A stretch of DNA of 62,175 nt. Source: an uncultured beta proteobacterium (GTDB lineage Bacteria > Pseudomonadota > Gammaproteobacteria > Burkholderiales > Burkholderiaceae_C). The notes below the pieces were generated by a model. That model did no database searches. It was given only the letters and a program-made list of their open reading frames with translations, and was not told the DNA's origin. The stretch is from NCBI GenBank assembly GCA_903828665.1, contig CAIKMZ010000071.1, forward strand, positions 1-62,175, written 5' to 3'. Every line of letters begins with the position of its first letter. Within the stretch, counting starts at the first letter, position 1. Both the position numbers and the translations under genes were made by a program. Below are positions 1-62,175 of this stretch, in pieces.

Positions 1-131
1 CCAGCGCTTTGCCATCGGGCTTCCTTCAGACTCGCAGTCACCCGCGAAACCCTTGCCTCTGGCTAACTCTTCCCCTTGCCGGGCGAGTAGAGGACTTTCA
101 CCTCCAAGTAGGTGCGCCCTGCCGGGCGCAC
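1..131 (-). mobile_element. 5' end of a probable group IIC intron (runs off the left edge)
   Basis: Read on the minus strand from 131 downward, the DNA starts GTGCG, the usual 5' end of bacterial group II introns. It forms a perfect hairpin (GTGCGCCC-GGCA-GGGCGCAC, 131-112) and continues with GGAGGTGAAAGTCCTC and later GAAGGAAGCC, which recall domain I of these introns. The start lies a few bases past the T-tract of a terminator hairpin (135-162); class C introns characteristically insert just after terminators. The reverse-transcriptase ORF would lie outside the window. The motifs are recognised from memory, without an alignment. Confidence 0.7.
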
Positions 132-134
132 CAC

Positions 135-162
135 AAAAAAACCCCAGCCCGGGGGGCTGGGG
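135..162 (-). terminator. Rho-independent terminator hairpin, minus strand
   Basis: A 9-bp perfect stem (CCCCAGCCC / GGGCTGGGG, 142-150 and 154-162, loop 151-153) is followed on the minus strand by seven T (135-141). No minus-strand gene is visible between it and hemB, so the transcript it ends is unknown. It appears to be the insertion target of the adjacent group II intron. Confidence 0.75.
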
Positions 163-1352
<1,190 letters not shown>

Positions 1353-1416
1353 GCCCTGCGCGACGGCACCAGCGCAGATGGCCCGCCCATCTTCCAGGTG
1401 ACGCGGGACACGCCCG

Positions 1417-2538
1417 ATGCGCATCTTCACGATCAACACCGCCGACATCGTCGAGACCGATGACCTGGGTGCGCTGGTGGCGGCCGGCCTGCCCGAGCAC
1501 GGCTACCTGTGGCTCGCCTGCACCCGAACCGAACTGGAGCACACGCAGGCGCAGATCCAGGCCACGCTGCTGGCCCTGTGCGGCGTGCAACTGGTGGACC
1601 TGCACATCTCCGACCTGCTGAACCAGCAGCTGTCCTCCCATTACGACTACACCTCGCAATACGACGTGCTGGTCTTTCGCCGCCTGGCGGCCAGTGCCGC
1701 CGAGGGAGATGCGACGCCGCCCGAACAAGGCGCGCCGACAGCGCTGCAGCGCGGCGGCCCGCCGGTGCTGCGGCGCATCGACACCAGCGCGGTCGGCTTT
1801 GCCGTGTTCGACCAGATTCTGCTGTCGGTCCACCCCACCGATTGCGCCGTGCGCGACGCCTACGCTGAAAAGCTGCTGCATTCGGCATCGGCGGAATCGC
1901 GCGCCACGGGCGTGCGCCCGCCCGGCTCCCCGGCCGATCTGATGCTGCGCATCGTCAACCAGATGGTCGATGCCTACCTCGGGCTGCGGCGCCAGTTGAC
2001 GCGCCAGCTCGACCACTGGCAGACCGAGCTGATCAATCCCAGAACGCGTTTCAACAATTGGGCGGCCCTACTCGAAGCCCGTCTCTCGCTGCACCACCTC
2101 GACGAAATCTGCGAAGACCAGCGCAGCGCCCTACAGGACTGGATCGAAGCGCTCAAGACCTGGCCCGATGCGCAGACGCCGGCGGCGCAGCGCGAGCGCG
2201 ACCTGCTGCACGTGCGCAGTCGCGACGTGCTGGAGCACATCGAGCGCGTGGTCCACCATGTACAGCGCCTGGAACAAAGCGCCGAAACCGCAGTCCAGAT
2301 GCACTTCAGCGCCCAGAGCCATCGCACCAACGAGATCATGCGCACGCTGACCGTGCTGACCGCCATCTTCCTGCCGCTCAACCTGATCGCCGGCATCTTC
2401 GGCATGAACTTCGAGTTCATCCCCTTGCTGCACCAGTCGAACGGATTCTGGCTCGCGATGATCCTGATGGCATCGACCGCGTCCGGCCTCGTCGTGTTCT
2501 TCTGGCGCAAACGCTACCTTGAGCGCTCCGCACGCTGA
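1417..2538 (+). CDS. CorA-family divalent cation transporter
   Basis: A 373-residue inner-membrane channel of the CorA metal-ion (MIT) family. It has a long cytoplasmic N-terminal domain with a helical stalk, then two C-terminal transmembrane segments (about 307-327 and 340-362). The signature GMN is present at about 329-331 in GIFGMNFEF, at the end of TM1. The substrate is probably Mg2+, with Co2+ or Zn2+ possible; CorA and ZntB cannot be told apart here. It lies 64 bp after hemB on the same strand and may be cotranscribed. Residues 90-115 form a Pro/Ala-rich insertion in the N-domain. Confidence 0.9.
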   Translation: MRIFTINTADIVETDDLGALVAAGLPEHGYLWLACTRTELEHTQAQIQATLLALCGVQLVDLHISDLLNQQLSSHYDYTSQYDVLVFRRLAASAAEGDATPPEQGAPTALQRGGPPVLRRIDTSAVGFAVFDQILLSVHPTDCAVRDAYAEKLLHSASAESRATGVRPPGSPADLMLRIVNQMVDAYLGLRRQLTRQLDHWQTELINPRTRFNNWAALLEARLSLHHLDEICEDQRSALQDWIEALKTWPDAQTPAAQRERDLLHVRSRDVLEHIERVVHHVQRLEQSAETAVQMHFSAQSHRTNEIMRTLTVLTAIFLPLNLIAGIFGMNFEFIPLLHQSNGFWLAMILMASTASGLVVFFWRKRYLERSAR

Positions 2539-2648
2539 AACGCTGCTGCCGCCGATCACGCGATAATCTGCCACCTTATCCGAGTCCTGCCTGCAGCACG
2601 CCAGCGCGCTGCAACCGCACTCATCCATCAACTCCTTTGGACACAGCA

Positions 2649-3416
2649 ATGAACCTCCTGACAAAAATCATGGCGTCACTCGGCCTCTTCATCCTCGCGA
2701 GCGCCAGCCTGCACGCCCAGACCCGGGAACTGGTGGTCGGCTCGAGCGCCACCTACCGCCCGTTTGCCTACGAAAGCCCGACCAAGGAAATCGTCGGCTA
2801 CGACGTCGACATCATCAAGGCCGTGGCGCAAAAGGCCGGCCTGCAGATCAAGGTCGTCAACACGCCGTGGACCGGCATCTTCGCCGCGCTCAACAACGGC
2901 GACGTCGACCTCGTGATCTCCGGCGTGACCATCAACGACAAGCGCAAGCAATCGTACGACTTCACCGCGCCCTACTTCGAAGCGCGCCAGCTGATCGCGG
3001 TGCACAAGGACAGCCCGGTCAAGACACTCAAGGACCTGGCCGGCAAGAAGGTCGGTGTCGTCACCGGCAGCACCGGCGACGACACCGCCTCGCGTGAATT
3101 CGGCAAGACCAACCCCGACATCCGCCGCTTCGAGAGCACGCCGGTCGTGATCTCGGAACTGGTCAACAGCGGCGTCGATGCCGCCATCGGCGACAACGGC
3201 GTCATCGCCTTTCGCGCGCAGGAGCACAAGCAGCTCAAGACCGTGAACGACCCGAGCTTCCCCAAGGAGTACTTCGGCATCGTCGTTAAGCAGGGCAACA
3301 AGGCGCTGCTCGACAAGCTCAATGCCGGCCTCGCCGCCGTCAAGGCCGATGGCAGCTACGCGCAGATCTACAAGAAGTGGTTCCAGGCCGAAGCGCCGGT
3401 GCTGCCGGCCCAATAA
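2649..3416 (+). CDS. Polar amino-acid ABC transporter, periplasmic binding protein
   Basis: Family 3 solute-binding protein (HisJ/GlnH type), 255 residues, with a signal peptide at about 1-23 ending in ASLHAQ. The segment after it (ELVVGSSATYRPFAYE...GYDVDIIKAVAQKAG) is the typical N-lobe opening. The ATG at 2649 is preferred over an in-frame TTG 12 nt upstream because the signal peptide then starts with MNLLTK. It heads a three-gene importer with the permease at 3440 and the ATPase at 4185. The substrate is unknown; the fold supports a polar or basic amino acid. Confidence 0.93.
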   Translation: MNLLTKIMASLGLFILASASLHAQTRELVVGSSATYRPFAYESPTKEIVGYDVDIIKAVAQKAGLQIKVVNTPWTGIFAALNNGDVDLVISGVTINDKRKQSYDFTAPYFEARQLIAVHKDSPVKTLKDLAGKKVGVVTGSTGDDTASREFGKTNPDIRRFESTPVVISELVNSGVDAAIGDNGVIAFRAQEHKQLKTVNDPSFPKEYFGIVVKQGNKALLDKLNAGLAAVKADGSYAQIYKKWFQAEAPVLPAQ

Positions 3417-3439
3417 GTGCCACAGCGAGCCTGTAATTG

Positions 3440-4184
3440 ATGGACCAGCTGCTCTGGTTCGGCTGGTTCCGCGCCGACATCATTGCCGAGTACGCCGCGC
3501 TGTTCTGGCGCGGCCTGCAGATGACGATCCTGGTCACGCTGATCTGCATCGTGCAAGGCACGGTGCTGGGACTGGCGATCGGCATGGCGCGCCTAGCCGA
3601 GGCGCGCCACGCGCCGGCGCGGCAGCTGTGCCAATACGCCCTGCGCTGGCCGGCCACCGTCTATGTCAGCTTCTTTCGCGGCACGCCGCTGTTCGTGCAG
3701 ATCCTGCTGATCCACTTCGCCGTGCTGCCGCTGTTCATCAACCCGGCCGACGGCCTGCTGATTTCGGGCGAAGCGGCGCGCAACCTGAAGCAGAACTACG
3801 GCGCCTTCATGTCGGGCGTGGCCGCGCTCACGCTCAACGCTGGCGCCTACATCTCGGAGATCTTCCGGGCCGGCATCCAGTCAATCGACCGCGGGCAGAC
3901 GGAAGCCTCGCGCTCGCTCGGCCTGTCATTCCCGCGCACGATGTACCACATCGTGCTGCCGCAGGCGTTTCGCCGCATGCTGCCGCCGCTGGGCAACAAT
4001 GCGATCTCGCTGCTCAAGGATTCATCCCTGATTTCGGCGATCGGCCTGACCGAACTGGCCTACGCCGCGCGCACCGTGGCCGGCGCCTATTCGCGATACT
4101 GGGAACCGTATCTCACGATCTCGCTCATGTACTGGGCGCTGACCCTGGGCCTGGCTTATGCCGTCAAGAAGTTGGAGGCTCGCT

Positions 4185-4207
<23 letters not shown>
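3440..4207 (+). CDS. Polar amino-acid ABC transporter, permease
   Basis: A 255-residue inner-membrane permease of the HisMQ/GlnP family. The N-terminal signature ([16 protein letters not shown]) and the conserved coupling region ([25 protein letters not shown]) that contacts the ATPase are both clear. About five transmembrane helices are expected. The ATG at 3440 is used; a TTG directly before it is in frame. A single permease gene suggests a homodimer. Its 3' end overlaps the ATPase start by 23 bp, which indicates translational coupling. Confidence 0.94.
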
Positions 4208-4916
<709 letters not shown>

Positions 4917-4937
4917 TACGAACGCCCGCGCCGGCCC

Positions 4938-5621
4938 TCAGGCCAGGTGCCGTGCAAAGAAGGCGAGCGTGCGTTCGCGCGCCAGGGCTGCGCAGGCTGC
5001 GTCGTAGGCGCCGCGATGATCGCAATTGAAACCATGCGTGGCCGCATACATCTGCACCTCGACTTCCGGGTGCGCCTGCCGCAATGCCGCCACGCCTTCG
5101 AGCGGAATTGACTGATCCGTCTGCGCGAAATGCGCGAGCACCGGGCAGCGGGGCTGACGCGCAATCTCCGCTGGCAGCGTCATGCCGCCGCCGTAGTAAA
5201 CCACGGCCGCGCTGACCCCCGAGAGCAGGCAGGCGGCGCGCCAGGCCAGCAGGCCGCCCCAGCAGTAGCCGACCACGCCGACCTTGCCCGCCCTGGCCGC
5301 GTAGTCGACGGCCGCCTGGATATCCTGCTGCACACCGGGCGCCGGCAAGGCCTCGACTGCCGCCTTGAGCGCCGCGCCGGCCGTGATGTCGGCTGGCGTG
5401 TAGCCGAGTTCAATTCCTGGCTGCAGCCGGTGAAAGGTGGCTGGCGCCACGGCCAGATAACCCATGGCGGCGTAGCCTTCGACGACTGCGCGGATGTGCG
5501 CGTTGACGCCGAAGATCTCCTGCAGCACCACGACCGCCGCCTTGGGCGTTCCCGCCGGACGCGCCTCCCAGGCCGCAAATTTGAATCCGTCCGCCGCCGT
5601 CAATTCGATGAAATGTGCCAT
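4938..5621 (-). CDS. Dienelactone hydrolase family protein
   Basis: A 227-residue cytosolic alpha/beta hydrolase. The nucleophile elbow is GYCWGG, with cysteine in place of serine as in true dienelactone hydrolases. The acid is in FAQTDQSIP and the catalytic His in ATHGFNCDH. Dienelactone hydrolases open the lactone ring formed in chlorocatechol breakdown, but many family members act on other esters. The start MAHFIEL (5621) is chosen because the upstream extension is an antiframe of the neighbour. It follows the DsbA-like gene (20 bp gap) and is probably cotranscribed with it. Confidence 0.9.
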   Translation of the reverse strand: MAHFIELTAADGFKFAAWEARPAGTPKAAVVVLQEIFGVNAHIRAVVEGYAAMGYLAVAPATFHRLQPGIELGYTPADITAGAALKAAVEALPAPGVQQDIQAAVDYAARAGKVGVVGYCWGGLLAWRAACLLSGVSAAVVYYGGGMTLPAEIARQPRCPVLAHFAQTDQSIPLEGVAALRQAHPEVEVQMYAATHGFNCDHRGAYDAACAALARERTLAFFARHLA

Positions 5622-5641
5622 GTCCTGCCTCAAAAAATAGT

Positions 5642-6244
5642 TCAGTCGGCGCGCAGCTTGCGCTCGACAAAATCGAGCCGGTCCTGGCCCCAGAAGATCT
5701 CGCCGTCGATCACATAACTGGGTGCGCCAAAGACGCCGGCATCGATCGCCGCCTGGGCGTTCGCGTCGTAACGCTGCTGCGCCGCCGGCTCGCGCGACTG
5801 CGCCAGCCGCTCGGGCGGCAGGCCGCACTCCGACAGCAGTTCGGCCAGCGTCTGCGCACTTGCGATGTCACGCTGCTGCACCCAGACTGCATCAAAGACA
5901 GCGCCACTCAGGTGCATCGCCGCAGCCGTGCCCTCGTGCGAATCGACAGCGACGATCAGGCGACCGGCGTCATCGCCCGCAACCGGGAAAAAGCGCGGCT
6001 GCACTTGCAGCGGCATTTGCAGCGCATCACGAAAGCGCGCGAGTTCCTGCAGCCGGTAGGCCTGACGCTGCGGTGCGCGCTTGCCCAGCGGCAAGCCGCC
6101 GGAGGCGGCAAACACCTTGCCGAAATCGGCCGGCAGCACGCGCACCGTTGCGCCGGTCGCAGCGGCGATGGCGGCGAAGCGCGCGTGCCCGAGGTAGGTC
6201 CAGGGGCTTTGCGGCGCGAAGTAGTAATCGACGGTCTTGTTCAA
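5642..6244 (-). CDS. DsbA-family thioredoxin-fold protein, 2-hydroxychromene-2-carboxylate isomerase-like
   Basis: About 200 residues, with the N-terminus MNKTVDYYFAPQSPWTYLGH typical of the HCCA isomerase / kappa-class GST group. The usual CxxC is replaced by SPW, where serine contacts glutathione. The C-terminal cis-Pro segment is GVFGAPSYVIDGEIFWGQDRL. The start is TTG at 6244, supported by GGAG six bases upstream; no in-frame ATG fits. Isomerases of this group act in naphthalene-type aromatic degradation with glutathione, which suits the hydrolase next door, but the substrate here is unproven. Confidence 0.85.
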   Translation of the reverse strand: MNKTVDYYFAPQSPWTYLGHARFAAIAAATGATVRVLPADFGKVFAASGGLPLGKRAPQRQAYRLQELARFRDALQMPLQVQPRFFPVAGDDAGRLIVAVDSHEGTAAAMHLSGAVFDAVWVQQRDIASAQTLAELLSECGLPPERLAQSREPAAQQRYDANAQAAIDAGVFGAPSYVIDGEIFWGQDRLDFVERKLRAD

Positions 6245-6353
6245 TGGGTCTCCTTGCCGGAAATCAGGTCCGGCTCCGATGGCCGGCTTTGCGGCTAACA
6301 TGGCCGCGTCCGGGGCCCTGTTTTTACCCCATATTCACACAAGCTGCAGACGC

Positions 6354-7103
6354 ATGACCAAACCCGTTCTCCTGATCACCGGCGGCTCGCGCGGCATCGG
6401 CGCGGCCAGCGCGCTGCTGGCCGCGCAAAACAGCTATGCCGTGGCCGTCAATTACCAAGCCAACCCGATGGCGGCGGACGCCGTGGTGCAGCAGATTCGC
6501 GCCAGCGGCGGCCAGGCCATCGCGCTGCAGGCCGACGTCGCCATCGAGGCCGATGTCATGGCGATGTTCGCCCGGGTCGACGCCGAACTCGGACGCCTGA
6601 CGGCACTGGTCAACAACGCGGGCGTCGTCGACGTCGCATCACGCGTCGACGAAATGAGCGTGGCACGGCTCAAACGCATGTTCGAAATCAACGTGCTCGG
6701 CAGTTTCCTGTGCGCGCGCGAAGCGATTCGGCGCATGAGCACACGCCATGGCGGCAGCGGCGGCGCCATCGTCAACGTGTCGAGCGCCGCAGCGCGCCTG
6801 GGTGGTGCCGGCCAGTACGTCGACTACGCCGCCAGCAAGGGCGCGATCGACACCTTCACCGTCGGCTTGGCGCGCGAGGTCGCCGCCGAGGGCATCCGCG
6901 TCAATGCCGTGCGCCCCGGCATCATCGACACCGAGATCCACGCCTCGGGCGGACAACCGGATCGCGCCCGCCTGCTGGCGCCGCAAGTGCCGCTTGCGCG
7001 CGCCGGCACGGCGCTCGAAGTCGCGCAAGCCATCGTCTGGCTGCTGTCAGAACAATCAAGCTACAGCACCGGCGCCCTGCTCGACGTCTCGGGCGGACGC
7101 TGA
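6354..7103 (+). CDS. SDR-family NAD(P)-dependent oxidoreductase
   Basis: A 249-residue classical short-chain dehydrogenase/reductase. The cofactor motif is TGGSRGIG near residue 10, followed by NNAGVV, the catalytic Ser in VNVSSAAAR, and YAASKGAIDT with the catalytic Tyr/Lys pair. The tail TGALLDVSGGR is common in glucose-1-dehydrogenase/FabG-like members. The ATG at 6354 is chosen because sequence upstream of it belongs to the divergent spacer. Substrate unknown. MarC follows after 13 bp. Confidence 0.92.
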   Translation: MTKPVLLITGGSRGIGAASALLAAQNSYAVAVNYQANPMAADAVVQQIRASGGQAIALQADVAIEADVMAMFARVDAELGRLTALVNNAGVVDVASRVDEMSVARLKRMFEINVLGSFLCAREAIRRMSTRHGGSGGAIVNVSSAAARLGGAGQYVDYAASKGAIDTFTVGLAREVAAEGIRVNAVRPGIIDTEIHASGGQPDRARLLAPQVPLARAGTALEVAQAIVWLLSEQSSYSTGALLDVSGGR

Positions 7104-7116
7104 AGGAAAGAGACTC

Positions 7117-7737
7117 ATGGATTTCAAACCGCTCGTCACCTTGATGGCCATCGTCAACCCGCTCGCCATCGTGCCCTTCTTCATCCACTACACGCAGGAC
7201 TTCACGCGCGAGCAGCGCCGGCGCACGATCTGGATCTCGTCCTTCAGCACCTTTGTGGTGATCGCCGTCAGCGCCCTGATGGGGCTGCACATCCTGGACT
7301 TCTTCGGCATCTCGCTGGCGAGCTTTCAGGTCGGCGGCGGCATGCTGCTGCTGACCTCGGCCCTGGCCATGCTCAACGCGCAACCGGCGGAAGCCAGGTC
7401 GAACGAAGAGGAAATGCACGACGCCGCTGCGCGCGCCAGCATCGCCGTGGTGCCGCTGACGATCCCGCTGCTGACCGGCCCGGCCACCATGTCCACGGTC
7501 GTGATCTACGCCGAGAAAGCCAAGACCTTTCTGCAATTGAGCACCCTGGTCGGCTATGGCCTGGTGATCGCCGTGGCCACGGCCCTGTGCTTCGCATTGG
7601 CGCATCCGATCGCGCGCGTGCTGGGCAAGACCGGCATTAACGTCATGACGCGCCTGATGGGCCTGATCCTGGCGGCGCTGGCGGTCGAGGTGATGTCGGA
7701 CGGCCTGGTCAAGCTCTTCCCGGCGCTCGCGAGATAG
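7117..7737 (+). CDS. MarC-family integral membrane protein
   Basis: A 206-residue inner-membrane protein starting MDFKPLVTLMAIVNPLAIVPFF, the family's NP-containing first helix. About six transmembrane segments are visible, and the repeated hallmark PLTIPLLTGPATMS sits near residue 115. Despite the name (multiple antibiotic resistance locus), MarC proteins have no proven role in drug resistance; the structural family is transporter-like. Start at 7117, with GGAAAG upstream. It lies between an SDR and a LysE exporter on the same strand. Confidence 0.92.
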   Translation: MDFKPLVTLMAIVNPLAIVPFFIHYTQDFTREQRRRTIWISSFSTFVVIAVSALMGLHILDFFGISLASFQVGGGMLLLTSALAMLNAQPAEARSNEEEMHDAAARASIAVVPLTIPLLTGPATMSTVVIYAEKAKTFLQLSTLVGYGLVIAVATALCFALAHPIARVLGKTGINVMTRLMGLILAALAVEVMSDGLVKLFPALAR

Positions 7738-7772
7738 CCCGCGGCAACGAGCGCAAACAAGAGACCCACGCA

Positions 7773-8384
7773 ATGGCCCTGCATGCCTGGCTGCTCTATC
7801 TGGTCGCGGCCTTCGGCCTGTCGCTCACGCCCGGACCGAACAGCCTGCTCGTGCTGACCCACGGCGCGCTGCACGGCCAGCGCAAGACATTGTTCACGGT
7901 GGCCGGCGGCGCGCTCGGCTTCCTGCTCCTGATCGCGCTGTCCATGCTCGGCATCGGCGCCTTGCTGCAGGCCTCGGCCCATGCGCTGACGGTTCTCAAG
8001 TTCGCCGGCGGCGCCTATCTGGTCTGGCTCGGCATCGGGCTCTGGCGCGCGCCGCCGGTGCACCTGCAAGCCGGTGCGGCGTCGGTTGATCGGCGCGGCG
8101 CCGCCCTGTTCCGCCAGGGTCTGCTGACCGCCCTCTCCAATCCGAAGGCCTTGTTGTTCTACGGCGCCTTTCTGCCCCAGTTCATCGACCCGACGCGCGC
8201 GTTGCTGGCGCAGTTCGTCGTGATGGCCACCATCTTCGTGGCGGTGGAGATCGGCGTCGAATACCTGCTGGCGCTGCTCGCGCATCGCATCCGTCCCTGG
8301 CTGGAGCGCGCCGACAAGCGCTTCAACCGCATCTGCGGCGGCCTGTTCGTGACCATGGGCCTGGCCCTGCCGATGACGCGCTGA
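7773..8384 (+). CDS. LysE/RhtB-family amino-acid exporter
   Basis: A 203-residue membrane protein with the hallmark SLTPGPNSLLVLTHG at about 16-30, the glycine-rich second helix (VAGGALGFLLLIALSMLGIG), and LLTALSNPKALLFYGAFLPQF in the middle. Six transmembrane segments are expected. The family exports amino acids such as homoserine, threonine, leucine or lysine from the cytoplasm. The substrate cannot be told from sequence. It converges with the XRE-cupin gene six bases downstream. Confidence 0.92.
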   Translation: MALHAWLLYLVAAFGLSLTPGPNSLLVLTHGALHGQRKTLFTVAGGALGFLLLIALSMLGIGALLQASAHALTVLKFAGGAYLVWLGIGLWRAPPVHLQAGAASVDRRGAALFRQGLLTALSNPKALLFYGAFLPQFIDPTRALLAQFVVMATIFVAVEIGVEYLLALLAHRIRPWLERADKRFNRICGGLFVTMGLALPMTR

Positions 8385-8390
8385 CCGGTC

Positions 8391-9098
8391 TCAAGCCCTG
8401 GCCGGCTTTGCTTTTCGCGGTGCCCTTGACACGTTCACGACCGGTCCCGACGCTTCGGCGCGCGCTTGCCGGGCCGGACTGCTTTCGCTGGTGCAGGCGC
8501 CGATGATCCTGGCCATCTGCCGGCCGACGCTGACATAGGCGTGGCCGATGCGGCTGTCGAAATACAGCGAATCGCCGCGCGCCAGGCGCATCACCTCGCC
8601 GCTCTCGAAATAGACCTCGATGGTGCCGGCCATGACATGGGCGAACTCCTCGCCTTCATGGCGCACGTAATCCCCGGGGCCGTTGAAGCGGCGGGCATGG
8701 ACCGTTCCCAGGATCGGACTCATCTGCTTGCCCGCGACGTCGGTGCCGAGGAATTCGTAGGAGAACACCGGGCCCTGGTAGAGAACGCCTTCACCGGCAC
8801 GCGTGAGCACGGGGCGATCGAGCCCGCTGGTCTTGGCATCGGCAGGCGAAAACATGGCTGCCATGTCCATCGCCAGCGCGCGACCGAGCGCCGAGAACTT
8901 CTCGTAGCTCAGCGTGAGCTGGCCGCGCTCCGCCCTTGAAATCGTGGTGATGGAAACGCCCGAGCGCGCCGCCACCCCGGCGAGCGTCAGGCCCTGGGCC
9001 AGGCGCGTCGTGCGCAGGCGCTTGCCGAAGGTCACGCGGTCGAGCGTGCGCGATGCCTTGCCGCGCTGTGCGCTCGCTGTTGTTCCTGGTTTCGTCAT
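8391..9098 (-). CDS. XRE-family regulator with C-terminal cupin domain
   Basis: A 235-residue repressor/activator. The helix-turn-helix spans about 22-77 (GKRLRTTRLAQGLTLAGVAARSGVSITTISRAERG) and a cupin sensor about 135-200 (YVRHEGEEFAHVMAGTIEVYF, then GDSLYFDSRIGHAYVS). Regulators of this build, such as PuuR and SutR types, control amine, amino-acid or sulfur use. The ATG at 9098 places the HTH at the usual distance from the N-terminus. It is divergent from the FAD oxidoreductase, with an 18-bp perfect palindrome between the genes (9158-9175), so it probably controls the operon 9269-22368 and itself. Confidence 0.92.
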   Translation of the reverse strand: MTKPGTTASAQRGKASRTLDRVTFGKRLRTTRLAQGLTLAGVAARSGVSITTISRAERGQLTLSYEKFSALGRALAMDMAAMFSPADAKTSGLDRPVLTRAGEGVLYQGPVFSYEFLGTDVAGKQMSPILGTVHARRFNGPGDYVRHEGEEFAHVMAGTIEVYFESGEVMRLARGDSLYFDSRIGHAYVSVGRQMARIIGACTSESSPARQARAEASGPVVNVSRAPRKAKPARA

Positions 9099-9109
9099 AA
9101 GGGGTCTGA

Positions 9110-10420
<1,311 letters not shown>

Positions 10421-10456
10421 ACCCTCACCTCAACCGAAACCAACACCAGGCCCACC

Positions 10457-11902
10457 ATGCGCGTATTCAGCGGAGCCCTCGCCACCGAAACCAACACCTT
10501 CGGCCCGATGCCGACCGGCCTGGCCTCGTTCAACGACCGCGGCTACTTTCCCGCCGGCCAGCACCCCGATCACATGCTCTACTTCAGCGGCCCGCTGTGG
10601 GCGGCGCGCCTGCGTGGCGCCGAGCGCGGCTGGGACCTGGTCGAAGGCATGGTGGCCGGCGCGCAGCCCAGCGGCATCACGACGCGCCACGCGTATGAAA
10701 CCCTGCGCGACGAACTGCTGCGCGATCTGCGCGCCGCGCTGCCGGTGGACATGGTGCTGCTCGGCCTGCACGGCGCCATGGTGGCGGACGGCTATGACGA
10801 CTGCGAAGGCGACCTGCTCACGCGCGTGCGCGCCATCGTTGGACCCGGCGTGGTTGTCGGCGCCGAGCTCGATCCGCACAACCACCTGAGCGCGGCCATG
10901 CTGGCGCAAGCCAATTTACTGGTGTGCTACAAGGAATACCCGCACACCGACGTCAAGGAACGCGCGCTCGAACTGGTCGACCTGTGCGCCGCCACGGTTG
11001 AAAAACGCATCCGTCCGACGCTCGCCGTGGTGGACTGCGAAATGGTCACCCTGGTGCACACCTCGCGCAACCCGGCGCGCGCCTTTGTGGACCGCATCCA
11101 GTCGCTCGAAGGCCACGACGGTGTGCTGTCGATCTCGATCACGCACGGCTTTCCCTGGGGCGATGTGGCCGACATGGGTACCAAGGTCTTTGTCTACACC
11201 GACAACGATCCGGCCCAGGCCGCGGCCCTGGCACGCCAATTGGCCGACGAGCTGATCGCCATGCGCGAGCAGCTCTCGCCAGCCTACCCCGATATAGACG
11301 AGGCGCTCGATCAGGCCATGGCCTTCGACGGCGCTCCGGTCGTCATCGCCGACAGCGCCGACAACCCCGGCGGCGGCGCGGCCAGCGACTCGACCTTCAT
11401 CCTGCGCCGCATGATCGAGCGCGGCATCGGCAACGCAGTGCTGGGACCGCTGTGGGACCCGATCGCGGTGCGCATCGCTTTCGATGCCGGCGTCGGCGCG
11501 CAGCTGCCGCTGCGCATCGGCGGCAAGATCAGCGCGCTCTCGGGCGACCCCATGGATTTGCAATGCACCGTCAAGGCGCTCACGCCCTCGCTGGTGCAGA
11601 CCGGCCTGTCGAACACGCCGACACCGATGGGCGATTGCGCGCTGGTCGAGGCTAATGGCATCGAGATCCTGCTGGTCACGCTTCGCAACCAGGCCATGGG
11701 AACCGATCTGTTCACGGGCGCCGGCTGCGAACTCGCCGGTCGCAAGCTCATCGTGGTCAAGTCGTCGCAGCACTTCTACGCCTCGTTCTCAAAAATCGCG
11801 GCCACGGTGATTTATGCCGACGCGCCGGGCTCGGTGGCGCGCGACCTCAACACCCTGCCCTACCTTAAGGTGCGCCGGCCAAAGTGGCCGCTCCATCCTT
11901 GA
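10457..11902 (+). CDS. MlrC-family (M81) metallopeptidase, copy 1
   Basis: A 481-residue protein of peptidase family M81, named for microcystinase C, which cleaves linear peptides with unusual and D-residues. The N-terminal half has FSGALATETNTFGP, LGLHGAMVADGYDDCEGD and AELDPHNHLS with the Asp-x-His metal motif. The C-terminal MlrC domain includes DSADNPGGGAASDSTFIL and PTPMGDCALV. Cytosolic; no signal peptide. It is followed by a peptide-binding protein, and the same pair recurs at 13546-16601. The true substrate need not be microcystin, since no mlrA or mlrB is present. Confidence 0.9.
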   Translation: MRVFSGALATETNTFGPMPTGLASFNDRGYFPAGQHPDHMLYFSGPLWAARLRGAERGWDLVEGMVAGAQPSGITTRHAYETLRDELLRDLRAALPVDMVLLGLHGAMVADGYDDCEGDLLTRVRAIVGPGVVVGAELDPHNHLSAAMLAQANLLVCYKEYPHTDVKERALELVDLCAATVEKRIRPTLAVVDCEMVTLVHTSRNPARAFVDRIQSLEGHDGVLSISITHGFPWGDVADMGTKVFVYTDNDPAQAAALARQLADELIAMREQLSPAYPDIDEALDQAMAFDGAPVVIADSADNPGGGAASDSTFILRRMIERGIGNAVLGPLWDPIAVRIAFDAGVGAQLPLRIGGKISALSGDPMDLQCTVKALTPSLVQTGLSNTPTPMGDCALVEANGIEILLVTLRNQAMGTDLFTGAGCELAGRKLIVVKSSQHFYASFSKIAATVIYADAPGSVARDLNTLPYLKVRRPKWPLHP

Positions 11903-11945
11903 AGCCCGAGCCTGCCATTTCCATCCGACCAAAGGAGCATCCGCC

Positions 11946-13526
11946 ATGAAACGCCACACACTTGTCACCCTGGGCTGCCTGGGAGCCCTGCTGCTGGGCC
12001 TGAGCGCCACGCCCGGCCTGGCCCAGACCAAGACCCTGCGCGTGGTCGCGCACGCCGACGTCAAGATCCTGGACCCGACCTTCACCACCGCCTACATCAC
12101 GCGCAATTTCGGCTACATGGTCTACGACATGCTGTTCGGTCGCGACGACAAGGGCGTGCCGCACCCGCAGATGGTCGAGAAATACACGACCTCCAAGGAC
12201 GGCAAGCAGTGGTCGTTCACGCTGCGCCCGGGTCTGAAGTTCTCTGACGGCAGCCCGGTCACCGCCGCCGACGCCGTGGCCTCGATCGAACGCTGGGCCA
12301 GCAAGGACAGCATCGGGCGCGCCATGGCGGCCTCGGGCCCGCAGTGGCAGGTGGTCAACGCCAGCACCTTCACGCTCACGCTCAAGGAGCCGTTCGGCCT
12401 GGTGCTCGACGGCCTGTCCAAGCCCTCGGGCTTTCCGCCGGTCATCATGCCCGAGCGCATTGCCAAGCTGCCGACCACCACACCCCTGACCGAAGTGCTG
12501 GGTTCGGGCCCCTTCGTCTTCAAGCGCGATGAATGGGTGCCCGGCAACAAGCTGGTGTTCCTGCGCAACCCGCACTACGTGGCGCGCAGCGAGCCGCCGA
12601 ACTACCTGTCGGGCAGCAAGAAGAGCGCCTTCGACCGCGTTGAATGGCTCTACCTGCCCGACTCCAACAGCGCCATTGCCGCGCTACAAAAAGGCGAGGT
12701 CGATTACGTGGAACAGGTGCCGCCCGACTACATCACGCCGCTGCGCGCCGACCCCAACGTCAAGGTCGCACCCTCGGGCGCCTGGCAGGGCTGGATGATC
12801 ATGAACCAGTTGCACGCCCCGTTCAACAATCCGAAGGTGCGCCAGGCGCTGCTCAAGGCCGTGAGCCAGGAGCGCTTCACCTCCGCCATGGGCTACCCGC
12901 TCGACATGCGCGTCACCTACTGCCCGGCGCTGTTCCTGTGCGGCGGACCGAACCAGACCGACGCCGGGGCCGAGCCCTATCGCACGGCTGACGTCGCCAA
13001 GGCCAAGCAGTTGCTGGCCGAGTCCGGCTACAAGGGCGAGAAGGTCGTGCTGCTGGTGCCAACCGACGTGCCCTACCTCAACGCCATCGGCCTGATGGCG
13101 GCGCAGACCATGCGCAGCATCGGCATCAACGTCGACGCGCAGACCATGGACTGGGCCTCGATCGGCGCGCGCCGCGCCAAACGCGATGCGCCCGAGGCCG
13201 GCGGCTGGAACATGTACGTGACGGTGGCCGGCGGCTTCGACGCCGATTCACCCGTGACCAACGCCTATCTCAGCGCCGCCTGCGGCAACAGCCTGCCGGG
13301 CTGGCCGTGCGACAAGACCCTGGACGAACTGCGAGTCGCTTGGATCAAAGAAACCGTGCCGGCCAAGCGCCGCCTGGCGCTCGACAACTTCCAGAAGCGC
13401 GCCTATGAAACCCTGCCCTACATCAACGTCGGCCAGTACACGCCGGCGATTGCCACGCGCAAGGCGATCAAGGGCAGCGAAAAGCTCACCAGCGGGTTGC
13501 CCACGGTGTGGATGCTAGACAAGTAA
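11946..13526 (+). CDS. Peptide/nickel-type ABC transporter substrate-binding protein, copy 1
   Basis: A 526-residue family 5 binding protein (DppA/OppA type) with a signal peptide ending near residue 26 (ATPGLAQTK). The core reads LRVVAHADVKILDPTFTTAY and GLKFSDGSPVTAADAVAS, the standard family opening. Two cysteine pairs (YCPALFLCGG, ACGNSLPGWPC) may form disulfides in the periplasm. The start at 11946 is chosen for the signal peptide. By eye it is roughly three-quarters identical in its N-terminal part to the second copy at 15009. Both probably serve the single DppBCDF set downstream. Confidence 0.93.
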   Translation: MKRHTLVTLGCLGALLLGLSATPGLAQTKTLRVVAHADVKILDPTFTTAYITRNFGYMVYDMLFGRDDKGVPHPQMVEKYTTSKDGKQWSFTLRPGLKFSDGSPVTAADAVASIERWASKDSIGRAMAASGPQWQVVNASTFTLTLKEPFGLVLDGLSKPSGFPPVIMPERIAKLPTTTPLTEVLGSGPFVFKRDEWVPGNKLVFLRNPHYVARSEPPNYLSGSKKSAFDRVEWLYLPDSNSAIAALQKGEVDYVEQVPPDYITPLRADPNVKVAPSGAWQGWMIMNQLHAPFNNPKVRQALLKAVSQERFTSAMGYPLDMRVTYCPALFLCGGPNQTDAGAEPYRTADVAKAKQLLAESGYKGEKVVLLVPTDVPYLNAIGLMAAQTMRSIGINVDAQTMDWASIGARRAKRDAPEAGGWNMYVTVAGGFDADSPVTNAYLSAACGNSLPGWPCDKTLDELRVAWIKETVPAKRRLALDNFQKRAYETLPYINVGQYTPAIATRKAIKGSEKLTSGLPTVWMLDK

Positions 13527-13545
13527 CCAGAGGCAAGCGAACCAC

Positions 13546-15012
13546 ATGCGCGTATTCACCGCCTCGCTGGCAACCGAGACCAATACCTTCGGCCCGATGC
13601 CGACCGGCCTGGCCTCGTTTCAGGACCGGGGCTACTTTCCGGCTGGAAGCTACCCGCCCGAGTTGAGCCTGTTCGCGGCGCCGCTGTGGGTGGCGCGCAA
13701 AGTGGCCGCGCAACGGGGTTGGACCCTGATCGAGGGCATGGTGGCGGGCGCGCAGCCGAGCGGCACGACGACGCGCGCAGCCTATGAAACGCTGCGCGAC
13801 GAACTGCTGAGCGACCTGCGGGCCGCGCTGCCGCTGGACCTGGTGCTGCTGGGCCTGCACGGCGCCATGGTGGCCGAGGGTTACGACGATTGCGAAGGCG
13901 ACCTGCTGACGCGGGTGCGCGCCATCGTCGGACCGGCCGTAGTGGTCGGCGCCGAGCTCGATCCGCACGTCAACCTGAGCCGCGCCATGGTGGCGCAGGC
14001 CGATATCCTGGTGGCATTCAAGGAGTATCCGCACACCGACATCGTCGAGCGTGCACACGAACTGATCGCGCTGTGCGAAGCCAGGGTCAAGGGCAGCATC
14101 CGGCTCGCGCACGCGGTGGCAGACTGTCATATGGTGGTGCCGTTTCACACCACGCGCGACCCGGCCAAAGCGCTGGTGCGGCGCATCCAGGCGCTCGAAG
14201 GCCAGGGCGGCGTGCTCTCGATTTCGATAGCGCACGGCTTTGCACTCGGCGATGTGCCCGACATGGGTTCGAAGGTGCTGGTCTATACGGACGGCGACCA
14301 GGCCCAGGCCGACGCCCTGGCGCTGCAGCTGGCGCGCGAGGTCATTGCCATGCGCGAGCAACTCGCCGTGAGCTACCCGGCCATCGACGATGCGCTCGAC
14401 CAGGCGCTGGCCTTTGACGCCGGCCCGGTGGTGCTGGCCGACCGCGCCGACAACCCGGGCAGCGGCGCCAGCGGCGACTCGACCTTCATCCTGCGCCGCC
14501 TGATCGAGCGCGGCATCGGCCGTGCGGCGCTGGGGCCGCTGTGGGACCCGGGCGCCGTGCGCATCGCCTTCGATGCCGGCGTCGGCGCGCGGCTGCCGCT
14601 GCGCATCGGCGGCAAGGTCGGTCCGATGTCGGGCGACCCACTGGACCTGGACTGCCAGGTCAAGGCCCTGCGGCGCGACCTCGTCATGACCGGCCTGGCC
14701 GGCGCACCGACGCCCATGGGTGACTGCGCGCTTGTCACGACCCATGGCATCGACATTGTGCTGATCACGCTGCGCAACCAGGCCATGGACACCGACCTCT
14801 TCACCCAGCTCGGCTGCGACCTGGCAGCGTGTAAGCTCATCGTCGTCAAGTCGGCGCAGCATTTCCACGCGTCCTTTTCGAAGGTGGCCAAGAAGGTCAT
14901 CTACGTCGGCGCGCCGGGTGCGGCGACACCGCACGTCGCCAGCCTGCCCTACACCAAGATCCATCGACCGCTCTGGCCGCTCGACGACATTGCCACGCCC
15001 AGCCTGCTATGA
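13546..15012 (+). CDS. MlrC-family (M81) metallopeptidase, copy 2
   Basis: A 488-residue paralogue of the protein at 10457, about two-thirds identical by eye, with the same motifs (LATETNTFGP, LGLHGAMVAEGYDDCEGD, AELDPHVNLS, DNPGSGASGDSTFIL). The metal motif Asp-x-His is kept, so both copies look active. Its stop overlaps the start of the second binding protein (ATGA at 15009). Keeping two divergent but intact copies suggests different peptide specificity rather than simple dosage. Confidence 0.9.
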   Translation: MRVFTASLATETNTFGPMPTGLASFQDRGYFPAGSYPPELSLFAAPLWVARKVAAQRGWTLIEGMVAGAQPSGTTTRAAYETLRDELLSDLRAALPLDLVLLGLHGAMVAEGYDDCEGDLLTRVRAIVGPAVVVGAELDPHVNLSRAMVAQADILVAFKEYPHTDIVERAHELIALCEARVKGSIRLAHAVADCHMVVPFHTTRDPAKALVRRIQALEGQGGVLSISIAHGFALGDVPDMGSKVLVYTDGDQAQADALALQLAREVIAMREQLAVSYPAIDDALDQALAFDAGPVVLADRADNPGSGASGDSTFILRRLIERGIGRAALGPLWDPGAVRIAFDAGVGARLPLRIGGKVGPMSGDPLDLDCQVKALRRDLVMTGLAGAPTPMGDCALVTTHGIDIVLITLRNQAMDTDLFTQLGCDLAACKLIVVKSAQHFHASFSKVAKKVIYVGAPGAATPHVASLPYTKIHRPLWPLDDIATPSLL

Positions 15013-16601
15013 AGCTTCTCACATCCCTGCCGATCCGCCGCAGCCTCGTGCTGCTGTGCAGCCTGCTGCTCGGCGTCATGGCAACGCCTGCCGCGGCGCA
15101 GACCAAGACGCTGCGCTTTGTCGCCCACGCCGACGTCAAGATTCTGGACCCCAGCTTCACCACCGCCTACATCACACGTAATTTCGGCTACATGGTGTAC
15201 GACACGCTGTTCGGCCAGGATGCCCAAGGCGTGCCGCGACCGCAGATGGTCGACAAATACACGACCTCCAAGGACGGCAAGCTGTGGACCTTCACATTAC
15301 GCACCGGACTCAAGTTCTCCGACGGCAGCCCGGTCACCGCGGCCGATGCCGTGGCCTCGATCCATCGCTGGAGCACACGCGACTCCTTCGGACCGCCCCT
15401 GCGCGCCGCCGGCGCCGAATGGTCGGTGCTGGACGCGCGCACGTTCCGACTGCAACTCAAGGAGCCGTTTGGCATGGTGCTGGACGCACTGGCCAAGCCG
15501 TCCGGCTTTCCGGTCATGGTGATGCCCGAGCGGCTCGCCAGATTGCCGACGACCGCGCCGATCAACGAAGTCATCGGCTCCGGCCCCTTCCTTTTCAAGC
15601 GCGACGAGTGGGTGCCCGGCAACAAGGTCGTCTTCATCCGCAACCCGGCCTACGTGCCACGCGCAGAACCCGCCAGCGGACTGGCCGGGAGCAAGAAGCC
15701 GGCCTTTGACCGGGTCGAGTGGCTGTACCTGCCTGACGCCAACAGCAGCGTCGCAGCGCTGCAAAAGGGCGAGGTCGATTTTGTCGAGATGGTGCCGCCG
15801 GACTACGTCACACCGCTGCGCACCGACCGCCAGGTCAAGCTGCTGGCTTCCAGCGCGCAGCAGGGCCAGCTGATCATGAATCACCTGTACCCGCCATTCA
15901 ACAGCCCCAAGGTGCGCCAGGCGGTTCTGAAAGCCGTCAGCCAGGAACGCTTCAACGCCGCCATGGGCTATCCGCTGGACATGCGCATGACCTACTGCGC
16001 AACCTACTTTATCTGCGGCAGCGCCAACGAGACCGCCGCCGGGGCCGAGCCGTACCGCACGGCCGACCCGGCCCGCGCAAAACAGATGCTGCTCGACGCC
16101 GGCTACAAGGGCGAGAAAGTGATCCTGCTGGTCGCCAGCGATGTGCCGTATCTCAACGCGCTGGGCATGATGGCGTTGCAGACCCTGCGCAGCATCGGCC
16201 TGAATGTCGACGCCGTGACAATGGACTGGTCCTCGATCGGCGCGCGCCGCGCCAAACGCGACGCCCCGGAATCGGGTGGCTGGAGCGCCTACACCACCGT
16301 GGCCAACGAGTTCTCGATCAACAGCCCTATCGTCAGCACCTACCTGGGCGCGGCCTGTGGCAACTCGCTGCCAGGTTGGCCCTGCGACAAAGCGCTGGAC
16401 GAGTTGCGCGCGGCGTGGATCCGCGAAGCGGTGCCGGCGAAGAGGCGCGAAGTGCTCGACGCGTTCCAGCGCCGCGCCTATGAAGTCGTTCCCTACATCA
16501 ACCTGGGCCAGTATTTCCCGGCCTCGGGTTATCGCAAGGAACTCAAGGGCGCCGAGCGGATCTGGGGTGGCATTCCGAACCTCTGGGTGCTCGATCGATG
16601 A
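15009..16601 (+). CDS. Peptide-type ABC transporter substrate-binding protein, copy 2
   Basis: A 530-residue family 5 binding protein, paralogue of 11946, with a longer signal region (about 1-30, ending ATPAAAQTK). Family core TLRFVAHADVKILDPSFTTAY. The cysteine pairs are conserved (YCATYFICGS, ACGNSLPGWPC). It overlaps MlrC copy 2 and the permease gene by four bases each (ATGA), so translation of the three is probably coupled. Two binding proteins feeding one translocator would widen the peptide range. Confidence 0.94.
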   Translation: MKLLTSLPIRRSLVLLCSLLLGVMATPAAAQTKTLRFVAHADVKILDPSFTTAYITRNFGYMVYDTLFGQDAQGVPRPQMVDKYTTSKDGKLWTFTLRTGLKFSDGSPVTAADAVASIHRWSTRDSFGPPLRAAGAEWSVLDARTFRLQLKEPFGMVLDALAKPSGFPVMVMPERLARLPTTAPINEVIGSGPFLFKRDEWVPGNKVVFIRNPAYVPRAEPASGLAGSKKPAFDRVEWLYLPDANSSVAALQKGEVDFVEMVPPDYVTPLRTDRQVKLLASSAQQGQLIMNHLYPPFNSPKVRQAVLKAVSQERFNAAMGYPLDMRMTYCATYFICGSANETAAGAEPYRTADPARAKQMLLDAGYKGEKVILLVASDVPYLNALGMMALQTLRSIGLNVDAVTMDWSSIGARRAKRDAPESGGWSAYTTVANEFSINSPIVSTYLGAACGNSLPGWPCDKALDELRAAWIREAVPAKRREVLDAFQRRAYEVVPYINLGQYFPASGYRKELKGAERIWGGIPNLWVLDR

Positions 16602-17533
16602 ACTACCTGCTGCGCCGCCTGCTGGCGACCCTGCCCGTGATGGGCGTGGTGGCGGTCGTGGTATTCCTGCTGATCCACCTCTCGCCCGGCGACCCGGCGG
16701 CGCTGATCGCCGGCGACCTGGCCAGCACCGAGGACATCGAGAAGCTGCGCAGCGCGCTCGGGCTGGACCAGCCGCTGTGGCGCCAGTTCGCGCTCTGGCT
16801 CGGCCGCGTGCTGTCGGGTGACCTCGGCGTCTCCATCTTCACGCAGGTTCCGGTCACCGAACTGCTGGCGCAGCGCCTGGAGCCGACCCTGTCGATCGCG
16901 GCGCTGACGATGGCCTTGACGGTCTGCGTTGCCGTGCCGCTGGGCACGCTGGCCGCGCACCGCGCCGGCAGCTGGATCGACCGGCTCGTGATGCTGTTCG
17001 CGGTGCTCGCCTTCTCGGTGCCGGTGTTCCTGATCGGCTACCTGCTGATCTACAGCTTTGCCATCCGCATGGCGCTGTTTCCGGTGCAGGGCTACGTGCA
17101 TCTGGCGCAGGGCGTTGGCGGCTGGCTCAACAGCCTGGCGCTGCCCTGCCTCAACCTGGCCCTGGTCTACATCGCGCTGATCACGCGCATGACACGCGCC
17201 ACCGTGATGGAGGTGCTGCAGGAAGACTACATCCGCACCGCGCGCGCCAAGGGCCTGGGCGTGCTGGCGGTGCTGGGCCACGCGCTGCGCAACGCCGCCA
17301 TCCCCATCGCCACCACCGTGGGCGTGGGCATCGCGCTGCTGATCGGCGGTGTCGTCGTCACGGAAACCGTGTTTGCCATTCCGGGCATCGGGCGCCTCGT
17401 GATCGACTCGGTGCAGCACCATGACTATCCCGTGATCCAGAGCGTGCTGCTGCTCTCGGCCGGCGTCTATGTGCTGATCAACCTGCTGATCGACCTGAGC
17501 TACCGCCTGTTCGACCCGCGCATCCAGTACTGA
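16598..17533 (+). CDS. Dipeptide-type ABC transporter permease (DppB-like)
   Basis: A 311-residue inner-membrane permease, MNYLLRRLLATLPVMGVVAVVVFLLIHLSPGDPAALIAG, the classical DppB N-terminus. The coupling motif with the ATPases is EDYIRTARAKGLGVLAVLGHALRNAAIPI, and the tail reads YRLFDPRIQY. Six transmembrane helices are expected. It starts inside the stop of the binding protein gene and is followed two bases later by the DppC-like partner. Confidence 0.96.
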   Translation: MNYLLRRLLATLPVMGVVAVVVFLLIHLSPGDPAALIAGDLASTEDIEKLRSALGLDQPLWRQFALWLGRVLSGDLGVSIFTQVPVTELLAQRLEPTLSIAALTMALTVCVAVPLGTLAAHRAGSWIDRLVMLFAVLAFSVPVFLIGYLLIYSFAIRMALFPVQGYVHLAQGVGGWLNSLALPCLNLALVYIALITRMTRATVMEVLQEDYIRTARAKGLGVLAVLGHALRNAAIPIATTVGVGIALLIGGVVVTETVFAIPGIGRLVIDSVQHHDYPVIQSVLLLSAGVYVLINLLIDLSYRLFDPRIQY

Positions 17534-17535
17534 CC

Positions 17536-18417
17536 ATGTCCCGCTCGCTCGCCAACTCCACCGCCGCGGACGACCTGCCGTTCGTGCCGCCGCGCTGGCG
17601 CTGGCTGCGCAAGAACCCGACCCTGATCATCGGTGCGCTGCTGCTGCTCATCGTCACCGCCATCACGCTGGGTGCGCCCTGGATCGCCACGCACGACCCG
17701 CAGGACATCGATCCGCTGACGCGCCTGCAGCCGCCATCGGTCGCGCACTACTTCGGCACCGACGCCCTCGGCCGCGACGTCTTCAGCCGCGCCGTTTGGG
17801 GCGGACGCGTCTCCATGATCGTCGGTGTCTCGGTGGCCGTGCTCGCGACACTGGCCGGCGTGCTGCTGGGACTGGTCGCCGGCTTCGTGCGCTGGGCCGA
17901 CGGACCGGTGATGCGCGTGATGGACGGCCTGATGGCCATCCCCGGCATCCTGCTCGCCATCGCGCTGATGGCCGTCACGCGCGCCAGCCTCACCACCGTC
18001 ATCGTCGCCATCACGGTGCCCGAGATTCCGCGCATGGTGCGGCTGGTGCGCTCGCTCTCGCTGACGCTGCGCGAGCAGCTCTACGTCGAAGCGGCGCACG
18101 CCGTCGGCACGCGCCTGCCGGTGATCCTGTGGCGCCACGTGCTGCCCAACATGGTCGCGCCGCTGATTGTGCAGGCCACCTTCGTCGCCGCCGCTGCCGT
18201 GCTGATCGAGGCCTCGCTCTCGTTCCTCGGTGTCGGCGTGCCAGCGCAGACGCCCAGCTGGGGCAACATGATGGCCGAGGGCCGCAACTTTGTCGCCGTC
18301 GCCTTTCACATCATCCTGTACCCGGGCCTGCTGCTGGCGGCCACGGTGCTGGCCATCAACATGCTGGGCGACGGTCTGCGCGATGTGCTCGACCCACGCC
18401 TGGCGCGCCAAATCTGA
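17536..18417 (+). CDS. Dipeptide-type ABC transporter permease (DppC-like)
   Basis: A 293-residue permease with the OppC/DppC N-terminal cytoplasmic segment and first helix ([27 protein letters not shown]), [25 protein letters not shown] and the coupling region [34 protein letters not shown]. The tail [15 protein letters not shown] is typical. It pairs with the DppB-like protein as the heterodimeric channel for oligopeptides in the inner membrane. Confidence 0.96.
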
Positions 18418-18424
18418 TGCCAAC

Positions 18425-19452
<1,028 letters not shown>

Positions 19453-19456
<4 letters not shown>

Positions 19457-20508
19457 GCGCCGCGCCGGGCCGCCCCAAGCAAGCGAGCGCCCCCTCGAGG
19501 GGCAGCGAGGACACGTCAGTGCCGAGCGTGGGGGCCACACCCTTGCTGCAGGTCACCGACCTGCGCAAGCATTTCTTCGCGCCGCGGCGCTGGATCGGCG
19601 CCGCGAAACCGCCGATCCAGGCGGTCGATGGTGTGTCGTTCAGCGTGGCGCGCGGCGAGACGCTCTCCCTGGTCGGCGAATCCGGTTGCGGCAAGACCAC
19701 CACCGCCAAGTCGGTGCTGCGCCTGATCGAGCCGACGTCGGGCTCGGTCAAGCTCGACGGCGAGGAACTGCTCGGCCTGAGCGCGGCGCAGATGCGCGCG
19801 CACCGGCGCCATCTGCAGATCATCTTCCAGGACCCCTACGCCTCGCTGAGCCCGCGCCTGAACGCCGGCGAGATCGTGGCCGAGCCGCTGCGCAACTTCG
19901 GCGACTGGAGCGCGGCGCAGCGCCACGAGCGCGTGCAATGGCTGTTCTCCAAGGTCGGCCTGCGCCCGGACGCGGCCAGGAAGTTTCCGCACGAGTTTTC
20001 CGGCGGGCAGCGCCAGCGCCTGGGCGTTGCGCGCGCGCTCGCGCTCGGGCCCAAGCTGATCGTCTGCGACGAGCCGGTGTCGGCGCTCGACGTCTCGGTG
20101 CAGGCGCAGGTCGTCAACCTGCTGCAGGACCTGCAGAACGAGTTCGGCCTAGCCTATCTGTTCGTCGCGCACGACCTCGCCGTGGTGCGCCACATCAGCC
20201 ACCGCGTGGCCGTGATGTACCTGGGCCACATCGTCGAGGTCGCCGACCGCGACACCCTGTTCCGGGCGCCGCTGCACCCCTATACCGAAAGCCTGCTGGC
20301 GGCCGTGCCGCTGCCCGATCCGCGCCTGCGGCGCCAGCGCATCCTGCTGCAGGGCGACCTGCCGAGCCCGGCCAATCCGCCGCCGGGCTGCCGTTTCCAC
20401 ACCCGCTGTCCGCTGGCACAGGCGATCTGCAAGGAACAGCGCCCGGCGCTCACCCAGCGCAGCGTGAACGACCAGGGCGGCCAGTGGGTTGCCTGCCACT
20501 TGCGTTAA
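19453..20508 (+). CDS. Oligopeptide ABC transporter ATP-binding protein (DppF/OppF-like)
   Basis: A 351-residue ATPase with Walker [18 protein letters not shown], signature [15 protein letters not shown] and Walker [15 protein letters not shown]. The OppF tail is [16 protein letters not shown]...[24 protein letters not shown] 30-residue polar N-terminal extension precedes the domain ([19 protein letters not shown]); a later start is possible, but the ATGA overlap supports 19453. Completes the transporter 15009-20508. Confidence 0.94.
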
Positions 20509-20530
20509 ACCAGGATTGAAAGGACTGCGC

Positions 20531-22000
20531 ATGAACACACCCCAGCACTACGACCTGCTGATCCACGGCGGCACGGTGATCGACGGCACGCGCGCACCGC
20601 GCTTTGCGGCCGATGTCGGCATCCGCGACGGGCGCATCGCGGCCATCGGCGACCTGCGCGGGCACAGCGCGACCGAGCGCATCGACGCCAGCGGCCGCAT
20701 CGTGGCGCCGGGCTTCATCGACTCGCACACGCACGACGACCAGGCCGTGCTGTCGCAATCCGACATGCGCTTCAAGATCTCGCAGGGCGTCACCACCGTG
20801 ATCGCCGGCAACTGCGGCATCAGCGTCGCGCCGCTGCGGCCCGACACACCGCTGCCGATGCCGCTGGGCCTGCTGGTGAGCGCGACCGACCCGCGCTTCG
20901 GCACGTTTGCCGATTACCTGTCGGCGCTGCGCCAGAGCCCGTCGAGCGTCAACGTCGCGGCCATGGTCGGCCACTCGACGCTGCGCGCGGTGACCATGAA
21001 GGAACTTGACCGCGCGGCCACGCCCGACGAGATTGCAGCGATGCAGGAACTGGTGGAAGAAGCGATGCAGGCCGGCGCCATCGGGCTGTCGACCGGCACC
21101 TTCTACCCGCCGGCCGTGAAAGCCAGCACTGAGGAGATCATCGCCGTCGGGCGCCCGCTGGCAGCCCACCAGGGCCTGTATGCAACCCACATGCGCGACG
21201 AGGCCGCGCACGTCATGGAATCGCTGGAAGAAACGTTCCAGATCGGCCGCGAGATCGGCGTTGCCGTCGTGGTCTCGCACCACAAGGTGCAGAACCGGGC
21301 CAACTTCGGCCGCAGCCGCGAGACGCTGCCCTTCATCGGCGAGGCGATGCAGCATCAGCGCGTGGCGCTCGACTGCTATCCCTACGCCGCCGGCTCGACC
21401 ATGATCCGCACCGACCGCGGCATGCTCGACGGCCGTGTGCGCATCACATTCAGCACGCCGCACCCCGAGTGCGCCGGGCGCGACCTCGACGACATCGCCG
21501 CCGAGTGGGGCGTTGCAAAGGACGAAGCTGCGCGCCGCCTGCAACCCGGCGGTGCGATCTACTTCCTAATGGACGAGAACGACGTGCAGCGCATCCTGGC
21601 TTTCGACGAAACCATGATCGGCTCGGACGGCATACCGACCGGCGAGAGCCCGCATCCGCGCCTGTGGGGCACCTTCCCGCGCGTGCTCGGCCATTACAGC
21701 CGCGACATCGGCCTGTTTTCGCTCGAGACCGCCGTCTGGAAGATGACCGGGCTGACCGCGCGAAACTACGGTTTGCAGGGCCGCAGCACGCTGAAGGTCG
21801 GCCATCACGCCGATGTCGTCGTCTTCGATGCCGCCACCATCCGCGATACCGCGACCTACGAGACCCCGATCCAGGCGGCCGCCGGCATCGACGCGGTGAT
21901 CGTCAACGGCGCCGTCACCTGGCGCAACGGCGCGCACAGCGGCGCGCACAAGGGCCAGGTCATCACACGCACACCGAGCGCCGCGAAGGAAGCCACATGA
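20531..22000 (+). CDS. N-acyl-D-amino-acid deacylase (D-aminoacylase family)
   Basis: A 489-residue amidohydrolase. The metal motif DSHTHDD follows the beta-sandwich start YDLLIHGGTVIDGTRAPRFAADVGIRDGRIAAIG; GNCGIS, the GHSTLR segment and CYPYAAGST are further D-aminoacylase landmarks. The family removes N-acyl groups from D-amino acids, freeing the D-amino acid for oxidation. Start ATG 20531; a longer in-frame start lies inside the ATPase gene. Its last codons overlap the RidA start (ATGA, 21997). It strongly colours the operon as dealing with D-residues. Confidence 0.92.
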   Translation: MNTPQHYDLLIHGGTVIDGTRAPRFAADVGIRDGRIAAIGDLRGHSATERIDASGRIVAPGFIDSHTHDDQAVLSQSDMRFKISQGVTTVIAGNCGISVAPLRPDTPLPMPLGLLVSATDPRFGTFADYLSALRQSPSSVNVAAMVGHSTLRAVTMKELDRAATPDEIAAMQELVEEAMQAGAIGLSTGTFYPPAVKASTEEIIAVGRPLAAHQGLYATHMRDEAAHVMESLEETFQIGREIGVAVVVSHHKVQNRANFGRSRETLPFIGEAMQHQRVALDCYPYAAGSTMIRTDRGMLDGRVRITFSTPHPECAGRDLDDIAAEWGVAKDEAARRLQPGGAIYFLMDENDVQRILAFDETMIGSDGIPTGESPHPRLWGTFPRVLGHYSRDIGLFSLETAVWKMTGLTARNYGLQGRSTLKVGHHADVVVFDAATIRDTATYETPIQAAAGIDAVIVNGAVTWRNGAHSGAHKGQVITRTPSAAKEAT

Positions 22001-22368
22001 GCGCGGTCACACGCTACCCAACCGCGTTGCCGGTGCCCTTTTCCAAGGCGGTCAAGGCCGGTGGCTTCCTGTTTCTCTCGGGCGTGCTGCCGATGGACGC
22101 GCAGGCCAACATCATCGCCGGCGACATCCAGGCGCAGACGCGCGCCGTGCTCGAGCGCATCGCGCTGACGCTGGCCGAATTGGGCGCGGCGATGGGCGAC
22201 GTGGTGCGCGTCACCGTGTGGCTGTCCGACCTTGATGATTTCACCGCCTTCAACGCCGAATACCAGCGCCATTTCGCGGCCGGACTGCCGGCGCGCTCGA
22301 CGCTGCAGGCCGCGCTCTACAAGGGCGCCAAAGTCGAGATCGAAGCCCAGGCCTGGGTCGGACCCTGA
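21997..22368 (+). CDS. RidA-family (YjgF/YER057c/UK114) protein
   Basis: A 123-residue small trimeric-type protein. It contains FLFLSGVLPMDAQANI, the signature VVRVTVWLSDLDDFTAFNAEYQRHF, LPARSTLQAAL with the conserved arginine that holds the substrate carboxylate, and the end KVEIEAQAWVG. RidA proteins hydrolyse reactive enamines/imines released by PLP or flavin enzymes. Placed as last gene of the operon, it fits as the partner of the FAD oxidoreductase at 9269. Confidence 0.93.
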   Translation: MSAVTRYPTALPVPFSKAVKAGGFLFLSGVLPMDAQANIIAGDIQAQTRAVLERIALTLAELGAAMGDVVRVTVWLSDLDDFTAFNAEYQRHFAAGLPARSTLQAALYKGAKVEIEAQAWVGP

Positions 22369-22375
22369 GCGCGGA

Positions 22376-23365
22376 TCAGTAAAGGCCTCGCACGCGCGCC
22401 TGCAGGCGCGACAAGCCGAGCAGCGCATCGGTGAACGGTGTGGCCACACCCGTCATGGCGCCGAGTTCCTTCACCACGGTCACCAGCGCATCGAGTTCCA
22501 GCGGCTTGCCGGCCTCAAAGTCCTGCAGCATGGAGGTCTTGAACGCGCCGAGCTTGCGCGTCACCGCGTGCCGGTCTTCGGGTTGCTGCTCGATCGGGAT
22601 GCCGATGCGCGCACCGATCTCCCTGGCCTCCAGCATCACGTTGGAGACAAAGCCGCGCACCAGTTCGTCGTCCAGAATCCGGTCGGTGGTGGCGCCGGTC
22701 AGCGCGCTGATCGGGTTGACCGTCATATTGCCCCACAGCTTGTACCAGACATCCTTTTGAATCTGCTCGGAAACGCTGACCTCGAAGCCCGCCGCCTGCA
22801 GCAGCGCCGCGAGCTGCGCCGCCCGCGGCGTCGACTGCCCCGACGGCTCGCCGATGATGAGCTTGTTGCCGAAGTGGTGCAGCACCTGGCCGGACGTGGC
22901 CGCGCAACTGGCATGCACGACGCAGCCGATGACGCTGCTTGAAGGGATGGCCTTGCCGATATCACCGGTGGCGTCCACGGCGCTGAGCACCGTCCCCTCG
23001 AAGCGCCCACCGAAGCCTTGGAAGAACCACCACGGCACGCCGTTCATGGCGCTGAGCACCACGGTATCGGGGCCGATCAGCGGTGCGATGCGGCGCGCCA
23101 CGTCAAGCAGGCCCGGCGCCTTGACGGCGATGACGACCAGATCCTGCACGCCGAGTTCCGCCGGGTCGGCACTGGCGCGCACCGGCCACGCGCGGTCGGC
23201 CCCGTTCTCGCGCAGGCGCAAACCGTCGCGCTGCAGGGCGGCGAGCGTGGCGCCGCGCGCCACCACGCTGACGCTGCAGCCCGCCGCAGCCACGCGCGCG
23301 CCGATCCAGCCGCCGATGGCGCCGGCACCATAAATGCAGACCCGCGTGAGATGTTGAGGATTCAT
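22376..23365 (-). CDS. 2-dehydropantoate 2-reductase family protein (ApbA/PanE)
   Basis: A 329-residue NADPH-dependent reductase. It opens RVCIYGAGAIGGWIGARVAAAG and keeps the conserved Lys in IAVKAPGLLDVA, the KDVWYKLWGNMTVNPISALTG segment with the catalytic Lys/Asn, and a C-terminal helical domain with a Glu-Leu-Asp run (KPLELDALV). PanE makes pantoate for coenzyme A, but this region's paralogues often reduce other 2-keto acids. It converges with RidA (7 bp gap), and its start faces the small ORF at 23439. Confidence 0.9.
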   Translation of the reverse strand: MNPQHLTRVCIYGAGAIGGWIGARVAAAGCSVSVVARGATLAALQRDGLRLRENGADRAWPVRASADPAELGVQDLVVIAVKAPGLLDVARRIAPLIGPDTVVLSAMNGVPWWFFQGFGGRFEGTVLSAVDATGDIGKAIPSSSVIGCVVHASCAATSGQVLHHFGNKLIIGEPSGQSTPRAAQLAALLQAAGFEVSVSEQIQKDVWYKLWGNMTVNPISALTGATTDRILDDELVRGFVSNVMLEAREIGARIGIPIEQQPEDRHAVTRKLGAFKTSMLQDFEAGKPLELDALVTVVKELGAMTGVATPFTDALLGLSRLQARVRGLY

Positions 23366-23438
23366 GGTGTGCTAAGACTGAGTTAAGGCTGGACGACGAA
23401 GATTGCGCCACTGATCCACTTTACCAAAGAGGTTTTCC

Positions 23439-23603
23439 ATGGACCCGATATTGCGCATGTTCATCCGCCAACTGCTCGGCGTTGTGCTGGCCGCGCTGGT
23501 GCCGGTGGTGCTGGTTGCGTTCCTGTGCATCCCGTACATCCTGGGCGGACAGCCGGGAGAAGAACGCGATCCGAATGAACCTTCGGCCCAGCACATGACC
23601 TGA
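23439..23603 (+). CDS. Small membrane protein, 54 residues, unknown function
   Basis: Starts ATG (MDPILRMFIRQLL) with AGAGG about ten bases upstream. One strong transmembrane helix covers about 12-35 (LLGVVLAALVPVVLVAFLCIPYIL), followed by a charged hydrophilic tail (GGQPGEERDPNEPSAQHMT). It sits between the PanE start and the CDF exporter, 29 bp before the latter on the same strand, so it may be cotranscribed with it. Codon use looks coding. Similar short proteins occur in related bacteria to my memory; no function is known to me. Confidence 0.6.
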   Translation: MDPILRMFIRQLLGVVLAALVPVVLVAFLCIPYILGGQPGEERDPNEPSAQHMT

Positions 23604-23632
23604 TTGCCATCCTGACCTAAACTCGGCGGATC

Positions 23633-24580
23633 ATGAAATCCTCCCTATTCGCCGATGATCCCGAAGATGCAGAACACAGCCCGGCCGAGCGCGCAGCAGC
23701 GGCATCGCGCAGCACCTGGGTCAGCGTCGGGGTCAACCTGGCCCTGACCATCACCCAAGTCCTTGTCGGTGTGCTGGCCAAATCACAAGGACTGGTGGCC
23801 GACGGCGTGCATTCCCTGTCGGATCTGGTGGCCGATTTTGTCGTGCTGCTGGCCGGCCACCACAGCAAGAAGGACGCCGACGCCGATCACCCCTACGGCC
23901 ATCAACGCTTCGAAACCGCCGCCTCTCTGGTGCTGGGCATGCTGCTGCTGGCAGTCGGCATCGGCATGCTGTGGTCCGCCGCGCGCAAGCTCGAAGCGCC
24001 CGAGACCATCGCCACCGTGCACATCGTGGCGCTGTGGGTGGCCGGTGGCGCGCTGATCGCCAAGGAACTGCTGTTTCGCTACATGCTCTCGGTGGCCAAG
24101 CGCGTCAAATCCAGCATGTTGGTGGCCAACGCCTGGCACGCCCGCTCCGATGCCGCGTCCTCGCTAGTGGTGGGCATCGGCATCATCGGCAACCTGGCCG
24201 GTTATCCGATCCTGGACCCAATCGCCGCGCTGATCGTCGGCTTCATGGTGACCCGGATGGGCTGGGGATTTAGCTGGGACGCGCTACATGACCTGATGGA
24301 CCGCGCCGTCGACGAGCAGGAGGTGCAGGCGATCCGCGCCACGCTGCTCGAGACGCCGGGCGTGAGCGGCGTGCACGACGTGCGCACGCGCAAGATGGGC
24401 GACATGATCGTGGTCGACGCGCACATCGAGGTCGATGCCACGATCAGCGTCGAGGCCGGCCACGACATCGCAGTCGTGGCGCGCCAGCGCGTCATGCAGC
24501 GCCATCGCGTGCTCAACCTGATGACGCATGTGGACCCGTGGAGCCGCCCCGATCTGGACCACGCGGCGGCAGCGCGCTGA
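23633..24580 (+). CDS. Cation diffusion facilitator (CDF) family metal exporter
   Basis: A 315-residue inner-membrane protein. The metal-site motifs of transmembrane helices 2 and 5 are seen: DGVHSLSDLVADFVVLL and NAWHARSDAASSLVVGIG. DADHPYGHQRFE is the typical loop, and the C-terminal cytoplasmic domain (VSGVHDVRTRKMGDMIVVDAHIEVD) is complete. CDF proteins expel Zn2+, Fe2+, Co2+ or Mn2+ in exchange for protons. The His/Asp pattern suits Zn2+ or Fe2+; exact metal unknown. Confidence 0.93.
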   Translation: MKSSLFADDPEDAEHSPAERAAAASRSTWVSVGVNLALTITQVLVGVLAKSQGLVADGVHSLSDLVADFVVLLAGHHSKKDADADHPYGHQRFETAASLVLGMLLLAVGIGMLWSAARKLEAPETIATVHIVALWVAGGALIAKELLFRYMLSVAKRVKSSMLVANAWHARSDAASSLVVGIGIIGNLAGYPILDPIAALIVGFMVTRMGWGFSWDALHDLMDRAVDEQEVQAIRATLLETPGVSGVHDVRTRKMGDMIVVDAHIEVDATISVEAGHDIAVVARQRVMQRHRVLNLMTHVDPWSRPDLDHAAAAR

Positions 24581-24587
24581 TCAAGGC

Positions 24588-26171
24588 TCAGGCCGTTTCG
24601 TTGTCCCAGAAGTGGCTGTGCTCCTTGCGCAGCATGTGCTTCTGGACCTTGCCCGTGGCCGTGGCCGGCAGCGCATCGACAAAGCGCACCGCCTTGGGCA
24701 CCTCGAAGCCGCCCAGGCGGCTGCGGCAATGTTCGATGATGGCGGCCTCGTCGCAGGACGCGCCGGGTTTGCGCACGACGAAGGCGCACACCGCCTCGCT
24801 CCAGCGCGGATGCGGCAGGCCCAGCACCGCGACGCCGGCGACATCCGGGTGCGCCAGGATCGCGGCCTCGACCTTGACGCTGGCGACGTTTTCGCCGCCG
24901 GTCTTGATCATGTCTTTCTTGCGATCCAGGAACAGCATCTGTCCGCCACCATCGATCATGCCGAGGTCGCCCGTGTGGTGCCAGCCGAATTTCTGCGCTG
25001 CCGCGGTTGCCTGCGGGTCCTTGAAATAACCGAGCATGACATTGGGGCCGCGGTGCACGATCTCGCCGACCTGCCCTGCCGAGAGCAGATTGCCGTCGTC
25101 GTCCATGATGGCGGTTTCGCAAGCGACGCCGGACAGGCCCCAGTAATTGGCATCACGCCCCGGATTGCCCAGCGGATCGAAGCTCATCGTGATCGGGTAA
25201 ATCTCGGTCTGGCCCGTGGCCAGCAGGATGTGCGGCGCCATCTTCGCCGCAATGGCCTGGATCAGCGGCTGCGGCATCGGCGCCATGGCGTAGATGCACA
25301 GGCGCATGGCCGCGTAATCGGGCGTGGCATAGGTCTTGTCGGCCAGCAGCGCTGCGTACATCATCGGCAGGCCGACAAAGATCGTGATCTTTTCCTCGGT
25401 CACGAGTCGCGCCACGTCCCCCGGTATGAAGGCGCGCGCCAGCACCGTGCTCGCGCCGATCGCGCAGGCGCTCGCCGCCAGCACATGCTGCGCGCAGTGG
25501 AACAGCGGCAGCAGACCGGTGATGACGTCTTCGTGCGTGAGACCGAAGTTGGCGATGTTGCCCATGATCGCGCTGTAGACCGACAGGTGCGAATGCACGA
25601 CGCCCTTCGGGTTGCCGGTGGTGCCGCTGGTGTACATGAGCAGCGCCGGTTGCGCGTCGTCGATCTCGACATCGGGCAGGTCCGCAGCGTGCCCCTGCTG
25701 CGCCTGCGCCAAGGTGGTGGCGCTGCGGTCGGCCGTGTCGCCCATCGTGACCACCAGCGGCAAGCCCAGCGCTTCGAGCAGCGGCGCCATGCCGGCCTGC
25801 GTGCGGATGGCCTCATCGACGACGACGCAGCTGACCTCGGCGTGGCGCAGCACGTAGTCGATGGTCTGCGGTTCCAGCTTGGTATTGACCGGCACCCAGA
25901 CATTGCCGGACTTGTGGATGCCGTTGACCGCCACCAGCATGTCGGCCGAATTCGCGCACAGCATGCCGATCTGGCAACCGCTGCCGACGCGCGCGAGCAG
26001 GTAATGCGCAAAGCGCGAACTGCGCGCGTCGAGTTCGGCATAGCTCAGGCGCAGGTCGCCATCGACGACCGCGTTGCGCGCGCCAAAGGACTTCGCGCTG
26101 CGGTAGACGAGGTCGCCCAAAGCGATGCGGCGCATGCGCCGGGCCTGGGGGGAAAGCGGCATCTCGATCAT
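24588..26171 (-). CDS. Acyl-CoA synthetase / AMP-dependent ligase
   Basis: A 527-residue adenylate-forming enzyme. The ATP motif is LLMYTSGTTGNPKGVVHSH, the later motif WHHTGDLGMIDGGGQMLFLDRKKDMIKTGGENV holds the hinge, and the C-terminal catalytic lysine is in ATGKVQKHMLRKE. It joins a carboxylic acid to CoA through an acyl-AMP. The start MIEMPL (26171) follows GGAGACAAG. It lies downstream of the binding protein at 26398 with a 226-bp gap containing hairpins, so cotranscription is doubtful. Substrate unknown. Confidence 0.91.
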   Translation of the reverse strand: MIEMPLSPQARRMRRIALGDLVYRSAKSFGARNAVVDGDLRLSYAELDARSSRFAHYLLARVGSGCQIGMLCANSADMLVAVNGIHKSGNVWVPVNTKLEPQTIDYVLRHAEVSCVVVDEAIRTQAGMAPLLEALGLPLVVTMGDTADRSATTLAQAQQGHAADLPDVEIDDAQPALLMYTSGTTGNPKGVVHSHLSVYSAIMGNIANFGLTHEDVITGLLPLFHCAQHVLAASACAIGASTVLARAFIPGDVARLVTEEKITIFVGLPMMYAALLADKTYATPDYAAMRLCIYAMAPMPQPLIQAIAAKMAPHILLATGQTEIYPITMSFDPLGNPGRDANYWGLSGVACETAIMDDDGNLLSAGQVGEIVHRGPNVMLGYFKDPQATAAAQKFGWHHTGDLGMIDGGGQMLFLDRKKDMIKTGGENVASVKVEAAILAHPDVAGVAVLGLPHPRWSEAVCAFVVRKPGASCDEAAIIEHCRSRLGGFEVPKAVRFVDALPATATGKVQKHMLRKEHSHFWDNETA

Positions 26172-26352
26172 TTTCTTGTCTCCTTCGTTGCTTGTTGTGC
26201 TTGTCTTCGGAGCGCAGACCCGCAACCGCGCGTGCGCCGGCGCTGCTTCGGTCAGGTCAATCGTGCGTTGGAAAGCTTGCGGACTGCGAAAACAAGAATA
26301 GCAAGAAACGCCGGCTTGCGGAATAGCGGTTTACCGGGGGTGACCGCCGCGC

Positions 26353-26387
26353 CCGGACAGGTCCGGGGCCATGAACGGCATGGCCCC
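26353..26387. terminator. Tandem hairpins after the NMT1-type binding-protein gene
   Basis: Two perfect stems abut: GGGGCCATG / CATGGCCCC (26365-26373 and 26379-26387, loop AACGG) and CCGGAC / GTCCGG (26353-26358 and 26361-26366). They share two bases, so only one can form fully at a time. They lie 11-45 bp past the stop of the gene read leftward. No T-tract follows, so this is a processing or Rho-type stop signal rather than a classic intrinsic terminator. Confidence 0.45.
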
Positions 26388-26397
26388 GTGAACGCCG

Positions 26398-27390
26398 TCA
26401 GTTCGACGACATGCGCAGGTTCTTGTCGAGATAGTCGTTGGTGAACAGGCTTGCCGGGTCAAACGGCTTGTCGATGCCGATCAGGCTTTGCACCAGCTCG
26501 TAGTCCGACTTGACGCGCGCCGTGTCGAAACTTCCGAGCGCGACCTTGGTCGTCGTGTCGTCACGCATCAGTTGCTTTATGCGCTCCCACTGATCGCGCT
26601 GGTTGTCCGGATTGAGGCCGCTGACGCCGGCCAGCAGCGCCTGCAGGCAGGGATTGAAGTCCTTGACGCAGGCGTCGTAGGCGCGCTGCGTCACCGCCAC
26701 AAACTTGCGCACACGCTCCGGATTGGCCGCCAGATAGGCGCCGTTGACGACGAACGAGTTGCCGTAGACATTGACGCCGATCGAGCGCCAGGCGACGAAG
26801 CCGAGATCAGCGCCGAATTCACGCACCTTGAGGTCGTGTTCGTTGTAGAAGTCGCTGATGATGTCGACCGACTTGCTCTTGAGCGCGGCCACCTTGGCCG
26901 GCGGGCTCAGGTTGACGAAGGTGACACCGTTGGGTTCGATCCCCACCTTCTTGGCAAACGCCGGCCACATCAGGCGGGCGGCGTCGCCCGGCGGGTTGCC
27001 GATCTTGTGGCCGGGAAAGTCTTTCGGCCCCGTGATGCCGGAGGACTTGAGCCAGTAGAAGCCCTGCGGCGAATTGGCGTAGATCACCATGACCGCCTTC
27101 AGATCGGCACCCTTGCCTTTGGCCTGCATCGCGGTCGGCAAATCGGCGATGCCGACGTCCGAACCGCCGGAGCCGACGCGCAGCGCCGATGCGCCCGAGC
27201 CCTTGCCGGCTTCGATGCTCAGGTCGATGCCCGCCTCCTGGTACCAGCCCTTCGATTTCGCGTAGTAGATCGGCGAGTGATCCGCCGTCGGTGTCCAGTT
27301 CAACATCAGGCTCATGGCATCGGCTGCCACGGCGAACGGGGAACTTGCCGCCAACAACACGCCGGCTGCGGATAGCAACAGTCTCTTCAT
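26398..27390 (-). CDS. NMT1/THI5-type ABC transporter substrate-binding protein
   Basis: A 330-residue periplasmic protein with a signal peptide (about 1-23, FAVAADA) and the family opening MSLMLNWTPTADHSPIYYAKSKGWYQEAGIDLSIE. This class binds pyrimidine precursors of thiamine, riboflavin-like compounds, nitrate, sulfonates or related ligands. The permease (28211) and ATPase (32011) lie across the divergent TetR gene on the other strand and complete the transporter. The start at 27390 gives a proper signal peptide. Its promoter (27438-27466) carries a TetR-type operator between -35 and -10. Confidence 0.92.
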   Translation of the reverse strand: MKRLLLSAAGVLLAASSPFAVAADAMSLMLNWTPTADHSPIYYAKSKGWYQEAGIDLSIEAGKGSGASALRVGSGGSDVGIADLPTAMQAKGKGADLKAVMVIYANSPQGFYWLKSSGITGPKDFPGHKIGNPPGDAARLMWPAFAKKVGIEPNGVTFVNLSPPAKVAALKSKSVDIISDFYNEHDLKVREFGADLGFVAWRSIGVNVYGNSFVVNGAYLAANPERVRKFVAVTQRAYDACVKDFNPCLQALLAGVSGLNPDNQRDQWERIKQLMRDDTTTKVALGSFDTARVKSDYELVQSLIGIDKPFDPASLFTNDYLDKNLRMSSN

Positions 27391-27437
27391 ACGGGTTCTC
27401 CAGAATAGGTGATGGATCAATGGCTGGCTTACAATTT

Positions 27438-27466
27438 ACTATACCAACTATTTGGTTGAGGTGCAA
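27438..27466 (-). promoter_or_regulatory. Promoter of the NMT1-type binding protein with an embedded operator
   Basis: On the minus strand -35 is TTGCAC (27466-27461) and -10 is TATAGT (27443-27438), with an exact 17-bp spacer. The spacer holds the imperfect palindrome CCAACTATTTGGTTGA (27444-27459), so a bound repressor would block polymerase. A close copy lies at 28137-28152 before the permease operon. Confidence 0.75.
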
Positions 27467-27469
27467 CAA

Positions 27470-28123
27470 ATGGTCACTGCAGCAAAGACCCGTGTCGCGG
27501 TCAGCGGCCCCAAGCGGGATGCTTCATCAGCCCGGGCAGCGCTGATCACCGCTGCCGTTTCAGAGCTGTCAAGCAACGGCTTCGCCGGCGCCCGTGTCGA
27601 CGAGATTGCGGCCTCGGCTGGTGTCAACAAGCAACTGGTCTACCACTACTTCGGCAGCAAGCAGGGGCTCTACCTGGCGGCGCTCGAGTCGGTCTACGCC
27701 GAGATCCGGGAGAAGGAAAAGAATCTCTCGCTCGAGTCGCTCGAGCCCGTGGAAGCCATGGTGCAACTGGTCGGCTTTTCATTCGACTACCTGGCCGAGC
27801 ATCCAGAGTTCATCGCGCTGCTGAGCGACGAGAACCGCAACCAGGGCCGCCACATCCTGGCCTCCGAGAACTTGCAGAAAATGCATTCGCCGTTCATCGA
27901 GATGCTCGAGACCACGCTGGAGCGCGGCGTTGCCAAGGGCGTGTTCCGCGGCGACATCGACGCGATCAACCTCTACATTTCGATGGCCGGCATCTCGTAT
28001 TTCTTTTTCTCCAACAACCACACTCTGTCGGCCATCTTCGGCAAGTCGCTCGGCTCACGCGGCGCCCTGGTGCAGCGGCGCCGCCATGTGATCGAATTTG
28101 CCCTGAACGCACTGCGTCCATGA
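27470..28123 (+). CDS. TetR-family transcriptional regulator
   Basis: A 217-residue regulator with an N-terminal HTH at about 25-70 (AALITAAVSELSSNGFAGARVDEIAASAGVNKQLVYHYFGSKQGLYLAALE), the standard TetR pattern, and a helical ligand-binding C-terminal domain of the TetR_C type. The ATG at 27470 has GAGG seven bases upstream; the in-frame TTG at 27452 lies inside the operator and is rejected. It is divergent from the binding protein and upstream of the permease operon. Matching operators at both promoters point to repression of the entire unit, relieved by an unknown ligand. Confidence 0.93.
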   Translation: MVTAAKTRVAVSGPKRDASSARAALITAAVSELSSNGFAGARVDEIAASAGVNKQLVYHYFGSKQGLYLAALESVYAEIREKEKNLSLESLEPVEAMVQLVGFSFDYLAEHPEFIALLSDENRNQGRHILASENLQKMHSPFIEMLETTLERGVAKGVFRGDIDAINLYISMAGISYFFFSNNHTLSAIFGKSLGSRGALVQRRRHVIEFALNALRP

Positions 28124-28136
28124 AGTCCGATTTGGT

Positions 28137-28177
28137 TCAACTGGTTGGTTGACAATTGTGCGCGCGGAATTTATGAT
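28137..28177 (+). promoter_or_regulatory. Strong sigma-70 promoter with TetR-type operator, before the permease operon
   Basis: -35 is TTGACA (28149-28154) and -10 is TATGAT (28172-28177), with a 17-bp spacer: near-consensus. The palindrome TCAACTGGTTGGTTGA (28137-28152, arms TCAAC/GTTGA) overlaps the -35 box. It matches the operator at 27444-27459 in 13 of 16 positions. The transcript would start near 28184, some 27 bp before the permease ATG. Confidence 0.82.
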
Positions 28178-28210
28178 TTTCAGAATGCGCATTGACAGGA
28201 AGGACGTTGC

Positions 28211-29023
28211 ATGAAAGGTCTCCAAGACGAGGTGGTGCTGCTGTCCGTTGCCGGCGTGCCGGGCGACCGCCCGGCGTGGCAGCGCTGGCTGACCATCATC
28301 GGCATCCACCTGGCCGGCATCCTGCTCTGGGAAGCCGTGGTACGGGTGTTTGCCATCCAGTCCTTCATTCTTCCGGCGCCTTCGCGCATTCTGGCCACCC
28401 TGTCGAATCCGAACTTCAGCTGGCTCAAGAACACCGGCGTCACAGCGCTCGAAGTGTTCGGCGGCTACACGCTGGGGCTGGTGCTGGGCATCCTGTGCGC
28501 CCTGCTGTTCATCACCAGCCGGCGCCTCATGATCCTCGTGTTCCCGGTGCTGGTCACGCTCAACATGATCCCGAAGGTGGCGCTGGGTCCGCTGATCATC
28601 GTCTGGTTCAGCTACGGCATCGGCCCCAACATCCTGATCACGTTCAGCCTGTGCTTCTTCCCGATCCTGCTGACCACGATCCGCGGCCTCAACGAGACCG
28701 AGCCTGAATTGCTCGACCTGGTACGCGCCCTTAAGGGTTCGCGCTGGCAGTTGTTCCGCTATATCCAGTTGCCGGGCTCGCTGCCCTATGTGTTCTCCGG
28801 CATGAAGGTCGCCACCATTCTGGCGGTGGCCGGCGCCGTGGTCGGCGAGTTCATCGCCTCCGACAAGGGCCTGGGCTATCTGATGATCCAGGTGCAGGCT
28901 TCGCTGGACACGCCCGCCGTCTTCATGGCCGTGCTGCTGATCACCGGCCTGGGCGTGCTGCTCTATCTGCTCGTGCTGCTGCTGGAGCGGCTCTTCATCA
29001 CCCAGGACGCAAGAATCCAATGA
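28211..29023 (+). CDS. NitT/TauT-type ABC transporter permease
   Basis: A 270-residue inner-membrane permease of the SsuC/TauC family. It has ILATLSNPNFSWLKNTGVTALEVFGGYTLGLVLG and the coupling segment NETEPELLDLVRALKGSRWQLFRYIQLPGSLPYVFSGMKVATILAVAGAVVGEF. About six helices. Start ATG 28211 with AGGAAGGA upstream. It works with the binding protein 26398 and the ATPase 32011. The operon order is unusual: three enzyme genes lie between permease and ATPase. The stop overlaps the epimerase start (ATGA). Confidence 0.94.
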   Translation: MKGLQDEVVLLSVAGVPGDRPAWQRWLTIIGIHLAGILLWEAVVRVFAIQSFILPAPSRILATLSNPNFSWLKNTGVTALEVFGGYTLGLVLGILCALLFITSRRLMILVFPVLVTLNMIPKVALGPLIIVWFSYGIGPNILITFSLCFFPILLTTIRGLNETEPELLDLVRALKGSRWQLFRYIQLPGSLPYVFSGMKVATILAVAGAVVGEFIASDKGLGYLMIQVQASLDTPAVFMAVLLITGLGVLLYLLVLLLERLFITQDARIQ

Positions 29024-30084
29024 AACCTACCCTGCCCGCAGCAACAGCCCTGCTTGACGACCTGCCTGTGCCCGAAGGCTTTGCCGACGAGCAGGCGCTG
29101 GAAGACTATCTGGCCGCGCCGTCGCGGGATCTGGTGGCCGACATGGCACGGTTGGAGGGCGACCTGCTGATCCTGGGCGTCGGCGGCAAGATGGGGCCGA
29201 CGCTGGCGCGCCTGGCACGCAACGCCATGCCCGCGCGCCGGGTGATCGCGGTGGCGCGCTTCAGCGAGCCGGGCCTGCGCGCGATGCTGGAATCGCACGG
29301 CATCGAGACCATCGCCTGCGATCTGCTGGACCGCCAGGCGCTCGCAGCGCTGCCGCAATGCGCCAACGTCATCTTCATGGCCGGACGCAAGTTCGGTGCC
29401 GATGCCAACAACCCCCTGACCTGGGCCATGAACACCCATGTGCCGGCGCTGGTTGCCGAGACCTTCCGCAGCTCGCGCATCGTGTCCTTCTCGACCGCCT
29501 GCGTCTACCCGTTCGTGCCGGTGATCTCCCAGGGTGCGGACGAAAGCTCGGCGCTGAGCCCGCCCGGCGAATACGCGAACTCCTGTGTCGGGCGTGAGCG
29601 CATGTTCGAGTACTTCTCGCAACTGCACAACACGCCCGGGCGGCTGTTCCGCCTGAGCTACGCGATCGATCTGCGCTACGGCGTGCTGGCCGATGTCGCG
29701 CTGAAAATCTGGCGCGACGAGTCGGTCGACGTCACCATGGGCCATGTCAATGTCATCTGGCAGGGCGACGCCAATGCCCAGGCGCTGCGCTGCCTGTCGG
29801 TGGCAACCGTGCCCACCACGCCCCTGAACGTGAGCGGACCGGAAACCACGTCGATCCGCTGGCTGGCACAGGAGTTTGCACGCCGCTTCAACAAGACGGC
29901 CCGGATCACGGGCGAAGAAGCAACAACTGCCTGGCTCATGAACACCGGGCAGGCCGAGCGTCTGTTTGGCTACCCGAAAGTGCCGCTGTCACGCCAAATC
30001 GGCTGGGTCGCAGACTGGATTTCGCGCGAACAGCGCCTCTACGGCAAGCCGACCAAATTCGAAGCGCGCGATGGCAAGTACTGA
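29020..30084 (+). CDS. NAD-dependent epimerase/dehydratase family protein
   Basis: A 354-residue extended-SDR-like enzyme. The nucleotide motif is LLILGVGGKMGPTLARLA at about 50-67 rather than the classic GxxGxxG at the very N-terminus; about 45 residues precede it. FSTACVYPF carries the Ser/Thr/Tyr region, while the expected YxxxK motif is replaced by YANSCVGRERMFEYF, so the catalytic lysine seems lost or shifted. It may act on a modified sugar, aldehyde or nucleoside part of the imported ligand. Substrate unknown. Confidence 0.8.
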   Translation: MKPTLPAATALLDDLPVPEGFADEQALEDYLAAPSRDLVADMARLEGDLLILGVGGKMGPTLARLARNAMPARRVIAVARFSEPGLRAMLESHGIETIACDLLDRQALAALPQCANVIFMAGRKFGADANNPLTWAMNTHVPALVAETFRSSRIVSFSTACVYPFVPVISQGADESSALSPPGEYANSCVGRERMFEYFSQLHNTPGRLFRLSYAIDLRYGVLADVALKIWRDESVDVTMGHVNVIWQGDANAQALRCLSVATVPTTPLNVSGPETTSIRWLAQEFARRFNKTARITGEEATTAWLMNTGQAERLFGYPKVPLSRQIGWVADWISREQRLYGKPTKFEARDGKY

Positions 30085-30916
30085 GGCCACTGTTGCGGTC
30101 GAAACACTGGGCGTCCTGACGAGCGCCACGCAGGCCATGCTAGCCGAACTGGTGGCGGGCAGCGGCTGGAACCAGACCGCGCAGGACTGGGCCTTCTTCG
30201 CCCGCGCCGGCACGGTGTTCGGCGTGCGCGATGCTCAAGGGCGGATCGTCGCCAGCGGCGCCGTGCTGCCGCTCGGGGAAAAGGTCGCCTGGATCAGCAT
30301 GATCCTGGTGGCGCCCGAGGCCCGCGGCCAGGGACTGGGCAGCGCGGTGTTTGCCCACTGCCTGCGCGCCGTCCAGTCCGCGGGACGCACGGCCTATCTG
30401 GACGCAACACCGGCCGGCCAGCGCATCTACAGCCAGTTCGGCTTCAGCGCGCAGTGGCCGTTGACGCGCTGGCAGCGTGACGGCCAGGGCGCGGTGGACG
30501 CGGCGGCACCCGACCCACAGAACGCCGACATCGACAGTCTGACCGCGCTCGACGCGCAAGCCCTGGGCGCACCGCGCCCGGCCTTGCTGGCGGATTTTCT
30601 GGCGCGCGAGCACAGCTTCTGCGTGCACAGTCCGCAGGGCTTCGCGCTGATCCGGCGCGGACGCATCGCCCACCAGATCGGTCCCTTGCTGGCACGTGAC
30701 GCCGACAGCGCGAGCGTATTGCTGCAGCGCGCCCTGCAAGCCCTGCCCGGCAATGTCTTCATCGATGTGCCCGACGCGCGCGATGTGCTGTGCCATCAGC
30801 TGCGCGCGGCTGGCTTCGTCGCGCAACGCGGTCTAGTCCGCATGATGGCGGGCTCCCATCCGCTGCGCGGGCAGACCGACCTGATTCACGCCATCGCGGG
30901 CCCGGAATTCGGATAA
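30071..30916 (+). CDS. GNAT-family N-acetyltransferase
   Basis: A 281-residue protein with the acetyl-CoA binding motif ISMILVAPEARGQGLGSAVFAHCL (V-x-x-x-x-R-G-x-G-x-G/A) at about 77-100 and YSQFGFSAQWPLTRW after it. The N-terminal GNAT domain is followed by a second, weaker GNAT-like C-terminal half (about 150-281). It starts 14 bp inside the end of the epimerase gene and probably relies on coupled translation. It may acetylate an amine intermediate of the pathway; substrate unknown. Confidence 0.82.
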   Translation: MASTEATVAVETLGVLTSATQAMLAELVAGSGWNQTAQDWAFFARAGTVFGVRDAQGRIVASGAVLPLGEKVAWISMILVAPEARGQGLGSAVFAHCLRAVQSAGRTAYLDATPAGQRIYSQFGFSAQWPLTRWQRDGQGAVDAAAPDPQNADIDSLTALDAQALGAPRPALLADFLAREHSFCVHSPQGFALIRRGRIAHQIGPLLARDADSASVLLQRALQALPGNVFIDVPDARDVLCHQLRAAGFVAQRGLVRMMAGSHPLRGQTDLIHAIAGPEFG

Positions 30917-30946
30917 GCCCGCGCCGCACCGACACTGGAGCCCTCC

Positions 30947-32014
30947 ATGCCTCTGAAACGATCCGACTTGCCGCAAGACGTGCTGCACCTGCTGGCGCAA
31001 GGCGCGGTGATTCCTGCGCACCCACTGGCGCTCGACGCCGAGCGCCGGTTCAACCGCCGCCGCCAGCGCGTCCTGACGCGTTACTACGTCGATGCCGGCG
31101 CCGGAGGTCTGGCCGTGGGCGTGCACACCACCCAGTTCAGCATCCGCGAGCGCGGTCTGTATGAACCGGTGCTGCGCAGCGCCATGGAAGACCGCCTGGC
31201 CTGGAGCCAGCGGCCGATGGCGATGATTGCCGGCCTTTGCGGCGGCACGGCCCAGGCTTGTGCCGAGGCAAAGATCGCGATCAGCCTCGGCTACCACGCC
31301 GGTCTGCTGAGCCTGGCGGCGCTCGCAACAGCATCGGAAGACGAGTTGATCGCCCACTGCGAAACCGTGGCGCGGGAAATCCCGCTATTCGGCTTCTATC
31401 TGCAGACCGCCGTCGGCGGGCCGGTGCTGTCGAGCAATTTCTGGCGCCGCTTTGCATCGATCGAGAACGTCCTGGGCATCAAGGTCGCGCCCTTCAACCG
31501 CTACCGCAGCATCGACGTGGTGCGCGGCGTGGTCGAGGCCCGGGCCGAAGAGCGGGTCTTTCTCTACACCGGCAACGACGACCACATCGTGCTCGATCTG
31601 GCCCTGCCCTTTGTCGCGCTGCGCGACGGCCAGCCGGTCAGCGTGCGCTTTCGCGGCGGTCTGCTCGGGCACTGGTCGGTGTGGACCGCCAGCGCCGTGG
31701 CGCAGCTGGCGCAGATCAAGCATGAACTGGCGACCCATGCGGGCACGCTGAGCCCGCAACTGCTGGCGCTGGATTCGCGCGTGACCGATTGCAACGCAGC
31801 CTTCTTCGACGTCGCCAACAATTTTCACGGCTGCATCGCCGGCTGCCACGAGGTCTTGCGGCGCCAGGGCCTGCTCGAAGGCATCTGGTGCCTGGATCCG
31901 GCCGAAGGCCTGGGGCCGGGACAGGCGGCCGAGATCGACCGTGTCTATCGCACGCACGGCGAGCTCGGCGACGACGCTTTTGTGCGCGACAACCTGCAAC
32001 GGTGGCTCGCATGA
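30947..32014 (+). CDS. Dihydrodipicolinate-synthase (DapA/NanA) family aldolase/lyase
   Basis: A 355-residue TIM-barrel protein, longer than true DapA (about 290). The Schiff-base lysine is K179 in ENVLGIKVAPFNRY and a tyrosine is kept at 151 (FGFYLQTAVGG). The N-terminal GAGGLAVGVHTTQF replaces the usual GGTTGE loop, so pyruvate binding may differ. Members of this superfamily cleave or form C-C bonds through a lysine imine. It sits between the GNAT and the ATPase of an importer, which suggests a catabolic lyase for the imported ligand, not lysine synthesis. Confidence 0.82.
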   Translation: MPLKRSDLPQDVLHLLAQGAVIPAHPLALDAERRFNRRRQRVLTRYYVDAGAGGLAVGVHTTQFSIRERGLYEPVLRSAMEDRLAWSQRPMAMIAGLCGGTAQACAEAKIAISLGYHAGLLSLAALATASEDELIAHCETVAREIPLFGFYLQTAVGGPVLSSNFWRRFASIENVLGIKVAPFNRYRSIDVVRGVVEARAEERVFLYTGNDDHIVLDLALPFVALRDGQPVSVRFRGGLLGHWSVWTASAVAQLAQIKHELATHAGTLSPQLLALDSRVTDCNAAFFDVANNFHGCIAGCHEVLRRQGLLEGIWCLDPAEGLGPGQAAEIDRVYRTHGELGDDAFVRDNLQRWLA

Positions 32015-32808
32015 ACGACATCAATACCAGCGCAAGCGCCGCCGGGCAGCCCCTGATCCGTATGCGCAATCTGCGCAAGGTGTACCGCAAGGGCGCGCAG
32101 GAATTTCTCGCGATCTCCGACGTCAGCATGAACATCCATGCGGGTGATTTGATCTCCCTGGTCGGACCGTCGGGTTGCGGCAAGTCGACCCTGCTCAAGA
32201 TCCTTTCCGGCCTGCAGGATCATGACGGTGGCAGCCTGCAGATTGGCGGCGCCGACGGCGCGTCGTTCAACCCTGGTCGCGATGTCGGCATGGTGTTTCA
32301 GCAGCCGCTGCTGCTGAAGTGGCGGAACGTGCTCGACAACGTGCTGCTGCCCGCCGACATCCTGGGCTTGCCGCGCAAGGCGGCCGTGGCGCGCGCGCAC
32401 GAGCTGCTGGAGATGGTCGGCCTGACCGGCTTCGCCGACAAGTTCCCGTACGAGCTGTCCGGCGGCATGCAGCAGCGCGCATCGATTGCGCGCGCCCTGA
32501 TCCACGACCCCAAGCTGGTCCTGATGGACGAGCCATTCGGCGCCCTCGATGCGCTAACGCGCGAGAAGATGAACCTCGAGATGCTACGCATCTGGGCACA
32601 AAGCCGAAAGACCTTTGTCGTCGTGACGCACAGCATTCAGGAAGCGGTCTTTCTGGGAACGCACTGCGCGGTGATGACGGCGGGGCCGGCCCGCATGGCC
32701 GACTTCTTTGCCATCGACCTGCCCAAGACGCGCAAGTTGCAGATCAAGACCACGCCCCAGTTCGGCGACTACGTGACACGGATCTACGAACTGCTGGGCG
32801 TCGAATAG
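32011..32808 (+). CDS. NitT/TauT-type ABC transporter ATP-binding protein
   Basis: A 265-residue ATPase of the SsuB/TauB class. Walker A GPSGCGKST at 52-60, signature LSGGMQQRASIARALI, Walker B LVLMDEPFGALDALT, H-loop VVVTHSIQEAVFLG. The start overlaps the previous stop (ATGA at 32011). It powers the permease at 28211. A 100-bp gap separates its stop from the convergent SQR gene; no intrinsic terminator is clear there. Confidence 0.95.
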   Translation: MNDINTSASAAGQPLIRMRNLRKVYRKGAQEFLAISDVSMNIHAGDLISLVGPSGCGKSTLLKILSGLQDHDGGSLQIGGADGASFNPGRDVGMVFQQPLLLKWRNVLDNVLLPADILGLPRKAAVARAHELLEMVGLTGFADKFPYELSGGMQQRASIARALIHDPKLVLMDEPFGALDALTREKMNLEMLRIWAQSRKTFVVVTHSIQEAVFLGTHCAVMTAGPARMADFFAIDLPKTRKLQIKTTPQFGDYVTRIYELLGVE

Positions 32809-32908
32809 GCAAGGCTGCGCCCTGTTTCAGGCGCGATCCCGTGGCATCGAACACCTGCAGCTCGATCGAAATGCCCTGCCCGACGCTCTGGGTGATGGTT
32901 CGGAACTG

Positions 32909-34195
<1,287 letters not shown>

Positions 34196-34240
34196 TTATG
34201 TGCTTTGATCTGGCAGGGTTGGGATGGGGCTGGGAACTTG

Positions 34241-35614
34241 TCAGGGATGCAGCAAGGCGTTGACAGCTGTCAGCTGTGTTTCATCAAGTTGCCCGGCCAG
34301 CGCCTGCAGGCGCAGCTGGCCCTGCATCAAGTCGACGCGTGCCTGCAGCAGCGCCAGTTCGGCGCCGCTGGCATCGTTCTCGGCCTGCAGCAGGTCCAGC
34401 GTCGTGCGGTCGCCGACCTGACGACCCAGGCGCGTGGCGTCGAGCCGGGCCAGGCTCGCCTTGCGCGCTTCGCTCAGCGCCGTCAATCGGCTGGCACCGG
34501 TCTGCAGCGCGAGCCAGGCGGCGCGAGTCTGCTGGTTGACTTGCTGGCGGGCGCGATCCAGTTCGGCCGACGCCTTGTCCTGCAGGCGCAGCGCTTCTTC
34601 CTGTTTGGCGCTGCGGTAGCCGCCGGTATAGAGCGGCACGTTCAGCTGCAGGCCGATCATCTGCTGGCTCGCGCTGTTGCTCGCCGCACCAAAACTGCCG
34701 CTGCCGCTGAGCTGCTCGCGCCCCGCCTGCGCCACGAGGTCCAACGTCGGCGCGGCTGCCGCGCCGTACTTGGCGACGTCCTGCTGCGCCACCTGCACCT
34801 GCGCCATCTGCATGCGCAGCATCGGGTTCTTGTCGGCGGCTTGCGCCTGCCAGTGCGCCAACGGTGCCAGCGCCGTGGACTGGACAGCGTCAACAGGCGC
34901 CAGCATCTGCACCGCCGCATCGGCCAAGCCGGTGGCGTCGCTCAAGGCGCCCTGTGCCAGCGCCAGTTCGTCCTGCGCCGCCAGCACCTGCGCCTGCAAG
35001 GCATGGGCGCGCGCCGAGGCCTCGTGCGTATCGGTCACCGGCTTGTCGCCGAGGGCGAAGCGGTCCTTCGCTTCGGTGAGCGCGAGGTCAACGGCCTTTT
35101 GCTGTTCGCGCAGCAGCGCCAGCTTGCTGGTCGCGAGCACCACATCGAAATAGCGCTGCGCGGTCTGCAGCATCAGGTCCTGCTGCGCGGCCTGCCACGC
35201 CAGTTCGGCGACATCGGCTGCGATTTCGAGCTGGCGTCCCTGCGCCCTGCGCTCCGGGTTGAACAGCGGCTGTCGCGCGCTCAAGCCCCAGCGCGTCGAG
35301 TTGCCGTTGTCGACCGATGTGGCAAAGCCGACGCCGTCGGATGCGCCCAGACCCGGCGCCGAAAAATGCGCACCTGTCATCTCGGTCTCGCCGTTCATGC
35401 GACCCGCCGTCGCGCTGAGCATCACGGCCGGACGCCAGAGCGAAGCGGCCTGCGCCCGGCTGGTGGCGCCGGCCTGGCGCGCCGCCTGCGCGACCGCCGC
35501 CTGCGGATCATGCTGGCGCGTGGCCTGCCAGGCCTGCACCAGGTCCATGGCTTGCGCCGAGACGGCACCCAGAAGCAGCAGGCTGGCGACCAGTGGTTTG
35601 AATGGCATTCTCAT
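34241..35614 (-). CDS. TolC-family outer-membrane efflux protein
   Basis: A 457-residue protein with a signal peptide (about 1-22, VSAQAMD) and two repeated helical-barrel halves rich in Ala/Gln, the OEP pattern. RQPLFNPERRAQGRQLEIAADVAELAW and QLNVPLYTGGYRSAKQEEALRLQ are recognisable OEP segments. It forms the outer-membrane exit duct of a tripartite pump. Its start overlaps the trxC stop (ATGA), and the RND pump and adaptor are upstream in the same operon, so it is the expected third part. Confidence 0.94.
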   Translation of the reverse strand: MRMPFKPLVASLLLLGAVSAQAMDLVQAWQATRQHDPQAAVAQAARQAGATSRAQAASLWRPAVMLSATAGRMNGETEMTGAHFSAPGLGASDGVGFATSVDNGNSTRWGLSARQPLFNPERRAQGRQLEIAADVAELAWQAAQQDLMLQTAQRYFDVVLATSKLALLREQQKAVDLALTEAKDRFALGDKPVTDTHEASARAHALQAQVLAAQDELALAQGALSDATGLADAAVQMLAPVDAVQSTALAPLAHWQAQAADKNPMLRMQMAQVQVAQQDVAKYGAAAAPTLDLVAQAGREQLSGSGSFGAASNSASQQMIGLQLNVPLYTGGYRSAKQEEALRLQDKASAELDRARQQVNQQTRAAWLALQTGASRLTALSEARKASLARLDATRLGRQVGDRTTLDLLQAENDASGAELALLQARVDLMQGQLRLQALAGQLDETQLTAVNALLHP

Positions 35615-36045
35615 GCTGAGCTACCGGTTAGATTGGATTGAATCCAGCGCTGCAGTTCGGCGGCCGATACGGCGCCGGACAGGCGCGCTGTTTCCTGCCC
35701 GCGCTGAAACAGGATCAGGGTCGGGATGCTGCGGATCGCGTAGCGGGCGCTGGCCAGCGGCGCGGCCTCGGTGTCGACCTTGACGAAGCGCACCTGCGGC
35801 CGCGCGCGCGCCGCGATCACAAATTGCGGCGCCATCATCTTGCACGGGCCGCACCAGTCGGCCCAGAAATCGACGACCACCGGCAGTTCCGTGCCGGCCA
35901 GGAAGGCCGGCAGGGCCTGGTCGCTCATGGCAACGGGCGCAGCGGCCATCAGATCCTTGCCACAACGGCCGCAGGCCAGTTCGTGGTTCAGCTTTTCAGG
36001 TGGCACGCGGTTCTTGACGCCGCAATGAGGACAGACCAGTTGCAT
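35611..36045 (-). CDS. trxC: Thioredoxin 2 (TrxC type)
   Basis: A 144-residue cytosolic disulfide reductase. An N-terminal zinc ribbon with C5, C8, C25 and C28 (CPHC, CGRC) comes before the thioredoxin domain with WCGPC at 64-68 and the cis-Pro loop RSIPTLILF. Zinc-bearing TrxC resists oxidants and can reduce persulfides. Its place between a DUF2892 gene and a TolC gene in an SQR operon suggests use in sulfane-sulfur release rather than general housekeeping (inference). Confidence 0.95.
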   Translation of the reverse strand: MQLVCPHCGVKNRVPPEKLNHELACGRCGKDLMAAAPVAMSDQALPAFLAGTELPVVVDFWADWCGPCKMMAPQFVIAARARPQVRFVKVDTEAAPLASARYAIRSIPTLILFQRGQETARLSGAVSAAELQRWIQSNLTGSSA

Positions 36046-36058
36046 GGTTTTGCTCCGC

Positions 36059-36268
36059 TCAGCAGCCTGCGCTCAGACCCAGCTTGCGCATGATGGTTTC
36101 CATCAGGCACCACTTGGTGAGCGCGCTTTGCAGCAGGTTGACGCCGACGAAGGCGGTGAACGCCAGCCACCATTGGCTGACAAAGATCGGGCTGCCGGGA
36201 ATGCCCAGCGCGAGTGACAGAAGGATGAAGGTGCCTGCGACGAGACGAACGGCTTGCCAGGATGTCAT
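36059..36268 (-). CDS. DUF2892 family membrane protein (YgaP-like transmembrane domain)
   Basis: A 69-residue protein with two transmembrane helices (about 7-23 and 30-47) and the conserved tail GVNLLQSALTKWCLMETIMRKLGLSAGC. This domain is the membrane part of YgaP, where it is fused to a rhodanese. The start at 36268 has AAGGAAA upstream. Standing alone in an SQR/trxC operon it probably handles sulfide, thiocyanate or sulfane sulfur at the membrane, but the mechanism is unknown. Confidence 0.88.
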   Translation of the reverse strand: MTSWQAVRLVAGTFILLSLALGIPGSPIFVSQWWLAFTAFVGVNLLQSALTKWCLMETIMRKLGLSAGC

Positions 36269-36339
36269 GGTAATTTTCCTTAAAGAAATGAACAAAGGGA
36301 GGGACGGACAAAAAATAGGGTTGCGGGCCGGAAAATCAA

Positions 36340-39300
36340 TCAGCCACCGGGGGCGGGTTCAAGCTCCCCGCGGTAAGCGACGTAGTAAAGCGTCGGGATC
36401 ACGACCAGCGTGAGCACGGTCGACACGAAGATGCCGAAGATCAGCGAGATGGCCAGGCCGTTGAAGATCGGGTCGTCGAGGATGAAGAACGCGCCCAGCA
36501 TCGCCGCCAGGCCGGTCAGCATGATGGGCTGGGCCCGCGTGATGGCCGAGTGCACGATGGCGCGCTTGAAGGGCACGCCCTCTTTCACCTGCAGGTTGAT
36601 GAAGTCCACCAGCAGGATCGAGTTGCGCACGATGATGCCGGCCAGCGCGATCATGCCGATCATGCTGGTGGCCGTGTACTGCGCGCCGAGCAGCGCGTGA
36701 CCGGGCATGACGCCGATGATGGTCAACGGAATCGGCGCCATGATGATCAGCGGAATCAGGTAGGAACCGAACTGCGCCACCACCAGCAGGTAGATTAGGA
36801 TCAGGCCGACCGCGTAGGCCGCGCCCATGTCGCGGAAGGTCTCGTAGGTGATCTGCCATTCGCCGTCCCACTTGAGCGCGTAGTCGCGCGTCGCATCGTC
36901 GGGCTGGCGGATGAAGTACTCGACCATCGGGCCGCCGCCCGGTGTCTGGATTTTCGCAATCTCGCCGCGCATCTGGAACATGCCGTACAGCGGACTGTCG
37001 AGCTTGCCCGCCATGTCGCCCACCACATAGTTCACCGGCAGCAGGTCCTTGTGATAAACCGGCTGCTCGCGCACGGTGTCGCTCTGGGTCACCAGATCGC
37101 TGATGCGCACCAGCTTGCCCGAGGCGCCGCGCACGCCGAGCTGCAGCAAGGCGTCTAGGTTGCCGTGGCTCTCCGGCGGCAACTGCAGCATGACGGGCGC
37201 CGGGTAGCGGCTGGCATCGTGCATGTAGGTTGCGGCCTCGCCCGCGAGGCCCGCGCGCAGCGTGCTCACGACGGCCTGCTGCGACACGCCGAGCAGCGCC
37301 GCCTTGCGCCGGTCCACCAGCAACAGCTTGCGCGGCGCGCTGGCAATGCTGCTGTCATCGACATCGACAATGCCGCTCGATTTCTCGAAGACCGCGCGCA
37401 CTGCCTTGGCCACGCCCAGGCGCCCCGCGGCTTCTGGGCCGTAGATCTCGGCGACCAGCGGCGAGAGCACGGGCGGGCCCGGCGGCACTTCCACCACCTT
37501 GACGTTGGCGCCCATCTTCAGGCCAATGGCCTGCAGCGCGGGACGCAGTCGCGTCGCGATGGCGTGGCTCTGGTCGGCGCGGTGATGCTTGTCGACGAGG
37601 TTGACCTGGATGTCGCCCACCTCGCCGCCGGCGCGCAGATAGTACTGGCGCACCAGACCGTTGAAATTGATCGGCGCGGCAGTTCCGGCATAGGCCTGGT
37701 AGTCGGTCACCTCGGGCACGGTCGAGAGGTAGCCACCAAGCTCGTGCAGCACCGCCGCCGTCTTCTCGACCGGTGTGCCGGCCGGCATGTCGACGATGAC
37801 CTGGAACTCCGACTTGTTGTCCAGCGGCAGCATCTTGAGCAGCACCAGCCCGGTCGCCGGCAGGGCGATGGAGATCACGATCAGCACCAGAATGCCAAGG
37901 CCGAGAAAGCCCCGGTTGCGCTTGCCGCTGTGGTCGTCGAGCAAGGGCTTGAACACGCGCCGGAACAGCGGCGCGAGTTTGCTGGCCAGACCCGTCGGGG
38001 CATGCGCATGCCCGTGCCCAGCCGGCTGCTCCTTCATCCACAGGCGCGCCAGCCAGGGCGTGACCATGAAGGCGATCGCCAGCGACAGCAGCATGCCCAT
38101 GCTGGCGTTGATCGGGATCGGGCTCATGTACGGACCCATGAGGCCCGAGACGAAGGCCATCGGCAGCAGCGCAGCGATCACGGTGAAGGTGGCCAGAATG
38201 GTCGGGCCGCCAACTTCATCGACGGCACCCGGAATGATCTCGGAGAGCGTCTTGCCCGGATGGTGCTGCTGGTGTCGGTGGATGTTCTCGACCACCACGA
38301 TCGCGTCATCGACCAGGATGCCGATCGAGAAGATCAGCGCGAACAGCGAGACGCGGTTGAGCGTAAAGCCCCAGGCCCAGGAGGCAAAGAGCGTGACCAT
38401 CAGGGTCAGGACCACCGCCGTGCCGACGATGGCGGCCTCGCGCCGGCCCAGCGTCAGAAAGACCAGTGCGACCACGGACGCGGTGGCGAACAACAGTTTC
38501 TGGATCAGCTTTTGCGCCTTGTCGTTGGCCGTGGCGCCGTAGTTGCGGGTCTCTGCAACCTGCACCGAGTCCGGGATCACGGTGTTGTGCAGTTGCTCGA
38601 CGCGGCGCATCACGGCGTTGGCAACGTCGATGGCGTTCTCGCCCGGCTTCTTGGTGATGGTCAGCGTCACGGCCGGGTATTCGGCGCCGCCGTCTTTCTT
38701 CGCCTGGCCGTACCAGGCGTAGCGGGTGCTCGGCAGCGGGCCGTCCTGGATGTCGGCCACGTCCTTCATGAAGACCGGTTTGCCGGCGTGCACGCCGACC
38801 ACCAGTTCCGCCACCTCGCGCGCCTGCTCCAGGAAGGGACCCGATTCGATGCTCACACTGCGGTTGCCGGCCAGCAGTTCACCGACCGGCAGTCCCAGAT
38901 TGGCCGACTGCAGGGCGTTGCGCATATCGGCCACGGTGATGCCGCTGCCGGCCATGCGCGCCGGGTCGATGCGCACCATGACGGCGCTCCCAGGCCCGCC
39001 GATGGTCTGCACTTCGCGCGTGCCGCTCACGCGCTTGAGCTCGGCCTCGATGCTGTGCGCCACGCGTTCGAGCTCGAACGGGCTGGCACTCGGGCTCTTG
39101 CTGTACAGCGTCAGGCTGACGATCGGCACGTCATCGATGCCCTTGGGCTTGATGATGGGCTCGAGCACACCCAGGCCGCGCGGCAGCCAGTCGGCGTTCG
39201 AGCGCAGCGTGTCGTGCAGGCGCACCAGCGCTTCGGTGCGCGGCACGCCGACCTTGAACTGCACGGTCATGATGGCCAGGCCCGGGCGCGAGACCGACAT

Positions 39301-39567
39301 CACGTGTTCGGTGCCCGCCATCTGCGAAAGCACCTGCTCGGCCGGAATCGCGACCATCTGCTCGACATCGGCCACCGCCGCGCCCGGGAACGGGATCAGC
39401 ACGTTGGCCATCGTGACGTTGATCTGCGGCTCTTCCTCGCGCGGCGTCACCATCACGGCAAACGCCCCCAGCAGCAGCGCCAGCAGGGCCAGCAGCGGCG
39501 TGATGTGCGCGCTCTGGAAGGCCGCGGCAATGCGCCCGGAGATTCCCATCTTTGCGGTGTTGTTCAT
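36340..39567 (-). CDS. RND-family efflux pump, inner-membrane subunit
   Basis: A 1075-residue proton-driven pump (AcrB/HAE1-like superfamily, divergent group). N-terminal TM1 is ITPLLALLALLLGAFAVMVTPREEEPQINVTMANVLIPFPGA. The proton-relay helix 4 segment is FSIGILVDDAIVVVENIHRH with the paired aspartates. A cytoplasmic loop rich in His (KEQPAGHGHAHAPTG, about 515-529) is notable. The start at 39567 (MNNTAKMGISGR) is preferred to a longer frame. It lies one base after the adaptor stop. Substrate unknown; the operon context points to a sulfur compound. Confidence 0.94.
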   Translation of the reverse strand: MNNTAKMGISGRIAAAFQSAHITPLLALLALLLGAFAVMVTPREEEPQINVTMANVLIPFPGAAVADVEQMVAIPAEQVLSQMAGTEHVMSVSRPGLAIMTVQFKVGVPRTEALVRLHDTLRSNADWLPRGLGVLEPIIKPKGIDDVPIVSLTLYSKSPSASPFELERVAHSIEAELKRVSGTREVQTIGGPGSAVMVRIDPARMAGSGITVADMRNALQSANLGLPVGELLAGNRSVSIESGPFLEQAREVAELVVGVHAGKPVFMKDVADIQDGPLPSTRYAWYGQAKKDGGAEYPAVTLTITKKPGENAIDVANAVMRRVEQLHNTVIPDSVQVAETRNYGATANDKAQKLIQKLLFATASVVALVFLTLGRREAAIVGTAVVLTLMVTLFASWAWGFTLNRVSLFALIFSIGILVDDAIVVVENIHRHQQHHPGKTLSEIIPGAVDEVGGPTILATFTVIAALLPMAFVSGLMGPYMSPIPINASMGMLLSLAIAFMVTPWLARLWMKEQPAGHGHAHAPTGLASKLAPLFRRVFKPLLDDHSGKRNRGFLGLGILVLIVISIALPATGLVLLKMLPLDNKSEFQVIVDMPAGTPVEKTAAVLHELGGYLSTVPEVTDYQAYAGTAAPINFNGLVRQYYLRAGGEVGDIQVNLVDKHHRADQSHAIATRLRPALQAIGLKMGANVKVVEVPPGPPVLSPLVAEIYGPEAAGRLGVAKAVRAVFEKSSGIVDVDDSSIASAPRKLLLVDRRKAALLGVSQQAVVSTLRAGLAGEAATYMHDASRYPAPVMLQLPPESHGNLDALLQLGVRGASGKLVRISDLVTQSDTVREQPVYHKDLLPVNYVVGDMAGKLDSPLYGMFQMRGEIAKIQTPGGGPMVEYFIRQPDDATRDYALKWDGEWQITYETFRDMGAAYAVGLILIYLLVVAQFGSYLIPLIIMAPIPLTIIGVMPGHALLGAQYTATSMIGMIALAGIIVRNSILLVDFINLQVKEGVPFKRAIVHSAITRAQPIMLTGLAAMLGAFFILDDPIFNGLAISLIFGIFVSTVLTLVVIPTLYYVAYRGELEPAPGG

Positions 39568-39568
39568 C

Positions 39569-40621
39569 TCAACGCACCTTGGCCGCAGCCTGCGGATCGA
39601 CCGCAACCTTCTCGCCCTTTTCCGCGCCGCTCAGAATCTCGACGCGTTCACCCTGCACCCGACCAAGGCGCACCTGGCGCAGCGCCGGACGGCCCTGCTC
39701 ATTGACAACGTAGAGCCCCGTCATCTCGGCACGCCGCACCACGCTGGCCACCGGCACATACAGGCGCTCGTCGGCTTTTGCGGCGGTCTGGCCGGCCGCA
39801 CCTGCGGCGACCCAGACACGGGCAAACATGCCGGGTGTGGCGCCCTTGAGGCTGTCAGGCAGGGTCAAGCGCAGTTGCGCGGTGTGCGTGGCGGCGTCGA
39901 CCATGGGCAGCAGCGTCGCCGACTTCGGCGCGAGCAGCCCCGGCGCGCCCGCCAGACCCGGGATTTCAAACTGCACGGCGGCCGTCGATGCATTGGGCGC
40001 CACCGGAGCGGAGACGCGCAACGCCGTCGGGTCGTACATGACCAGCAAGGGCGCACCCGGCATCGCCATGTCTCCCAAGGTCACCGGCACGTCGCTCACG
40101 ACGCCGGCATAGGGCGCGCTGATGACAAAGAAGCGCGATTGCGTGTGCGCGGCATCCGATTGCGCCTGCAGCGCCTGCACCTGCGCCTGCGCCGCCTGGA
40201 ACTGCGCCTGCGCGCGCTCCAGCGCGGCCTGGCTGATGTACTGCTTCTGGAACAACTGCTTCTGGCGCTCGTATTCCTTGCTGCTCACATTGAGCGCGGC
40301 GCGCGCGGCCTCGACCTGGGCTGCACTGGCGGCGGCGTTCTGGCTGGCGGCACGGGCGTCGATGCGCACCAGTTCCTGGCCGGCCTTGACATGATCACCG
40401 GCCTTGACGCTCAAGGCGACGATCGCCCCGGGCACCTGCGCCGACAGCGTGGACTGGCGAACCGCCTCGACGACGCCGTCGAAACTCATGCGCTCGGCAG
40501 TTGCCGAGCCTGCGCCCTGCACGGCCACCGTGGCCAGCGCTGCGGCATCAGCCGCCCATGCGGATGGGATACCGGCAAGACCCGCCAGCATCAAGGCGGT
40601 CACAAGAGAAGTTTTCAACAT
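39569..40621 (-). CDS. RND efflux adaptor (membrane fusion protein)
   Basis: A 350-residue periplasmic adaptor with a signal peptide (about 1-23, PSAWAADA). The lipoyl half-motifs SAQVPGAIVALSVKAGDHVKAGQELVRID and ISAPYAGVVSDVPVTLGDMAMPG flank an Ala/Gln-rich coiled coil (about 95-160). The beta-barrel and membrane-proximal domains follow. It is the first gene of the operon to SQR, with a leader of about 46 nt after the palindromic promoter 40674-40707. Confidence 0.94.
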   Translation of the reverse strand: MLKTSLVTALMLAGLAGIPSAWAADAAALATVAVQGAGSATAERMSFDGVVEAVRQSTLSAQVPGAIVALSVKAGDHVKAGQELVRIDARAASQNAAASAAQVEAARAALNVSSKEYERQKQLFQKQYISQAALERAQAQFQAAQAQVQALQAQSDAAHTQSRFFVISAPYAGVVSDVPVTLGDMAMPGAPLLVMYDPTALRVSAPVAPNASTAAVQFEIPGLAGAPGLLAPKSATLLPMVDAATHTAQLRLTLPDSLKGATPGMFARVWVAAGAAGQTAAKADERLYVPVASVVRRAEMTGLYVVNEQGRPALRQVRLGRVQGERVEILSGAEKGEKVAVDPQAAAKVR

Positions 40622-40673
40622 TCAGTGCTCCTGGGCCACCCTTCAGATGTGGCATTGATAAAAATATTGATTG

Positions 40674-40707
40674 ATTATTTGACTAATTGCGCAATTAGTC
40701 AAATAAT
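40674..40707. promoter_or_regulatory. 34-bp perfect palindrome acting as divergent promoter/operator
   Basis: Arms ATTATTTGACTAATTGC and its exact reverse complement meet at 40690/40691. On each strand the palindrome supplies TTGACT (plus 40679-40684), a 17-bp spacer and AATAAT (plus 40702-40707), so one symmetric site can fire both the ArsR gene (right) and the RND-SQR operon (left). It is AT-rich in a GC-rich region. Binding of ArsR (40786) across it would shut both promoters. Confidence 0.85.
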
Positions 40708-40785
40708 ACATGAAAACCATGCGCCTGTCAGCCGTCAGGCCATATCGCTATGATTAAGAAAGCTCTTTCAAAGGAATGTCGCGCA

Positions 40786-41124
40786 ATGGAAAACCTGCCG
40801 CCCGAAGCCATGCTGGAGGTCGCCGCCTACTTTCAGGCGCTGTCGGAGCCGACCCGGCTGAAGATCCTCAATCTGCTGCGCGAAGGCGAACGAAACGTAG
40901 GCGAGCTGGCGCAGCTCTGCGGTTTCACGGCGGCCAACATCTCGCGCCACCTGACGCTGCTGACCAAGCATGGCCTGGTGGCCCGGGAGAGCCGCGGCAC
41001 CAGCGTTTACTACCGGATTGCCGACGACACCATCTACGCCCTGTGCGATCTGGTCTGCGGCAATATCTCGCGGCAGATGGAACGCACGACCAAGAAACGC
41101 CAGGCCTTTGCCCAGGTGAATTAG
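40786..41124 (+). CDS. ArsR-family regulator, probable reactive-sulfur sensor
   Basis: A 112-residue winged-helix repressor. YFQALSEPTRLKILNLLREGERNVGELAQLCGFTAANISRHLTLLTKHGLVARESRGTSVYYRI is the ArsR core. Cysteines at 45, 87 and 91 (ELAQLCGF, ALCDLVCGN) could form a disulfide or tetrasulfide in the way of BigR/SqrR/YgaV; the classical ArsR CVC metal site is missing. Start ATG 40786 with AAGGA; an ATG at 40750 is in frame but has no ribosome site. It faces the SQR operon across a 34-bp palindrome. Sulfur sensing is inferred from context. Confidence 0.88.
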   Translation: MENLPPEAMLEVAAYFQALSEPTRLKILNLLREGERNVGELAQLCGFTAANISRHLTLLTKHGLVARESRGTSVYYRIADDTIYALCDLVCGNISRQMERTTKKRQAFAQVN

Positions 41125-41212
41125 AGGCCGTCGCCGGACGCGGGGGCCCTGCCTTGACTACAGCCCGGACGCGGTCGCCCGATCCGCAAGGATCGGAACC
41201 GGTGCAACGGCA

Positions 41213-41602
41213 CTAGACGTTGGCAAGCGCCTGTTCCACGCGTTTGTCGGCCTCGGCCGCGAGCTTGACCAACTGGTCATCGCCGAGGATGCGCATCATG
41301 GCCGAAGGTGCGACCAGTTCAACCGAGATTCGCGTTGGCGCGAGCTGTCGCAGCACGGCGTTGCACGGCAGCAGGCTGGCGACATCGCTGTTGGCTGTGT
41401 AGGCTTCATAAGCCAGATTGGGATTGCAGGCGCCAAGGATTACGGTCGGGATGATGTCCTTGCCCGTCTTTTCCTTGATCTTGCTGTGCATGTCGATGCG
41501 CGTCAGGATGCCGAAACCCTGCTCCGCCAGCGCCTTGGTGACACGCTCGATGCCATGATCCAGCGAATCTGCGATCTCGCGTTTGAAATTGATCTTTGCC
41601 AT
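41213..41602 (-). CDS. DUF302 domain protein
   Basis: A 129-residue cytosolic protein beginning MAKINFKREIADSLDHGIERVTKALAEQGFGILTRIDMHSKIKEKTG, with ILGACNPNLAYEAY and LLPCNAVLRQ, the standard DUF302 blocks. Two conserved cysteines are in these blocks. DUF302 proteins recur beside sulfur-oxidation and thioredoxin genes, but no reaction is established. The start could be nine bases earlier (MDDMAK, 41611). It follows tsdA closely (13 bp) and ends that operon, converging with ArsR. Confidence 0.88.
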   Translation of the reverse strand: MAKINFKREIADSLDHGIERVTKALAEQGFGILTRIDMHSKIKEKTGKDIIPTVILGACNPNLAYEAYTANSDVASLLPCNAVLRQLAPTRISVELVAPSAMMRILGDDQLVKLAAEADKRVEQALANV

Positions 41603-41615
41603 GTCGTCCATCCTG

Positions 41616-42440
41616 TCAAGTGCGTGTGCGTGCATCTTTTGGCCGGTCACCCTTGGGCCAGTCCTTGGCCTTGTGCGGATAGACGGGCCGGGGTTGGTGG
41701 GTGAAGAACGCTGCGACGTCCACGGCATCCTGGTCGGTCAGCGAACCGCCTTGTCCCAAGGGCATATTGTGCTTGACGAAGGCCGCTGCGGTAAAGGTTC
41801 TGGCCATGCCGGCACCATCGTTGAAGGAATCCTTGCCCCACAGTGGCGGAATGCTGTAGACGCCAGCGGGATCTTTCATCCCCAGGCCCTCTGCGCCGTG
41901 GCAGCTCGCGCATTTTTCGGCGAACACTTTCTTCCCGTTGCCGGCGTCGGCCACGAGTTTCTGGTCGATCGCGCCAAATCCACGCCCCTTGACATTCATT
42001 CCGGTGGGCACACCAACCGACAACCATTGCATGTAGGCCAGTATGTTGTTCATCTCGGCCGAGTTGTAGGGCAGCGGCTTGCCGTTCATCGAACGTTCGA
42101 AGCAGTCATTGACCCGGTCCTGCAAGGAGATGACCTTTCCGCTTCTGGAGCGGTATTCCGGGAAGACGCCCCAGATGCCGACCCATGGTGATGAACCGGC
42201 GGTTGTGCCGCCAGCCAGATGGCAGTTGGTGCAGTTCAGTCCGTTTCCAACATTCTTCGGCAGCAGATGCTTTGTTTGCGTCAGCAGTTTCCTGCCTTCC
42301 TGGATGGCAACGCCACTCGGGCCCGCCGGAATGCTGGCATCAGATGGCGGCTTGAACTCGGCCACGGTCACCTGGGCCATGGCGTGGCAGGCCAGCAGTG
42401 CGGTCAATGCCGCGACAGCGATTCTTGATGAATGATTCAT
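41616..42440 (-). CDS. tsdA: Diheme c-type cytochrome, thiosulfate dehydrogenase (TsdA) type
   Basis: A 274-residue periplasmic protein with a signal peptide (about 1-22, ACHAMAQ). Heme sites are CTNCH (70-74) and CASCH (177-181). The segment RVNDCFERSMNGKPLP carries C113, matching the cysteine that ligates the active-site heme in TsdA enzymes. TsdA joins two thiosulfates into tetrathionate and can run in reverse in some bacteria. KHNMPLG offers Met226 as a ligand to heme 2. Start 42440; the upstream extension is unrelated. It lies with a thioredoxin and a permease upstream and DUF302 downstream. Confidence 0.9.
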   Translation of the reverse strand: MNHSSRIAVAALTALLACHAMAQVTVAEFKPPSDASIPAGPSGVAIQEGRKLLTQTKHLLPKNVGNGLNCTNCHLAGGTTAGSSPWVGIWGVFPEYRSRSGKVISLQDRVNDCFERSMNGKPLPYNSAEMNNILAYMQWLSVGVPTGMNVKGRGFGAIDQKLVADAGNGKKVFAEKCASCHGAEGLGMKDPAGVYSIPPLWGKDSFNDGAGMARTFTAAAFVKHNMPLGQGGSLTDQDAVDVAAFFTHQPRPVYPHKAKDWPKGDRPKDARTRT

Positions 42441-42580
42441 GGGGTTAGGTGACAAGGGTTTGAACAAAGCAGCGCGACACTCCGGGCCGCTCACTGCGCG
42501 CATGATCAGCCCGGCAGCGCCTGCAGATCGGTGCGCCGGCGCACACAGCGGAAGAAACTCGAGACAGGATCTCTTGCGGT

Positions 42581-42817
42581 TCAAGCCGGAACCAGCCACT
42601 GCTCGACCTTGTCGCGCGCCGGCACGCCGCCGGCATGCACGACCTTGCCATCGATGACGACACCGGGCGTGCGCATGACGCCATAGGCCATGATGTCGCG
42701 CATCTCCTCTACCTTTTCCAGCTTGAAGGCAATGCCCCTGGCCTTGGCCACCTCCTCGATGAGGGCGACGGTATTCCTGCAGTTGGCACAGCCCGTGCCC
42801 AGTACCTTGATGTCCAT
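42581..42817 (-). CDS. Small thioredoxin-fold redox protein
   Basis: A 78-residue protein, MDIKVLGTGCANCRNTVALIEEVAKARG, with the redox pair C10/C13 directly after the first strand and RTPGVVIDGKVVHAGGVP containing the cis-Pro. This minimal glutaredoxin/thioredoxin type (redox-active disulfide protein 2) regularly follows UPF0718 permeases, as here (40-bp gap). Start 42817. It is probably cytosolic and may hand sulfur or electrons to the permease's substrate; not proven. Confidence 0.9.
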   Translation of the reverse strand: MDIKVLGTGCANCRNTVALIEEVAKARGIAFKLEKVEEMRDIMAYGVMRTPGVVIDGKVVHAGGVPARDKVEQWLVPA

Positions 42818-42857
42818 GGTGTTCCTTGATGATGAAGTTGGGAAGAGACGAACCGGC

Positions 42858-43904
42858 TCAAAGCGCCGCGTTGAAGACATAGCCCACCAGCAGGATGCCG
42901 GCGGCCACGACGCTGACAAAAGTGGCGATCAGGCGCAGCTTGAGGACCTTGCGCAGGATGATCATCTCGGGCAGGGATAGGGCAATCACGCTCATCATGA
43001 ACGCCAGCACCGTGCCCAGGGCAGCGCCCTTGGCCAGCAAGGCCTGCACGATCGGGATCACGCCGGCCGCGTTGGTGTACATGGGCACGCCGATGATCAC
43101 CGCCAGCGGCACCGACCACCACACGTCGCGTCCCATGAAGCTGGCCATCAAGTCCTGCGGCACATAGCCGTGGATCAGGGCGCCCAGGGCAATGCCGCCC
43201 AGGATGTAGGGCCAGACCTTGCCGACGATTTCACGCACCGCCGCAAAGCCGCCCTGCATGCGCTCGGCCAGGCCCATGCCCTGGTCCGCAAAATCGGCGC
43301 TGGTCCGGGGCATGTCGCGCACCCAGTCTTCGAGGTAGGCCTCCATCTTCAGCCGCCCGATGACCCAGCCGGCGATGATCGCCACGGACAGGCCAAGGCC
43401 CAAATACAAGAGCGCCACCTTCCAGCCGAACATGCCGAACAGCAAGGTCAGCGCGACTTCATTGACCATGGGTGCCGAGATCAGGAACGAGAAGGTCACG
43501 CCCAGCGGCACGCCGGCCTGCACAAAGCCGATGAACATCGGCACGGCCGAGCACGAACAGAACGGCGTGACAATCCCGAGGCAGGCTGCCATCACGTTGG
43601 CCACGCCCTCGCTGCGACCGGCCAGCAGCGCGCGCGTGCGCTCGGGCGTGAAGTAGCTGTTGATCATGCCCATGACGAACACGACGCCGGTCAGCAGCAG
43701 CAAGACCTTGGGCGTGTCGTAGAAAAAGAACTGCAGCGCGCCGCCGAGGTGGCTGTCGCGCGCCACCGGCAAGGCCGCCACTAGGGCCTCGGCAGCCGGG
43801 TCGAGTGCCTGGTACAGCAGCAGCCAGACAAGCGCCGCCAGCAGCAGGAAGCCGATCGGCTGGCGCGCCGGCCAACGCTTGAGAGGGGCGATCAAGGTGC
43901 TCAT
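42858..43904 (-). CDS. UPF0718/ArsP-family permease
   Basis: A 348-residue inner-membrane protein with about eight helices. It carries the family signature GIVTPFCSCSAVPMFIGFVQAGVPLGVTFSFLISAPMVNEVAL (FCSCS at 115-119) and a second repeat GVPMYTNAAGVIPIVQALLAKGAALGTVLAFMM. Relatives export organoarsenicals (ArsP) or metals (SO_0444 type). The start ATG is at 43904; the longer frame enters the upstream kinase gene. Beside a thioredoxin and TsdA its substrate could be a thiol-reactive or sulfur compound. Confidence 0.9.
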   Translation of the reverse strand: MSTLIAPLKRWPARQPIGFLLLAALVWLLLYQALDPAAEALVAALPVARDSHLGGALQFFFYDTPKVLLLLTGVVFVMGMINSYFTPERTRALLAGRSEGVANVMAACLGIVTPFCSCSAVPMFIGFVQAGVPLGVTFSFLISAPMVNEVALTLLFGMFGWKVALLYLGLGLSVAIIAGWVIGRLKMEAYLEDWVRDMPRTSADFADQGMGLAERMQGGFAAVREIVGKVWPYILGGIALGALIHGYVPQDLMASFMGRDVWWSVPLAVIIGVPMYTNAAGVIPIVQALLAKGAALGTVLAFMMSVIALSLPEMIILRKVLKLRLIATFVSVVAAGILLVGYVFNAAL

Positions 43905-44022
43905 GCAGGTGAAGACGCGCGGGAGCGGGAAAAGACGCAGCCCCGGTCGAAATAAAAATTTGAAAAGAAATTCGATACCCGGGCACACGACCGTTTGAGG
44001 CCACGTGCCGGCTGCGCCGCTC

Positions 44023-45348
44023 TCATCTTCTGGGCAGCCGCAGCGTGGCGCACAGCCCGCCTTCGGCGCGGTTGTCGAGCAGGAGCTCGCCTCCATGCAG
44101 GAAGGCGACGTCGCGCACGATCGACAGGCCCAGCCCGGTGCCGCCGGTTGCACTGTTGCGCGAGGCGTCGGTCCGGTAGTAGGGCTCGGCGACGCGCGCG
44201 AGTTCCTCCGGCCGGATGCCGGGCCCCTGGTCTTCCACACTGATGCGCAACTCCGCTGCGCCATCGACGATGCGCACGCGCACCGCGGCGCCATACTTGA
44301 TGGCGTTGTCGATCAGGTTCTGCAAGGCGCGGCGCAGGGCCGACAGGCGACCGGTGTAGGGCGACAAGGCCTGCCCTTCGACGCGGACGCTGCGGCCCAG
44401 CACCAGCGCGTCCTCGCTCATGCTTGCCAGCAGCGCGTTGATGTCGATGGCGCGCACCGCCTCGCTGTCCTGCAGGCCGCGCAGGTAATCCAGCGTCACG
44501 TCGATCATGGCCGCCATGGCATCGAGGTCGCTGGCCAACTGGTCGCGCAGTTTCTCGTCCCCGACAAGTTCCGTGCGCAGGCGCAGGCGCGTCAGCGGCG
44601 TGCGCAGGTCATGCGAAACCGATGCCAGCGCCCGCGCGCGCTCATCGATCAGCCGCTTGATGCGCTCCTGCATGCGGTTGAAGGCCTCAGCGGCGCGGCG
44701 CGTCTCGGTCGGACCTTCGATCGCAAGCGGTGCGGCGTCAAGGTCGCGACCGAAGCGGTCGGCGGCGCGCGCCAGTTGCTGCAGCGGCCGCGTCGCCTGG
44801 CGCACGGCGACCATCACGACGATCATGACGATGGCCAGCATGACAGCCAGGCGGGCGATCAGTTCGTTGGACAGCGCCGGCGCGTCGGCTTCCCCGCTGA
44901 AGCTCAGGCGCACCCATTGACCATCGCGCAGGCGCACATCGACGCCGCGCCTGGCATTGCCGCGTTGCGGCATGCCGAACCCCGCCGCCTCGCCAACAAC
45001 GCGAACCTCGTGTTCCGCACCGAGCCGGGCATTGATCATGCCCTGCATCGGCCGGCGTCCCGTGTCGGGCGAGACCTGATCCGCGCCGATCATGCTCACC
45101 CGCAGTGCCCCGTACTGCAGCGCGGCCATGGCCGCCGCGCGCCGCGACGGCTCTTGCGATTCGAGCACGCGCACGGCCTCGACGACGCGGTCGACGAAGT
45201 TCTGACCGCGCGCCGCCGACACCACTGTCGCGCGTTCGCCCCACTGCAGCCAGAGGCTGACCAACTGCGCCGCGAACAAGCCGAGAAACAGGATCAGCGC
45301 CATGCGCGCAAAAAGACTGCCCGACAGCGCACGAATGTTCAGGCGCAT
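44023..45348 (-). CDS. Two-component sensor histidine kinase (EnvZ-like)
   Basis: A 441-residue inner-membrane kinase. TM1 about 12-34, a periplasmic sensor of about 130 residues, TM2 about 165-182, then HAMP. The phospho-acceptor is H246 (ALASVSHDLRTPLTRLRLR), the N-box NLIDNAIKYG, the G-boxes VEDQGPGI and GGTGLGLSIVRD. Its start overlaps the response-regulator stop by 10 bp. The periplasmic domain has no cysteine or obvious metal cluster, so the signal is unknown. Downstream lies the UPF0718 permease (118-bp gap). Confidence 0.95.
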   Translation of the reverse strand: MRLNIRALSGSLFARMALILFLGLFAAQLVSLWLQWGERATVVSAARGQNFVDRVVEAVRVLESQEPSRRAAAMAALQYGALRVSMIGADQVSPDTGRRPMQGMINARLGAEHEVRVVGEAAGFGMPQRGNARRGVDVRLRDGQWVRLSFSGEADAPALSNELIARLAVMLAIVMIVVMVAVRQATRPLQQLARAADRFGRDLDAAPLAIEGPTETRRAAEAFNRMQERIKRLIDERARALASVSHDLRTPLTRLRLRTELVGDEKLRDQLASDLDAMAAMIDVTLDYLRGLQDSEAVRAIDINALLASMSEDALVLGRSVRVEGQALSPYTGRLSALRRALQNLIDNAIKYGAAVRVRIVDGAAELRISVEDQGPGIRPEELARVAEPYYRTDASRNSATGGTGLGLSIVRDVAFLHGGELLLDNRAEGGLCATLRLPRR

Positions 45349-46073
45349 GTGGCGCGCCTCTCGACGCTGGCGGCCAGCACGTAGCCCTCGCCGCGCACGG
45401 TCTTGATCAATTCGGGCTCGCGGCTGTCGTCACGCAGGCGCTGGCGCAGGCGGCTGACCTGCACATCAATGGCCCGGTCATAGGCTTCGGCTTCGCGACC
45501 GTGGATCATCTCGGTCAACTGATCGCGGTTGAGCACGCGGTTCGGGTGGTCGAGCAGGATGCGCAGCAAGCGGTATTCCCCGCCCGACAGCGGCGTGGCC
45601 ACACCGTCCGTCGCGATGAGCAGGCGCTCGGCCGTATCCAGGCACCAGCCGGCAAAGCACAGGCAGCGCGCCGATTCCGGACGCAGATTCGGCGGCAGGG
45701 CGCGCGTGCGGCGCAGGATGGATTTGATGCGCGCCAGCAACTCGCGCGGATTGAAGGGTTTGACCAGGTAGTCGTCGGCGCCCATCTCGATGCCCAGGAT
45801 GCGGTCCGTCTCTTCGCCGCGCGCGGTCAGCATCAGGACCGGCATATTCGACTTGGCGCGCAGGTCGCGGCACAGGGTCAGGCCGTCGGTGTCGGGCAGC
45901 ATCAGATCGAGCACGACCAGATCGATCACATGGCGGTCCAGGGCCTGCCACATCTCGCGCCCGTCCCGGGCGGCGATGGCGTCGAAACCATTGCGCCCCA
46001 GATAGTCGCTCAGCAGGCGACGGATCTCCGGCTCGTCGTCCACGATGAGAATGCAATCGCTCCTTTTTTCCAT
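45339..46073 (-). CDS. OmpR-family response regulator
   Basis: A 244-residue regulator. The receiver has DDE at 12-14, the phospho-acceptor D56 (LVVLDLMLPDTDG) and the lysine in DDYLVKPFNPREL. The C-terminal winged helix (PLSGGEYRLLRILLDHPNRVLNRDQLTEMIHGREAEAYDRAIDVQVSRLRQRL) follows. Three cysteines lie in the linker (ARCLCFAGWCLD), which is unusual. Start 46073. It faces the Met/Gly-rich protein gene; TGTAACGCA direct repeats in the 231-bp gap are probable binding sites. Confidence 0.95.
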   Translation of the reverse strand: MEKRSDCILIVDDEPEIRRLLSDYLGRNGFDAIAARDGREMWQALDRHVIDLVVLDLMLPDTDGLTLCRDLRAKSNMPVLMLTARGEETDRILGIEMGADDYLVKPFNPRELLARIKSILRRTRALPPNLRPESARCLCFAGWCLDTAERLLIATDGVATPLSGGEYRLLRILLDHPNRVLNRDQLTEMIHGREAEAYDRAIDVQVSRLRQRLRDDSREPELIKTVRGEGYVLAASVERRATCA

Positions 46074-46151
46074 CCGTGCAATTCCTTGTCCCTTGCGCCC
46101 GCGCGGCACAGACGGACTTGACTCTCTTTTGGGCCCCACCGGCGGCGCGTT

Positions 46152-46188
46152 TGTAACGCACTGTAACGCAGCACGGATCTGCAACGCT
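46152..46188. promoter_or_regulatory. Direct repeats, likely binding sites of the OmpR-family regulator
   Basis: TGTAACGCA occurs at 46152-46160 and 46162-46170, exactly 10 bp apart as OmpR-type dimers prefer. A weaker copy TGCAACGCT lies at 46180-46188. They sit between the response regulator (start 46073) and the divergent gene (start 46305), so both could be controlled. No other protein-coding feature is seen in 46074-46304. Confidence 0.65.
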
Positions 46189-46304
46189 GCGATGCAAATC
46201 TGCCCGTTTGGGCAACACGCGGCTTACACGTGCGCGTTCCAATTCTTCATACGGACAAGCCATCGATGCAGTCCGCAAGCAGTTCAACAACCAAGGAAGT
46301 CACC

Positions 46305-46727
46305 ATGAAAACCTCAAGCATCCTCCAGACCCTTTCCCTGATCGCCGTGCTCGGCGCCGCGCTGTCGGCACCCGTGCTGGCGCAACCCGGCCCGGGTATG
46401 GGCATGGGGATGGGCGCTGGTCCCGGCATGGGCGCGGGCCCCGGCATGCAAAACGGCGGCCCCGCCGCTGGCGCCTCCGCTGCCCGCGGCATGCGCGGCA
46501 TGCGCTTTGACAGGAACAACACCGCGGGCTGGTCGCTGATGACGCCGGAAGAACGCACCGCCATGCAAACGAAGATGCGCGCCGTCAAGACCTACGAGGA
46601 ATGCACGCTGCTGCAAGCCGAACAGCACAAGACCATGGAAGCGCGCGCCAAGGAAAAGGGTGTGACGCTGCCGGCACCGCGCCAGAACGGCTGCGACCGC
46701 ATGAAGGCCCGCGGCCTGATCAAGTAA
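46305..46727 (+). CDS. Met/Gly-rich periplasmic protein, unknown function
   Basis: A 140-residue protein with a clear signal peptide (about 1-26, APVLAQP), then a low-complexity run of Gly/Met/Pro (GPGMGMGMGAGPGMGAGPGM) and a conserved-looking C-terminal half, GWSLMTPEERTAMQTKMRAVKTYEECTLLQAEQHKTMEARAKEKG, ending in NGCDRMKARG. Two cysteines remain in the mature part. Methionine runs can bind Cu(I), which would fit a two-component system facing it, but this is only a suggestion. Start 46305 with AAGGAAG upstream. Confidence 0.8.
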   Translation: MKTSSILQTLSLIAVLGAALSAPVLAQPGPGMGMGMGAGPGMGAGPGMQNGGPAAGASAARGMRGMRFDRNNTAGWSLMTPEERTAMQTKMRAVKTYEECTLLQAEQHKTMEARAKEKGVTLPAPRQNGCDRMKARGLIK

Positions 46728-46744
46728 GCCCGGCGCGGCGGCGA

Positions 46745-47293
46745 CTAGCGCGGCACAAAGTCGCGCACCCTGCCCGCGTCGTCCAGCTGCACCTGGCAAC
46801 CTTGCGTCATGCGCTGCTTGAGGCGCTGGCGCGCGCGCTGCAGGCGCGATTTGGCGGCGCTCAAGCCCAGACCCTTGGCCGCGGCATAGTCAGCTTGGGC
46901 CATGCCCTGCAGATCGCACAGGGTGATGGCCTCGCGGTCCTCGCTGCTCAATTCGGACAGCACGCGCGGCAGGCAGGCGATCAACCGGTCCACCGTGTCG
47001 GTCTCGTCCAGCGGCGCTGCCAGGTCGTCCGGCAGCTCGACCGTGACACGGGCCACGCGCAGATGGTCAGCCACTGTGTTGCGCGCAACCTCAAACAGCC
47101 AGGCCCGCGCATTGCGCACCGAGCAGAAGCGCTCGTCCTGGTGTAACGCCTTGAGAAACAGGTCCTGCAGCAGGTCGTCCACCTCCGCCGGATTGCCCAG
47201 GCGATGGCGCAGCCAGCCGCGCAACTCCGGCTCATGAACACGCCAGGCGTTGCGCAAGCAATTCGTCGTCAACGCGGTCGAGTGCTCTTGCAT
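46745..47293 (-). CDS. ECF-type RNA polymerase sigma factor (SigZ-like)
   Basis: A 182-residue sigma factor. Region 2 is seen in LRGWLRHRLGNPAEVDDLLQDLFLKALHQ and NARAWLFEVARNTVADHLR, region 4 in LSELSSEDREAITLCDLQGMAQADYAAAKGLGLSAAKSRLQRARQRLKQRM. Start MQEHST at 47293. No anti-sigma gene is adjacent, which is unusual for ECF factors but common in the SigZ type. It is divergent from the second ArsR gene and shares its 76-bp control region with an inverted repeat. Confidence 0.9.
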   Translation of the reverse strand: MQEHSTALTTNCLRNAWRVHEPELRGWLRHRLGNPAEVDDLLQDLFLKALHQDERFCSVRNARAWLFEVARNTVADHLRVARVTVELPDDLAAPLDETDTVDRLIACLPRVLSELSSEDREAITLCDLQGMAQADYAAAKGLGLSAAKSRLQRARQRLKQRMTQGCQVQLDDAGRVRDFVPR

Positions 47294-47307
47294 AAGATAA
47301 TGGGGCA

Positions 47308-47327
47308 AATGCCTGTATATTGGCATT
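47308..47327. promoter_or_regulatory. Inverted repeat between sigma factor and ArsR genes
   Basis: AATGCC (47308-47313) and GGCATT (47322-47327) are separated by eight AT-rich bases. It is centred in the 76-bp gap between the divergent starts 47293 and 47370, the expected place for an ArsR-type dimer to control both. No clear -35/-10 pair could be assigned. Confidence 0.55.
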
Positions 47328-47369
47328 CACAAGAATGAGAGACAAGCTTTTGCGGGCAATGTAGCACCT

Positions 47370-47705
47370 ATGACCAAGCTTTCAGCAAAGAAACCCCACA
47401 CCGATCTGAACCGGCCGGACGAAGTCTTTGACTTTGCGTCGGAACTGTTCCGCGTTCTGTCGGCACCGATGCGCCTGAAGATCATCAGCTGCCTGCGCGA
47501 CGGGGAGCAGAACGTCAGCTACTTGCTCAGCCACATCAATACCACCCAGCCCAACATGTCGCAGCACCTGAACACGCTGTACAAGGCGGGCGTGCTGGGC
47601 AAACGCCGCGACGGCGTGCAGATCCTGTACCGCATCATCGACGAACGTGTGGCAGCAGTCTGCCAGGCCGTTTGCACCCAGGTCGAGACCAAGTCAAAAC
47701 CTTAG
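47370..47705 (+). CDS. ArsR/SmtB-family regulator, second copy
   Basis: A 111-residue winged-helix protein, FDFASELFRVLSAPMRLKIISCLRDGEQNVSYLLSHINTTQPNMSQHLNTLYKAGVLGKRRDGVQILYRI. Cysteines are at 41, 98 and 102 (IISCLRDG, AVCQAVC). One in the early helices and a pair in the last helix resemble the layout of sulfur-sensing SoxR/SqrR-type members. It lies 185 bp upstream of the octaheme cytochrome gene on the same strand and could control it as well as the sigma factor. Metal sensing is the alternative. Confidence 0.9.
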   Translation: MTKLSAKKPHTDLNRPDEVFDFASELFRVLSAPMRLKIISCLRDGEQNVSYLLSHINTTQPNMSQHLNTLYKAGVLGKRRDGVQILYRIIDERVAAVCQAVCTQVETKSKP

Positions 47706-47778
47706 AACCACCGCGCCATCAGCCGATCGTGGGGCTAGAGAAGATTATCTAATTTGAATACAAGCATGCAATGATGTG

Positions 47779-47820
47779 TTGATATAGATCAGCATAAGCT
47801 TTCGCTACTCGCAATAGGAT
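47779..47820 (+). promoter_or_regulatory. Class II FNR/Anr-type promoter before the octaheme cytochrome operon
   Basis: An FNR-type box TTGAT-ATAG-ATCAG (47779-47792) matches the TTGAT-N4-ATCAA consensus in 9 of 10 positions. Its centre is 41.5 bp before a start point at about 47827, and TAGGAT (47815-47820) serves as -10. This is the exact geometry of FNR-activated promoters, so expression should rise when oxygen is absent. Confidence 0.8.
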
Positions 47821-47889
47821 AAACCCGTAGTGCTGGTAAGGGGATTGCCGCACTCAGGCGTATCGGCTTGTTAAGCGAAGGAATATGTG

Positions 47890-49491
47890 ATGCATAATCG
47901 AAACCTGATGGCTGCCGCTATGGCGGCCATTTTTTTTGCCGCAACGGCTTGCGCAGCCACCGCGACGGCGCCGGTCAAGCTGTTGAAATCGACAGCCGAC
48001 CACAGCAAGTTCAAGGAACTGGACCGGGAGTTTGACTCCGGCCCCGCGGTGACCAAGGCCTGCCTGAGCTGCCACACGGAGGCGGCCAAGCAGATCCACC
48101 AGACCCAGCACTGGAAGTGGGAATTCGTCAACCCCGCCACCAAGCAGGTGCTGGGCAAGAAGCACATCGTCAACAACTTCTGCACCTCGGTGCGTTCGAA
48201 CGAAGCGGCCTGCAACAGCTGCCATATCGGCTACGGCTGGCGCGACGACAAATTTGACTTCAGCGTCGAAGAAAACGTTGACTGCCTGGTGTGCCACGAC
48301 CATTCCGGCAAGTACACCAAGCCCTCCGGTTTTGCCGGCCTGCCCGTCACCAAAGACACCGAGTTTCCCGCCGGCTCCGGCAAGATCGTGCGCGGCATCA
48401 ACCTCAAGGAAATCGCCAAGAAGGTCGGGCCGACCACGCGCAGCACCTGCGGCGTGTGCCACTTCAACGGCGGCGGCGGCGACGGCGTCAAGCACGGCGA
48501 CCTCGACACCTCGCTCGACAACCCCGGTCGCGAACTCGACGTGCACATGGATGCCAAGGGCCTGAACTTCGCCTGCGCCACCTGCCACAAGACCGATGAC
48601 CACAAGGTCTCGGGCAGCCGCTACGCCCCCACCGCCAGGGACAAGGCGCCCGCGCACATGCGCGGCGAAGCCGACAAGACCAACCCGGACACCTGCCAGG
48701 CCTGCCACGGCCAGGCTCCGCACAAGGCGGTGCGACTCAACGAGCACACGGCCAAGATCGCCTGCCAGACCTGCCACATCCCGGCCTTCGCGCGCGGCGG
48801 GCAACCGACCAAGATGTCGTGGGACTGGTCCACCGCCGGCAAGCTCGACAAGGACGGCAAGCCCATGATCCTCAAGGACGATGACGGCTACGACAAGTAC
48901 ATGACGATCAAGGGCGACTTTGTCTGGAAGGAAAACGTCAAACCCGAATATGTCTGGTTCAACGGCGTCAACCACTACACGTTGGTCGGCGACAAGATCG
49001 AAAAGGGCGACAAGCCAACTCAGATCAACCATTTCGAGGGCAACGCCAGCGACGGCAAATCGATGATCTGGCCGATCAAGCTGTTCCGCGGCAAACAGCA
49101 ATACGACCCGATCAACAAATCACTGGTCATCACCCACTTGGCCGGCAGCGACGGCACGGCCTTCTGGAAGAACCTGGACTGGGAAAAGGCCGTCACCGCC
49201 GGCATGGCAGCAGGCGGCATCAAGTTCTCGGGCAAGGTCGACTTCATCGAGACCGAGAGCATGTGGGCCATCAACCACATGGTGGCGCCGAAGGCCAAGG
49301 CCCTGGGCTGTGTCGAATGCCACGCCAGCGGCGCCCGGCTGGAAAAGATCGATGGCGTCTACATGCCCGGACGCGGCCGCGATCACGCGAGGTGGCTTGA
49401 GATCGGCGGCTGGGCCCTGGCCCTGCTGACCCTGCTCGGCGTCCTGGGCCACGGAGTAATCCGGGTGGTCTCGCACAAACGCAACAGCTAA
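47890..49491 (+). CDS. Octaheme c-type cytochrome, tetrathionate reductase (OTR) family, membrane-anchored
   Basis: A 533-residue periplasmic protein. Signal peptide about 1-25. Eight CxxCH heme sites begin near residues 58, 108, 132, 187, 229, 269, 292 and 474. The segment NNFCTSVRSNEAACNSCHIGYGW and DCLVCHDHSGKYTK match the OTR family, which reduces tetrathionate, nitrite and hydroxylamine in vitro. A C-terminal helix (about 506-526) anchors it in the inner membrane, unlike soluble OTR. Start ATG 47890 (AAGGAA upstream); a GTG three bases earlier is possible. The FNR-type promoter and the cytochrome b partner suggest anaerobic respiration. Confidence 0.92.
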   Translation: MHNRNLMAAAMAAIFFAATACAATATAPVKLLKSTADHSKFKELDREFDSGPAVTKACLSCHTEAAKQIHQTQHWKWEFVNPATKQVLGKKHIVNNFCTSVRSNEAACNSCHIGYGWRDDKFDFSVEENVDCLVCHDHSGKYTKPSGFAGLPVTKDTEFPAGSGKIVRGINLKEIAKKVGPTTRSTCGVCHFNGGGGDGVKHGDLDTSLDNPGRELDVHMDAKGLNFACATCHKTDDHKVSGSRYAPTARDKAPAHMRGEADKTNPDTCQACHGQAPHKAVRLNEHTAKIACQTCHIPAFARGGQPTKMSWDWSTAGKLDKDGKPMILKDDDGYDKYMTIKGDFVWKENVKPEYVWFNGVNHYTLVGDKIEKGDKPTQINHFEGNASDGKSMIWPIKLFRGKQQYDPINKSLVITHLAGSDGTAFWKNLDWEKAVTAGMAAGGIKFSGKVDFIETESMWAINHMVAPKAKALGCVECHASGARLEKIDGVYMPGRGRDHARWLEIGGWALALLTLLGVLGHGVIRVVSHKRNS

Positions 49492-49504
49492 CCGGAGAAA
49501 CAAC

Positions 49505-50125
49505 ATGTCACGCGTTTATCTTTTCAAGCCTTTCGAGCGCTTCTGGCACTGGTCCCAGGCCTTGCTGATCATCTCCATGCTGGTGACCGGCTTCGAGGTT
49601 CACGGCAGCTATCACCTGTTCGGGTTCGAGAAGGCTGTGGGTTACCACACCATCGCCGCCTGGACTCTGGTGGGCTTGTGGATCTTTGCCATCTTCTGGC
49701 ATGTCACCACAGGCGAATGGCGCCATTACATCCCGACGCTGCAGAACGTCTCCGCGATTGCGAAGTACTACTCGTCGGGCATCTTCAAGGATGAGCCGCA
49801 TCCGTTCCGGCCAAGCCTGCACAACAAGCACAACCCGCTGCAGCGCCTGACCTATCTGGCGGTACTGACCCTGCTCAGTCCCCTGATCTGGTTCACCGGC
49901 TGGCTTTACCTTTTTTATGCCAGTTGGTCGGCCTGGGGCCTGGGCGGTTTGCGACTGGAATGGATCGCCACCGGCCACACGCTGGGCGCCTTCCTGATGC
50001 TGGCCTTCCTCATTTCGCACCTCTATCTGTCGACCACCGGGCACAAGCTCACCTCGCAGATCAAAGCCATGCTCACCGGCTGGGAAGACCTCGGTGACGA
50101 AGCCGCGCCGGGCAAACAGCATTAG
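49505..50125 (+). CDS. Cytochrome b561/b6-type membrane subunit
   Basis: A 206-residue inner-membrane protein with four helices. FKPFERFWHWSQALLIISMLVTGFEVHG and ILWIFAIFWHVTTGEW-like segments hold paired histidines (in FWHWSQ, GYHTIAAW, FWHVTTGEW, TGHTLGAF, ISHLYLST) suited to two b hemes. This family passes electrons from quinol to periplasmic reductases. It lies 13 bp after the octaheme cytochrome gene, so the pair likely forms a quinol-driven reductase. Clear start at 49505 with GGAGAAA upstream. Confidence 0.92.
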   Translation: MSRVYLFKPFERFWHWSQALLIISMLVTGFEVHGSYHLFGFEKAVGYHTIAAWTLVGLWIFAIFWHVTTGEWRHYIPTLQNVSAIAKYYSSGIFKDEPHPFRPSLHNKHNPLQRLTYLAVLTLLSPLIWFTGWLYLFYASWSAWGLGGLRLEWIATGHTLGAFLMLAFLISHLYLSTTGHKLTSQIKAMLTGWEDLGDEAAPGKQH

Positions 50126-50168
50126 CCCGATCAAGATTTTTTTCACGTCAACTTTCCCAGGAGTATTT

Positions 50169-51995
50169 ATGAACAGGACATTCAAGAAGAAATTACTGGT
50201 CGCCCTGATTGCCAGCATGGCGTTGCCGATCGCGGCGCAGGCCGCCGACGCCGACCTGCTCAACAAAATTGAGACCATGTCGCGCGAACTCGAAGCGCTC
50301 AAGGCTCAGGTCAAGGCCAACGAAGCCAAGGCGGCGCAGACCGCGGAACAAGTCAAGGCCGTGGCCTCCAAGACCGATTCGGCAGCGCTCGACGATCTGA
50401 AGAGCCAGGTCACGAAGCTCGAGGGCAAGTCGCTCGGCAAGTGGCTGACCGTCGGCGGCGACTACCGCTTCCGTGTTGACTCGCTCAAAGGCGAGACGCG
50501 GACCTTCACCGACGTCAACGCCACCTTCGCCAATGCGCAGCAAAAACTGCAGGCGGACTTCTTTGCCAACCCGTCCACCGTGGCCGGCTCATCGAGCTAT
50601 TTCGGCGCACCCCAGGCCGGCGGCATGTCCACGGCCGGCGCTCTGAGCGGACTGATGGCGTTTTCCCAGAACATGAACGGCGTCACCAGCTATGACCAGG
50701 CCCGCGCCTTCCTGGCCAACCCGGGCAACGCCGGCATGGTGCAAGGCATGGGCGCCTTCGCCGCCACCGTTCCCGCCTACAAGCCCGAGAACACGAGCCT
50801 GTACAGCAACCGATTCGGCATCGATCTGAACGCCAAGGCAACGCAGGACGTGAGCGTCACCGCGCGCCTGCAGATGTACAAGGTATTCGGCTCGCAGGAT
50901 GAGTCCTCCATCGTGAACTCGGGCAGCGCACCGTTCTTCAGCGACCGCGTCGGCGTCTTTGACGGCACGCTGAGCCATGTGCCCTCGAACAGCTACCTCA
51001 ATGTCGACCGTGTCTACGCGACCTGGAGCAACATCGCCGACAAGGAAATCTGGTTTTCCGTGGGACGTCGGCCGACCACCAACGGCGCACCGAGCAATCT
51101 GCGCCTGAACAATCCGCGCCCGGGCAATGGCGGCACACCGTCGCTGCTGATCGACTACGCCTTCGATGGCATGACGCTCGGCTACGCCCCGGACATCGAC
51201 GGCCTGCCCGGCGCCTATGGCAAGTTCTGCTACGGCCGCGGCTTTGAGAGCGGCTTCAGCAAGTTCGCGGGCAATTCGCTGGTCGATACCGACATGGTGG
51301 GCTTCTCCATCGTTCCGATCGACACCGACCCGCTGCGCGTCTGGCTGATGTGGGATCGCGGCATCAACATCTTTGATGCGCCGACCATGAGCAACACCTA
51401 TTTCGGCAACACCGCTGCCAAGGTCAACCTCGGCGACATCGACTGGTTCGGCCTGGGTGCGATGAGCACGATCAAGAAGGTCGGCCCCGGCGACCTGACG
51501 GTGTTCGGTGACTGGGGCATGAGCAAGACCCACCCGAACAACAACGTCTCGGCCCAGTTCGGCTTCCAGGGGCTGATGACGGGTTCCTTCTTCAGCCCGG
51601 AGGCGCCGACCAGCAAGACCGGCACCGCGGTCTACCTTGGCATGCGCTATGACCTGCCGTCGAAGACCAAGATCGGCCTCGAGTACAACCACGGCTCCAA
51701 GGACTGGATCACCTTCGCACCGGCTTCGGACGACATGTGGACGTCGAAGGTCGGCACGCGCGGCGACGTCGTTGAAGCCTACCTGATCCAGGAACTCGAC
51801 AAGGCGCCGGTCTCTTCGTTCTTCAGCCGCGCCTACTTCCGCCTGGGCGTCCAGCACTACCACTTCAACTACACCGGCAGCAACAACTGGGTCGGCGCAC
51901 CGGTCGAGATGAGCAGCGTCAACGGCCAGATGATGACCACGACGCCGCTCGAAAACGCCACCAATGTCTACGCCACTTTCGAAGTGAAGTTCTAA
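50169..51995 (+). CDS. Outer-membrane beta-barrel protein with coiled-coil N-terminus (DUF3373-like)
   Basis: A 608-residue protein with a signal peptide (about 1-25, AAQAADA), a heptad coiled coil at about 27-85 (LLNKIETMSRELEALKAQVKANEAKAAQTAEQV) and a long series of amphipathic beta strands ending in aromatic residues up to the terminal phenylalanine. That end is typical for Bam-inserted porins. The coiled coil resembles periplasmic SLH-less porins of the DUF3373 type seen near multiheme cytochromes. It could let tetrathionate in. The start at 50169 has AGGAG; the barrel function is inferred. Confidence 0.82.
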   Translation: MNRTFKKKLLVALIASMALPIAAQAADADLLNKIETMSRELEALKAQVKANEAKAAQTAEQVKAVASKTDSAALDDLKSQVTKLEGKSLGKWLTVGGDYRFRVDSLKGETRTFTDVNATFANAQQKLQADFFANPSTVAGSSSYFGAPQAGGMSTAGALSGLMAFSQNMNGVTSYDQARAFLANPGNAGMVQGMGAFAATVPAYKPENTSLYSNRFGIDLNAKATQDVSVTARLQMYKVFGSQDESSIVNSGSAPFFSDRVGVFDGTLSHVPSNSYLNVDRVYATWSNIADKEIWFSVGRRPTTNGAPSNLRLNNPRPGNGGTPSLLIDYAFDGMTLGYAPDIDGLPGAYGKFCYGRGFESGFSKFAGNSLVDTDMVGFSIVPIDTDPLRVWLMWDRGINIFDAPTMSNTYFGNTAAKVNLGDIDWFGLGAMSTIKKVGPGDLTVFGDWGMSKTHPNNNVSAQFGFQGLMTGSFFSPEAPTSKTGTAVYLGMRYDLPSKTKIGLEYNHGSKDWITFAPASDDMWTSKVGTRGDVVEAYLIQELDKAPVSSFFSRAYFRLGVQHYHFNYTGSNNWVGAPVEMSSVNGQMMTTTPLENATNVYATFEVKF

Positions 51996-52016
51996 GCATT
52001 CTTCAAGGAGTTCAAA

Positions 52017-52337
52017 ATGAAATCGAAATTCTCAACACTCATTCTGACGGCCGCGCTCGCCCTGTCGGGCGCCGCCTTCACCGGCAACGCCTTTGCCGAC
52101 GAAGGCAAGATGGTCGGCCCGGTCACCAAGATCAAGCTGGCACCCGATGGCAAGTCGGCATTGGCCACCCTGAAAGACGCCAAGACCGGGGAGCAGGTCA
52201 ATGTCACCATCACCGATGACCTGACGCTGGACAAGTTCAAGGACAAGCGCATCGTCGAGGGCGACGAGATCCGTGCCCGCTTCGACAAGGACGGCAAGAA
52301 CACGGCGAAGTCCTTCAAGAAGACGGCCGGTTGCTGA
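52017..52337 (+). CDS. Small periplasmic protein, unknown function
   Basis: A 106-residue protein with a signal peptide (about 1-27, GNAFADE) and a small beta-rich domain, GPVTKIKLAPDGKSALATLKDAKTGEQVNVTITDDLTLDKFKDKRIVEGDEIRARFD, ending KKTAGC with a lone terminal cysteine. Its layout resembles residues 24-95 of the triple rhodanese encoded next (52526), as if one domain exists both free and fused. The terminal Cys could carry persulfide. AAGGAG ribosome site 10 bp upstream. Not recognised as a named family. Confidence 0.82.
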   Translation: MKSKFSTLILTAALALSGAAFTGNAFADEGKMVGPVTKIKLAPDGKSALATLKDAKTGEQVNVTITDDLTLDKFKDKRIVEGDEIRARFDKDGKNTAKSFKKTAGC

Positions 52338-52525
52338 GCCGCAAGCAAGCTGTGATTGTGGGCCCCGGCCCGCAATCCATGCTGCGTGTGGCACTGAATC
52401 CCGGGGCAAGCCCGGGATGACAAGCAGGGGATGGGATAACAACAGAGCGGTCCGACACAAGAACCGCGCGGTCCGAGCTGCGCACAGGCGGGCTGGAACA
52501 CACCACGCTTGAAGAGGGATCAACC
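52338..52525. repeat. REP-like hairpin and 9-bp direct repeats between the small protein and rhodanese genes
   Basis: ATCCCGGG-GCAAG-CCCGGGAT (52398-52418) is a perfect 8-bp stem of the kind scattered as REP elements in proteobacteria. Before it, TTGTGGGCC / GGCCCGCAA (about 52356-52375) forms a near-perfect stem. After it, GCGGTCCGA occurs at 52447-52455 and 52468-52476, 21 bp apart. The rhodanese may therefore have its own promoter, or the region tunes mRNA decay. No gene is seen here. Confidence 0.55.
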
Positions 52526-53791
52526 ATGACGAAATTTCGCTTGTCCACCATCACCTTGACCCTGGGCCTTGGACTGGTCACGGCGGCAATGGCCGACGAG
52601 CTGACCGGCAGTGTCAAGAATGTTTCCAATACGGCCCGCACCATTGCGGTCGAGGTTGCGAACAAAGGGGTTCACGTCTTCAAATTTGACGCGCAGACCC
52701 AGTTCAGGAACACTGCATCTGCAGCCGATATCATCCCGGACGAGGTCATCACGATCGACTTCGCGCAGACCGGATCGGAGAGCCGCGCCAAAGTGGTCAC
52801 CAAGGTGATCGCGCCGCTGCCGGCCGGCGTGACCCGCATTGACGCGTCCGCCCTGAAGGCCCTGCTGCAAAAAGGTGGCGAAAGCTTCATCCTGATCGAC
52901 TCCCGCCCTGCCGGGCGTTATGTCCAGGGGCACCTGCCGGGCGCCATCTCGATCCCGCTCAACGAACTCGAAAAGGACGGCCCCAAGCTGCTGCCGGCGG
53001 ATCTGAACAAGACGCTGGTGTTCTATTGCGGCGGGCTGTCCTGCATGCTCAGCCCCAAATCGGCCACGATCGCGGTCAAGTTGGGGTTCAAGGATGTCCG
53101 CATGTTTCCCGAAGGTGAGCCCGGCTGGAAGAAGCTCGACTACGCCACCGAATCAAGCCTGTCGTTCGTCAAGAGCGGCAACATCGTCCTGATCGACCTC
53201 AGGCCGGTCGACCAAGCGGCTGGCGGCCATATTCCGCGTGCGGTGAACATCCCGCTGGCGCAGCTGAAGAACGCCGAAAAGCAATTCCCGGAATTTCACG
53301 GTGCAGCGATTGTCTTCTACGCCGACCAGGACGCACAGGCCATCGAGGCGCTCGAATGGACGCGTGAATGGGAGTACCCCAATGCCACGCTGTTCGCCGG
53401 CGGCGCCAGGGCCTGGCTGGCGGCCGGAAACCCGTTGCTGACCGGAGCGGTGCCGACCAGAATCAGTTATGCCCGCAAGCTCGCCGACGGCGAGGTGGCG
53501 ATCAAGGACTTCGAGGAAATCGTCAAGACCGGCTCCCAATTGATTCTGGATACCCGCACGCCGGAGGAATTCGCCAAGGGGCGCTTCCCGGGCGCCGTGA
53601 ATATCCCGGCCGAGGAAATGGCGCGGCGTTACGCGGAGATTCCTGCGGACAAGCCCGTTGCGCTGCACTGCTCGACCGGCACGCGTGCCGAGCTGGCGTA
53701 TGACATCCTCAAGGAAAAAGGCATCAAGGCCCGCTACCTGCGCGCCAATGTCGAATTCCTTGCGGGCAACCAAGTCTTGATCAAGGAATAG
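52526..53791 (+). CDS. Periplasmic three-domain rhodanese with N-terminal beta domain
   Basis: A 421-residue secreted protein. Signal peptide 1-23, small beta domain about 24-95, rhodanese 1 about 105-205 with C168 in FYCGGLSC, rhodanese 2 about 212-305 with no loop cysteine (VFYADQDAQA), and rhodanese 3 about 325-421 with C382 in ALHCSTGTRAE. Rhodaneses shuttle sulfane sulfur as a cysteine persulfide. The middle domain is probably structural or binds a partner. Standing behind an octaheme tetrathionate-family cytochrome, it may accept or supply sulfane sulfur in the periplasm. No family with this exact layout is known to me. Confidence 0.9.
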   Translation: MTKFRLSTITLTLGLGLVTAAMADELTGSVKNVSNTARTIAVEVANKGVHVFKFDAQTQFRNTASAADIIPDEVITIDFAQTGSESRAKVVTKVIAPLPAGVTRIDASALKALLQKGGESFILIDSRPAGRYVQGHLPGAISIPLNELEKDGPKLLPADLNKTLVFYCGGLSCMLSPKSATIAVKLGFKDVRMFPEGEPGWKKLDYATESSLSFVKSGNIVLIDLRPVDQAAGGHIPRAVNIPLAQLKNAEKQFPEFHGAAIVFYADQDAQAIEALEWTREWEYPNATLFAGGARAWLAAGNPLLTGAVPTRISYARKLADGEVAIKDFEEIVKTGSQLILDTRTPEEFAKGRFPGAVNIPAEEMARRYAEIPADKPVALHCSTGTRAELAYDILKEKGIKARYLRANVEFLAGNQVLIKE

Positions 53792-53924
53792 ACAACTGCC
53801 TGGCAGCGGGTCTGCCATTATTTCTGGTCAAGTTGCGTAAAGAATGAGGCGGCAGCCGCCTGATCGGGTCGGGCGGCTGGCGTTTCCAGCCATACTTGCG
53901 CCATGACGAACAAGGCCGACTCGC

Positions 53925-54683
53925 ATGACCTCCTCCATCTTTGAATTCGGACAGCGCCTTCCTGAATACGACGTTGCAGTGCTCAACGAACGCGCCGTTC
54001 GGGCCGGTGCCGGCATCCTGTTCTTTTTTGCCATCATTGCGTTCATGAACGCCTGGCTGGTGGGCAACTACCAGCCGACGCGCGTCTTCGTACTGCTGTT
54101 CCTGATCGACTTCACGCTGCGGCTGTTCGTCAATCCGCGCTACGCGCCAAGCCTGATCATCGGCCAGTGGGCGGTGCGCAAGCAACAACCCGAGTACGTC
54201 GGCGCGCCGCAAAAGCGCTTTGCCTGGGCCATCGGTTTTGTGCTGGCGCTGGCCATGCTGTACCTGATGGTGATCCACCAGGTGATCGGTCCGATCAACA
54301 TGATCGTCTGCTCGTCCTGCCTGCTGCTGCTGTTCTTCGAAGCGGCATTCGGCATCTGCATCGGCTGCAAGATCTACAACCGGTTCAACAAGGAGGCGGC
54401 GCAACTGTGCCCCGGCGGCAGCTGCGAGCTCGCGCCGCAGCAGCGCATCCGCACCAGCATGGCCCAGGTGATCGTTCTGCTGCTGTTCTTCGCGATGCTC
54501 GGCGTGATCTGGCAATGGGTCTACCGCACGGGTTCACCGCGCCTGACGCCGGTCGCGCCGGCTGTCAACGCGGCACCGGCAACACCGGTCGATCCGGCCG
54601 AGGCGCAGCGCTGCAAGGTGCCCGATTTCGCCAAGGCCATGGGCCACGAAGAGAAGTGGAAGCTGCACAACAACTGCCGGTAA
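53925..54683 (+). CDS. Cysteine-rich DUF4395-like membrane protein
   Basis: A 252-residue inner-membrane protein. About five helices: two at 28-68, then 100-120, 124-147 and 180-200. It has paired cysteines C129/C132 (VCSSC) and C145/C148 (GICIGC) and then C162/C167 (LCPGGSC), a layout suiting thiol or persulfide exchange across the membrane. The DUF4395 name is from memory of the block FDFTLRLFVNPRYAP...GFCIGCKIY. The C-terminal periplasmic-looking tail (about 205-252) is proline-rich then charged. It is followed six bases later by an exporter operon. Confidence 0.8.
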   Translation: MTSSIFEFGQRLPEYDVAVLNERAVRAGAGILFFFAIIAFMNAWLVGNYQPTRVFVLLFLIDFTLRLFVNPRYAPSLIIGQWAVRKQQPEYVGAPQKRFAWAIGFVLALAMLYLMVIHQVIGPINMIVCSSCLLLLFFEAAFGICIGCKIYNRFNKEAAQLCPGGSCELAPQQRIRTSMAQVIVLLLFFAMLGVIWQWVYRTGSPRLTPVAPAVNAAPATPVDPAEAQRCKVPDFAKAMGHEEKWKLHNNCR

Positions 54684-54689
54684 CACCAG

Positions 54690-55889
54690 ATGAGCAAATC
54701 CCCCGCATTGCGGCGCCGCTTGGCGCTGGCCGGCCTGGCCCTGGCGCTGATCGCCGCGCTGGCCTTCGTGCTGCTGCGCGCCGGCCCGCTGGCGCCGACG
54801 CGCGTTACCGTCAGCCGCGTCACCGAGGGCAGTTTCAGCCCGGCGCTGTTCGGCATCGGCACGGTCGAAGCGCGCCGCAGCTGGATGCTCGGCCCCACGG
54901 TGGCCGGCCGTGTGCTGCATGTCAAAGTCGACGTCGGCGACCCTGTCAAGGCCGGTCAGGTGCTGGCCGAAATGGACCCGGTTGACCTGGAACAGCGACT
55001 CGCCTCGCTCGACGCATCACTGGCGCGCGCTGCCAGCGCACGGGCGGCAGCGGCCGCGCAGCTGCTCGATGCAAGGGCGCGAGGTGAGCTGGCAGCCATC
55101 AACTTGCGCCGCAATCAGGATCTGGCGAACCAGAACTTCATCAGCGCCGGCGCGCTCGAAGCGCGGCTGCAGGAAAAGGCCTCGGCCGACGCCGCGCTGG
55201 AGGCGGCACAGGCCAACCTGAACGGAGCTGGACAGGACATGACGCGGCTGCAGGCCGATCGCGCGGCGCTTCAGCAGCAGCGCGCCACCGTGCGCCTGCT
55301 CGCGCCTTCTGATGGCGTGGTCAGCAGCCGCGATGCCGAGCCCGGCTCGACCGTCGTGGCCGGCCAGCCGGTGCTGCGCCTGATCGATCCGGCCAGCCTG
55401 TGGATCCGGCTGCGGCTGGACCAGGGCCGCTCGGCCGGCTTGGTGCCCGGTCTGAAGGCGCAGATCAATCTGCGCTCGCAGCCACAAGCCACCTTGGCTG
55501 GCAGCGTCGCGCGGGTCGAGCTGATCAGCGACAGCGTGGCCGAGGAGCGCATGGCGCAGGTCAGCTTCGATGCAGCGCCCGCGGGCATCTCGGTCGGAGA
55601 AATGGCCGAGGTCACGCTGCAACTGCCCGCCACGCCCAAGGCGCCGCTGGTGAGCAGCGCGAGCATCACGCGCCAGGGCAACAGCATCGGCGTCTGGCGG
55701 ATCGAAGCAGGCAAGCCGGTCTTTGTTGCGCTCAAGCTGGGCAGCAGCAGCCTCGATGGCCAAGTGCAGGTGCTCGATGGTTTGAAGGCCGGCGACGAGG
55801 TCATCGTCTACAGCCAGAAGGCGCTGGGCAGCGACAGCCGGATCCGGGTCGTGGACGCGCTGGTGAAGCCGGCCGGCGCGGCGCCATGA
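54690..55889 (+). CDS. Membrane fusion protein (HlyD/DevB/MacA-like adaptor)
   Basis: A 399-residue adaptor with a short cytoplasmic N-terminus and one N-terminal helix (about 8-30) instead of a cleaved signal. The lipoyl halves are GPTVAGRVLHVKVDVGDPVKAGQVLAEMD and LLAPSDGVVSSRDAEPGSTVVAGQPVLRL; a coiled coil rich in Ala/Arg lies between (about 90-180). It links the ABC permease to an outer-membrane duct. Its stop overlaps the permease start (ATGA, 55886). Same operon direction as the DUF4395-like gene. Confidence 0.92.
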   Translation: MSKSPALRRRLALAGLALALIAALAFVLLRAGPLAPTRVTVSRVTEGSFSPALFGIGTVEARRSWMLGPTVAGRVLHVKVDVGDPVKAGQVLAEMDPVDLEQRLASLDASLARAASARAAAAAQLLDARARGELAAINLRRNQDLANQNFISAGALEARLQEKASADAALEAAQANLNGAGQDMTRLQADRAALQQQRATVRLLAPSDGVVSSRDAEPGSTVVAGQPVLRLIDPASLWIRLRLDQGRSAGLVPGLKAQINLRSQPQATLAGSVARVELISDSVAEERMAQVSFDAAPAGISVGEMAEVTLQLPATPKAPLVSSASITRQGNSIGVWRIEAGKPVFVALKLGSSSLDGQVQVLDGLKAGDEVIVYSQKALGSDSRIRVVDALVKPAGAAP

Positions 55890-57079
55890 TCAGCCTGGCC
55901 GGGCGCGACATTCTGCATTCGTGGCAGAAATTCGCGTTGACCGGGCTCGGGCTGGGCTTGCTGATCGGCGTCACGCTGAGCATGGCCGGCGTCTACCGCG
56001 GCATGGTCGATGATGCACGCGCCCTGCTCGGCAACAGCGGCGCCGATCTCTGGGTGGTGCAGAAAGACACTCAGGGGCCTTATGCCGAAGCGTCGAGCAT
56101 CAAGGACGACCTGGTGCGCGGCGTCCTGGGCATGCCCGGCGTAATGCGCGCGGCCAATGTCACCTACTTCACGATGCAGGTGCAACAGGGCAATGCAGAG
56201 GTGCGCGCCATGGTGGTGGGCATGGAGCCGGGGCAACCGGGCAGCCCCGGCTATCTGGTGGCCGGTCGCCACATCACGCGCAGCCACTACGAGGCGGTCG
56301 CTGATATCAAGACCGGCTTTGCGCTCGGCGAGCGCATCCGCATCCGCCGCCATGACTACACCGTGGTCGGGCTGACGCAGCGCATGGTCTCATCCGGCGG
56401 CGACCCCATGGTTTTCATTTCGCTCAAGGACGCGCAGGATGCGCAGTTCCTCAAGGATAACGACGCGATCCTCAACGACCGCGCCCGCACGGCTGCCAAC
56501 CCGGCGTTCAACCGCCCGGCGATACCGGGCCTGCTCGAAGCGGTGCAAGCCGCGCAGGCCAGCAGCCACAACGTCAATGCGGTGCTGGTGCAGGTCCAGG
56601 ACGGGTCCCTGCCGGAACAGGTGGCGCAGTCGATCCGCCGCTGGAAGCACCTGGAGGTCTTCACGCGCGAGGGCATGGAAGACATTCTGGTGGCCAAGCT
56701 GATTGCGACATCGGCCCGGCAGATCGGCATGTTCCTCGTGATCCTGGCACTGGTCAGCGCCGCGATCGTCGCCTTCATTATCTACACCATGACGCTGGGC
56801 AAAATCCGCGAGATCGCGGTGCTCAAGCTGATCGGCACACGCAACCTGACCATTGCCTGGATGATCCTGCAGCAGGCGCTGGGCCTGGGCCTGATCGGCT
56901 TTGTCGTCGGCAAGCTGGCCGCCACGGCCTGGGCGCCGATCTTTCCGAAGTTCGTGCTGCTAGAGACCCGCGACGCGTTCACCGGTCTTGTGGTGACGAT
57001 GCTGATCTGCGCACTGGCCAGCACGCTGGCGATCCGGGTTGCGCTCAAGGTAGATCCGGCCGACGCGATCGGCGGCTGA
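55886..57079 (+). CDS. ABC transporter permease (DevC/MacB-type, FtsX fold)
   Basis: A 397-residue inner-membrane permease. TM1 at about 18-38 (ALTGLGLGLLIGVTLSMAGVYRG), a large periplasmic domain, then three C-terminal helices with the FtsX signature TMTLGKIREIAVLKLIGTRNLTIAWMILQQ. The end RVALKVDPADAIGG is typical. DevBCA/MacAB systems push substrates from the periplasm or inner membrane outward. Which molecule is exported here is unknown; a sulfur carrier or lipid is conceivable from its neighbours. Confidence 0.92.
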   Translation: MISLAGRDILHSWQKFALTGLGLGLLIGVTLSMAGVYRGMVDDARALLGNSGADLWVVQKDTQGPYAEASSIKDDLVRGVLGMPGVMRAANVTYFTMQVQQGNAEVRAMVVGMEPGQPGSPGYLVAGRHITRSHYEAVADIKTGFALGERIRIRRHDYTVVGLTQRMVSSGGDPMVFISLKDAQDAQFLKDNDAILNDRARTAANPAFNRPAIPGLLEAVQAAQASSHNVNAVLVQVQDGSLPEQVAQSIRRWKHLEVFTREGMEDILVAKLIATSARQIGMFLVILALVSAAIVAFIIYTMTLGKIREIAVLKLIGTRNLTIAWMILQQALGLGLIGFVVGKLAATAWAPIFPKFVLLETRDAFTGLVVTMLICALASTLAIRVALKVDPADAIGG

Positions 57080-57085
57080 GCGAGC

Positions 57086-57826
57086 ATGAACCAGGCATTA
57101 CATCGTTCTTCTGCGGCCGGCCAGAGCGGCATCGTGATCGAACGCCTGCGCAAGGTTTACGGCCACGGCGACACCGCTGTCGAAGCCCTGAAGGACGTCA
57201 ACATGACGGTCGGTCCGGGCGAGGTCGTGGGACTGGTCGGGCCCTCCGGCTCGGGCAAGAGCACACTGCTCAAATGCCTGGGCGCCATCATCGAGCCGAC
57301 CGCCGGGCGCATGGTGCTGGGCGGCAAGGTGATCTATGACGGCGGCTGGAAGATTCCGGACCTGCGCACGCTGCGGCGCGACAGCATCGGCTTCGTCTTC
57401 CAGGCGCCCTACCTGATTCCATTTCTGGACGTGACTGACAACGTCGCCCTACTGCCGATGCTGGCCGGCGTGTCCAACACGCACTCGCGCTCGCGCGCGC
57501 TCGAACTGCTGGAGGCGCTCGACGTGGCGCACCGCGCGCAGGCCGCGCCTTCACAGCTTTCGGGGGGCGAACAGCAGCGCGTGTCGATCGCGCGCGCGCT
57601 GGCCAATCGCCCGCCGGTGATCCTGGCCGACGAGCCGACGGCGCCGCTCGACAGCGAGCGCGCCCTGGGCGTGATGCGCATCCTCAACGCAATGGCGCAG
57701 CAATCGCAGGCCGCCATCATCGTGGTCACGCACGACGAGAAAATCATGCCGACTTTCAAGCGGATCTACCACATCCGCGACGGACGAACGGTTGAGGAAG
57801 CCGGTGAAGGGCGGGCGCTGAGCTAG
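57086..57826 (+). CDS. ABC transporter ATP-binding protein (DevA/LolD/MacB-type)
   Basis: A 246-residue ATPase, partner of the permease seven bases upstream. Walker [19 protein letters not shown]-loop FVFQAPYLIPFLDVTDNV, signature LSGGEQQRVSIARAL, Walker B VILADEPTAPLDSE (A-P where A-L is usual), H-loop VVTHDEKIM. It completes the adaptor/permease/ATPase set. No TolC gene follows, so it probably uses the duct encoded at 34241 or elsewhere. Confidence 0.94.
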   Translation: MNQALHRSSAAGQSGIVIERLRKVYGHGDTAVEALKDVNMTVGPGEVVGLVGPSGSGKSTLLKCLGAIIEPTAGRMVLGGKVIYDGGWKIPDLRTLRRDSIGFVFQAPYLIPFLDVTDNVALLPMLAGVSNTHSRSRALELLEALDVAHRAQAAPSQLSGGEQQRVSIARALANRPPVILADEPTAPLDSERALGVMRILNAMAQQSQAAIIVVTHDEKIMPTFKRIYHIRDGRTVEEAGEGRALS

Positions 57827-57845
57827 GAATTGAGCAACGCGACGC

Positions 57846-58589
57846 TCAGGGCGGCTGTGAAGCGGCGGGTTCTTCCAGGTCCGGCGGGTTGCCGTCGTAG
57901 ATGACGCTGCGCCGGCGCTGCAGATAGGCATCGCGGACAAAGCTGTAGGGGTCCAGTGCCGCTTCCTCCAGCATCGTGCCGGCTTTGAGCAGGGTCGATC
58001 GCTCGTCCAGCGCGCGCAGCCCGACGGCCGTATTGCGCACTGGCACCGAATGCACGCTGGAGACCAGATCGCCCTTCCAGTCAAGCGGAAGCGCCGCCGT
58101 GTCGCGCAGGGACGAAGCCCCGAGCAGCGGCAGGACCAGATACGGGCCCGGCGCCATGCCCCAGTAACCCAGCGTGTGGCCGAAATCCCGGGTGTGCTTT
58201 TCGATGTCCATCTCGGTGGCCACATCGAAGATGCCGCCCCAGCCAAGAACGGTGTTGACGCCGACGCGCTTGGCGCTGTCGAGCGCCGCCTGTCCCTTGA
58301 ATTGCAGCGCGTTGTTCACGAACGACCAGACATCCTGCAGATTGCCGAAGAAATTCCCGACGCCCTGGCGCACGCGTTCGGGCATGAGGTCGCGATAGCC
58401 GCTGGCCACCGGCTTGAGCACGGCGGCATCGAGCGTGTCGTTGAAGCGGTAAACACTGCGGTTGAGCGGCTCCAGCGGGTCACGCGGATCGGCACCGGGG
58501 CCACTGGCGCACGCGGTCAGCGAAAACGCAACGATCAGCGCCGCGACTCGCGCACCGCGCGCCGCTGTGGCTGATTCACAGGGACGCAT
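57846..58589 (-). CDS. mlaA: MlaA-family outer-membrane lipoprotein (VacJ)
   Basis: A 247-residue lipoprotein. The lipobox is LTACAS at about 24-29. PRDPLEPLNRSVYRFNDTLDAAVLKPVASGY is the family opening and WGGIFDVATEMDIEKHTRDFGHTLGYWGMAPGPYLVLPLLGASSLRD the core. MlaA removes misplaced phospholipids from the outer leaflet. In other bacteria it is with mlaFEDBC; here it stands alone beside an ABC exporter. The arrangement (convergent with the ATPase, 19 bp) does not make it part of that operon. Confidence 0.93.
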   Translation of the reverse strand: MRPCESATAARGARVAALIVAFSLTACASGPGADPRDPLEPLNRSVYRFNDTLDAAVLKPVASGYRDLMPERVRQGVGNFFGNLQDVWSFVNNALQFKGQAALDSAKRVGVNTVLGWGGIFDVATEMDIEKHTRDFGHTLGYWGMAPGPYLVLPLLGASSLRDTAALPLDWKGDLVSSVHSVPVRNTAVGLRALDERSTLLKAGTMLEEAALDPYSFVRDAYLQRRRSVIYDGNPPDLEEPAASQPP

Positions 58590-58595
58590 GGGAGC

Positions 58596-59042
58596 TCAAC
58601 ACTTGGCACCGGCGGGGCACGCTGCCGTCATGGCGTTGACCGGCACGACCGTGCGCCCCTCACGGGTCCAGCCGTTCATGCCGGAGGTGACGTTGTAGAC
58701 GGTCTTGTACCCGGCCTGTTGCGCGAGAAACTGCGCCGCCGTGCGTGAACGGTTGCCGCTGCGGCAGATCAGGACGACGCTCTGGCCCGGTTTTATGGTC
58801 GTCTTCAATTGCTGCAACCAGGCCGGTGCATCGACCTGGCCTTTTTCATCAAAGAATGTCAGCAGCTTGCTGCCCGCAACGACTCCCGTCTCCTTCCATT
58901 CGGGCGCGGTCCGGATATCGATGACCGCCGCGCCACTGGCGACCAGACGCGCCATTTCCGCGTTGTCGACGTTGACCACCTCGGCATGCGCGGCCCAGGC
59001 GCACAGGCTCAGAAGGGTGACAACACAGGCTTGCTTGATCAT
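58596..59042 (-). CDS. Periplasmic single-domain rhodanese
   Basis: A 148-residue secreted protein. Signal peptide about 1-20 (AWAAHAEV), then DNAEMARLVASGAAVIDIRTAPEWKETGVVAG and the active loop LICRSGNRSR with C93. The tail PAGAKC has extra cysteines (about 142 and 148). It transfers sulfane sulfur in the periplasm. It lies six bases upstream (in reading sense) of mlaA and divergent from a cytosolic rhodanese at 59203. Confidence 0.93.
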   Translation of the reverse strand: MIKQACVVTLLSLCAWAAHAEVVNVDNAEMARLVASGAAVIDIRTAPEWKETGVVAGSKLLTFFDEKGQVDAPAWLQQLKTTIKPGQSVVLICRSGNRSRTAAQFLAQQAGYKTVYNVTSGMNGWTREGRTVVPVNAMTAACPAGAKC

Positions 59043-59202
59043 GAACGTACTTTCGCATTGTGAATTGCATGCGGCCGCACGCGGCGTATGCTGCGTTCGG
59101 AAGGGGCCATTGCATGCAGGCGCGCCGATCCAGGACGGCGTGGAAAAATTCCCTCAACACAGCGATAATATCAGTCCCTGCTTAACTATTTCCAGGACTC
59201 CG

Positions 59203-59583
59203 ATGAAGACAGCCCACGATCTCGTCGCCGCCGCCAAGGCGCGCATTGCGGAAATCCCGGTGGCCGAGGCCGAACAAGCGATCCTTGACGCCGACGTCCT
59301 GCTCGATGTGCGCGAGGCCGACGAATACGCGGCCGGACACCTGAGCGGCGCCATCCATGCCTCGCGCGGTCTGCTCGAGTTCAAACTCAGCGCCAGCCCG
59401 GAACTGAGCTCGCGCGATCTGCGCATCGTTCTGTACTGCAAGACCAGCGGACGCGCCGCGCTGGCCGCCTGCGCCCTGCACGACATGGGCTACCTGCAGG
59501 TCAAGTCCATAGCCGGCGGTTTCGATGCCTGGGTCGCGGCCGGCAAGCCGGTCGTCAAGCCGAGCCTGCCCGCCTTCGAATAG
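59203..59583 (+). CDS. Cytosolic single-domain rhodanese
   Basis: A 126-residue sulfurtransferase without signal peptide. DVLLDVREADEYAAGHLSGAIHASRGLLEF and the active loop VLYCKTSGRAALAA with C79; the end GFDAWVAAGKPVVKPSLPAFE is typical. The start is ATG 59203; a longer in-frame ORF through the antisense rhodanese is rejected. It lies seven bases before a persulfide-dioxygenase-like gene, the usual pairing for oxidising glutathione persulfide made by SQR. Confidence 0.93.
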   Translation: MKTAHDLVAAAKARIAEIPVAEAEQAILDADVLLDVREADEYAAGHLSGAIHASRGLLEFKLSASPELSSRDLRIVLYCKTSGRAALAACALHDMGYLQVKSIAGGFDAWVAAGKPVVKPSLPAFE

Positions 59584-59589
59584 GCTCCT

Positions 59590-60468
59590 GTGTCCGAGGT
59601 CTGTGCCGTGCCAACACCGCTCATCGCGTCCTTCTTCGATCCCGCAACGTTCACCGTCAGCCACGTGGTCTCGGACCCGGTCAGCCTGCAGGCTGCGATC
59701 ATTGACAGCGTGCTGGACTATGACCCGAAATCGGGCCGGACTTCACACGCCAGCGCCGACAAGCTCATCGACCACCTGACGCGCGAGGGCCTCAAGCTGG
59801 AGTGGCTGCTCGAAACGCACGCCCATGCCGACCATCTTTCGGCGGCGGCCTACCTGCAGGGAAAGCTTGGCGGCAAGCTGGCCATCGGGCGTCCGATCTG
59901 CGAGGTGCAGCGCACGTTCAAGAAGATTTTCAACCTCAAGGATCAGGACACGACCGGCGCCGACTTCGACCAGTTGCTTGACGACGGCGACCGTTTCCGG
60001 ATCGGCGAGATCGAGGTTGGCGTCATGCGCACCCCGGGCCACACGCCGGCCTGCCTGACCTTTGTCATCGGCGCGAATGCCTTCATCGGCGACACTCTGT
60101 TCATGCCCGACTACGGTTCGGCCCGTTGCGATTTTCCCGGTGGCGACGCCGCCACGCTGTACCGATCGGTCCGCCGGATTCTGGCGCTGCCACCCACGAC
60201 GCGGCTGCACCTGTGCCACGACTACCCGCCCGAGGGGCGCGCGCCGGCCTGGGTCACGACGGTGGCCGAGCAGCGCGAAAAGAACATCCATGTCCACGAC
60301 GGCATTGACGAAGCTGCGTTTGTCCGTCTGCGCGAAGCACGCGACCGGAGCCTTTCCATGCCGGTCCTGCTCCTGCCGGCGGTGCAGGTCAATATCCGGG
60401 CAGGCAAGCCGCCGGCGCCTGAAGACAACGGCGTCAGTTATCTCAAGATCCCCCTCAATCTGCTCTGA
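59590..60468 (+). CDS. Persulfide dioxygenase-like metallo-beta-lactamase-fold protein (ETHE1/Blh type)
   Basis: A 292-residue protein. The iron-site motif is THAHADH (76-82), with further ligands in RTPGHTPAC, IGDTLFMPDYGSARCDFPGG and LCHDYPPEG. DYGSARCDFPGGDAATLYRSVRRIL is the mark of the persulfide-dioxygenase group within the glyoxalase-II-like fold. It turns glutathione persulfide plus O2 into sulfite. The start is GTG at 59590. With the rhodanese (7 bp upstream) and the TauE exporter (60546) it forms a sulfide-oxidation trio: persulfide to sulfite to export. Confidence 0.93.
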   Translation: MSEVCAVPTPLIASFFDPATFTVSHVVSDPVSLQAAIIDSVLDYDPKSGRTSHASADKLIDHLTREGLKLEWLLETHAHADHLSAAAYLQGKLGGKLAIGRPICEVQRTFKKIFNLKDQDTTGADFDQLLDDGDRFRIGEIEVGVMRTPGHTPACLTFVIGANAFIGDTLFMPDYGSARCDFPGGDAATLYRSVRRILALPPTTRLHLCHDYPPEGRAPAWVTTVAEQREKNIHVHDGIDEAAFVRLREARDRSLSMPVLLLPAVQVNIRAGKPPAPEDNGVSYLKIPLNLL

Positions 60469-60545
60469 TGGAACACACGCAAATCATGGTGCAGCTTTTT
60501 GTCAGTGCGAACAAAGCCTGGCAATCCCTGCAGTAGGCCAGGCCA

Positions 60546-61352
60546 ATGGAATCGATCTCCCTCGCGCTCGTTCTGGGCGCCCTCATCGGCCTGGTGATGG
60601 CGCTCACGGGTGCGGGCGGCGGCGTGCTGGCCATTCCGCTGCTGGTGTTTGGCCTGCATCTGCCGCTGCAGCAGGCGGCGCCGATCGGCCTCGTGGCGGT
60701 CGGCCTGGCGGCCTTGATCGGGGCCGTGCTTGGCCTGCGCCAAGGCATCGTGCGTTACCGGGCGGCGGCGCTGATCGGCGCCGTGGGCATGCTGGTCGCC
60801 CCCCTTGGCGTCTACCTGGCGCAGCGGCTGCCAAACCGTCCGCTGATGGGCGCCTTTGGCCTGGTCCTGATCTATACCGCCTGGCGCATGCTGCGGCGCC
60901 CCGTCCAGGCGGCGCAGTTGCCGGTGTCGGTGCTGTGCCGTGTCAACAGCAAGGACCAGCGCCTGACCTGGACCCGACCCTGCGCGCTGGCGCTGGCCGG
61001 CACCGGCTTGATCGCAGGCCTGCTCAGCGGTCTGCTCGGCGTTGGCGGCGGATTTGTCATCATTCCGGCGCTCCGGCGCCACACCGACCTGGACATCCGC
61101 AGCATCCAAGCGACGTCGCTGGCCGTGATCGCCCTCGTTTCCATCAGCGCCATCGCGAGCGCCGCCTTGCATGAGCCGGTGCGCTGGAGCGTGGCCCTGC
61201 CGTTTGCCGCAGGTGCCGTGCTGGCTCTGCTGCTGGGCCGCGCCGTCGCGCAAAAGCTTGACGCCCAGCGCCTTCAGCAGGCCTTTGCCTGGTTCTGCGC
61301 CCTGATCGCCCTGCTCATGCTGGGGCGCGCCCTGGGCTGGATTGCCAATTGA
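60546..61352 (+). CDS. TSUP (TauE/SafE) family anion exporter
   Basis: A 268-residue inner-membrane protein with about eight helices and two repeated motifs GALIGLVMALTGAGGGVLAIP and GLIAGLLSGLLGVGGGFVIIPAL. The family moves sulfite, sulfoacetate and related anions out of the cytosol. It lies 77 bp behind the persulfide-dioxygenase gene, which would make its substrate sulfite (inference). ATG at 60546 follows GGCCAGGCCA. Confidence 0.92.
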   Translation: MESISLALVLGALIGLVMALTGAGGGVLAIPLLVFGLHLPLQQAAPIGLVAVGLAALIGAVLGLRQGIVRYRAAALIGAVGMLVAPLGVYLAQRLPNRPLMGAFGLVLIYTAWRMLRRPVQAAQLPVSVLCRVNSKDQRLTWTRPCALALAGTGLIAGLLSGLLGVGGGFVIIPALRRHTDLDIRSIQATSLAVIALVSISAIASAALHEPVRWSVALPFAAGAVLALLLGRAVAQKLDAQRLQQAFAWFCALIALLMLGRALGWIAN

Positions 61353-61386
61353 CCCCCGATACCGACAACAACAACCTGGAAACACA

Positions 61387-61845
61387 ATGAAGGCCTTCCA
61401 AGACTACTACCCCGAAAACGTGTCGCATTGCTACGGCTGTGGCTCGAAAAACCCGCATGGCCACCAGATCAAGACGGTCTGGGATGGCGAAGAAACCGTC
61501 ACCTGGTTCACGCCCGAGGCCTACCACACGGCGATACCTGGCTTTGTCTACGGCGGCCTGATCGCCTCGCTGATCGACTGCCACGGCACCGGCACGGCGG
61601 CGGCGGCGATGTATCGCGCCGATGGTCGCGCGATGGACACGCTGCCACCGTTTCGATTCGTCACGGGCTCGCTGCATGTCGACTTTCTGAAACCGACGCC
61701 GCTTGGCCCGCTCGAGATACGCGGGCGCATCAAGGAGATCAAGGGCCGCAAAGTGGTCGTGGAAAGCACCGTGCTGGCCAACGGCGTGGCCACTGCGCGC
61801 GGCGAAGTGGTCGCCCTGCAAATGCCCGAGAGCTTCGGCGCCTGA
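61387..61845 (+). CDS. PaaI-family hot-dog thioesterase
   Basis: A 152-residue protein. The N-terminus has HCYGCGSKNPHGHQI, a small cysteine motif of this subgroup, then PGFVYGGLIASLIDCHGTGTAAAA around the catalytic acid/His region and GSLHVDFLKPTPLG. Hot-dog thioesterases split acyl-CoA. The start is ATG 61387 (frame opens earlier without a ribosome site). Relation to sulfur genes is unclear; it may simply be part of a different unit. Confidence 0.92.
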   Translation: MKAFQDYYPENVSHCYGCGSKNPHGHQIKTVWDGEETVTWFTPEAYHTAIPGFVYGGLIASLIDCHGTGTAAAAMYRADGRAMDTLPPFRFVTGSLHVDFLKPTPLGPLEIRGRIKEIKGRKVVVESTVLANGVATARGEVVALQMPESFGA

Positions 61846-61896
61846 GCGCCGGACAGCCCAGGGTCGAATGGTTCAGTTGAAAGAAAAGGACAAGGC

Positions 61897-62175
61897 TTGA
61901 GCACCAAGGCATCCGCACCGCGCAAGGTCATCCCCATCAACGCACAGCCCGCTGATGGGGAACTGGTTTCCCTGTACGCCGCGCAGCGCAAGATCTACCC
62001 GCGCAGCACCGCGGGCTTCTTCAGCAACTGGCGATGGGCCATGGTCTGGCTCACGCAGATCATCTTCTACGGCCTGCCTTGGCTGCAGTGGGGCCAACGC
62101 CAGGCCGTGCTGTTTGATCTGGGTGCGCGGCGCTTCTACATCTTCGGCCTGGTGCTGTACCCGCAGGACTTCATC
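61897..62175 (+). CDS. ccoG: Cytochrome c oxidase accessory protein CcoG, 5' part
   Basis: The first 93 codons of a CcoG/RdxA/FixG protein are seen; the rest lies past the right edge. Landmarks are LVSLYAAQRKIYPRSTAGFFSNWRWAMVWLTQIIFYGLPWLQW and GQRQAVLFDLGARRFYIFGLVLYPQDF, before the Fe-S clusters. CcoG reduces Cu(II) to Cu(I) for cbb3-oxidase assembly. The start is TTG at 61897 with AAAGGA seven bases upstream. A cbb3 oxidase indicates microaerobic respiration and may sit in the next DNA. Confidence 0.88.
   Translation, partial: MSTKASAPRKVIPINAQPADGELVSLYAAQRKIYPRSTAGFFSNWRWAMVWLTQIIFYGLPWLQWGQRQAVLFDLGARRFYIFGLVLYPQDFI

Follow-up and report, generated by a model that had tools for sequence, protein, structure and literature searches.

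The window, by which we mean the whole stretch of 62,175 nucleotides that was analysed, carries five consecutive genes on the + strand in the order octaheme cytochrome (OTR), cytochrome b (CytB), DUF3373 barrel, small protein and triple rhodanese, as the initial annotation had described them; their coordinates agree, and the families of all but the small protein were confirmed by profile matches. The host bacterium is a relative of Rhodoferax. Together with one gene on either side, the features are as follows.

47370..47705, + strand: ArsR-family regulator (PF01022; above the cut-off of NF033788)
47887..49491, + strand: OTR-family octaheme c-type cytochrome (TIGR04315; start at GTG 47887 or ATG 47890)
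49505..50125, + strand: membrane-bound cytochrome b of the b561 type, a putative partner of quinone (PF01292, 84.8 bits)
50166..51995, + strand: porin-like outer-membrane barrel of family DUF3373, helical near its N-terminus (PF11853)
52017..52337, + strand: small secreted OB-fold-like protein of 106 amino acids, ending in FKKTAGC; candidate sulfur carrier
52526..53791, + strand: secreted triple-domain rhodanese with an N-terminal extension (three PF00581 stretches, 146.2 bits)
53925..54683, + strand: DUF4395 membrane protein, adjoining the rhodanese gene (PF14340, 97.6 bits)

The five-gene unit and its conservation

The gaps between the five genes are 13, 40, 21 and 188 bp. The order of the first four (OTR, CytB, barrel and small protein) is kept in Rhodoferax, Zoogloea and their relatives, and the grouping is therefore more than chance, which upholds the earlier description of a coupled module. 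Zoogloea ramigera and Propionivibrio dicarboxylicus (L064, L066) are among the bacteria that carry these four genes. The triple rhodanese lies 3' of the unit in 12 of the 22 close loci, while nine have no downstream rhodanese, so that its linkage to the unit is looser than that of the barrel. These counts leave out L067 and L071, and no OTR map was obtained for L137 and L155; genes were called with a simple longest-ORF script and secretion was assigned by a crude rule. The initial annotation had named in advance a lack of co-conservation with the octaheme gene as what would refute it; the barrel proved to be closely linked, and the triple rhodanese was found again in several lineages.

The octaheme protein matches TIGR04315 over model positions 1–440 with 626.7 bits (curated cut-off 375) and contains eight CXXCH motifs. 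It belongs to the same family as OTR from Shewanella oneidensis (1sp3, SO4144), which it matches along almost its entire length (E = 1e-111), and its Cys99, Asp199 and Lys202 align with Cys64, Asp150 and Lys153 of 1sp3, which we take to be functional residues, with Cys64 playing a role at the active site. The C-terminal hydrophobic stretch (mean hydropathy 2.0) is predicted to be a membrane anchor. The initial annotation had regarded this anchor as an addition; it is present, but by the hydropathy measure it is missing from only 11 of 115 OTRs, including three cut by contig ends and one fusion, and the predicted anchor is thus typical of the family and nothing special to the OTR of the window. 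The non-heme cysteine at the position of Cys64 was considered as a marker of OTRs that use a carrier, and was rejected because it is family-wide (114 of 115), occurring also in OTRs with no carrier gene nearby. One TIGR04315 protein, WP_331457571.1, is a selenoprotein (PMC13188914).

CytB adjoins OTR or shares an ORF with it in 36 of 39 phylum-level loci, and a single ORF holds both in L139 and L183, whereas no CytB label was found in five of 39 class-level loci, including L180. Judged from this linkage and fusion, the role of CytB as the predicted electron partner of OTR is well supported, and the quinone link that had been proposed through it is supported. Its best NCBIfam model is the PhsC-like PRK15006 (114.6 bits, below the cut-off of 204), which recalls the PhsABC thiosulfate reductase; the catalytic partner of the latter is a molybdenum enzyme, whereas that in the window is an octaheme protein.

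The barrel matches PF11853 over the whole model (1–409 of 409) with 493.6 bits, against a gathering cut-off of 26.1. Its AF2 model is of low confidence (mean pLDDT 54.4), and a Foldseek search with this model retrieved OmpF, PorB, AlgE and DcaP (best E = 3.9e-9, TMq of about 0.3), consistent with a porin-like form of the outer-membrane barrel that had been expected. Within the sampled Pseudomonadota, to which this linkage refers, all 26 genomes carrying DUF3373 also have OTR, and the two genes adjoin in 25. An outer-membrane barrel and a multiheme cytochrome also make up the MtrCAB-type porin–cytochrome conduits; in contrast to these, the barrel of the window best matches diffusion porins and AlgE, and its single multiheme cytochrome has its own predicted anchor helix. 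A search of plasmids for the barrel gave no match. Five plasmid matches to OTR were found, in Paracoccus and Photobacterium, and the two loci inspected contain OTR–CytB in operons that have neither a terminal-cysteine partner nor a triple rhodanese.

In the triple rhodanese, the cysteine is kept in domains 1 and 3, and domain 2 is without it; Cys168, Cys173 and Cys382 are present in all eight close rows.

Sequence-unrelated terminal-cysteine partners recur beside OTR genes

The small protein looks central to the system. Its sole mature cysteine is its last residue and is invariant in 24 of 24 homologs. No family match was found in Pfam and NCBIfam, and a comparison with SoxY (PF13501) likewise gave none. 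The AF2 model, of moderate confidence (mean pLDDT 63.8), is mostly β, with five strands and a helix, and residues 104–106 are of low confidence; the best Foldseek matches are OB folds at E of about 0.01, with none at E = 0.001. In SoxYZ and DsrC, a small carrier holds sulfur for an enzyme on a cysteine of its C-terminal arm, and the feature by which we recognized such a carrier, a flexible C-terminal tail with a conserved cysteine as its last or penultimate residue, is found in the small protein. By this analogy we infer that its terminal cysteine may carry sulfur, although the protein differs from SoxYZ and DsrC in its lack of a Pfam or NCBIfam family and in its OB-like model, and sulfur binding is putative. 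By eye, the small protein had seemed likely to be homologous to the N-terminal domain of the rhodanese, an idea dropped at an hhalign probability of 1.5%.

Proteins of other families with the same ending stand beside OTR elsewhere. A monoheme cytochrome with cysteine as its last or next-to-last residue is encoded in the OTR operons of L109, L111, L113, L115, L117, L128 and L157, and on the opposite strand in L070; a heme-less homolog with a terminal cysteine occurs in L138 and L140, DUF302 proteins with a Gly-rich tail and cysteine last or next to last occur at ten OTR loci, and SoxY, its cysteine likewise placed, occurs in the OTR operons of L117, L180 and L183. The OB, DUF302, SoxY and monoheme types showed no significant mutual match in BLASTP, and the heme-less type matches a monoheme protein (E = 2e-4). 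Among the DUF302 matches listed (70), ten lie beside OTR, and all ten genomes have one beside OTR; none of the 30 DUF302 paralogs read elsewhere in the same genomes has the Cys-ending tail.

The ending is concentrated in the operons. Under a crude secretion filter it was found in 34 of 45 small operon proteins compared with six of 50 others, two of these six being such partners themselves, and among genes of 80–199 amino acids at distant loci it was found in 22 of 74 operon genes compared with 20 of 389 others (Fisher p = 7e-9). An operon gene ending in Cys is present at 25 distant loci, and no partner of the recognized families was found at 58 of 80; L124, L136, L144 and L163 were left out of the carrier loci because their gene belongs to no recognized carrier family, and L118 was counted although its small gene is on the other strand. 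The carrier labels of these first sets were assigned after inspection. In 40 later loci, labelled by best BLASTP hit and not by tree, the OTR type predicted a terminal-cysteine partner in 30 of 30 evaluable cases against none of nine, with one doubtful ORF: 19 of 19 for DUF302-type OTRs, 11 of 11 evaluable for MONO/OB-type OTRs and none of nine for other types. The loci are related and not independent, also across the first and later sets (for example, the OTRs of L217, L221 and L247 are 90% identical to those of L107, L111 and L118, respectively), and the tree is a quick build with long branches for L186, L185, L141 and L124.

The triple rhodanese is found at seven of 22 carrier-type OTR loci and YeeE at four of 22, compared in both cases with none of 58 others (one look-alike lies in L124); no rhodanese or YeeE was found within 8 kb in the ten DUF302-type and three Shewanella-type loci. 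Upstream proteins of about 181 amino acids, taken at one stage for rhodaneses like that of L112, proved to be of the DUF302 type. Upstream proteins of 412–453 amino acids were considered as ExtI-like porins, which was rejected by a Pfam scan of six: two are of the YeeE type (PF04143), and the others are an ankyrin protein, a sigma-54 regulator, a FadL-type barrel (L126) and, in L121, an ORF without a family, which by eye is in the wrong frame.

The Shewanella-type loci resemble the window in that the DUF3373 barrel adjoins OTR, which is preceded there by a monoheme protein ending in TCG; SO4142 is catalogued as a monoheme c-type cytochrome of the periplasm (PMC5955497). At the three such loci, OTR is without the anchor and no CytB or rhodanese was found within 8 kb, whereas the window has the anchor, CytB, an OB-type small protein and the triple rhodanese.

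Carrier-held sulfur as a candidate substrate of OTR

The conserved set places OTR with CytB, a pore, a small single-cysteine protein and a rhodanese, and this suggests that the enzyme acts on carrier-held sulfur. The reading that we favour, with slightly better than even confidence, is a periplasmic, quinone-linked redox system using sulfur on a SoxY/DsrC-like terminal-cysteine arm. The DUF3373 porin would admit sulfur oxyanions. A sulfane or thiosulfonate moiety would be attached to the terminal cysteine of the small carrier, in the manner of SoxY or DsrC, and the flexible tail of the carrier would reach into the active site of OTR, where Cys99 would lie beside the catalytic heme. The carrier-bound S–S bond would then be reduced by electrons passing from quinol to CytB and on to OTR, a direction that is a guess, while the triple rhodanese, judged from its family and linkage, may move sulfane sulfur between the carrier and other acceptors. 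The initial annotation had polythionate entering through the barrel, being reduced by the octaheme protein and yielding sulfane sulfur to the rhodanese; of this, the sulfur setting is supported, by triple rhodanese, YeeE/YedE and SoxY, while polythionate as the substrate and the transfer to the rhodanese are putative. More broadly, and with about even confidence, a major branch of the OTR family may be carrier-dependent and act physiologically on a sulfur chain borne by the terminal cysteine of a periplasmic protein reserved for this task, with at least four sequence-unrelated families (OB-like, monoheme cytochrome, DUF302 and SoxY) independently taken as the carrier. If so, the system would represent a heme-based equivalent, in the periplasm, of DsrC–DsrAB and SoxY–SoxCD, with DUF3373 as the porin in some lineages. 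In vitro, no carrier is required, since activity of OTR on tetrathionate, nitrite and hydroxylamine in free form has been reported, all three being reduced (PMC4484225).

The same parts could run in the opposite direction, OTR–CytB oxidizing carrier-bound sulfane sulfur and passing electrons to quinone as a heme-based counterpart of SoxCD. SoxY, SoxZ and YeeE/YedE, which are known in sulfur oxidizers, are among the OTR partners, SoxY is encoded in eight of the 12 OTR genomes searched, and b561-type cytochromes allow electron flow either way. In a lucinid symbiont, otr adjoins soxY-S3 and soxZ, a neighbourhood already noted (PMC11237559). However, published work presents the characterized OTR as a reductase (PMC4484225), and SoxY was not found in the genome of the window. 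We consider oxidation unlikely. Somewhat less probable is that the terminal cysteine is a docking or thiol–disulfide exchange arm, for electron delivery or assembly, which may carry no sulfur: the partner families include a monoheme cytochrome, which would be well suited to shuttling electrons, but its heme-less homolog keeps the terminal cysteine, and SoxY, whose cysteine is sulfur-carrying, occurs in the same operons.

We consider it highly improbable that the unit serves to reduce nitrite or hydroxylamine, with the sulfur genes as passengers. The activity of OTR on nitrite and hydroxylamine and its binding to STC in Shewanella (PMC4484225) would fit, as would an octaheme protein strongly upregulated in nitrate ammonification by D. 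dismutans, the membership of which in the OTR family is not established (PMC12142623). Against this, the triple rhodanese and YeeE were seen with carrier-type OTRs only, and Pfam found no nitrogen-respiration gene among 25 partner proteins of other loci, a small share of the neighbours. The Geobacter extHIJ(KLMNOPQS) cluster encodes rhodanese-like (ExtH), porin-like outer-membrane (ExtI) and small 104-residue (ExtJ) proteins with cytochromes, and cells deficient in extI reduce less selenite and tellurite (PMC5877670), which would suggest metalloid oxyanions as substrates; yet this likeness is by description, and the ext cytochromes there are 5-, 12-, 10- and 4-heme proteins, none an octaheme OTR as in the window, so that this reading is barely credible.

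In our judgement, what OTR naturally acts on has been an unsettled question ever since the structure appeared in 2004 (the 2004 and 2007 OTR papers are cited in PMC11237559); reported activities include sulfur as well as nitrogen compounds (PMC4484225). Because the linked small protein has one cysteine, the question becomes directly testable. Excerpts of the openly licensed PMC literature gave no description of terminal-cysteine OTR partners as a group. If the favoured carrier reading is right, metagenome labels such as 'tetrathionate or nitrite reductase' for such genes would need revision; candidate roles are also offered for DUF3373 and the tailed DUF302 subgroup, two domains hitherto without an assigned function.

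By its position, the ArsR gene is probably the regulator of the operon. The protein scores 60.9 bits with the BigR model NF040642, below the cut-off of 155, and in its alignment Cys98 and Cys102 are present in 15 of 15 rows and Cys41 in ten of 15. Considered as a SqrR/BigR/SoxR-type sulfane sensor, it has a cysteine spacing of 57 or 61, compared with 66 in SoxR, the conserved pair of which is Cys50 and Cys116 (PMC10451225). The membership of the DUF4395 gene in the operon is uncertain; in L041, L045 and L048 it comes after the rhodanese, and in L043 and L046 it lies farther downstream.

Organization and linkage of the octaheme gene unit

The window corresponds to contig C71, one of 167 in a 3.74-Mb genome, and the nearest relatives of its OTR-family octaheme cytochrome come from metagenome bins of uncultured beta-proteobacteria, Rhodoferax and Comamonadaceae. 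The five-gene set proposed in the initial annotation was borne out, with all genes on the + strand and gaps of 13, 40, 21 and 188 bp.

47887/47890-49491, +, OTR, a member of TIGR04315 (626.7 bits)
49505-50125, +, cytochrome b (CytB)
50166-51995, +, DUF3373 barrel (poor model, mean pLDDT 54.4)
52017-52337, +, small protein of 106 aa, for which no family was found
52526-53791, +, triple rhodanese

Outside its eight CXXCH motifs, the only cysteines of the OTR are Cys22, in the signal peptide, and Cys99. In the alignment with the Shewanella oneidensis OTR structure (1sp3), Cys99 occupies the place of Cys64, and Asp199 and Lys202 pair with Asp150 and Lys153; we take these three residues of 1sp3 to belong to the active site, and the comparison concerns their positions alone.

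A single scan of genome contigs yielded a close set of 38 named loci, 36 of them mapped, and counts are given where the flank allows. CytB is present in 30 of 31 loci (tblastn recovers it in the exception, L055), the barrel in 26 of 27 (absent from L070) and the small protein in 23 of 25, being missing from the maps of L070 and of L064, in which it is an overlapping ORF. A rhodanese follows downstream in 13 of 22 loci and is triple in 12 of these; the expected co-conservation with the OTR gene thus held for the barrel and in part for the rhodanese. In L051 the small protein is followed by YeeE in place of the rhodanese, and L070, without barrel and small protein, has on its opposite strand a monoheme cytochrome together with a triple rhodanese.

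DUF3373 was matched in five of 397 phylum-wide genomes and 24 of 120 relatives, giving 26 other genomes altogether (the window's own is in both sets). All 26 have an OTR match, a fragment at a contig edge in G021 and G048, and in 25 the two share a contig, a few kilobases apart; they lie on separate contigs in G071 and on opposite strands in G091. Most OTR genomes lack DUF3373, the OTR cut-off being passed by 40 of the 397. The scope of this linkage is Pseudomonadota; since the DUF3373 family is also recorded in other phyla (PMC4827864) and has been tied to gastroenteritis strains (PMC12746109), it need not hold elsewhere. In L115, from a Shewanella-type genome, the DUF3373 barrel gene (10070-11796) is interrupted by a stop.

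CytB adjoins the OTR or shares its ORF in 36 of 39 phylum-level loci, the other three being Shewanella-type, and is labelled in 34 of 39 class-level loci; in L139 and L183 the two form one ORF. Because of this placement, electron passage between quinone and OTR through CytB is well supported, direction left aside. In L148, L149 and L154 a pentaheme cytochrome precedes OTR-CytB, and eight-heme and four-heme proteins follow.

Partner proteins with a terminal cysteine

The last residue is Cys in all 24 aligned homologs of the small protein (60-94% identical to that of the window), which end in ..SF(K/R)KTAGC, and it is the sole Cys of the mature window protein. The gene unit, its linkage and the terminal Cys are established by these observations. 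The AlphaFold2 model, with a mean pLDDT of 63.8 and the final three residues below 50, shows five strands and a helix, and its top structural matches, which are weak, are OB folds. Distant OTR operons also encode small proteins of several families, here called partners, with Cys as the last or next-to-last residue.

Partner families of distant OTR operons and their endings
Monoheme cytochromes: ..TCG, ..KCS, ..SCS
Heme-less homolog of the monoheme type: ..AACD
DUF302 proteins: tails such as PGGGGAGGTDVGGC
SoxY: ..TAGGC, ..GACG, ..GGCG

A heme-less partner matches a monoheme one at E=2e-4, and the OB, DUF302, SoxY and monoheme types showed no match when compared with one another. A terminal-Cys ending occurs in 48 of 130 operon genes of 80-199 aa as against 20 of 389 other genes, and in 22 of 74 as against 20 of 389 when the close set is dropped from the operon side (Fisher p=7e-9, which is indicative because the loci are related). 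Of 70 DUF302 matches in 14 of these genomes, ten adjoin an OTR and all ten end in Cys, compared with none of 30 away from OTR (those of the other 60 that came with a locus).

In the tree of 94 OTRs, the OB type (14) and the DUF302 type (10) each form one group, both SoxY loci pair up, as do both heme-less loci, and the monoheme type requires two changes. The OB, DUF302 and five monoheme rows form a 29-row group with a partner in all (SH-aLRT 87, not starred). None of these partner families was found in the neighbouring rows L121 and L122 or in a 40-row group; within that group, the operons of L136, L144 and L163 each include a gene that ends in Cys.

A further 40 order-level loci with 41 OTRs were fetched later and typed by best BLASTP hit; two of them, from G085, were earlier OTR hits with surroundings then unseen. 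A tailed DUF302 protein accompanies 19 of 19 DUF302-type OTRs, those of L217-L220 and of the second OTR of L226 having been missed by the secretion filter and identified by reading the sequences. Among 13 monoheme/OB-type OTRs, a partner is present in all 11 evaluable cases (on the opposite strand in L247), L221 and L232 being cut by contig ends. L234 and L237 are labelled OB yet carry a monoheme-type partner, so the label predicts the presence of a partner, not its type. The nine OTRs of other types have no partner of these families nearby (L256 with just 191 bp of upstream sequence). One 106-aa ORF ending in ..STCN in L251 was taken as chance, as were further Cys-ending ORFs from a looser two-strand scan in L221 and, on the opposite strand, in L248, L250 and L251. 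L241 combines monoheme and OB-type partners with a triple rhodanese and a barrel.

Elsewhere in the window, a DUF302 gene remote from the OTR (41213-41728, -) lacks the Cys tail, and a separate small secreted rhodanese (58596-59042, -) also has a terminal Cys (..MTAACPAGAKC); similar proteins end in ..CATGVKC in L041 and ..CAAGAKC in L048. Adjoining the triple rhodanese, a DUF4395 membrane protein (53925-54683, +) ends in ..HNNCR, and a related fragment in L042 ends in ..HNHCQ.

Sulfur context and proposed working

In 80 distant loci searched within 8 kb of the OTR, seven of 22 putative carrier loci and none of the 58 others have a triple rhodanese; for YeeE the counts are four and none, and for any rhodanese above 40 bits seven and two. 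The split is blurred by the DUF302-type loci, with a triple rhodanese or YeeE in none of ten, and, among the 58, by L112 and L175, each with a single weak rhodanese adjoining the OTR, and by L124, where inspection by eye suggests two YeeE-like proteins, of which the second gives a rhodanese match and has the ending ..GGCA. The OTR of L124 lacks an anchor; next come a 751-aa ORF, in which seven heme motifs and a CytB match were seen, and then both YeeE/YedE-like proteins. Near the later monoheme/OB-type OTRs, a triple rhodanese is found in eight of 13 cases and YeeE in nine of 13.

Three OTR operons include SoxY (L117, L180 and L183), that of L180 also SoxZ, and a SoxY/SoxZ neighbourhood of otr is likewise reported for lucinid symbionts (PMC11237559). 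A search of the window's genome found no SoxY, so the OB-type protein may take its place there. A second sulfur-flavoured run in the window (58705-61349, +) encodes a rhodanese, a metallo-beta-lactamase-fold protein and a TauE/SafE permease, and on a Paracoccus plasmid (L145, 6522-9533) a suf-type operon ending in a cysteine desulfurase gene directly precedes the OTR.

We propose that sulfur oxyanions would be admitted by the DUF3373 porin and loaded onto the terminal Cys of the carrier; for sulfur-transfer proteins of an archaeon, Cys-thiosulfonate formation with tetrathionate has been reported (PMC4175335). The bound group would be reduced by the OTR near Cys99 with electrons from quinol through CytB, and sulfane sulfur would be exchanged by the rhodanese. 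The main rival runs in the opposite direction, with bound sulfane being oxidised and quinone gaining the electrons; the placement of CytB fits either direction. Counted against the proposal are the conserved non-heme Cys, also present in OTRs without a partner gene, and the activity of OTR on free substrates in vitro: tetrathionate, nitrite and hydroxylamine are reported substrates for reduction by the S. oneidensis enzyme (PMC4484225).

Among known systems, the OTR of L113, in a row of monoheme protein, barrel and OTR, closely matches 1sp3 (E=4e-263). The Geobacter ext cluster (PMC5877670), likened by description, comes closest among described sets that join a rhodanese, a porin and a small protein, and a selenocysteine form of TIGR04315 is on record (PMC13188914).
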